Below the pieces are notes generated by a model. That model made no database searches and had not been told where the DNA came from. It worked only from the letters and a program-made list of their open reading frames with translations. A program made the position numbers and the translations under genes. Shown piece by piece: positions 1-35,984 of a DNA stretch of 35,984 nt (the first letter of the stretch is position 1; each line of letters starts with the position of its first letter). The stretch is from Oceanospirillales bacterium (GTDB lineage: Bacteria; Pseudomonadota; Gammaproteobacteria; Pseudomonadales; Balneatricaceae), in NCBI GenBank assembly GCA_007693685.1, contig REDB01000143.1, positions 1-35,984 on the forward strand. Direction: 5' to 3'.

Positions 1-22
1 TTTTCCTGTTATTCTGCGTCGC

Positions 23-375
23 GGGAGTCTGCCGGACAATCGCTGTTCTGCTTGCAGAAGGGAGGAAAGTCCGGGCTCTACAGGGCAGAGTGCCAGATAA
101 CGTCTGGGCGGTGTGAGCCGACGGAAAGTGCAACAGAAAGTATACCGCCTAAGGGCTCTTCGGAGTCACGGTAAGGTTGAAATGGTGCGGTAAGAGCGCA
201 CCGCGTGGGTGGTAACACTCCACGGCGATGGAAAACCCCACTCAGAGCAAGACCAAATAGGGATCCTTAAGGTGTGGCCCGCACTGGATCCGGGTAGGTT
301 GCTTGAGGTCAGTGGTGACGCTGACCCTAGATGAATGATTGTCCTCGACAAAACCCGGCTTACAGGCAGACTCCC
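23..375 (+). ncRNA. rnpB: RNase P RNA, bacterial class A
   Basis: Catalytic RNA of ribonuclease P, which removes the 5' leader from tRNA precursors together with the RnpA protein. The closing P1 helix is visible: GGGAGTCTGCC at 23-33 is the exact reverse complement of GGCAGACTCCC at 365-375. Between them lie the universally conserved blocks, in order: GAGGAAAGTCCGGGCTC near 62, AGGGCAGAGTGCCAG near 82, GTGCAACAGAAAG near 128, GGTAAGGTTGAAA near 170, and the 3' P4 strand region (CGACAAAACCCGGCTTA) near 346. The size of about 353 nt suits a class A RNA. Exact ends of the mature RNA are inferred and may extend a few bases. No GC-rich terminator follows, only an A/T palindrome at 404-421. Its position just before mraZ is as in pseudomonads. 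Confidence 0.97.
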
Positions 376-492
376 ACATTCCTGTCTTTTCCTATCTGCT
401 TTAAATTTTTTCTAAAAAATTAATCACTGTATATATATACATATTATCTTGTTGTTTCTGCTTAATTTATTGATTCTTTGATGCTTATCTAT

Positions 493-534
493 AGGGCGTT
501 ATTTTCTTGCCGTGGCCGTTCCATAAATAGCCCT
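493..534 (+). other. Inverted repeat in the rnpB-mraZ gap
   Basis: AGGGC (493-497) plus TATTT (500-504) pairs with AAATAGCCCT (525-534), leaving a two-base GT bulge and a 20-base loop. It is the only sizeable hairpin in the 268 bases between rnpB and mraZ. No T-run follows, so it is not a typical intrinsic terminator. It lies upstream of the candidate mraZ promoter and could be a protein-binding site, a processing or termination element for the rnpB transcript, or chance. Confidence 0.35.
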
Positions 535-556
535 GATTTGATCCCTTTTCCTACCT

Positions 557-584
557 TGCATTGACTAGGGTTACTCACTATAGT
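557..584 (+). promoter_or_regulatory. Candidate promoter of the dcw cluster (Pmra)
   Basis: A TATAGT hexamer (579-584, five of six matches to the sigma-70 -10 box) sits 16 bases after TTGCAT (557-562), a poor -35 box. A better -35 match, TTGACT (561-566), is only 12 bases away. Transcription from here would begin near 591, directly before the repeated TGGG boxes, which is the arrangement known for E. coli Pmra and MraZ. The -10 is embedded in the palindrome CACTATAGTG (576-585). The assignment rests on position and one good hexamer. Confidence 0.45.
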
Positions 585-593
585 GTGCAATGG

Positions 594-628
594 TGGGTTA
601 AAGTGGTTAAAAGTGGGTAATTTTGGGG
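594..628 (+). promoter_or_regulatory. MraZ operator: four TGGNN boxes at 10-bp spacing
   Basis: TGGGT (594-598), TGGTT (604-608), TGGGT (614-618) and TGGGG (624-628) start exactly 10 bases apart; a further TGGGC (636-640) is out of phase by 2. E. coli MraZ is known to bind TGGGN direct repeats separated by 5 nt (one per helical turn) and to repress its own operon. Four in-phase boxes directly downstream of the predicted promoter and ending 15 bases before the mraZ ATG fit that autoregulatory site very well. The second box has TGGT instead of TGGG. Confidence 0.85.
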
Positions 629-643
629 AATTCAGTGGGCATT

Positions 644-1096
644 ATGTTCCGCGGTGTCAATCCGATCAATCTAGATGCTAAGGGGCGCATGGCGATCCCG
701 GCTCGTTATCGCGAGATGATTGCATCTCATTGCGGTAATCAGATGGTTGCCACGATTGATACAGACACCCGTTGCCTACTCCTTTATCCCTTACCCGAAT
801 GGGAAGAGATTCAAGCGAAAATCGAAGCTCTTCCAAGTTTTAATAAGGTTGCTCGACGTATTCAGCGATTATTGATCGGTCATGCCACTGATCTTGAGTT
901 GGATGGAAATGGACGTTTGCTATTGCCAGCAAGTCTTCGTGAATACGCCGGTTTAGATAAAAAAATTGTGTTACTTGGGCAGGGACGCAAGTTTGAAATC
1001 TGGGATGAAGCTCAATGGAGTGCAACCCGAGATGAATACCTTGACGAGGTTGGTGAAGATACCCTGCCGCCAGAAATGCTGGAGCTATCGCTGTAA
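644..1096 (+). CDS. mraZ: Transcriptional regulator MraZ
   Basis: DNA-binding regulator of the division and cell wall operon, about 150 residues, close to the E. coli length. The protein begins MFRG followed by NLDAKGRMAIPARYR, the first of two AbrB/SpoVT-like repeats; the second repeat carries DGNGRLLLPASLREYAGL. I chose ATG 644 because family members start at MFRG; an upstream in-frame TTG at 623 would add seven residues inside the operator and is unlikely. It is the first gene of the cluster, 36 bases before rsmH. The TGG boxes just upstream make autorepression likely. Confidence 0.96.
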   Translation: MFRGVNPINLDAKGRMAIPARYREMIASHCGNQMVATIDTDTRCLLLYPLPEWEEIQAKIEALPSFNKVARRIQRLLIGHATDLELDGNGRLLLPASLREYAGLDKKIVLLGQGRKFEIWDEAQWSATRDEYLDEVGEDTLPPEMLELSL

Positions 1097-1132
1097 AGCG
1101 AGAAGCGAATAAAAAGGTTTACAGGATCTGAG

Positions 1133-2068
1133 ATGAGTCAAGAATTCAACCACATCACCGTGATGCTAAACGAAGCTATTGAGGCATTAGTCACGGATCC
1201 AGATGGTTTTTACATCGACGGCACTTTTGGTCGTGGTGGTCACTCGTCTCTAATTCTCTCTAAGTTAAGCGATAAAGGCCGATTACTTGCTATAGACAAA
1301 GACCCGATGGCGATTGCCGAAGCTCATCGGCGTTTTGGTGATGATCCGCGATTTAGCATTGAGCACGGTGCGTTCAGTGAGATAGAAAGCTTTGTTACTA
1401 AAAGGGATCTGGTTGGGCAGGTGACCGGTGTCTTGTTAGATCTCGGTGTCAGTTCACCTCAGCTTGATGATCCTTCTCGAGGATTTAGTTTTCAGTACGA
1501 TGGCCCACTGGACATGCGCATGAACACTACAAGTGGTGAAAGTGCTGCTGAGTGGATTAACCGTGCCAGTGAGAGTGAAATCGCTGATGTACTATTTCAC
1601 TATGGCGAGGAGCGTTTTTCTCGTCGCATGGCCAAGGCAATTGTTGCTGAACGTCAGAAGTCACCGATTATCACTACTGCTCGACTAGCTAGCATCATTA
1701 CTGATGCAAATCCTCGTTGGGAAAAAGGTAAAAATCCAGCAACACGTGCTTTTCAAGGCATTCGGATACATATCAATCGAGAATTAGAAGAGATTGAAAC
1801 CTGCTTAGACCAAACGCTGGAATTGTTGGCGCTGCAAGGTCGCATGGTGGTGATAAGTTTTCACTCTCTTGAAGATCGTATTGTTAAGCGTTTTATCCGT
1901 CGTCATGTGAAAGGTGATGAACATTTGCCGAGCGGTGTGCCGTTTACACAAGCGATGTTAAACCAGCGCTTGAAAGGTTTAGGTAAGGCGATTAAAGCCA
2001 GTGCTGCTGAAATTGATGCTAATCCTCGCTCTCGCAGTGCGGTGATGAGAGTAGCGGAGAAATGCTAA
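1133..2068 (+). CDS. rsmH: 16S rRNA m4C1402 methyltransferase RsmH (MraW)
   Basis: S-adenosylmethionine-dependent enzyme that N4-methylates C1402 in the ribosomal P site of 16S rRNA. The 311-residue length is normal for the family. The SAM-binding loop DGTFGRGGHS is at residues 29-38, followed by GVLLDLGVSSPQLDDPSRGFSF and, late in the protein, the conserved VISFHSLEDRIVKRF block. AGGA at 1123-1126 lies 6 bases before the ATG. The TAA shares one base with the ftsL start, so the two genes are probably coupled. Confidence 0.97.
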   Translation: MSQEFNHITVMLNEAIEALVTDPDGFYIDGTFGRGGHSSLILSKLSDKGRLLAIDKDPMAIAEAHRRFGDDPRFSIEHGAFSEIESFVTKRDLVGQVTGVLLDLGVSSPQLDDPSRGFSFQYDGPLDMRMNTTSGESAAEWINRASESEIADVLFHYGEERFSRRMAKAIVAERQKSPIITTARLASIITDANPRWEKGKNPATRAFQGIRIHINRELEEIETCLDQTLELLALQGRMVVISFHSLEDRIVKRFIRRHVKGDEHLPSGVPFTQAMLNQRLKGLGKAIKASAAEIDANPRSRSAVMRVAEKC

Positions 2069-2433
2069 TGAGCTTGAAGAGTTTTTTCTCTAAAAGTGAG
2101 TTAGGTAAGAGTGGTATTAATAAAAACGCAGCTCAGCAAGAGCTTTTTGTATCAAGATCAGCACTTTATCGACCTTTAGTTATTTTATTGGTGCTGACGA
2201 TAGCGATTTTGGTTTCAGCACTCTCGGTGATCAAGGCAGCTTACGATTATCGCAGATTGTTTAACGACCATCAGATTTTGGTTCATCAATGGGATGAATT
2301 GCAGATCGAGTGGGGGCAGTTACTGCTCGAGCAAAGTACTTGGGGTGGACATGGGCGCATTGAGAATGAGGCTGAAAGTCGTTTGCAGATGCGAGTCCCG
2401 AAAGTTGAAGAAACAGAGATAATTCGAAGATGA
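2068..2433 (+). CDS. ftsL: Cell division protein FtsL
   Basis: Small bitopic inner-membrane protein that forms the FtsQLB complex and activates FtsWI at the septum. About 121 residues: a short cytoplasmic segment, one transmembrane helix at roughly residues 36-56 and a periplasmic heptad-rich part (LFNDHQILVHQWDELQ and following) suited to a coiled coil with FtsB. I preferred ATG 2068 over ATG 2062 because GGAG at 2056-2059 is 8 bases from the former and only 2 from the latter. FtsL sequences diverge strongly, so the call relies on size, topology and position between rsmH and ftsI. Confidence 0.92.
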   Translation: MSLKSFFSKSELGKSGINKNAAQQELFVSRSALYRPLVILLVLTIAILVSALSVIKAAYDYRRLFNDHQILVHQWDELQIEWGQLLLEQSTWGGHGRIENEAESRLQMRVPKVEETEIIRR

Positions 2434-4142
2434 GTGATAAGCCAGAAGAAGCTCAAATACAGGCAGCTAGCAGCTGGAGAATGTGGATAGTCTTCGCATT
2501 GCTCTGCGTTGCTGTGGGCTTTATTCTGACGAAGCTGTTCTCTTTGTATTCAACCGATCAAGCCTTTCTGCAGAACCAGGGGGATGCACGTACTATTCGT
2601 ACGATGTTGATTCCAGCGCATCGAGGTGTCATCACTGATCGCAATGGAGAACCTTTAGCAGTGAGTGCTCCTGTTGCTAGTATTTGGGTAGACCCTAAGT
2701 TTATCGATATGCAGCACCCTCATCTGAATCGATTAAGCCAGCTTTTAGAAATGCCTCACGGAAGCTTAATTGAGCGTTTATCTAATAATGCAGAAAGACG
2801 ATTTGTCTATTTACGTCGACAAGTAACCCCTGAAGCAGCTGAAGGTATTCGTTTGCTTGGCATTCCTGGTGTCAACGTTGATCGTGAATACCGTCGTTTT
2901 TACCCAGCGGGAGAAGTAACTGCTCACTTGGTTGGTTTTACAAATGTTGATGGTGAAGGGCAAGAAGGTATGGAGCTTGCCTTTAATGAATGGTTAAGTG
3001 GCGAGCATGGCAGCAAGCTAGTCATGCGAGATCGTGTTGGCCGAACTATTCGTCACATTCGCTCGATCCAAGATGCCGAGCAAGGTAATGAGTTGCAACT
3101 TAGTATCGATCTGCGTTTACAGTACATGGCTTACAGAGAGTTAAAAGCTGTAGTCGAAGCACACCAGGCTGATGCAGGCTCTATTGTCATTCTAGATACA
3201 GAAACCGGTGAAGTGTTGGCGATGGTTAACCAGCCTTCATACAACCCAAATGATCGTACTCGCTTTGAACCCGCTGCGCTTAGAAATCGTGCCATGACCG
3301 ACTTGTTTGAACCAGGTTCTACGGTTAAGCCAATGACGGTAGCGGCAGCGCTTATGACGGGGCGTTTTACTCCTGATACAGTAATTAAAACCTCTCCCGG
3401 AGTGATGCGCGTTCGTTCAGCAACCATTCGAGATTTCCGAAACTACGGTGACTTGTCTCTTACTGGAATCATTACCAAATCAAGTAACGTTGGCACCGTT
3501 CGTCTTGTGATGGATATGGAGCATGACCGACTACCGAACTTATTACGAAATTTAGGCTTTGGTCAGATGAGTCACACTGGTTTTCCAGGGGAAAGGTCTG
3601 GTCATCTTCCTGATCTTCGTGAGCGTCAAGTGATTGAGCGAGCAACCATGTCTTATGGATATGGTATTTCGGTTACTCCATTACAGTTAGCTCAATCCTA
3701 TATTCCTTTCGCTTCAGATGGCATCTTTTACCCTGTCAGTCTATTGAAAAATGAACAAGGAAGCCAAGGTGTTCGCGTGATGCCACCAGGTGTAGGTAAT
3801 GAAGTTCTGAAAATGATGGAAACCGTCATAGGTCCAGAAGGAACAGCAAGAAGAGCGGCGGTTGAAGGGTATCGAGTCGCTGGAAAAACAGGTACAGCGC
3901 ATCGAATCGGTAGCGGTGGATACAATCGTGAAGAGTATACTGCGTTTTTTGCGGGTGTCGCTCCCGTTTCGGATCCTCGTTTAGCAATAGTAGTGATCGT
4001 TGATAACCCGAAAGGTAGAGAAATTTACGGTGGTGAAGTTGCCGCGCCTGTATTTGCTCGCGTGGCTGCGGGATCGATGCGTCTATTAAACCTAGACCCA
4101 GATCGTTGGCCTGAACCTAAAACGCAGGTGGCTGGCAGATGA
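2430..4142 (+). CDS. ftsI: Septal peptidoglycan transpeptidase FtsI (PBP3)
   Basis: Class B penicillin-binding protein that cross-links septal peptidoglycan with FtsW. The 570 residues contain an N-terminal membrane anchor (about 17-39), a pedestal domain with the conserved RGVITDRNGEPLAVS stretch, and a transpeptidase domain. Its three catalytic motifs are visible: SxxK as S297-T-V-K300, SxN as S351-S-N353, and KTGT at 486-489. The ATG overlaps the ftsL stop (ATGA) and its own stop overlaps murE. All catalytic residues are present, so I expect a normal beta-lactam-sensitive enzyme. Confidence 0.97.
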   Translation: MSDKPEEAQIQAASSWRMWIVFALLCVAVGFILTKLFSLYSTDQAFLQNQGDARTIRTMLIPAHRGVITDRNGEPLAVSAPVASIWVDPKFIDMQHPHLNRLSQLLEMPHGSLIERLSNNAERRFVYLRRQVTPEAAEGIRLLGIPGVNVDREYRRFYPAGEVTAHLVGFTNVDGEGQEGMELAFNEWLSGEHGSKLVMRDRVGRTIRHIRSIQDAEQGNELQLSIDLRLQYMAYRELKAVVEAHQADAGSIVILDTETGEVLAMVNQPSYNPNDRTRFEPAALRNRAMTDLFEPGSTVKPMTVAAALMTGRFTPDTVIKTSPGVMRVRSATIRDFRNYGDLSLTGIITKSSNVGTVRLVMDMEHDRLPNLLRNLGFGQMSHTGFPGERSGHLPDLRERQVIERATMSYGYGISVTPLQLAQSYIPFASDGIFYPVSLLKNEQGSQGVRVMPPGVGNEVLKMMETVIGPEGTARRAAVEGYRVAGKTGTAHRIGSGGYNREEYTAFFAGVAPVSDPRLAIVVIVDNPKGREIYGGEVAAPVFARVAAGSMRLLNLDPDRWPEPKTQVAGR

Positions 4143-5635
4143 GTATTCAACGCCAAGATCTGCCCAGTTTACAAAGTCTTTTAGTAGATCAGTCCTCTGT
4201 TTCTGATCAGATCCTTGTACGTAACATTGTATTGGATCATCGAGAGGTGACTGCAGGTGATCTGTTTATTGCTCGTTCCGGCGTGCATCACAAGGGTGTC
4301 GACTACATTATCCCAGCTATCAAAGCTGGAGCTTCCGCTGTGCTCATGAGTAAAACGGATTATCATCCAGAGCTTGAAGAGTTTGCGGACATAATCTTTG
4401 CGGTTGATAACCTAGCTGATGTCGCTGGTGATGTGATCAGTCGATACTATCATTCACCTTCAGAAACGATGGCTGTTATCGGTGTAACAGGGACTAATGG
4501 CAAAACCTCTTGTTGTCATTTTATTGCTCAAGCCTTGAATTTGCTTGGTGAAAAAACCGCCTATATCGGCACTATTGGGACAGGTTTTCCAGAAGAGTTA
4601 GAGCCATCTACTCACACGACACCAGAAGTATTAAAAGTTCATCAGCTTTTAGCAAAATATAAAAAAGCAGGTGCCAAAGCGTTAGTCATGGAAGTTTCCA
4701 GTCATGCACTAGATCAGGGAAGAACTGCTGGTGTGGTTTTTAGTCAAGTAGGTTTCACCAACCTAACCCGAGATCATCTTGATTACCATGGGACTATGGC
4801 TGCCTATGCGGCAACAAAACAACGCTTGTTTGAAAACACCAGTGCTGTCCAGTTACTGAATATCGATGATGAGTTTGGCAAACAGTTATTGATCAAAGCT
4901 AATCAAGAACAGTGCTCTGTACTGACTTATTCGCAATTGAATCAGTCCGCTGATATTTATGTAAAAAACGCTGAGTTTCACTTAGATGGAATCGGTTTTG
5001 CTCTGACTACTCCTTGGGGTGAGATCAGTGCTACATCAAGTTTAATTGGTCGCTTTAATCTTAGTAATTTACTTTTGGTCGCAGCATCATTGGGTGCAGC
5101 TGGATATCCAGCAGTAGAAATCAGTCGTGCTTTAACGCAGGTACACGCCGTTCCTGGACGCATGGAAAAAGTGTCTTATGCCTCTGAGCCACTAGTGCTG
5201 GTCGATTATGCCCATACACCGGATGCACTGTTGCAAACTCTTTCTGCATTGAATGAGCACCGTCAATCAGGAAGTAAGATCATTTGCGTGTTTGGTTGCG
5301 GTGGTGACCGTGATCAAGGTAAGCGTCCATTGATGGCGCAAATCGCCTCTGGATTAGCTGATCAGTTAGTCATTACTAGTGATAACCCGCGAACTGAAGA
5401 CCCTCAATTTATCATCGATCAAATTTTAGAAGGCGTGAAGCCCTCTAGTAACTCGCATGTGGAGATCGATCGTTCTGTTGCGATAGCGACCGCCATAGAA
5501 ATAGCAAACCCCACCGATATCGTCCTGATAGCTGGAAAAGGGCACGAAGACTACCAAGAAGTTATGGGTCAGCGTTATCCCTTTAGTGATCAGACAGTGG
5601 CGAGAAAACATTTAGATCAATGGAGCCAGAAATGA
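4139..5635 (+). CDS. murE: UDP-MurNAc-L-Ala-D-Glu:meso-DAP ligase MurE
   Basis: Cytoplasmic Mur ligase adding the third stem-peptide residue. The 498 residues carry the ATP-binding loop GVTGTNGKTS at 115-124, the EVSSHALDQGR block, and DNPR at 415-418. DNPR is the signature of enzymes that use meso-diaminopimelate rather than lysine, so the cell wall is DAP type. The start overlaps the ftsI stop as ATGA. Its stop overlaps the murF ATG in the same way. Confidence 0.97.
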   Translation: MSIQRQDLPSLQSLLVDQSSVSDQILVRNIVLDHREVTAGDLFIARSGVHHKGVDYIIPAIKAGASAVLMSKTDYHPELEEFADIIFAVDNLADVAGDVISRYYHSPSETMAVIGVTGTNGKTSCCHFIAQALNLLGEKTAYIGTIGTGFPEELEPSTHTTPEVLKVHQLLAKYKKAGAKALVMEVSSHALDQGRTAGVVFSQVGFTNLTRDHLDYHGTMAAYAATKQRLFENTSAVQLLNIDDEFGKQLLIKANQEQCSVLTYSQLNQSADIYVKNAEFHLDGIGFALTTPWGEISATSSLIGRFNLSNLLLVAASLGAAGYPAVEISRALTQVHAVPGRMEKVSYASEPLVLVDYAHTPDALLQTLSALNEHRQSGSKIICVFGCGGDRDQGKRPLMAQIASGLADQLVITSDNPRTEDPQFIIDQILEGVKPSSNSHVEIDRSVAIATAIEIANPTDIVLIAGKGHEDYQEVMGQRYPFSDQTVARKHLDQWSQK

Positions 5636-7014
5636 TTGGTAACTGGACACTCAGCAACGTAGTTAAGGCAATCGAAGCCACATTTGATGAATCTGTTGAT
5701 CTAGATTTACCTGTTACTGGGATATGCACTGATACTCGTAAAATACAGAAAGGAGATCTGTTTATTTGTTTGAGTGGTGAAAATTTTGATGCCCATAACT
5801 TTTTAAGCCAAGCAAGGGAGAAAGGTGCTGTTGCTGCTGTAACAGAGAGGGATGTTGATGATTTATTACCTCAGCTAAAAGTTCAGGATGCCATTGTGGC
5901 TCTGGGTCGCCTAGCGACGTTAAATCGCAATCATTATAACGGAAGAGTTGTTGCCATCACCGGTAGTAGTGGTAAAACCACCGTTAAAGAACTGTTAGCT
6001 AATATGCTTAAGCAGCAGGGTGCAACCCTATTTACCCAAGGTAATTTGAATAATCATATTGGTGCACCACTTACCTTACTTCAGTTGAAAGAAGATCATC
6101 AATATGCCGTCATTGAGCTAGGTGCGAGTGCAGAAGGTGAAATCGACTATACCGTGCATTTAACTCAGCCTCATGTAGCGCTCCTTAATAATGCCTGTGA
6201 AGCCCATATTGAAGGTTTTGGAAGTTTACAGGGTGTAGTGCGGGCTAAATCCGAAATCTATAACACCCTGACAGATGAAGGTGTGGGCATTGTAAATTTT
6301 GATGATCCGCATGCTGCTTTTTGGCGCGAAAAGCTTGAGAATATGCGCCGTCAATATTTGACCTTCTCTACACAGAGCAACCAAGCAGATATCTGGACAA
6401 CTGATGCTGTAGTTAATAGCGCAGGTGCCTGGGGCTTTAAACTTCATTTCAACGATGAAAGCGTCTCCGTTCAGTTAGGTTTGATAGGTCAGCACAATAT
6501 CGCTAATGCTGCTGCCGCAACAGCGGCTTGGGTTGCTTTAGGATTACCTTTGTCGGCTGCGAAAGCAGGGCTTGAGTCTTGTGCTGCAGTGAAAGGTCGA
6601 ATGAAGCCAATTCAACTTAAGTCAGGCTGGTTGATTGATGATAGTTACAATGCCAATCCACAAGCTGTAGAGGCCGCAATAGACTTTTTGGCTGAAAGAC
6701 CTAAACAGCGCATCTTGGTATTGGGCGATATGGCTGAATTAGGATCTGAAGCTGAGTCTCTGCATGCAAAGATTGGGCGTTATGTGGCTGATGCTGGAAT
6801 AGATTTGTTCTTTGCCGTGGGCCCATTGATGCGCAACGCGGTAAATGCTGCTCACTCGGCAGGGGTAAGTGCCAAGCATTTTGAGCAACAAGATGCGCTC
6901 ATAGCTGAACTCAAAACACACTTGAGCGAACCTTACACCCTGCTTGTTAAGGGTTCGCGCAGTGCACAAATGGATAGAGTCGTCGATGCTCTACAACAAG
7001 AGGAAGCTCTCTAA
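5632..7014 (+). CDS. murF: UDP-MurNAc-tripeptide:D-Ala-D-Ala ligase MurF
   Basis: Adds the D-Ala-D-Ala dipeptide to complete the UDP-MurNAc pentapeptide. About 460 residues with P-loop [10 protein letters not shown] (108-117), the [13 protein letters not shown] block, and [18 protein letters not shown] plus LGDMAELG in the C-terminal domain. I chose ATG 5632, which forms an ATGA overlap with murE and lies 6 bases after GGAG; an in-frame ATG at 5620 would overlap murE more and has no such site. Its TAA shares one base with the mraY ATG. Confidence 0.96.
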
Positions 7015-8096
7015 TGCTGCTACTGTTAACAGAATTTCTGACACAGTACTTTTCAGCCTTTTCGGTGTTCCGTTATATCACCTTGCGTGGAATTTTGGGT
7101 GTATTAACTGCCTTGTCGATTTCCTTAATTCTAGGGCCTTATCTGATCAATCAATTGCGTAATCGTCAGATAGGTCAAGCAGTTAGAAATGATGGTCCTC
7201 AGTCTCATTTGAGTAAATCAGGAACACCTACCATGGGTGGTGGCTTGATTCTATTGGCGATAGCGGTCAGTACCTTACTTTGGGCAGATCTGTCGAATCG
7301 TTATGTTTGGATTACCTTATTTGTGTTGATCGTTTTTGGTGCCGTAGGTTGGGTGGATGATTGGCGCAAAGTGATCGAAAAGAATCCTCGTGGTTTACCC
7401 GCTCGCTGGAAATACTTTTGGCAATCAGTCGGTGGAGCAGGAGCTGCAATCATTCTTTATATGACCGCGCAAAGTCCGGTAGAAACTCAACTCATTGTGC
7501 CTTTCTTCAAAGATATCATTATTGATATGGGTCTGTTCTTTATCGTGTTTACCTACTTTGTCATAGTCGGTAGTTCCAACGCTGTGAACTTGACGGATGG
7601 TCTTGATGGGCTTGCTATTATGCCAACCGTTATGGTGGCAGGTGCCTTAGCAGTGTTTGCTTATCTAAGCGGTCACTTCCAGTTTGCCAATTATCTACAC
7701 ATACCTCACGTTCCGGGTGCAGGTGAATTAATCATCATTTGTGGAGCGATTGTCGGAGCAGGATTGGGTTTCCTTTGGTTTAACACCTATCCCGCTCAGG
7801 TATTTATGGGTGATGTAGGTGCTTTATCTCTCGGAGCAGTTCTAGGTGTGATGGCTGTTATTGTCCGTCAAGAGCTAGTGCTAGTAATCATGGGGGGGAT
7901 TTTTGTTATGGAAACCGTATCGGTCATCTTGCAAGTTGCCTCCTACAAGCTAACCGGAAGGCGCATCTTTAGAATGGCACCGATACATCACCATTTTGAA
8001 TTAAAAGGTTGGCCTGAACCACGTGTCATCGTCCGTTTTTGGATAATTACCGTGATTCTAGTCTTGATTGGTTTAGCAACGCTTAAATTGCGCTAA
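7014..8096 (+). CDS. mraY: Phospho-MurNAc-pentapeptide transferase MraY
   Basis: Integral membrane enzyme that transfers phospho-MurNAc-pentapeptide to undecaprenyl phosphate, giving lipid I. The 360 residues are hydrophobic with about ten transmembrane helices. Signature motifs are visible: VDDWRK in an early loop, [10 protein letters not shown] at 192-201 and MAPIHHHFE from residue 321. ATG 7014 overlaps the murF stop by one base with AGGA 9 bases upstream. Twenty-six bases separate it from murD, the widest gap between rsmH and ftsA. Confidence 0.97.
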
Positions 8097-8122
8097 TTGG
8101 TAATAGTTAAAAGGAGCTACGA

Positions 8123-9475
8123 GTGACACTAATCGCATCAGATACTCGACGCATAGTGATCGGTCTTGGACAGACTGGTTATGCCTGTGCGCGTTATTTG
8201 TCGGCCAAAGGTGCCGATTTTGCGGTAGTAGACACTCGTGAAAAACCGCCATTAGCTGCACAGTTTTATCGTGAGTTCCCACAGGTAGAGTTACGTTGTG
8301 GTGAATTAGATGCAGATTATCTATCACAAGCCACAGAGTTAATCTTAAGCCCAGGTGTTGCTAAGTCGTCACCGGCTATTCAATTTGCGCTACAACATGG
8401 TGTCCGTGTCATCGGTGATATTGACTTGTTCTGTCGTGAAATAGATGCGCCTATTGTAGCGATAACGGGTTCTAACGCGAAAAGTACCGTAACCACGTTA
8501 GTGGGAGAAATGGCTAAAGCTGCCGGTGTTAATGTTGCTGTGGGAGGTAATATAGGTACACCGGTATTGGATTTACTGGCAAATGATCCTGCTGATCTTT
8601 ATGTGCTTGAATTGTCGAGTTTTCAACTAGAAACAACTCATGAGTTAAGAGCACAAGCTGCAACTGTGCTGAATATCAGTCCTGATCATATGGACCGTTA
8701 TCCTGATCTACAAAGCTACTATCTGGCTAAACACCGAATTTATCGTGGATGTCGAAATGCCATCATCAATCGAGAAGATGCATTAACGGCTCCACTGGTT
8801 TCTCAAGGAATGAAGACTGTCAGCTTTGGCTTGTCTGCGCCTGATTTAGGTCAGTTTGGCATGGCAGAGCATGAAGGTAGTACATGGTTATTTAAAGGAT
8901 TAGCTCCTTTGATGCCAGTTGCAGAGCTAAAAGTATCGGGTGCCCACAATGTAGCTAACGTACTCGCTGCCTTAGCGTTAGGTGATTCAGCCGGTTTGCC
9001 AATGCAAGCGATGTTGCAAGCCGCTCGAGAATTTAGTGGTCTTAAACATCGTTGCCAATGGGTGGCTGTAAAACAGGGTGTTAGTTTCATCAATGATTCT
9101 AAGGGTACTAATGTAGGTGCCACTTTGGCTGCCATTCAAGGCTTGGGCTTGATGTTAGAAGCGCAGCAAAAGCTGCTAGTTATTCTAGGCGGTGTTGGCA
9201 AAGAGCAACAGTTTACAGAGCTTAAGGCTCCCTTGGCTGAACATGCTCGAGCCGTTATTTTAATCGGTAAAGATGCTGATCAAATCGCATCTGATTTAGA
9301 TGGTCTGACATTAATCAGAGCTTCTTCACTCGACAATGCCATTGAGTTGTCTTTAGAACACGCTGCTGTAGGCGATACTGTGTTGTTATCTCCTGCCTGT
9401 GCTAGCTTCGATATGTTTAGTGGTTATGAAGATCGTGGTGATCAGTTTATCAAGATAGTGGAGGCACTATCATGA
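8123..9475 (+). CDS. murD: UDP-MurNAc-L-Ala:D-Glu ligase MurD (GTG start)
   Basis: Adds D-glutamate to UDP-MurNAc-L-alanine. 450 residues with a typical N-terminal UDP-binding Rossmann part (VIGLGQTGYACARYL), a central ATPase domain and a C-terminal domain (NDSKGTN, GGVGKEQQF, LLSPACASFDMFSGYEDRGDQF, read as separate conserved blocks). The start is GTG, 6 bases after AAGGAG (8111-8116). The P-loop reads GSNAKST, with Ala119 where E. coli MurD has Gly; I recall this Ala in pseudomonad MurD, so it is probably lineage-specific rather than damage. The stop overlaps ftsW (ATGA). Confidence 0.96.
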   Translation: MTLIASDTRRIVIGLGQTGYACARYLSAKGADFAVVDTREKPPLAAQFYREFPQVELRCGELDADYLSQATELILSPGVAKSSPAIQFALQHGVRVIGDIDLFCREIDAPIVAITGSNAKSTVTTLVGEMAKAAGVNVAVGGNIGTPVLDLLANDPADLYVLELSSFQLETTHELRAQAATVLNISPDHMDRYPDLQSYYLAKHRIYRGCRNAIINREDALTAPLVSQGMKTVSFGLSAPDLGQFGMAEHEGSTWLFKGLAPLMPVAELKVSGAHNVANVLAALALGDSAGLPMQAMLQAAREFSGLKHRCQWVAVKQGVSFINDSKGTNVGATLAAIQGLGLMLEAQQKLLVILGGVGKEQQFTELKAPLAEHARAVILIGKDADQIASDLDGLTLIRASSLDNAIELSLEHAAVGDTVLLSPACASFDMFSGYEDRGDQFIKIVEALS

Positions 9476-10698
9476 TGAATATCATTACTAAAGGGCCTTG
9501 GCCAAGTGTTCTGGATATGCCGAAGGGTAAACTTTCGTTTGATCCTTACTTGTTGCTGACGGTATTAGCACTCATGCTGATTGGTTTTGTGATGATCTCT
9601 TCAGCCTCAATGGATGTGGCTGCACGTGATTTCGGATCGCCGTATCATTTTATTATGCGCCAAGGTTTATTCATGATCTTGGCACTGATAACACTCGCTG
9701 TCGTTTCAGTGATTCCGATTCACTTGTGGGAAAGATTCAGTGTGCCGCTACTCGTTATTGGTGGCTTCACCCTGCTATTGGTATTGATCCCCGGTATAGG
9801 TCGTGAAGTAAATGGCGCACGTCGCTGGATAAGTCTGGGTTTCTTCAATTTACAAGTTTCAGAAATGGCCAAAATTTTCATGGTGGTTTACATCTCTGGT
9901 TACTTGGTCCGACGTCTATCTGAAGTTCGAACCACTTGGTCTGGAGTCATGAAACCTGCACTTCCTATGGCTATCTATGTTGGCTTGTTAATCAGTCAGC
10001 CAGACTTTGGTGTGACAGTTGTTCTAATGTGTACTGTCATGGGTATGGTGTTCTTGAGTGGCATGAGATTTTTTCAGTTTATTGTTGTACTAAGTGCTGG
10101 TGTTGGTATGGCGGTATTTTTAGCAATGACGCAACCCTACCGCGTACAACGATTAAAAACATTTTTGGACCCTTGGGCTGACCCCTTTGGTGCGGGTTAT
10201 CAGTTATCTCAAGCACAGATCGCTTTTGGTCGTGGTGAATGGTTTGGTACAGGTCTCGGCAACAGTATTCAAAAGCTTTTTTATCTACCTGAAGCACATA
10301 CCGATTTTATCTATTCGATCCTAGCTGAAGAGCTTGGTCTTGTTGGCGCACTGATTGTTGTGCTGCTGTATTGTTTTTTGGTGTATCGGATTTTTGTTAC
10401 AGGCCGTCGCGCTGAAACACAGCAGCGTTTCTTTATGAGCTATGTCTGTTATGGCTTCGCATTTATTTTCGCAGGACAAGCGCTGATCAATGTGGGAGTA
10501 AACGTAGGTGCATTGCCTACCAAAGGTTTAACACTGCCACTACTCAGTTACGGAGGTAGTAGTTTGTTAGCCTCTGCTGTGATGATCGCGATCATATTAC
10601 GAATCGATTTTGAACTGAAGCAAGCTGCCATTGAAGAAATGGTTAATAGCCAGAAAGGGAAGCTCAGAAGTAAAACGGCTAGGAGGGTCAGCGCATGA
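9472..10698 (+). CDS. ftsW: Septal peptidoglycan polymerase FtsW
   Basis: SEDS-family glycosyltransferase that polymerises lipid II at the septum with FtsI. The 408-residue polytopic protein has about ten transmembrane segments and the family blocks GREVNGARRWI, FNLQVSEMAKI, QPDFG, AHTDFIYSILAEELG and PTKGLTLPLLSYGGSS. The conserved Asp of the QPDFG region and the large periplasmic loop are present. ATG 9472 lies 7 bases after GGAGG (9460-9464); a second ATG at 9475 is also possible. Both ends overlap the neighbours as ATGA. Confidence 0.96.
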   Translation: MMNIITKGPWPSVLDMPKGKLSFDPYLLLTVLALMLIGFVMISSASMDVAARDFGSPYHFIMRQGLFMILALITLAVVSVIPIHLWERFSVPLLVIGGFTLLLVLIPGIGREVNGARRWISLGFFNLQVSEMAKIFMVVYISGYLVRRLSEVRTTWSGVMKPALPMAIYVGLLISQPDFGVTVVLMCTVMGMVFLSGMRFFQFIVVLSAGVGMAVFLAMTQPYRVQRLKTFLDPWADPFGAGYQLSQAQIAFGRGEWFGTGLGNSIQKLFYLPEAHTDFIYSILAEELGLVGALIVVLLYCFLVYRIFVTGRRAETQQRFFMSYVCYGFAFIFAGQALINVGVNVGALPTKGLTLPLLSYGGSSLLASAVMIAIILRIDFELKQAAIEEMVNSQKGKLRSKTARRVSA

Positions 10699-11780
10699 GT
10701 CAACAACAGTCTAAACGACTATTAGTGATGGCTGGTGGAACGGGTGGTCATGTATTTCCTGCTCTAGCAACCGCAGACCTTTTGCGTGAACAAGGTGTTC
10801 ATGTGGAGTGGTTAGGAACAGAAAAGGGTATTGAAGCGCGAGTCGTCCCTGCTGCAAATATCAAACTCAATACCATTCCTGTGACAGGGTTAAGAGGGAA
10901 AGGACCACTTAAATTATTGACCGCTCCATTTAATTTGCTAAAGGCGCTATTCGCTGCACGTAAAGTCATTAAGCAGATGAAGCCTGATGCGGTACTAGGT
11001 ATGGGTGGTTTTGCATCAGGTCCAGGTGGTTTAGCTGCGTGGTTGATGGGTATACCCGTCGTCATTCATGAACAAAATGCTATTCCGGGTATGACCAATA
11101 AGGTGTTAGCTCGCACAGCAACACGAGTATTACAGGCTTTCCCTGGAGCTTTTAGTGACTGTGAAGCTAAAGACACCATTGGAAATCCAGTGCGCGGACC
11201 TATCTTGGAATTGGCTGAGCCTGCAGTTCGTATGCAAGGTCGCACTGGACCCATCAGACTCTTAGTGGTAGGCGGAAGTTTAGGTGCTCAGGCTATCAAT
11301 GAGCGTGTTCCAGCGGCTTTAGCAAAGTTACCAGAAGATCAGCGCCCTGAAGTATGGCATCAAACAGGTCCTATGCATTTAAAAGCCACCCAGACTTTGT
11401 ATTCGTCTTTGGGAGTTAAAGCTCAAGTTGTGCCATTTATTGAAAAAATGGATGAAGCCTTTGCTTGGGCCGATTTGGTGATTTGTCGTTCTGGCGCCTT
11501 AACGGTTAGCGAAATTGCGATTGCGGGTGTGGCTGCTGTATTGGTTCCTTTCCCGTTTGCTGTAGATGACCATCAAACCGCTAATGGACAGTTTTTAGCG
11601 GATGCTGGCGCTGCTGAGTTGGTGCAACAGGACCAGTTAACAACTGAAAAGTTAATTGAATTATTAACCCGATTAAATGAACGTGAGCGTTTGCTGAGTA
11701 TGGCAAAACTTGCTCGCAAACAAGGTAAGCCAGATGCAGGTAAACAGCTTGCAGATGTGTGTTTAGAGGTAATGGCATGA
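10695..11780 (+). CDS. murG: Lipid II synthase MurG (UDP-GlcNAc transferase)
   Basis: Peripheral membrane GT28 glycosyltransferase that adds GlcNAc to lipid I. 361 residues; the N-terminal glycine-rich loop [10 protein letters not shown] is at 14-23, followed by [12 protein letters not shown] and the C-terminal donor-binding blocks [20 protein letters not shown] and [20 protein letters not shown] (10681-10686) lies 8 bases before the ATG, one of the strongest ribosome sites in the cluster. Start and stop overlap ftsW and murC respectively. Confidence 0.97.
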
Positions 11781-13225
11781 TAAGAAACGGCAATGTAGGC
11801 ATTTACGAAGTACCTGAGATGCGCCGTATCCGTCAAATACATTTCATCGGTATTGGTGGCGTGGGTATGTGTGGTATTGCCGAAGTGCTGCTTAACCAGG
11901 GTTATCATATCAGTGGATCTGATATGAAAGATTCCGTGGTCACTGATCGTCTTGCCTCTTTGGGTGCAAAAATCAACATAGGTCACCAGGAAGAAAACAT
12001 CTCAGACGCTGATGTCGTGGTTATCTCAACCGCTGTTTCTGAAGAAAACCCAGAATTAAAAGCGGCAAGACAGCACCGCATACCAGTGGTGCGTCGTGCT
12101 GAAATGCTAGCTGAGTTGATGCGCTATCGACATGGTATTGCAGTGGCAGGAACACATGGCAAAACGACAACGACGAGTCTGCTTGCATCCATGATGGCTG
12201 AAGGTGGCTTAGATCCCACCTTTGTCATCGGTGGTCGCTTAAATAGTGCAGGCACTAATGCTCAATTAGGTGGAAGCCGCTATTTAGTCGCAGAGGCAGA
12301 CGAAAGCGACGCCTCGTTTTTGCATCTTCAGCCCATGGTAGCGATCGTCACTAATATAGATGCTGACCATATGGATACTTATGGCGGTGACTTTAATGTG
12401 CTCAAGCAAACCTTTGTAAACTTCCTGCACAATCTGCCTTTTTATGGTTTGGCAGTATTGTGTACCGATGATCCAGTGGTGTCAGAGATACTGCCAAGTG
12501 TTAGCCGTCCCATATTAACTTATGGTTTCAATGAAGACGCTGATTTCCGTGCCACGAATTTACGCATGAATGGTCTACAAACACACTTTACCGTAGAGCG
12601 TCCAACAGGTCATAACGCATTACAAGTAACCTTAAATATGCCTGGTCGTCATAATGTTCTTAATGCCCTAGCATGTATCGCCGTTGCAACCGATGAAGGA
12701 ATCAGCGATGAAGCCATTTGTCAGGCATTAGAGGGTTTTGAAGGTGTAGGAAGACGCTTCCAGATTTTAGGTGAAGTGCCAGTACGTGAGGGGAGTGTCA
12801 CCTTAGTGGATGATTATGGTCATCATCCCCGTGAAGTTGAGGCAGTAATACAAGCGATTAGAGACGGATGGCCAGACCGACGCTTAGTTATGATCTATCA
12901 ACCTCATCGATACACCCGTACACGAGATCTATATGAAGATTTTGCCCGCGTATTATCGGAAACCGATCTGTTATTAATGTTAGAAGTCTACGCGGCCGGA
13001 GAACAACCTATTCCAGGAGCGGACACGCGTAGCCTTTGTCGATCAATTCGACAACGAGGTGTTGAACCTATTTTCGTCGAATCCACAGAAGATTTGCCTG
13101 ACCTGCTGACAACCTTGTTGCGTCCAGGTGATCTGTTGTTGACTCAAGGTGCTGGAGATATCACCACTCTAGCGCATCGTTTAAGTCAGTTGGACCTCAG
13201 CGGGTCTCAAGAGAGTAAGGCATGA
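11777..13225 (+). CDS. murC: UDP-MurNAc:L-alanine ligase MurC
   Basis: First of the Mur ligases in the pathway, adding L-alanine to UDP-MurNAc. About 482 residues; starts with a short leader then [19 protein letters not shown] (UDP-binding glycine loop), P-loop GTHGKTTTT at 125 onward, [10 protein letters not shown], and a C-terminal domain with [13 protein letters not shown] chose ATG 11777, which overlaps the murG TGA and sits 6 bases after AGAGGT; an upstream in-frame TTG at 11759 would only add six residues. murB, which sits after murC in some bacteria, is not here. Confidence 0.95.
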
Positions 13226-14181
13226 GTGACTTTACAATTACAGCTGAAGAAGCAGCCGCTTTTGGCAAAGTTGCCGTCCTGATGGGGGGCGACTCTGCAG
13301 AGCGTGGTATCTCTCTTCGAAGTGGAGCAGAAGTACTTAAAGGACTTAAAGCAGCTGGCGTGAATGCTTTCGAAATTGATCTATGTGCACAGGGTGCTGA
13401 TCCTGTGGAGCAATTATTGACTGCTGAATATGATCGAGCTTTCTTAATTCTGCATGGTCGTGGTGGCGAAGATGGCACACTGCAAGGCCTGCTAGAAATG
13501 TTGAAAAAGCCCTATACCGGAAGTGGTGTCGCTGCTTCTGCCTTGGGAATGGATAAGTTGCGCTGCAAACAGTTATGGATAGGAGCAGGTTTCCCAACGC
13601 CAGCTTTTGCAGAGCTTAATGATGCTGCAGACTTGAAACAGGTTGCTGAAGACTTAGGTTTCCCATTGATGGTTAAGCCAGTTCATGAGGGATCCAGTAT
13701 TGGTATGAGTCGAGTGCTAGATCTCGAGCAACTTAAAGCAGCTTATGCTGAAGCTGCTAAATATGATCATCAGGTCATTGCGGAACAATGGATTCAAGGT
13801 TCTGAATACACCATGGCTATTTTGAATGATCAGCCTTTGCCTGTGATTCGATTAGAAACTACGCATGACTTTTACGACTTTAATGCCAAGTATGAAGCCA
13901 ATGATACGCGTTATTTGTTTGATCACCAGCTAAGCGATCAGCGTTATGAAGAGCTCCAGAGTTTGGCCTTACGAGCCTTTCAAACAGTTGGCTGTCGCGG
14001 CTGGGGTCGTGTTGATTTGATGATGGACAGTCAGGGTGAGTTTCAACTACTGGAAGTGAATACCCTTCCTGGAATGACGGATCATAGCCTAGTGCCTATG
14101 GCGGCTCGTCAAGCTGGTAAGAGTTTTTCACAACTCGTTGTAGAGATACTTCGCACTGCTCGGTGTGATCGGGAGAGTTAA
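13222..14181 (+). CDS. ddlB: D-alanine--D-alanine ligase
   Basis: ATP-grasp enzyme that makes the D-Ala-D-Ala dipeptide used by MurF. 319 residues, slightly longer than E. coli DdlB because of a short N-terminal extension before [16 protein letters not shown]. Conserved blocks: [28 protein letters not shown] in the ATP-binding domain, and [19 protein letters not shown] at the metal/substrate site. The DdlB name follows from its position in the division cluster. The ATG overlaps the murC stop (ATGA), and ftsQ begins one base after its TAA. Confidence 0.95.
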
Positions 14182-14182
14182 G

Positions 14183-15004
14183 ATGAACTTGTCACTGCCT
14201 TGGTTAAAGCAAGAAGTTGAACCGGTCAAACCGATCCGGGGTGCTGTTGCCGTGCGCAGACAAGAAGCAGTAATTCCGGAAACTGAAAGCACTGCTAAAC
14301 GTGTTACGGTTCTTCTTGGTTCACTTGCTGTATTCATAGTAATCATGTTGCTGTTGGCAGATAAAGCCCTGGCTTGGCTGGATCAACCGGTAAGTGAAGT
14401 CAGTATCAAAGGTCAAACACGTCATTTGAATGGACAAGAGTTAGCGACCCAGCTGGCACAAGAGATCAGAGCACCTTTATTGTCGCTTGATGTGCGCACA
14501 CTTCGGGATGAAGCACTAGCGAACCCTTGGGTACACATGGCTGAAGTTCGACGTCAATGGCCTGCTGCTATCCAAGTAAGTATTGCCGAGCAGGTCCCTG
14601 TTGCTCGATGGGGCGAACGAGGCTTACTTAACCATCAGGGTGATATTTTCTGGCCTGATTTAAGTGCTGGATATGAGTTTCTACCTCGCTTGAATGGTCC
14701 AGCGCATGAAACACGCGCCATTATTGCTCAATACCATGACTTAAGTGTGCTCTTCTCAAGTTATGGCATTCGCATTAAAGGTCTTTCGTTAGAAAGTCGT
14801 GGTGCTTGGAACCTAGAGCTAGACAATGGCATTCAGCTTGTTGCAGGAAGAGAACAGCTGATGCCAAGGCTGCGACGTTTTCTAAGTATCTATGATGCTC
14901 AGTTAGCCGAAGTGGCAGATCAGATAGAAAAAATTGATATTCGATATACCAATGGTGTGGCCGTTCGATGGCGCACTGAAGAGAGGCAGGATGATGCAGG
15001 ATAA
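14183..15004 (+). CDS. ftsQ: Cell division protein FtsQ
   Basis: Bitopic divisome protein that recruits FtsL and FtsB. About 273 residues, close to the 276 of E. coli: basic cytoplasmic tail, one transmembrane helix at roughly 41-60, then a POTRA domain (VSEVSIKGQTRHLNGQEL onward) and the FtsQ/DivIB beta domain (VARWGERGLLNHQGDIFWP). ATG 14183 is 5 bases after GGGAGAG; an upstream GTG at 14165 would overlap ddlB and lacks that site. The 3' end overlaps ftsA by about 11 bases. Confidence 0.93.
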   Translation: MNLSLPWLKQEVEPVKPIRGAVAVRRQEAVIPETESTAKRVTVLLGSLAVFIVIMLLLADKALAWLDQPVSEVSIKGQTRHLNGQELATQLAQEIRAPLLSLDVRTLRDEALANPWVHMAEVRRQWPAAIQVSIAEQVPVARWGERGLLNHQGDIFWPDLSAGYEFLPRLNGPAHETRAIIAQYHDLSVLFSSYGIRIKGLSLESRGAWNLELDNGIQLVAGREQLMPRLRRFLSIYDAQLAEVADQIEKIDIRYTNGVAVRWRTEERQDDAG

Positions 15005-16262
15005 ACGCGCAGCGTCAGATCATAATATGATCGTTGCACTCGATATAGGTACATCCAAAGTGGTGTGCCTTGTCGGTGAGGTGTGTGCAGATGGCGGGAT
15101 CGAAATAGTCGGTGTCGGCTCACAACCATCACATGGAATGAAACGAGGCGTAGTAGTCAATATTGAATCGACTGTGTCCGCGATTCAGCGAGCTGTTGAA
15201 GAAGCAGAGTTGATGGCAGGTTGTAAGATTCACTCAGTGACTGTTGGCATTGCCGGTAATCATATCAGTAGCCTTAACTCTCACGGGATAGTGGCTGTTA
15301 GAGATAGAGAAGTATCCGAGTACGATTTAGAACGCGTTATTGATGCTGCTAGAGCAGTGGCAATACCCGCAGATCAACGCATTCTTCATATTCTTCCACA
15401 AGAGTATCTTATTGATACGCAAGAAGGAATTAAAGAACCTTTAGGAATGTCTGGTGTCCGATTGGAGGCTAAAGTCCATTTGGTAACAGGCGCGACCAAT
15501 GCGATTCAAAACATCGATAAATGCATTCGTCGCTGCGGACTAGAGGTAGATGCCATCGTCCTAGAGCAATTAGCGTCTAGCTATGCTGTGTTGGCTGAAG
15601 ATGAAAAAGATTTAGGTGTTTGTATTGTTGATATTGGTGGTGGAACCACCGATATTGCCGTCTTTACCGATGGTTCAATTCGCCATACCGCGGTTATACC
15701 TATCGCGGGTGATCAAGTGACCAACGACATTGCCATGGCGTTGCGTACACCAACACAGCATGCTGAAAAGATAAAAATAAAATACGCATGTGCGTTGGCA
15801 CAGCTGGCAAGACCTGATGAAACCATCAAAGTACCCAGCGTAGGAGATCGACCTGCTCGCGATTTATCTCGTCAGTCATTGGCTGAAGTGGTTGAACCGC
15901 GTTACGAAGAGTTGTTTACCCTAGTTCAAGCCGAACTAAGGCGGTCAGGTTTTGAAGACTTGATTGCTGCAGGCATCGTGCTAACTGGTGGTACATCAAA
16001 AATGGAAGGTGCTGTGGAGTTGGCAGAAGAAATTTTTCACATGCCAGTCCGACTTGCTTTGCCTCAGGGGGTTAGAGGCATGGAGTCGTTACTAAAAAAT
16101 CCTATTTACGCTACAGGAATCGGGCTTCTGCATTATGCAAAAGCAGAACAGAAGCCAACCGCTAAAGAAAGTGTGCCGGAAATGCGTGAGAAGCGTTTAG
16201 AGCGGCCGCAAGTAGGTGACTTGATGAGTCGAGTAAAAGACTGGTTTAAGCGCCATTTCTAA
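14994..16262 (+). CDS. ftsA: Cell division protein FtsA
   Basis: Actin-like ATPase that tethers FtsZ to the membrane. About 422 residues (E. coli 420). Visible are the phosphate-1 loop ALDIGTSKVVCLVGE near the N-terminus, DIGGGTTDIAVF (phosphate 2), LTGGTSKMEG (adenosine motif), and a C-terminal amphipathic membrane-targeting helix ending VKDWFKRHF. ATG 14994 is 7 bases after GAGAGG (14981-14986); ATG 14991 is equally in frame and cannot be excluded. A TTG at 14934 would create a long non-homologous extension inside ftsQ and was not used. Confidence 0.95.
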   Translation: MQDKRAASDHNMIVALDIGTSKVVCLVGEVCADGGIEIVGVGSQPSHGMKRGVVVNIESTVSAIQRAVEEAELMAGCKIHSVTVGIAGNHISSLNSHGIVAVRDREVSEYDLERVIDAARAVAIPADQRILHILPQEYLIDTQEGIKEPLGMSGVRLEAKVHLVTGATNAIQNIDKCIRRCGLEVDAIVLEQLASSYAVLAEDEKDLGVCIVDIGGGTTDIAVFTDGSIRHTAVIPIAGDQVTNDIAMALRTPTQHAEKIKIKYACALAQLARPDETIKVPSVGDRPARDLSRQSLAEVVEPRYEELFTLVQAELRRSGFEDLIAAGIVLTGGTSKMEGAVELAEEIFHMPVRLALPQGVRGMESLLKNPIYATGIGLLHYAKAEQKPTAKESVPEMREKRLERPQVGDLMSRVKDWFKRHF

Positions 16263-16322
16263 CAGAATTATTTATGAGTGTAGGGCCGGAAGGTAAACGC
16301 AGGCCTGCCAAGGGAGAAAAAG

Positions 16323-17474
16323 ATGTTTGAATTAATCGACAATGTACCTCAAGAAGCAGTGATTAAAGTGATTGGCGTCGGCGGCGGCGGTGGTAATGCT
16401 GTTCAACACATGGTTTCGGATGACCTAGTAGGTGTTGAATTTATCTGCGCCAATACAGATGCACAAGCACTAGATCGCTTATCAACTCGGACTGCTCTGC
16501 ACATAGGTGGAGGCATGACGAAAGGTTTGGGTGCGGGCGCAAATCCAGAGGTGGGTCGTAAAGCTGCCTTGGAAGATCGTGATCGTATTGCTGAAAGCCT
16601 AAAAGGGGCTGACATGGTCTTTATTACCGCTGGTATGGGTGGTGGAACCGGTACAGGAGCAGCACCTGTCGTGGCTCAAATTGCAAAGGAGATGGGGATT
16701 CTTACAGTGGCAGTTGTCACTCGCCCATTCAAATTTGAAGGCCGTAAGCGCATGCTGATTGCTGAAGAAGGCATTAAAGAATTACGTGATAATGTTGATT
16801 CACTTATCATCATTCCGAATGAAAAGTTGATTGCTGTGCTGGGCAAAAACTGCAGCTTAATCAGTGCATTTAATACCGCTAACGATGTATTGAAAGGCGC
16901 TGTTAAAGGTATATCTGACCTTATTACTTGCACGGGTATGATCAACGTCGACTTCGCTGATGTTAAAACCGTCATGTCTGAGATGGGTATGGCTATGATG
17001 GGTACGGGTGTCGCTAAAGGCGATAAGCGTGCTCAAGAAGCAGCTCATGCGGCGATTAGAAGTCCATTATTAGAAGACATAGATCTGAGTGGAGCGCGCG
17101 GTATTCTAGTGAATATCACTGCAGGTTTAGATCTTAGCTTGGGTGAGTACAGCGAAATAGGTGAAATTGTTGAAGCTTGTGCAGCACCAGACGCTACAGT
17201 GGTTGTTGGTACTGTGATTGACCCTGATTTAGATGGCGAGCTTCGTGTCACTGTTGTTGCTACAGGTCTTGATCGTCCAAGAGAAAAAGAGTTTCAGTTG
17301 GTTTCTTCAGAAAATCCAAAAGTAGAAGCGCGTCAGGAAGAGATCGAGCTTCCATCAGTATTACGTCGTCAGAAGCAAGAAGCCTTGCTAGAAAAGCCTG
17401 AATATCAGGAGGGTAAGCGTAAAGACTATCATGATCTGGACATTCCAACATTCTTAAGACGCCAAGCTGATTAA
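16323..17474 (+). CDS. ftsZ: Cell division GTPase FtsZ
   Basis: Tubulin homologue that forms the Z ring. 383 residues: GTP-binding domain with the tubulin signature GGGTGTG at 106-112, T7-loop region [11 protein letters not shown], a flexible linker from about 320, and the C-terminal peptide [12 protein letters not shown] (372-383) that binds FtsA and ZipA. AGGGAG lies a few bases before the ATG. The 60-base gap after ftsA contains the palindrome GCAGGCCTGC (16299-16308) and may hold extra regulation. Confidence 0.98.
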
Positions 17475-17490
17475 TCTTGGTTTTCTTCAT

Positions 17491-17579
17491 GCTTGCCCTT
17501 ATCTAGATGCACATTAAGGTCAAGCAATGAAGGGGATAAAATGATTAAATTGCCTGATTTAGGTAAGATCTGTTATCAT
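17491..17579 (+). promoter_or_regulatory. lpxC leader: hairpin and candidate promoter
   Basis: The 139 bases between ftsZ and lpxC hold two signals. A hairpin pairs GCTTG (17491-17495) and CCTTA (17497-17501) with TAAGG (17515-17519) and CAAGC (17521-17525), with one C-T mismatch and a 13-base loop; no T-run follows, so termination there is doubtful. Downstream, TTGCCT (17550-17555) and TATCAT (17574-17579) are 18 bases apart and match four and five of six sigma-70 positions, giving a plausible separate promoter for lpxC. Confidence 0.45.
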
Positions 17580-17613
17580 TTAGCAATAATTTAATCTCAT
17601 TTAGTGAGTAGAG

Positions 17614-18528
17614 ATGATCAAACAACGTACATTAAAAACCAGTATTCGTGCGACCGGCATAGGGCTTCATAGTGGTAAGAAAGTTTACCTTACGCTCCGT
17701 CCTGCTCCTGTTAATACGGGTATTTTATTTCGACGCGTTGATTTAGATCCAGTTTCTGAAATTCCCGGTAACGCCTTAAATGTGGTCGATACCGTGCTAT
17801 CAACTAATCTCTCTGTCGGTGGTGCAAGAGTCGCAACCGTAGAGCATTTAATGTCTGCATTAGCGGGAATGGGAATAGATAATCTCTTTGTCGACTTAAC
17901 AGCTGAAGAAGTGCCGATCATGGATGGTAGCGCGGCTCCATTTGTGTTTCTAATCCAATCAGCGGGCATCGAAGAACAAAATGCTCCAAAGCAGTTCATA
18001 AAGATTCTCAAAGAAGTTAATGTCGAAGTAGACGACAAGTACGCTAGCTTTAAGCCATACGATGGATTTAAAGTCGGATTTCGTATCGAATTTGACCATC
18101 CCGCTTTCTCAGACAGACATTTAGAGTCTAGCTTTGATTTTTCGACCACCTCTTTTGTGCGTGAAGTTAGTAGAGCGAGAACCTTTGGTTTTATGCGCGA
18201 TATTGAATTTCTGCGTTCACAAAACTTAGCGCTTGGCGGTAGTTTTGATAACGCTATCGTTGTTGATGACTTTAAAGTGCTTAACGAAGAAGGTTTACGT
18301 TACGAAAATGAATTCGTTAAGCATAAAATGCTTGATGCTGTTGGTGATTTGTACTTAGTTGGCAAAAGCTTGATTGGTGAGTACTTTGGTTATAAATCAG
18401 GTCATCACCTAAATAACTTATTGTTGAGAAAACTGCTGGAAACACAGGGTGCATACGAAATAGTGACCTTTGAAGAGGTCGAGCAACTATCACCAATTGC
18501 TTTCTTGCGTCCGGCAGTTGCAGTCTGA
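17614..18528 (+). CDS. lpxC: UDP-3-O-acyl-GlcNAc deacetylase LpxC
   Basis: Zinc enzyme catalysing the committed step of lipid A synthesis in the cytoplasm. 304 residues, the usual length. Zinc ligands are visible: His78 in VEHLMSAL, and His237 and Asp241 in HKMLDAVGD. The GIGLHSGK start and IMDGSAAPF block are also typical. The C-terminal tail ends in [12 protein letters not shown]; in enterobacteria the LpxC tail is recognised by FtsH, and whether this one is a degradation signal is unknown. It ends the dcw cluster and is followed by a terminator. Confidence 0.97.
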
Positions 18529-18572
18529 TTTAGATAGAGTGGCTTAATGCCATCATTTCAGACATAAAACCG

Positions 18573-18603
18573 AAAAAAGCCGGCAAACTGTCCGGCTTTT
18601 TTT
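18573..18603 (+). terminator. Rho-independent terminator after lpxC
   Basis: GCCGG (18579-18583) pairs with CCGGC (18592-18596) around an 8-base loop; six A residues before the stem can pair with the run of seven T residues (18597-18603) after it. The A-run makes it potentially bidirectional. It closes the division and lipid A transcription unit and separates it from secA. Confidence 0.93.
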
Positions 18604-18669
18604 CATTCAGGGCTTGAACTATAGCACCTGAAACTCAATTATCTATGGAATTCATAGTAGAATAGTGTC

Positions 18670-18695
18670 TCGTGACTGCGAAGAGCGCAGCACGA
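18670..18695 (+). promoter_or_regulatory. Hairpin in the secA leader
   Basis: TCGTG-type stem: T18670 and CGTG (18671-18674), a bulged A at 18675 and CTGCG (18676-18680) pair with CGCAG (18686-18690), CACG (18691-18694) and A18695, around the loop AAGAG. This gives ten pairs with one bulge, ending 31 bases before the secA ATG. No T-run follows, so it is not a terminator. The bases between it and the ATG show no clear Shine-Dalgarno match. A possible -10 element, TAGAAT (18658-18663), lies just upstream, which would put the hairpin at the very 5' end of the transcript. A regulatory role is inferred. Confidence 0.5.
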
Positions 18696-18726
18696 ATAAC
18701 AACCAATAGACGGTAAAAGTTGAATT

Positions 18727-21465
18727 ATGCTCACATCACTGTTGAAAAAGGTCTTCGGAAGTAAGAACGATCGCGAACTCAAACGTATGAGTCGTATCGT
18801 AAAAGAGATAAATGCATTGGAAGCGCAAATGGAACAGCGCAGTGATGATGAGTTAAAAGCACTCACCGCTAGCTACCGAGAGCGCTACGAAGCAGGTGAT
18901 ACACTCGCTAAGTTGCTTCCAGAAGCCTTCGCAACCGTAAGAGAAGTGTCTCGCCGCGTTATGGGTCTGCGCCATTTTGATGTGCAGATGATCGGGGGTA
19001 TTACCCTACATGACGGTAAAGTCGCTGAGATGAAAACCGGTGAGGGTAAAACGCTAGTAGCAACGCTTGCCGCTTATCTAAACGCGATTAGCGGAAAAGG
19101 AGTTCATGTAGTCACCGTGAACGACTATCTTGCCAGTCGAGATGCTGAGTGGATGAGACCACTTTATGAAGCACTCGGTCTGTCTGTGGGCGTGGTTATC
19201 TCTGGACAAGATAACACCACTAAGCGTGAAGCTTATGCTTGTGATATTACCTACGGTACTAACAACGAATTTGGCTTTGATTATCTGCGCGACAATATGG
19301 CCTTTAGCGCCGAAGACAAAGTTCAGCGCGGTTTTAACTTCGCTATCGTCGATGAGGTTGACTCTATCCTTATCGATGAAGCGCGTACGCCACTGATTAT
19401 TTCGGGTCCTGCTGAAGATAGTTCAGCAATGTATGCCCGAATCAATACGCTGATACCCAAGCTCAAGCAGTTCTTCGGTGAAATCGATGTTAAAGATGAC
19501 ACCCAAGTTATCGATGAACACTTTGTCGTAGATGAGAAAAACCGCACGGTTGAATTAACAGAAGCGGGCCATCAGTTGGTTGAAGATCTGTTAATAGAAG
19601 AAGGGCTGCTTCAAGAAGATGACAGCTTATATGCCTCTGGAAACCTGAACCTGCTTCACCATGTGTTGGCAGGCTTACGTGCTCATTACCTATTCCAAAA
19701 AGATAAAGATTACATCGTACAAAACCAGCAAGTCGTTATCGTTGATGAACACACCGGCCGTATCATGCCGGGTCGTCGTTGGTCAGAAGGTTTACATCAA
19801 GCGGTTGAAGCCAAAGAAGGCGTTAAGATCCAAATGGAAAGCCAAACATTGGCCTCGACCACTTTCCAGAACTACTTCCGTTTGTACGAAAAACTATCCG
19901 GTATGACCGGAACGGCAGATACCGAAGCCTTTGAATTACGTCAGATCTATGGCTTAGATGTGGTGGTTATTCCAACCAACCGTCAAGTACAGCGTACCGA
20001 TTACAATGATTTGGTGTATCTGACTATTGAAGAAAAGTTTAATGCGATCGTTAAAGAGATACGTTACTGCCAAGAGAAGGGTAAGCCTGTTCTGGTTGGT
20101 ACAGCATCGGTAGGCTCGTCTGAAGTGCTATCAAAAATGCTGACTAAAGAGAAAATCCAGCATAACGTACTGAATGCTAAGAACCACGGTCGTGAAGCTA
20201 GCATCATTGCGGATGCAGGGCGCCCTGGTGCAATCACTATCGCTACCAACATGGCGGGTCGTGGTACGGATATTATGTTGGGCGGAAAATTAGAAGCCGA
20301 ATTAGCAGCCTTAGAAAACCCAACACCAGAACAGATTGAAGCCGCCAAAGCCGATTGGCAAAAACGCCATGATCAGGTAGTTGCAGCGGGTGGTTTGCAT
20401 ATTATTGGTACTGAGCGTCATGAATCACGCCGTATTGATAATCAGTTAAGAGGTCGTGCAGGTCGTCAAGGTGACCCAGGTTCATCACGTTTCTTCCTAT
20501 CTATGGAAGATGATTTGATGCGTATCTTTGCTTCAGATCGTATTCGCCAGTTCATGCAAGCCTTGGGAATGGAAAAAGGCGAAGCGATTGAGCACAAGAT
20601 GGTCAGCAACGCCATCGAAAAAGCACAGCGTAAAGTGGAAGGTCGTAACTTCGATATCCGTAAAAACCTGCTTGAGTATGATGATGTTGCTAACGATCAA
20701 CGTCGCGTTATATATGAACAGCGTAATGAGTTGATGTCTAGTAATGACATTTCTGAAACCATTAATGCGGTTCGTGAAGAAATTGTCGAGAACACCATTA
20801 GCGAATACATTGCTCCAGAAAGCTTGGCAGAAACTTGGGATGTTCCAGGCTTAGAGAAAGCGATGCAATCTGAGTTTGCAATCGAACTACCTATCCAGCA
20901 GTGGTTAGATGAAGATACTCAATTACATGAAGAGCCGTTACGTCGTCGTATTCAAGAAGAGGTCAACAGCCGTTACCAAGAAAAAGAAGCCTTGGTAGGT
21001 GCTGAAACCATGCGTCTATTCGAGAAGCAGGTGATGTTGCAGGTGCTGGATACGCTTTGGAAAGAGCATCTACAAACCATGGATCTTCTACGTCAAGGTA
21101 TCCATTTGCGTGGTTATGCACAGAAAAACCCCAAGCAGGAATACAAGCGCGAATCCTTCCAGCTATTCCAAAACTTATTGGAAAATATCAAAAAGGATGT
21201 GGTGCGTATTATTAGTCACGTGAAAGTGCGTGAGCCTGAAGATGTTGAAGCAATCGAGCGTCAGCGTCGTGAAGCAGCAGAGCGTCAAAAAATGAATTTT
21301 GAGCACTCACAAGCCAGTGCGATGCAGCAACATGACCAGCCAGATGCTGCGGGTCAACAAGATAAGCAAGAACCCTTTGTTCGCGATGTGCCTAAGGTAG
21401 GTCGAAATGAACCTTGCCCATGCGGATCAGGTAAAAAATACAAACAATGTCACGGCAAGATTTAA
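18727..21465 (+). CDS. secA: Preprotein translocase ATPase SecA
   Basis: Motor that drives unfolded preproteins through SecYEG. 912 residues, full length. Walker A GEGKT is at 105-109; the DEAD-like Walker B block [17 protein letters not shown] follows near 206; helicase motifs such as [10 protein letters not shown] and [13 protein letters not shown] are present. The C-terminus carries the zinc/SecB-binding motif with Cys897, Cys899, Cys908 and His909. A Gln/Asp-rich linker precedes it. No secM gene lies upstream (only 123 bases after the terminator), so secretion-responsive control, if any, must use another route. Confidence 0.98.
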
Positions 21466-21502
21466 TCTAGCCTTATCTTATCGTGCCTAAGAGGATAGAT
21501 TC

Positions 21503-22723
21503 ATGGCAGTAGGTGCTGAAAAACAACTGGAACTACATCCGGTTAAAGGGTTTCGTTTAGGAATTGCATCCGCAGGCATTAAAAAGCCCGGTCGTCGAGA
21601 CATTGTTGTGATGGAAGTGCCAGTTGATTCAACCATCGCTGCTGTATTTACTCGCAATCAGTTTTGCGCAGCGCCTGTTGTATTGGCTAAAAAACACCTC
21701 GGAAGCGGTGCATTAACGCGCTACTTTTTGGTTAATACTGGCAATGCGAATGCCGGTACAGGTAAACAAGGTTTACAAGCTGCACTAGACACTTGTGCAG
21801 CCTTAGCAGAGCGCGTCAAAGTTGACGCTGAATCGGTTCTGCCTTTTTCAACCGGTGTCATTGGCGAACCTCTACCGGTAGAAAAAATTGTTTCTGCTTT
21901 AGATGATGCTATCGCTGATCTTGATGAGAATCATTGGTTAGAAGCCGCTCATGGCATTATGACCACTGACACGCGTCCAAAAGGACATAGTGTGGTGATC
22001 GAGCATCAAGGTAAGAAGGTAACTATTACGGGTATTTCTAAAGGCTCAGGCATGATCATGCCTAATATGGCAACTATGCTGGGCTATGTGGCTACCGATG
22101 CTATCGTGGACCAAAACTTATTGCAGCGAATGCTCAGCCAGATTAATGATCAGTCTTTCAATCGCATCACCGTCGATGGTGACACCTCAACGAATGATGC
22201 GTGCATGCTGGTGGCTACCGGTCAAAGTGAAGTTGAAATCACAGATTTAGAGCCAGCGATGATGGACAAGTTTGTGGCTGGCTTACGTGAAGTGATGTTG
22301 GAACTTGCCCATGCCATTGTCAAAGATGGTGAAGGTGCGACAAAGTTTGTTGAAGTACGTGTAGAGCGTGCTGCTAACACCGATGAAGCGCTTAAAGTAG
22401 CCTACACCATTGCGCATTCACCTTTGGTAAAAACCGCACTCTTTGCCAGCGATCCTAATTGGGGACGTATTCTTGCCTGTGTTGGTCGTGCCGGTGTGCC
22501 TGATTTAGACGTTGATGAAGTCAATATCTGGCTAGATGATGTTGCTATTGTCTCTCAGGGTGGGCGTGCTGAATCCTACACTGAGGAGCAGGGGCAAGCG
22601 GTGATGAATAAAGAAGATATTCTGATTCGCGTGTCGCTAAATCGCGGTCAAGTTAAAGATAGCGTATGGACAACTGACTTGTCACACGACTATGTCAAAA
22701 TCAATGCCGAATACCGCTCTTAA
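21503..22723 (+). CDS. argJ: Ornithine acetyltransferase / N-acetylglutamate synthase ArgJ
   Basis: Enzyme of the acetyl-recycling arginine pathway, moving acetyl from N-acetylornithine to glutamate and, in bifunctional forms, also using acetyl-CoA. 406 residues. The precursor self-cleaves between Ala190 and Thr191 in the motif MATMLG, making Thr191 the N-terminal nucleophile. Other blocks: NTGNANAGTG, TTDTRPKG, KGSGMIMPN and DPNWGRILACVGRAG. AGAGGA lies about 8 bases before the ATG. It follows secA by 37 bases with no terminator, as in pseudomonads. Whether it is mono- or bifunctional cannot be told from motifs. Confidence 0.95.
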   Translation: MAVGAEKQLELHPVKGFRLGIASAGIKKPGRRDIVVMEVPVDSTIAAVFTRNQFCAAPVVLAKKHLGSGALTRYFLVNTGNANAGTGKQGLQAALDTCAALAERVKVDAESVLPFSTGVIGEPLPVEKIVSALDDAIADLDENHWLEAAHGIMTTDTRPKGHSVVIEHQGKKVTITGISKGSGMIMPNMATMLGYVATDAIVDQNLLQRMLSQINDQSFNRITVDGDTSTNDACMLVATGQSEVEITDLEPAMMDKFVAGLREVMLELAHAIVKDGEGATKFVEVRVERAANTDEALKVAYTIAHSPLVKTALFASDPNWGRILACVGRAGVPDLDVDEVNIWLDDVAIVSQGGRAESYTEEQGQAVMNKEDILIRVSLNRGQVKDSVWTTDLSHDYVKINAEYRS

Positions 22724-23120
22724 CAGCGCTCTACTGCATGTTGCCGCAGCGGTTATCTATGACCCTGCTGGCAATATCCTTATCGCTCGCCGCCCTGAAC
22801 ATAAGCATAAGGGTGGGTTATGGGAGTTTCCAGGTGGTAAGGTAGAATTGAACGAAAGCGTTTCAGATGCCCTAGCCAGAGAGCTACACGAAGAGTTAGG
22901 CATCAGTGATATCATTTCACAGCCGCTGATTCAAATCACTCACCATTATCCAGAGCGATCCGTACTGCTGGATGTCTATAGCGTAACTTCCTTTAGCGGT
23001 GAAGCCTTAGGCTGCGAAGGTCAACCCATCCAATGGGTCAAACCAGAAGCATTGCTCGACTTTCCCTTTCCTGAAGCTAATCAACCTATTATTGAAGCTG
23101 TCCTTAAACTTAAAGATTAA
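22692..23120 (+). CDS. mutT: MutT-type Nudix hydrolase (8-oxo-dGTP diphosphatase)
   Basis: Small Nudix enzyme, probably cleansing 8-oxo-dGTP from the nucleotide pool. 142 residues; the Nudix box GX5EX7REUXEEXGU is complete, running from GKVELNE to RELHEELGI at roughly residues 48-70. WEFPGGK and PIQWVKPEAL fit MutT rather than other Nudix families. The gene overlaps the end of argJ by 32 bases; ATG 22704 is an alternative start and neither has a visible Shine-Dalgarno, so it may depend on translation of argJ. Pseudomonad MutT can carry a ThiE-like extension; this one does not. Confidence 0.9.
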   Translation: MSKSMPNTALNSALLHVAAAVIYDPAGNILIARRPEHKHKGGLWEFPGGKVELNESVSDALARELHEELGISDIISQPLIQITHHYPERSVLLDVYSVTSFSGEALGCEGQPIQWVKPEALLDFPFPEANQPIIEAVLKLKD

Positions 23121-23231
23121 ATCACCAGCATTACAAATCTTTTGGTTTTTTAATTATTTAAGTTTCTGCAAAACAACTTTTCCTATCTGTTAAATAAATC
23201 ACTTTGATTGTTTTTTGAATTTATCAATATG

Positions 23232-23240
23232 TGGTATAAG
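23232..23240 (+). promoter_or_regulatory. Candidate extended -10 promoter of the chemoreceptor gene
   Basis: TGGTATAAG (23232-23240) matches the extended -10 pattern TGnTATAAT with five of six core matches, 40 bases before the chemoreceptor ATG. A TTGAAT hexamer at 23215-23220 is too close (14-base spacer) to be a normal -35, which fits an extended -10 promoter. I saw no sigma-28 flagellar consensus here. The rest of the 160-base gap after mutT is A/T-rich with no clear terminator. Confidence 0.45.
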
Positions 23241-23280
23241 ACTTTAGTCTCTACCCCTATTCGTTCTTTGAGGATAATTC

Positions 23281-25620
23281 ATGAGTTTACAAAAAAAGCT
23301 GCTATTCATCATCATGGTATTAGCCTTATTGGCAGCGGTTACAGCCAGTGTGTTGATTAGTACAGCGGCTCTAAGGGCTGGCGAATCCCTTCTGAGTGAT
23401 CAAGCACAGCTTCGTGTTGAGATGATTAGTAACTCACAAGAGCAACGCTTAACAAGTTATCTGTCAGTGATAGAGCAGCAGGTTGTTAATCATGCCCAAA
23501 GTGTTCAAGCTAGGAGAGCTGTGGCAGGTTTAGGTTCTGCGTTTCGTGGTTATCGATTGAATGCAGTGGTTCGTAGTCTTGAGGATGCAGATGAAACTGT
23601 TGCTGCGTTAAAAGAATACTTCAGATCGGGTTATGCTCAAGAGTATGCTCGTTTGAATCCCAATCAGTCTTTTGATTTTGCCAGCTACGTAGATTCATTA
23701 GATAAACCATCCTTAGTATTACAGTATTACTATTTAGTCGATTCTGCCGGCAGTTGGACTGACAAAGCCCTAGTTGAAGAGGGCGAAGATAGATCACGTT
23801 ACAGTATTGCCCATCGAGAGTTTAATGCAGCCTTGCGCGAGTTTTCGCAAGCCTATGGTTTTGCAGATCTTTACTATTTAGATGCACAGGGTAATGTGGT
23901 TTATTCACTAAACAAGTTACCTGACTTTGGTGTTTCAGTGGAACATCCTTTATTGATCAATACCGGCCTTCATCAAGTTTTTCAACAAGCAATCCAATTA
24001 AGCTCAGATAGGCAAGCTGCCTTTGCTGATTTTGCACCTTACCCAGCTGCGTTGAACCTACCGAGTGCTTTTATGGCCATGCCGATCTATGAGGTGGGAG
24101 AAACAGAGCCTGCCGGTGTGTTCGCCATCCGATTAGACACTCATCAAATTCAACAAACGTTATCTAATCAGCAAGATCGACAAGCGCTCGGACTAGGCGA
24201 TACGGGTGATACTTATTTGCTAAATCGATCGGGGGTGCTGTTGTCGAGTAAGCGCGAGTTTGATCAAAACACGAGTGAATTTATCGCTCGTCTAACAAGC
24301 TTAACCCCAGATCAAGCTAACTTAGTACAACAACGAAATACCCTATCCGGCATTGTAAGCCTCAATAGTGCTGCCATTCAGCAAGCTCTGTCTGGTGTCA
24401 GTGGAGTTGACCTATACAGTAATGCGCTAGATCAGCTTGTGATAGGCGCTTTTCAACCATTCGATTTTGGTGGGGAGCGCTGGGCGTTAATTACAGAAAT
24501 TGCTGCTGATGAAGCCCTAGCCGCAGTGCCAGAATTACGCAAAGAAGTGGTCAGTTATGCGATAGGTATTACCCTTGCCGTGTTAGCTCTGGCTTTTATA
24601 GCCGCATTATTGATAGCACGTTCTTTAGGTAGACCCGTTGAAGAGTTAAAAGGCAGTATTCAACGCATCCAGCAAACTCGCGATTTAACTCAACAGTGCC
24701 CATTGCAGGGTAAGGATGAGTTTGGACAAATTTCGACAGCACTAAATAGATTACTGCAAGATATCGCTCAATCAGTGACACAAGTGGGTAAAGCTGCTGT
24801 GGTCGTGCATTCATCTTCTTCCGATTTATTAAGAGGATCAGAAGCATCTCAGCAACTGTTGAACCAGCAAACTTTGCGTAACCAGTCAGCAGAAAATCTG
24901 CTATCACAATTGGTTAGCAGTGCGGGTGAGGTCAGTGATCAAGCTAGCACTACACACCATCTGACTCAAACCGCAAACCAAGAGATTGATGACAGTAGCC
25001 AAATTATTCACCGTGTTATTGGTGAAGTTCAAAGTATGGCGGATGGTGTCAGTGGGGCGGCGTCAACTATCACCCAGTTAGCACAAGAGTTTGATCAAAT
25101 ACGCCATGTACTTGAGGTGATCTCGCAACTCGCTGCACAAACCAATCTGTTGGCATTGAATGCCGCAATAGAAGCAGCAAGAGCGGGTGAGCATGGTCGC
25201 GGCTTTGCTGTCGTCGCCGACGAAGTGCGTGGTTTAGCACAGCGTTCGCATGATGCAACTGAACAAATTCAAGCTATTATTGATTCATTACTAGGTAGAA
25301 CGCAGAAGGTGGAGAGTTCGATGCAGACAGAGCAACAACGCTCTGTAGCATTAGCAAGCACTGCCGCAACTGCAGAAACGGCATTAAAAACCATCGGTGA
25401 ATCGTTACAGGCAATCGTGCGTGCAAATCAAGATATCTTAACCATTTCAACTGAGCAGAAAGGGATGACCGATCAACTTGCCAGTGTTCTTCAAGAAGGT
25501 TTTGAAAGTGCACGCATCACACAGCAGCAAGCGGATGAAAATGCCCGATCTAGCGAAAGTTTAGGACAAGTTGCACAAGAACTAAAAGAAACAGCGACAC
25601 AATGGAGAGTTGCTAAATGA
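23281..25620 (+). CDS. Methyl-accepting chemotaxis protein with large periplasmic sensor
   Basis: Transmembrane chemoreceptor that would control CheA through CheW. 779 residues: transmembrane helix 1 at about 7-28, a periplasmic sensor of nearly 400 residues (28-423, size and secondary pattern suggest a double Cache fold, not proven), transmembrane helix 2 at about 424-446, HAMP (about 447-500) and a cytoplasmic signalling domain. The hairpin tip with [18 protein letters not shown] and [15 protein letters not shown] lies near 615-660. No CheR-docking pentapeptide is seen at the C-terminus (ends QWRVAK). GAGGA precedes the ATG. The ligand is unknown; the ATGA-coupled dehydrogenase downstream hints at a hydroxy- or oxo-acid. 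Confidence 0.93.
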
Positions 25621-26591
25621 ACATTGCCATACTAGATGACTATCAAGACCAAGTAAGACATTTAGACTGCTTTGCATTATTAAAAGAGCATGATATTCGA
25701 GTATTAAACGAAACCTATCTCAATCCTCAAGAGTTAGCCAAACATCTTGAAGGTGTTGAAGTGTTGGTGCTGATTCGAGAAAGAACGCAGATCACTGAAG
25801 AGCTGTTAAAGCTGCTTCCAAACTTAAAGTTGATTAGCCAAACAGGGAAAATCAGTAATCACATCGATCCTGTGTTGTGTCAGCGATATGGCGTTGCTAT
25901 TGCGGAAGGTGTCGGGTCGCCGATTGCTCCTTCAGAGTTATGTTGGGCATTGATTATGAATGCCTCACGCCATATCACTCCTTACGTTATGCAATTAAAA
26001 GCCGGTTTTTGGCAGCAATCAGGCACATTAGGTTTAGGTCGAGCCTTAAATGGACAAACCTTGGGTATTTGGGGGTATGGCAAGATAGGACAGCGTATCG
26101 CTCAGTTTGGACGAGCCTTTGGTATGCAAGTGTTGATCTGGGGAAGAGATGCATCAAGAGAAAAGGCTGTAGCCGATGGTTTTCAAGCAGCTGAATCTAA
26201 GGCAGAGTTTTTTTCCTCAGCCGATATCATCAGTCTTCACCTTCGCTTAAATGATGCGACCCGTTACTGTGTGACTGCAAATGATCTGAGCCTTATGAAA
26301 TCTGATGCTCTTATCGTTAATACCAGCCGAGCCGAACTGATCGAACCCGGTGCTTTATTTAAGGCTTTGACGGATGTGCCAACACGAAGGGCTGCATTAG
26401 ATGTGTATGAGCAAGAGCCCGCTTCACTGGAAATAGAGCCATTGATCGGTTTGCCAAATGTACTGGCATCACCCCATTTAGGCTATGTTGAGCAAAATAG
26501 TTATGAACTCTATTTCCGTGTCGCCTTTGAGAATGTTGTCGCTTTCGCCAAAGGCGAGCCGCAGAATCTTGTGGCTAATAGCAGTCAGTAA
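25617..26591 (+). CDS. D-isomer-specific 2-hydroxyacid dehydrogenase family protein
   Basis: NAD(P)-dependent oxidoreductase interconverting a 2-hydroxyacid and a 2-oxoacid. 324 residues: split substrate-binding domain around a Rossmann domain with GYGKIG (153-158). Catalytic residues of the family are present: Arg238 in NTSRAE, an acidic pair in DVYEQEP (about 262-268) and His287 in SPHLGY. It resembles the serA-like branch but lacks the C-terminal ACT domain, so phosphoserine biosynthesis is unlikely. The ATG overlaps the chemoreceptor stop as ATGA, and GGAGAG lies 7 bases upstream, indicating co-translation. The substrate is not known. Confidence 0.88.
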
Positions 26592-26610
26592 TAACCCTTT
26601 TGCATCTCGA

Positions 26611-26823
26611 TCAATAGCAAGAATTAGGTGTTGAATCCGGATTGATATCGCCAGCGACTTCATCTGGATCAACACCCTGTGCTAACAGAGCTTCGCGAAC
26701 AAAGTTCACCTGCTCACGGATTCTGTCAGCATCATCACCGTATTCATACTTGGTGATATCCACAGGATGAGGCATAAAGGTGAAAGCGATTTTCAATGCA
26801 GTCAGTGTATCTTCGTCAACCAT
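26611..26823 (-). CDS. Small acidic protein of unknown function
   Basis: A 70-residue protein I do not recognise. It is strongly acidic (about 15 Asp/Glu against 5 Lys/Arg), begins MVDEDTLTALKIAFTFMPHP, has a helical-looking middle (DRIREQVNFVREALLAQG) and ends in PNSCY with its only Cys next to last. A good ribosome site (GAGGA, 8 bases before the ATG on the minus strand) and lack of overlap with other genes support it as real. It lies 61 bases downstream of the DHOD-like gene on the same strand, so it may be the last gene of the nifJ unit, and converges with the dehydrogenase gene with a 19-base gap. Confidence 0.7.
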   Translation of the reverse strand: MVDEDTLTALKIAFTFMPHPVDITKYEYGDDADRIREQVNFVREALLAQGVDPDEVAGDINPDSTPNSCY

Positions 26824-26884
26824 TGGTTACTTCCTCAATAATAGCGTATTCAGTAAACATCTAACCCTATCCTAGCATGACAAA

Positions 26885-27877
26885 TTAATAGCGTCCTGTT
26901 TTCAAGAGCTGCACATAACTTGCCCGTTCGTAAAGTGTCGGGTCATTACTGTGAAGATGAGAAAGCACACCTCTGGCTTGCTCTAATGACTCATAAGGAC
27001 TTTCCTCTAACCAGTCACTGACTCCCTTCAGTATCGATTTGAGAGCGTTTGGACCTTGCTGAAGCAGTACGCTACAAAGATGGGTGACATCAGCCCCAGC
27101 CAGCAGCATTTTGACGGCATCATCTGAGGTATGAATACCACCCGTTGCTGCCAGTGTCAGGCGTGTTTTACCAAACAGGATTCCCAACCACCGCATACTG
27201 AGTAACGCGTCTTCTGATCGTGACAGATGAATGCTCGATTGAACTCGAAGCGTGTCAGGATCTATATCAGGTTGATAGAAGCGGTTAAATAGAGACACCC
27301 CGTTAATGCCAGTATCTTCAAGTTGCTTAACAAAATGCCCTAGTGCGCTGAAGAACGGTGATAGCTTAACCATAATAGGGCAGGTGACGGATTCACGTAA
27401 TGCCGAGATTAACTCGATGTAACCTTTTTCCATATCGCTGGCGCTATGCAATGGATCTGCTGCAACATTGTAAATATTCAATTCCAAGGCATCAGCACCT
27501 GCTTCAGTGAGTTGTTTGGCGATTTTGATCCAGCCATCTTGTGAAGTGCCATTAAGACTGGCAATTACCGGAATCGCCAAGCGCTGTTTAAGAGCGTGTA
27601 TTTGCTCTAGATATTGTTCTAACGCATGAGAAGGTTCAGCATGCAGCGGCAGAAAATGTGTCGCTTCGCTGTGACCTATTTCTCTCGATTCCAGCAGTTG
27701 TATCTGTCTAGCATGATGGCTATCCAATTCCTCTTCAAATAGCGAGTACATCACTAGTGCACTGGCTCCTGCATCTTCAAGTTGACAGCAAAGACTGACG
27801 TCACGACTCAAGGGTGATGCCGAGGGAACCAGTGGGTTGGCTAAGGTCATGCCCAGATAGTGTGTTTGTAGGTCCAT
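26885..27877 (-). CDS. Dihydroorotate dehydrogenase-like flavoprotein
   Basis: FMN-binding TIM-barrel protein of the DHOD superfamily, 330 residues. It starts MDLQTHYLGMTLANPLVPSA, has SLNGTSQDGW, a LELNIYN block, MVKLSP, NGVSLFNRFYQPD and a C-terminal phosphate-binding TGGIHTSDDA...LLAGAD region. Members of this branch are commonly annotated as DHOD-like and often sit next to nifJ; they are not the pyrimidine enzymes PyrD. A good AAGGAG site lies 6 bases before the ATG and the gene follows nifJ by 3 bases, so the two are co-translated. A role as an electron-transfer or reductase partner of the pyruvate enzyme is inference. Confidence 0.85.
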   Translation of the reverse strand: MDLQTHYLGMTLANPLVPSASPLSRDVSLCCQLEDAGASALVMYSLFEEELDSHHARQIQLLESREIGHSEATHFLPLHAEPSHALEQYLEQIHALKQRLAIPVIASLNGTSQDGWIKIAKQLTEAGADALELNIYNVAADPLHSASDMEKGYIELISALRESVTCPIMVKLSPFFSALGHFVKQLEDTGINGVSLFNRFYQPDIDPDTLRVQSSIHLSRSEDALLSMRWLGILFGKTRLTLAATGGIHTSDDAVKMLLAGADVTHLCSVLLQQGPNALKSILKGVSDWLEESPYESLEQARGVLSHLHSNDPTLYERASYVQLLKTGRY

Positions 27878-27880
27878 GAC

Positions 27881-30800
27881 TTACTCCTTCTCATCACTGT
27901 TGGGCTTGAGAGCAGCCAGTTGTTCATAGTGATGGTAGTGTCGCTGAGATTCTTGTTGTGATGCACTTAGGTATTTTTCTGCATCCGCTTCATGACTTCG
28001 CCAAAGCATACTAAAGCGCGTTTCACTACTGGTGAATTCCCGATAGGCAACGGAGGGTGGTTTACTATCCAGTTGCAGCGGATTCTCTCCAGTGGCTATG
28101 CGTCTTGGGTCATAGCGCAGTAATGGCCAATGACCACTTCGAATGGCTAAATCTTGCATATGATGGTTGTGCTTCAAGTCATTTCCCCAAGCAATACAAG
28201 GCGAGTAAGCAATGATCAATGAAGGTCCGTCAAAAGACTCAGCTTCTAAAAAGGCTTTTAGTGTATGTAAATCTTTAGCACCATAAGCGACCTGAGCTAC
28301 ATAAACATTTTCATAGCTCATGGCGATCATCGCGAGGTCTTTTTTAGCCGTTGCTTTACCGCCAGCAGAAAATTTTGCTACTGCGCCTCGTGGTGTTGCC
28401 TTAGAGGTTTGTCCGCCTGTGTTGGAGTAGACCTCAGTGTCTAACACTAAGATATTCACGTTTTCACCGGACGCTAACACATGATCTAAACCACCAAAGC
28501 CAATATCATAGGCCCAACCATCACCACCGATAATCCAGACGCTCTTTTTAACCAGTTGATCTGCTAGGGTTTCAAGCTCTCGAGCTAAGCTAGAGCTAGA
28601 CTGACTTAGCTGATTTCTTAGTAGCAAAACGCGCTGGCGTTGCTCATAGATTCCGGTTTCGTCACTTTGATCGGCATTAAGCAGAGTATCCACTAAGGCG
28701 CCGTCTAAATCCGGTCTAAGTTGTTCTAGTAGCTGCTGTGCATATCGAGCTTGATGATCCACTGCTAAGCGCATCCCCAAGCCAAACTCGGCATTGTCCT
28801 CAAATAACGAGTTGTTCCATGTAGGTCCTCGCCCTTCGCTGTTTTTACACCAAGGCGTGGTAGGAAGGTTACCGCCATAAATAGATGAGCAGCCTGTAGC
28901 ATTAGCGATTAACATACGATCACCAAAGAGTTGGCTAGCAAGTCTTAAATAAGGTGTTTCACCACATCCTGCACAAGCTCCAGAAAACTCAAATAATGGC
29001 TGAGTCAGCATCGCTTCTTTAATAACGCCAGTCCGAAGTTTAGTGCGGTCGTATTCTGGTAAGGATAAGAAGTAGTTCCAGTTCTGCTGTTCTTGCTTCA
29101 GTAATGGAGCGACGAGAGGTTCCATATTCAGTGCACGACGTCCCGGTTGAGTTTTATCCTTGATAGGACAGATGTCTACACACAAGCCGCAACCAGTGCA
29201 GTCTTCAGGAGCCACTTGATAACTGATGTGATAACCCTCTGGAAACTCTTTACCTTTCACAGGGGCATGCAGAAAACTTTCTGGTACTGACTGTTCAACA
29301 GTCTCCGGGTCAAAAATTTTGCTGCGAATGGCGCTATGAGGGCAAACCAGTGGGCATTTGCCACAATGAATACATAACTCGGTATCCCAAACTGGAATTT
29401 CTAGAGCAATATTGCGTTTTTCCCATTGAGCAGTCGCGGTTGGCCAAGTGCCATCATCGGGTAACTGACTCACTGGAATGAGATCGCCTTCACCGGCAAT
29501 TAATCGAGCGGTAATCTGACGCACAAATTCAGGTGCATGATCGGGTATTTTTGCAACCCTGTTCGCAACTTGATTTACGCTGTTAGGAATGGCAATTTCA
29601 TGAAGGTTTTCGGGAGCCAGATCGATAGCTTGGCAGTTGATCTCGGTGATTCGTCCACCTTTGCTACCATAGGTTTCCTCTACGGCTGATTTCATCGCTT
29701 GCAGTGCTGTTTCGCGAGGCAAAAGTTCAGTAATGGCAAAAAAGCAGCTTTGCATAATGGTATTAATACGCCGTCCCATCTCCAGTTTCTCAGCCAGTGC
29801 ATACGCATCAATGACATAGAGAGTAAGCTGTTTGTCGATTAAACTTTGTTGAATGGCAAGAGGTAAACTGTCCCAGACTTGATTCGGTGGTGTTGAGGTA
29901 TTCAGTAAGAATACGCCGTTGGGGGCAGCGGCGTTTAATAAATCTTCTCGTTCAAGGAAGGTCGTTTGGTGGCAGGCAACAAACTTTGCTTCATTTTCTT
30001 GGATAAGATAAGCAGAGCGGATAGGTTCAGCACTAAATCTCAGATGTGAGATGGTCATGGCTCCTGATTTTTTAGAGTCATAAACAAAATAGCCCTGTAC
30101 CGTTAAATCTGTTTGCTCACCAATAATTTTAATCGCATTTTTATTGGCACTAACGGTACCGTCTGCGCCTAAACCATAAAACAACGCGCTGGTCGCAGCT
30201 TGGCTGGCGCGTGTTCGAAAATCTTTATCCCATGCCAGCGATGTATGGCTTAGATCATCATCGATACCGATGGTAAAACCTTGCTTTAATACCGGTTCTT
30301 TTAGCATCTCGAAGATGGCTTTGATCATGCCCGGCGTAAATTCTTTTGAGGATAAACCGTAACGACCACCACAAATTTTCGGTAGCTGAGAGAAAGCAGC
30401 CTTGTCTTGACTCACTGCCTGAGCCAGACAGGTGACTATATCTTTATAAAGAGGTTCACCCTCACTGCCGGGTTCTTTACAACGATCTAAAACCGCAATG
30501 GATTGAATAGATGCTGGAATCAATTTAATTAGGCGCTCAGTATCCAAGGGACGGAAGAGGCGAACCGCTAACACGGCGGTTTTCTCTCCGATAGCGTTTA
30601 AATGATCCACGGTTTCTTGAAGGGTTTGCACGGCTGACCCCATCAAGATGATCAATTCTGTGGCATCAGCCGCGCCATAATACTCATAAGGTTGGTAATG
30701 TCGTCCAGTCAGATCAGCAAACGCCTGCATTACTTCGGTTAAGTGGGTGCTAAAGGCCTGATAGTAAGGATTAACAGATTCGCGAGCTTGAAAATAAACA

Positions 30801-31468
30801 TCAGGATTTTGTGAAGTGCCACGAATCACCGGATGATCTGGGCTCATCGCCCGTGCTCTATGTTGGTGAATACCGCTTTGATCCAGCAGTAACCGCATCT
30901 GCTCGTCACTCAGCGTGTCGATTTTGGCGATCTCATGTGATGTGCGAAAGCCATCAAAGAAGTGCAGTACCGGAATTCGACTTTTAAGCGAAACAGCTTG
31001 AGAGATCAGTGCCATGTCCTGCACTTCTTGAACAGAGTTAGATGCCAATATTGCAAAGCCGGTTGCACGAGCAGCCATTACATCACTGTGATCACAAAAA
31101 ATAGATAATGCCTGAGCGGCAAGCGAGCGTGCGGCAATATGAAATACGGTTGGCGTCAGTTCGCCAGCAATTTTGTACATGTTCGGCAGCATCAACAATA
31201 GTCCTTGCGATGCGGTAAAGGTGGTACATAAAGAACCGGCTTGCAGGGCACCATGAATAGTTCCAGCAGCGCCTGCTTCGCTTTGCATCTCTACGATTTT
31301 AGGAATACTACCCCATAGATTGGTGTGTCCTTCTGCGGATAGTGCATCTGCAACCTCGCCCATGACGGAGGCGGGTGTAATAGGGTAGATGGCAATGACT
31401 TCATTGGTGGCATGTGCAATCCGTGCTGCCGCCTCATTTCCATCTAGCGTCAACTGCTTCGGATTCAT
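27881..31468 (-). CDS. nifJ: Pyruvate:ferredoxin (flavodoxin) oxidoreductase
   Basis: Single-chain enzyme converting pyruvate and CoA to acetyl-CoA and CO2 while reducing ferredoxin or flavodoxin. 1195 residues, normal for the fused form. Order: N-terminal pyrimidine-binding domain (YPITPASVMGE near residue 30), central domains, two 4Fe-4S motifs (CIHCGKCPLVCP near 700 and CTGCGLCVDICP near 757), the proximal cluster Cys pair in CAGCGETPY near 830, and a thiamine-pyrophosphate region (GGDGWAYDIGFGG near 983, followed by SNTGGQTSKATPRGA). AGGAG lies 6 bases before the ATG. All cluster cysteines are present. The family is oxygen-sensitive, suggesting a facultative or low-oxygen lifestyle. Confidence 0.95.
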   Translation of the reverse strand: MNPKQLTLDGNEAAARIAHATNEVIAIYPITPASVMGEVADALSAEGHTNLWGSIPKIVEMQSEAGAAGTIHGALQAGSLCTTFTASQGLLLMLPNMYKIAGELTPTVFHIAARSLAAQALSIFCDHSDVMAARATGFAILASNSVQEVQDMALISQAVSLKSRIPVLHFFDGFRTSHEIAKIDTLSDEQMRLLLDQSGIHQHRARAMSPDHPVIRGTSQNPDVYFQARESVNPYYQAFSTHLTEVMQAFADLTGRHYQPYEYYGAADATELIILMGSAVQTLQETVDHLNAIGEKTAVLAVRLFRPLDTERLIKLIPASIQSIAVLDRCKEPGSEGEPLYKDIVTCLAQAVSQDKAAFSQLPKICGGRYGLSSKEFTPGMIKAIFEMLKEPVLKQGFTIGIDDDLSHTSLAWDKDFRTRASQAATSALFYGLGADGTVSANKNAIKIIGEQTDLTVQGYFVYDSKKSGAMTISHLRFSAEPIRSAYLIQENEAKFVACHQTTFLEREDLLNAAAPNGVFLLNTSTPPNQVWDSLPLAIQQSLIDKQLTLYVIDAYALAEKLEMGRRINTIMQSCFFAITELLPRETALQAMKSAVEETYGSKGGRITEINCQAIDLAPENLHEIAIPNSVNQVANRVAKIPDHAPEFVRQITARLIAGEGDLIPVSQLPDDGTWPTATAQWEKRNIALEIPVWDTELCIHCGKCPLVCPHSAIRSKIFDPETVEQSVPESFLHAPVKGKEFPEGYHISYQVAPEDCTGCGLCVDICPIKDKTQPGRRALNMEPLVAPLLKQEQQNWNYFLSLPEYDRTKLRTGVIKEAMLTQPLFEFSGACAGCGETPYLRLASQLFGDRMLIANATGCSSIYGGNLPTTPWCKNSEGRGPTWNNSLFEDNAEFGLGMRLAVDHQARYAQQLLEQLRPDLDGALVDTLLNADQSDETGIYEQRQRVLLLRNQLSQSSSSLARELETLADQLVKKSVWIIGGDGWAYDIGFGGLDHVLASGENVNILVLDTEVYSNTGGQTSKATPRGAVAKFSAGGKATAKKDLAMIAMSYENVYVAQVAYGAKDLHTLKAFLEAESFDGPSLIIAYSPCIAWGNDLKHNHHMQDLAIRSGHWPLLRYDPRRIATGENPLQLDSKPPSVAYREFTSSETRFSMLWRSHEADAEKYLSASQQESQRHYHHYEQLAALKPNSDEKE

Positions 31469-31679
31469 CCTAAACTCCTGTGGAAAAAACCTTTTGTAAC
31501 TTTAAAGCTAGTTGTAAAAAGCTTATTTTTCCAGTGGGTTTAGATGACGCAGATCATACTCAAACAGACAATGAGTCGAACTTGCTGTATGGTCTTAAAT
31601 CACCTTTATTTAATAGACACCATCAATCTAACGATTTTTGGTCCTTAATCTGCCAACTTAATTGTTGATAGAGAGAGTT

Positions 31680-31706
31680 CTTGCTGCTTATTCATAAGGT
31701 AGCAAG
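31680..31706 (+). promoter_or_regulatory. Near-palindromic hairpin before the monooxygenase gene
   Basis: CTTGCT (31680-31685) pairs with AGCAAG (31701-31706), and inside it CTTA (31687-31690) pairs with TAAG (31695-31698) around TTCA, with a small G/GT internal loop. The hairpin ends 11 bases before the AGGAG ribosome site (31718-31722). No T-run follows. As DNA it is a near-perfect 27-base palindrome that could be a dimeric repressor or activator site; as RNA it could modulate translation. The remaining 210 bases toward nifJ show no other clear element; I could not assign a promoter for either divergent gene. Confidence 0.45.
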
Positions 31707-31728
31707 TTGTCTTACCTAGGAGAAAATT

Positions 31729-33090
31729 ATCACTATTCGAGTAGCTATTATTGGTGCTGGCCCTAGCGGTTTAGCACAACTTCGTGCCTTTCAAGCACTT
31801 CAAGAACAAGGCGCCGACATTCCAGAGCTAGTTTGTTATGAAAAACAAGCCGATTGGGGCGGGCTATGGAATTACACTTGGCGAACGGGTTTAGATAAAA
31901 ATGGCGAACCAGTTCATGGAAGTATGTATCGATATCTCTGGTCTAATGGCCCTAAAGAATGCTTAGAGTTTGCTGACTACACCTTTGATGAGCATTTTGA
32001 TCAACCTATAGCATCCTATCCACCTCGGGCAGTGCTTTGGGATTATATAAAGGGTCGAGTGGAGAAGGCAGACGTTCGTCAATATATCCGTTTCAATACT
32101 CCTGTTCGACAGATCAGTTTTTCCGAACAAAGTCGTCAATTTACGGTGACAGCGCATGACCATGATAGCGAAGTGACCAGCAGTGAAGAATATGATCACG
32201 TTATCGTGGCATCAGGTCATTTCTCTACACCTAGTGTTCCATTCTTTGAGGGCTTCGAAGGGTTTAATGGTCGTATTCTTCATGCCCATGATTTTCGCGA
32301 TGCGCTGGAGTTTAAAGATAAGGATATTCTGCTGATTGGTAGTAGTTATTCTGCTGAAGATATTGGTTCGCAATGCTATAAATACGGCGCAAAAAGTATC
32401 ACTAGTAGTTATCGTAGTCGCCCCATGGGTTTTGATTTTCCAGATAATTGGGACGAGAAACCGCTTCTGATTAAGGTTGATAATGACACAGCCTACTTTG
32501 CCGATGGCAGCTCGAAACGAATCGATGCCATTATTCTTTGTACTGGCTATCTTCATCATTTTCCCTTTATGGATGAAGAGCTTCGCTTAAAAACCAATAA
32601 TCGTCTTTGGCCTTTGGGTCTTTATGAGGGTGTTGTATTTGTAGAACAGCCAAATCTGTTTTATCTAGGTATGCAGGACCAGTGGTACACCTTCAATATG
32701 TTCGATGCACAGGCTTGGTATGTTCGAGATGTGATATTAGGAAGAATTGTCGTTCCAGAGAAAGCGTTAATGGAAACCTCTATTCAGGAATGGAGTCAGC
32801 GCGAAGGAGCGCTAAAGAGTGACGAGCAAATGATCCGTTTTCAGGGCGAATACATTCAGTCACTTATAGAACAAACCGACTATCCAACGTTTGATATAGA
32901 GCGTGTAAATCAGATCTTTCTTAAGTGGGAACAACACAAACATGACGATATTCTTACCTTCAGAGATCATTCATATCGGTCTGTCATGACAGGTACTCAA
33001 GCACCGTCACATCATACGCCTTGGCTGGAAGCGATGGATGACTCTCTGGAAGCATACCTAAATCCACCCAATAGTGAGCTTGCTCAGTAA
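31729..33090 (+). CDS. tmm: Flavin-containing monooxygenase, trimethylamine monooxygenase-like (ATC start)
   Basis: FAD- and NADPH-dependent oxygenase, about 453 residues, very like bacterial Tmm/bFMO as I recall them from Methylophaga and marine bacteria; these oxidise trimethylamine to its N-oxide and can oxidise dimethylsulfide. The FAD loop GAGPSG is at 9-14, the FMO signature [11 protein letters not shown] near 180, and the NADPH loop GSSYSAED near 200. [21 protein letters not shown]-type blocks are highly family-like. Translation must begin at a near-cognate codon: an in-frame TAG at 31717 is followed only by ATT 31726, ATC 31729 and ATT 31735. ATC is 6 bases after AGGAG and gives (M)[10 protein letters not shown]. 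The first ATG (31924) would remove 65 residues and the FAD loop. Substrate is inferred from similarity. Confidence 0.85.
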
Positions 33091-33118
33091 AGTCGAGCGC
33101 TCAAGCTAATGCCATAAT

Positions 33119-33145
33119 TAGTTGGTAACTAGTCGTTACCAGCTA
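33119..33145. terminator. Hairpin between convergent genes, possible bidirectional terminator
   Basis: TAGTTGGTAAC (33119-33129) pairs with GTTACCAGCTA (33135-33145) over eleven positions with one G-T wobble and a 5-base loop TAGTC. It lies between the 3' ends of the monooxygenase (stop at 33090) and the AAA ATPase (stop at 33149 on the minus strand). Neither side has a T-run, so it may be a Rho-assisted or mRNA-stabilising stem rather than a classical intrinsic terminator. Confidence 0.5.
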
Positions 33146-33148
33146 TCG

Positions 33149-34627
33149 CTAGTCTGCAGGAACCGTACGCTGCGAAGCCCAATGACGAAGTTCAGCGATC
33201 TTTTCTGCCATGACTACAGATAGTGGGCGAGTTTGCTGTAATTCATTCAACAGCATCTCTGTCGTGACTGGCTTGCCTATGGCATAGGATTCATAAAGTG
33301 CTGAGACAACCGCTTGTTCCAATTCCGCACCTGAAAAGCCCTCAGACGCTGGAACCAATAAAGTCAAATCGAAGCTTGCTGGATCAAGTTTTCGCCTAGC
33401 AAGATGAACTTCTAATATCGTTAAGCGAGCAGCTGGTTTGGGAAGATCAACGAAAAAGATTTCATCAAATCGTCCTTTACGAACCAGTTCCGGTGGTAAG
33501 GCGGTAATATCATTGGCAGTAGCAACCATAAATACCGGCTCTTTGCGCTCTGCCATCCACGTCAGTAATGTGCCTAGCACTCGTTTAGACGTTCCAGAAC
33601 CTTCACCTGAGTCTGCACCTAAACCTTTTTCTATCTCATCTATCCATAACACACAGGGAGCCATGACTGCGGCTGTATTGAGTGCGTCGCGCAGATTACG
33701 CTCAGTTTCACCATGATATTTATTGTACAGAGTACCAAAATCTAAGCGCAGCAGAGGCACGCCAAAACTGCCTGCCACCGACTTAGCCGCCAAACTTTTA
33801 CCACACCCTTGAACCCCTAACAGCATGATCCCTTTTGGCGGCTCAAGTCCCGGTGGTGGCGTAATGCCGAACGAGGCTGATCGTCTTTCTAACCAAGCTT
33901 TAAGATGCTGCATGCCGCCTAAATCTGAAAAACGCGCCGTGTCATATTCAAAGCTTAAAGCACCATCCCCCTCAAGCAGCCGATACTTTGCTTGCATGAC
34001 ACTTGGGATATCTTCTTGGGTGATAGCACCATCATGATAAATGGCATTACGTACCAAGCGACGAGCATCTAGAATTGGCAAACCTGCTACGTTTTTTACC
34101 AGCATATCCACAGCCGTTGCATCCGCTCTAACACGCTTTCCGGGATTAGAGGCGCTCCACTCTCTAGCTACTTCATTAATCATCCGTTTTAAGGCAGCTG
34201 GGCTAGGTAAAGCAAGCTCGAAGCGAGCACTATAGCGCTCTAACTCGCCCGGCAGTGTAAGCTCATGGCTGAGTAAAATAATCGTCCCACCCCATTGTTC
34301 ACATTCCAGTGCGATATCTTTCAACATACGCACATTCATGGGATCGTTTAGATAGGGGTGAAAATCAAGCAAGACATACAACCCTGCTGTTTTCGAACTG
34401 CGAATATGACCTAACACGGCTGCAGGGTCGCTATTGTGCTTCTGAGCCGCCATCTCTTTGTCGAGACGTCTTAAGCCCTCAGTCACCGACCAGCGAAATA
34501 AAGGCGTCATCATTCGACCAGAAATGCGTAGCAATAGCTCTAGAACTCGCGTTTCCTCGTGAGTTTCTACTACGGTGATGGGCGTGCGTGAACGAAGAAT
34601 GAGTTCAAGATCTTTGCAATCGTCCAA
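33149..34627 (-). CDS. Ycf46-like AAA ATPase (TTG start)
   Basis: AAA+ ATPase of 492 residues. The N-terminal half (1-230) starts [20 protein letters not shown], typical of the Ycf46 family known from cyanobacteria and plastid genomes; the AAA module follows with Walker A GVQGCGKS (271-278), Walker B VLWIDE (326-331), sensor Asn372 in VATANDI and the Arg-containing [10 protein letters not shown] block (383-391). The start must be TTG 34627: an in-frame TAG lies four codons upstream and no ATG or GTG occurs between it and the conserved [13 protein letters not shown] lies 8 bases upstream. Cyanobacterial Ycf46 has been linked to inorganic carbon use; the role here is unknown. Confidence 0.88.
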
Positions 34628-34670
34628 AACAAATACCTATGATGAGTTGGGAATACAAACGCTTTATACT

Positions 34671-34703
34671 AGCCTTAAGCCTAACACCCTAAGGTTGTTT
34701 TTT
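34671..34703 (+). promoter_or_regulatory. Terminator-like hairpin in the hemG leader
   Basis: AGCCTTA (34671-34677) pairs with TAAGGTT (34690-34696), including one G-T wobble, around a 12-base loop, and is followed by G and six T residues (34698-34703). It lies in the 194-base divergent gap between the AAA ATPase and hemG, pointing toward hemG. It could attenuate a hemG transcript or stop antisense reading; on the other strand it lies near TATAAA (34668-34663), a possible -10 for the ATPase gene. The stem is short and mostly A/T. Confidence 0.35.
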
Positions 34704-34821
34704 GCATAGGTTTTTAGACTCATTTGATCACAAAGGCCGATCTTAGGTGGTAACTGTTTCTGACCCTACGAGTTGCCACGTGTTAAGGTAGCGTTTTAAC
34801 GAAGAAGGAGTCTAAGTCGGA

Positions 34822-35364
34822 ATGTCCAAAATTTTAATTGCCTATTCCACTACAGACGGCCATACCCTTGAGATCTCTCATCGACTAGGGAGTGTGATAG
34901 AGCAGCAAGGCCATAGTGTTTCGTTTATCTCTATCGATGAAGAAGTGGACATCGACTTAAATCAATTCGACAAAATAGTGATTGGTGCAAGCATTCGCTA
35001 TGGAAAGCACAGTAAGAAAGTTTATCGATTTATAGAGAAAAACTTGTCGGTTTTAGACAACAAACCGAATGCCTTCTTTTCCGTCAATGTTGTTGCTCGT
35101 AAACCAGAGAAAAACACACCCGAAACCAATCCTTACTTGAAAAAGTTTCTGCAGCAAATCCAGTGGCAACCCAAGGAGTTAACTGTATTTGCTGGAAAGA
35201 TAGATTATCCAAAATATCGCTTTTGGGACCGTCATATCATCAGGCTAATCATGTGGATGACGAAAGGACCAACGGATCCGAACGCTGTGATTGAGTTCAC
35301 AGATTGGGAACAGGTTGAGGCATTTGGACAGTGTATTGGCAAGATGGAATTAAAATTAAGCTAA
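34822..35364 (+). CDS. hemG: Menaquinone-dependent protoporphyrinogen IX dehydrogenase HemG
   Basis: Flavodoxin-like FMN enzyme oxidising protoporphyrinogen IX to protoporphyrin IX with respiratory quinones, without needing oxygen. 180 residues, as in E. coli (181). FMN phosphate loop YSTTDGHT near residues 9-16; the family blocks VIGASIRYGKH, FFSVNVVARKPEKNTPETNPY and the IMWMTKGPTD loop match E. coli HemG closely, the last two being in the long insert that separates HemG from ordinary flavodoxins. AAGGAG (34805-34810) is 11 bases from the ATG, a long spacing. Confidence 0.94.
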   Translation: MSKILIAYSTTDGHTLEISHRLGSVIEQQGHSVSFISIDEEVDIDLNQFDKIVIGASIRYGKHSKKVYRFIEKNLSVLDNKPNAFFSVNVVARKPEKNTPETNPYLKKFLQQIQWQPKELTVFAGKIDYPKYRFWDRHIIRLIMWMTKGPTDPNAVIEFTDWEQVEAFGQCIGKMELKLS

Positions 35365-35372
35365 TTTATTCC

Positions 35373-35948
35373 TTAAAACATAGCTCGATGCAACAAACCA
35401 AAATCTTCAAAGGTGTAGTCAGCTAAATGAGCATAGTCAGGTAGGCTCTGATAATTGATCAGGCAAGTCGGCATCTTGGCATTACGACCCGCTTGCAGGT
35501 CATATTTGTAGTCTCCAACCATCAAGATAGACTCTGTTGGTAATTTAAAGTGATCAGCAATATCCAGCAGGGCAGAAGGGTCTGGTTTAGGCTTAGATGT
35601 TTCTCTCGTAACAATGTGTTGAATGGGGATGGCATTGCGTTTCACTTTAACATGAGTCGGATGATGTGAGTTCCGAGTCACAATCGCCATGGGTATTTGC
35701 TTTACAAAACATTCATCTATAAATGAACGCGCACTGGGTATCCACTCACTACTATGAGCATCCTGCAATTCATGACGATGAATCACATCCATGGCATCTT
35801 GTTGTTGGTGTTCAGGTAACGAGTGTAAAAAAGCCAACACATCTTCATGATCAGGACAGCCGATCTCCTGCTTAATCGCCACAAAGTCGAGTGATGAAGT
35901 GACGAGAGTGCCATCTAGATCGAAAATAATGCCTTTGATGTGCTTCAC
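35373..35948 (-). CDS. HAD-family phosphatase, Gph-like (GTG start)
   Basis: Haloacid dehalogenase superfamily hydrolase of 191 residues. Motif I is FDLDGTL with nucleophile Asp10 and Asp12; motif II is the Thr-containing IVTRNSHH, the Lys motif is SKPKPDPS, and motif IV is VGDYKYDLQAG. The small helical cap between motifs I and II is of the phosphoglycolate phosphatase / beta-phosphoglucomutase type. The start is GTG at 35948, with AAGG 7 bases upstream. It converges with hemG with an 8-base gap. Substrate cannot be told from sequence; phosphoglycolate or another small phosphate ester is possible. Confidence 0.9.
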   Translation of the reverse strand: MKHIKGIIFDLDGTLVTSSLDFVAIKQEIGCPDHEDVLAFLHSLPEHQQQDAMDVIHRHELQDAHSSEWIPSARSFIDECFVKQIPMAIVTRNSHHPTHVKVKRNAIPIQHIVTRETSKPKPDPSALLDIADHFKLPTESILMVGDYKYDLQAGRNAKMPTCLINYQSLPDYAHLADYTFEDFGLLHRAMF

Positions 35949-35984
35949 TGATCTGCCTTAAGATAACTGAGTTAAATTATTTAT

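Follow-up and report, generated by a model that had tools for sequence, protein, structure and literature searches.

Translation of the trimethylamine monooxygenase gene (tmm) in the window, the whole 35,984-nucleotide stretch of DNA analyzed here, likely starts at an AUC codon (31729), judging from comparison with its relatives, in which the codon is conserved. A leader of about 168 nt and the AUC go together: both are present in the window, Nitrincola schmidtii, and four Pseudomonas genomes, that is, in all six known members of one tmm clade. An earlier note on this DNA had left three explanations for the absence of a canonical start codon, namely initiation at AUC, a recent ATG-to-ATC change that nearly silenced the gene, and a base error. 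The conserved leader, its link with the AUC, and the apparent AUC start of infC in Nitrincola are new with respect to that note. The features are listed in Table 1.

Table 1. Features of the tmm start region in the window
Feature	Position	Strand	Basis
In-frame TAG closing the frame just upstream of ATC	31717–31719	+	Frame translation, codon scan
Shine-Dalgarno AGGAG, 6 nt 5′ of ATC, spacer AAAATT	31718–31722	+	Sequence read
Proposed start codon ATC (AUC)	31729–31731	+	ATC in six of six clade members; mFMO residue 1 on gapless extension
tmm, trimethylamine monooxygenase, 453 codons and stop	31729–33090	+	NF058570, PF00743, 2xve/8b2d over 444 residues
First canonical in-frame ATG; a start there loses the FAD-binding loop	31924–31926	+	Codon scan; codons 2–65 under purifying selection
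Conserved 5′ leader (untranslated RNA and/or promoter-operator region), about 168 nt	31561–31728	+	blastn, alignment, identity, covariance model
Hairpin H1, CCATCAATC-TAAC-GATTTTTGG	31620–31641	+	Folding/alignment; two of nine pairs lost in the window versus most Pseudomonas copies
Hairpin H2, TCTGCCAAC...GTTGATAGA	31649–31672	+	Folding/alignment
Hairpin H3, CTTGCTGC...GTAGCAAG	31680–31706	+	Folding/alignment

The frame (31717–33090) opens with TAG GAG AAA ATT ATC ACT ATT CGA GTA GCT ATT ATT GGT GCT GGC and meets no further stop until 33088–33090. In the in-frame scan of 31717–31926, TAG 31717 and ATG 31924 are the sole stop and canonical start, respectively, and the 68 codons between them include no ATG, GTG, TTG, or CTG. 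The coordinates, the TAG, the start-free frame, and the AGGAG placed 6 nt before the ATC had all been described in the earlier note, and they hold on the codon scan. Its statement that a start at ATG 31924 deletes 65 residues including the FAD-binding glycines is also borne out, since the GAGPSG loop lies upstream of this ATG. When only ATG, GTG, and TTG are allowed as starts, the window tmm is listed as a protein of 388 amino acids, not 453, and the FAD loop is missing; standard start rules thus truncate genes of this kind. The N. schmidtii tmm (L174, 10821–12020) is listed as 399 amino acids without the FAD loop under the same rule.

The translation of the window tmm scores 825 bits against NF058570 (trimethylamine monooxygenase; curated equivalog cut-off, 675 bits), covering positions 1–442 of the 443 in the profile, and passes Pfam PF00743 (FMO-like). 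It aligns with the solved chains 2xve and 8b2d over 444 residues and with 6hns over 443. The former two are listed as flavin-containing monooxygenases and the last under "small molecule metabolism"; we take them to be Methylophaga mFMO and N. lacisaponensis NiFMO, respectively, to which the window enzyme is homologous over these 443–444 residues. The alignment with 2xve and 8b2d starts at chain residue 3, and on extension without gaps the residue read from the ATC falls on residue 1, so that the N-terminus read from the ATC fits the family, as the earlier note had expected. The FAD motif GXGXXG and the NADP motif GXXXS[AGS] are given for this enzyme class in a passage of PMC7688232, and both are found in the translation, as GAGPSG and GSSYSAE. 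The gene, which had been called trimethylamine-monooxygenase-like and was rightly so called in view of these scores and alignments, is by family membership most readily taken as a full-length, intact trimethylamine monooxygenase gene. In M. aminisulfidivorans (L055) and N. lacisaponensis (L095), by contrast, ATG occupies the start position of tmm, and the leader model finds no match.

The genome assembly that contains the window (2.85 Mb, 276 contigs, 92% complete) has one tmm match. A named relative is N. schmidtii NCAIM B.02626, whose Tmm protein is 98% identical and in which the 2.7 kb around the gene matches at 91%. Judging from the named relatives, the genome belongs to Nitrincola. Divergent from tmm, the minus strand of the window (27881–31468) encodes a single-chain pyruvate:ferredoxin/flavodoxin oxidoreductase (TIGR02176), adjoined by a gene with a dihydroorotate-dehydrogenase domain (26885–27877). 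In the window, a flavodoxin-domain gene (Flavodoxin_5; 34822–35364) separates an AAA ATPase gene from the one at 35373, and NmrA/NAD-binding, DUF2867, and NYN-domain genes are found at the corresponding place in N. schmidtii (L174, 13669–15972).

The codon in close relatives, which the earlier note had named as a check, is ATC in N. schmidtii and the four Pseudomonas genomes, giving ATC at the expected start in six of six clade members. The start region of N. schmidtii (L073) is identical to that of the window (GGAGAAAATTATCACTATTCGAGTAGC). Those of three Pseudomonas genomes (L021–L023) read GGGAGAAAT(G/T)TATCACGACTCGAGTAGC, and that of the fourth (L024) contains ATCATGACT. The codons flanking the ATC vary, with ATT, TGT, or TTT before it and ACT, ACG, or ATG after it. 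The Tmm proteins of the four Pseudomonas genomes are 88–90% identical to that of the window. L021 and L024 are titled as MAG, unlike L022 and the complete chromosome L023. The ATC is carried by three non-MAG records: N. schmidtii, Pseudomonas sp. MMS21 TM103, and the complete chromosome of Pseudomonas sp. CC6-YY-74. The C at window position 31731 thus recurs in five other assemblies, and a base error at this position, being very unlikely with ATC at the same place in five other genomes, was rejected. Since four-fold sites agree at only about one in three across the Nitrincola-Pseudomonas split, which is saturated, one third-position base kept across it would be weak evidence taken alone.

The six ATC copies form one clade (support 100/99 in an 88-row tree), separate from the other Nitrincola tmm included. 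This separation suggests that the gene moved between Nitrincola and Pseudomonas or reached both from elsewhere, and the ATC and the leader were presumably present in the clade ancestor. The clade has at least six members among relatives taken from the best 80 of 537 contig matches and the genome samples; protein searches found no further member in 390 sampled genomes of the order (next best, 75% identity) or in 398 sampled genomes of the genus Pseudomonas (next best, 71%). A single strong tmm match is found in G000, N. schmidtii, G397, and G399. Pseudomonas genomes G398 and G400 hold a second tmm (L133 and L132, respectively), 71% identical to the window gene; that of G400 apparently coincides with L068, where the start position reads ATG. 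Carriage of tmm or the leader by mobile elements was rejected: none of the 525 plasmid records with a Tmm protein match exceeds 80% identity, searches of plasmids with the leader find nothing for the window copy and a chance piece of 27 bases for the L022 copy, phages give no match to the leader, and viral contigs hold neither a relative of the Tmm protein nor a match to one start-region pattern.

A census of start codons was taken from 149 loci, of which 147 had a strong match; removal of 16 that were identical over the compared stretch left 131 distinct loci. ATG occurs within eight codons of the expected start in 119 of them, and TTG without ATG in seven, all 57–60% identical. The remaining five, with no ATG, GTG, TTG, or CTG within eight codons, are the window, N. 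schmidtii, and L021, L022, and L023 (entered as L128, L130, and L131), and all belong to the ATC clade. The sixth clade member, L024, is counted among the 119 for the ATG at its codon 2; from the tree as read by eye, this ATG would most simply go back to the ACG found in its three Pseudomonas relatives. The window tmm thus combines two marks of a non-NUG start, the lack of a canonical start at a conserved N-terminus and a near-cognate triplet conserved in relatives.

The position of the ATC among other near-cognate triplets should be noted. The frame of the window tmm also has ATT at 31726, 31735, 31747, 31750, and 31819, and ACG at 31885. AUU 31726 and AUU 31735 lie in frame near the Shine-Dalgarno sequence, and AUU is the start of infC and pcnB in E. 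coli according to a passage of PMC4245954, so that initiation at either of them, with the AUC as a bystander, would fit the Nitrincola sequences taken alone. The Pseudomonas copies, however, have TGT or TTT at 31726 and ACT at 31735, and AUU 31726 is only 3 nt from AGGAG. ATC 31729 is the only near-cognate triplet beside the Shine-Dalgarno sequence that is common to all six copies, and the 6 nt between GGAG and ATC match the distance at which ATG follows GGAG in homologues such as L003 and L043. Initiation at a neighboring AUU is therefore improbable.

Codons 2–65, which a start at ATG 31924 would leave untranslated, are under strong constraint. Between Nitrincola and Pseudomonas, dN in these codons is 0.035–0.049; dS is 1.3–1.9 in four of the eight pairs and not computable in the other four, and omega in the four computable pairs is 0.025–0.034. 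After codon 65, dS is not computable in any of the eight pairs. For the pair of the window and N. schmidtii, omega is 0.07 in codons 2–65 and 0.02 after them, and every computable pair falls within 0.02–0.07. The low omega suggests that the first 65 codons are very probably translated. A recent near-silencing change was rejected, since the ATC is shared by relatives across a split at or near synonymous saturation and the protein, including its N-terminus, has evolved at an omega of about 0.03. A gene decaying or silent after the loss of AUG would be consistent with the second tmm in G398 and G400, and AUC is an inefficient start codon. The frame is nevertheless full-length, the omega values are low in all computable pairs, no second tmm was found in four of the six genomes, and the leader is conserved. 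Decay is thus extremely unlikely.

The coding constraint lies after the ATC and not before it. In L021–L023, the frame is open for 33–35 codons upstream of the ATC, with an ATG at codon −31, yet nonsynonymous and synonymous codon differences in this stretch are 9:1, 6:1, and 6:1 in the three pairs, and no third-position excess is found there; an upstream in-frame start in Pseudomonas was rejected for this lack of a coding signal. In both Nitrincola species, TAG closes the frame with three codons between it and the ATC. In L024, a stop is located 20 codons upstream, and in-frame TTG and CTG are located about 16 codons upstream, between the stop and the ATC. Entry of translation from upstream, which would give a longer N-terminus in Pseudomonas and require frameshifting or reinitiation after a short ORF in Nitrincola, finds possible starts in these upstream ATG, TTG, and CTG codons. 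The window further has a TTG-led ORF of 12 codons (31681–31719), whose stop is the TAG next to the Shine-Dalgarno sequence; this stop lies 9 nt upstream of the ATC, and reinitiation could follow. Against such entry, in addition to the unconstrained upstream frame and the stops, a 1-nt indel between the two Nitrincola leaders, located just upstream, by reading breaks the short ORF, and reinitiation would still use the AUC. Upstream entry is thus very improbable. Given the in-frame upstream ATG in L021–L023 and the upstream TTG and CTG and codon-2 ATG in L024, the two Nitrincola species are the only members for which the AUC is a strict requirement.

With base error and recent silencing excluded by the relatives and by omega, initiation at the AUC remains of the three explanations in the earlier note, and the infC genes of Nitrincola, which apparently start at AUC too, lend it support. 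infC was found in 10 of the 11 Nitrincola genomes (L179, L180, and L182–L189, with L181 excepted). Before the conserved PPINEN, these genes read GGA GAT NNN NNN ATC AGG CGT, with the ATC placed where the N-terminus is expected and invariant in 10 of 10, while the preceding codon is ATT in six and ACT or GCT in four. Neither ATG nor GTG occurs in frame before PPINEN in the 10 genomes, and the only canonical-type codon there is an adjoining TTG or CTG, which is absent in G001. The invariant ATC, the variable preceding codon, and the lack of another suitable start suggest that Nitrincola infC most likely starts at AUC. The infC genes of the four Pseudomonas hosts (L175–L178) read GGA GTA ATC ATT ATT AAG CGT GAA ATG, with three consecutive near-cognate triplets shortly before ATG. 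By analogy with infC in the same hosts, a near-cognate start such as that of tmm is probably already accepted by their ribosomes.

Few bacterial non-NUG starts have been characterized experimentally, as stated in a passage of PMC5472188, which gives ATC as the infC start in Streptomyces and ATT as that in E. coli, and GTC as the start of Streptomyces sigR, which is repressed by IF3. The tmm start resembles those of infC, with its IF3 autoregulation, in that a near-cognate AUC or AUU lies behind a good Shine-Dalgarno sequence. It differs in that tmm encodes a catabolic enzyme, for which no feedback on IF3 is evident, and has a conserved leader of its own. The tmm start also resembles that of sigR, since both are non-NUG starts outside infC that are kept in several species; in contrast, the sigR start is GTC and not ATC, sigR encodes a sigma factor, and the control by IF3 shown there would only be presumed for tmm. 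Our literature search found no paper that brings together tmm, trimethylamine monooxygenase, and a start codon, and one that mentions both trimethylamine monooxygenase and a riboswitch.

The leader is conserved between the two genera. By blastn, the window matches the Pseudomonas loci from 31561 (L022, L023, and L024) or 31582 (L021) to 33068–33070, near the end of the gene; no match is found farther upstream than 31561. Leader identity between Nitrincola and Pseudomonas is 67–70%, versus 32–37% at the four-fold sites of the gene, and between the window and N. schmidtii, 97.6% versus 75%. Within Pseudomonas, the leader is more conserved than the four-fold sites in five of six pairs; in the closest pair, L021/L024, it is less so (88.8% versus 91.8%). 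Searches with a covariance model gave six full-length strong matches, one per genome, each directly before an ATC-started tmm (87 sources, with loci L101–L161 outside the one-by-one searches), with one extra partial chance match at window 24818–24844 (E 8.9). The 11 Nitrincola genomes gave two true matches and two weak ones (E 0.48 in G007 and 0.51 in G005), the four Pseudomonas genomes gave one each, and no leader beyond the known members was found under stricter filters in 398 sampled Pseudomonas-family genomes or 390 of the order. Within these sources and samples, occurrence of the leader before other genes was thus rejected, as strong matches stand only before the six tmm.

In the proposed structure of the leader, 95.9% of the cells are paired over the six sequences, and the three successive hairpins directly 5′ of the ribosome site preserve 93–98% of their pairs. 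The mean predicted pairing of H1 and H2 is at least 0.67 in all six. That of H3 is at least 0.94 in five copies; in L024 it drops to 0 in the aligned register, and H3 there is CTTGCTG...CAACAAG with one mismatch, versus CTTGTTG...CAACAAG in the other three Pseudomonas copies. Covariation is modest: three of 37 pairs are changed on both sides (as many in 50 of 500 shuffles), and the covariation score and the pair-type count are equaled in 12 and 470 of 500 shuffles, respectively. The z-scores of fold energy are −1.4 to −2.9. A proposed 5′ stem is inconsistent across the six copies by pairing prediction, and neither pairing between H3 and the 5′ block CTTGCTGT nor sigma-54 spacing is conserved, as judged by eye. 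Anti-Shine-Dalgarno pairing of four to six pairs is possible by sequence in the six leaders, with a predicted probability of at most 0.13; a switch of this type would be possible by pairing and improbable by energy, and is speculation. No Rfam 15 family matches the leader above noise, only microRNA models appearing far below their gathering scores, and a known RNA family was rejected on this ground. The leader is similar to the cis-regulatory leaders and riboswitches of Rfam in having hairpins and conserved single-stranded blocks before one metabolic gene, and unlike them in its lack of an Rfam family, its restriction to six known genomes, and the energetically improbable anti-Shine-Dalgarno pairing.

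These observations bear on whether the block works as RNA or as DNA. Palindromes bound by a regulator in a promoter or operator, with the AUC merely setting a low output, would be compatible with AUC initiation and are a realistic possibility: in Pseudomonas, near-perfect palindromes are formed by H2 and, in three of the four copies, by H1, and the fold z-scores and shuffle counts above are in line with it. Three hairpins placed in succession directly before the ribosome site, with most pairs kept, argue in the other direction, as does the absence of a sigma-70-like promoter in 31460–31760, the scan being limited to that type and other promoter types lying outside it. We infer that the leader acts as RNA, and regulation of tmm by the leader is plausible.

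As for the mechanism, the ordinary initiator tRNA would decode AUC 31729 as fMet, and the well-placed AGGAG would help initiation there. A passage of PMC4611024 counts AUC among the triplets that initiate translation in bacteria and among those against which IF3 discriminates; initiation of tmm should thus be weak and sensitive to IF3, rising when IF3 activity falls, as for infC. Expression of tmm would then be low or conditional. Hecht et al. are said to have found in 2017 that AUC initiates poorly in E. coli reporters. The sigR circuit indicates that a non-NUG start can be a working part of control, as described in PMC5472188. A more tentative and rather doubtful idea is that the leader and the AUC constitute an undescribed translational switch, in which Tmm is off by default and is turned on with a signal such as the substrate, another osmolyte, or low IF3 activity. 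The switch and the gene would have been passed between Pseudomonas and Nitrincola as a unit, with the weak start essential and retained though AUG is one base away. A BCCT-family transporter gene is located about 6 kb downstream of tmm in Pseudomonas TM103 (L170), and ORFs with an N-terminus like that of a BCCT transporter are found near tmm in the other three Pseudomonas loci; these neighbors give no more than a hint of osmolyte metabolism.

The conserved AUC start of tmm is likely a new case in a small known class. If true, it would add a metabolic gene to the few non-NUG cases (among them infC, pcnB, and sigR), with the AUC kept across two genera, over synonymous-site saturation or near-saturation, beside a leader that matches no Rfam family, and N. 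schmidtii, one of the carriers of the AUC-started tmm, is a cultured species.
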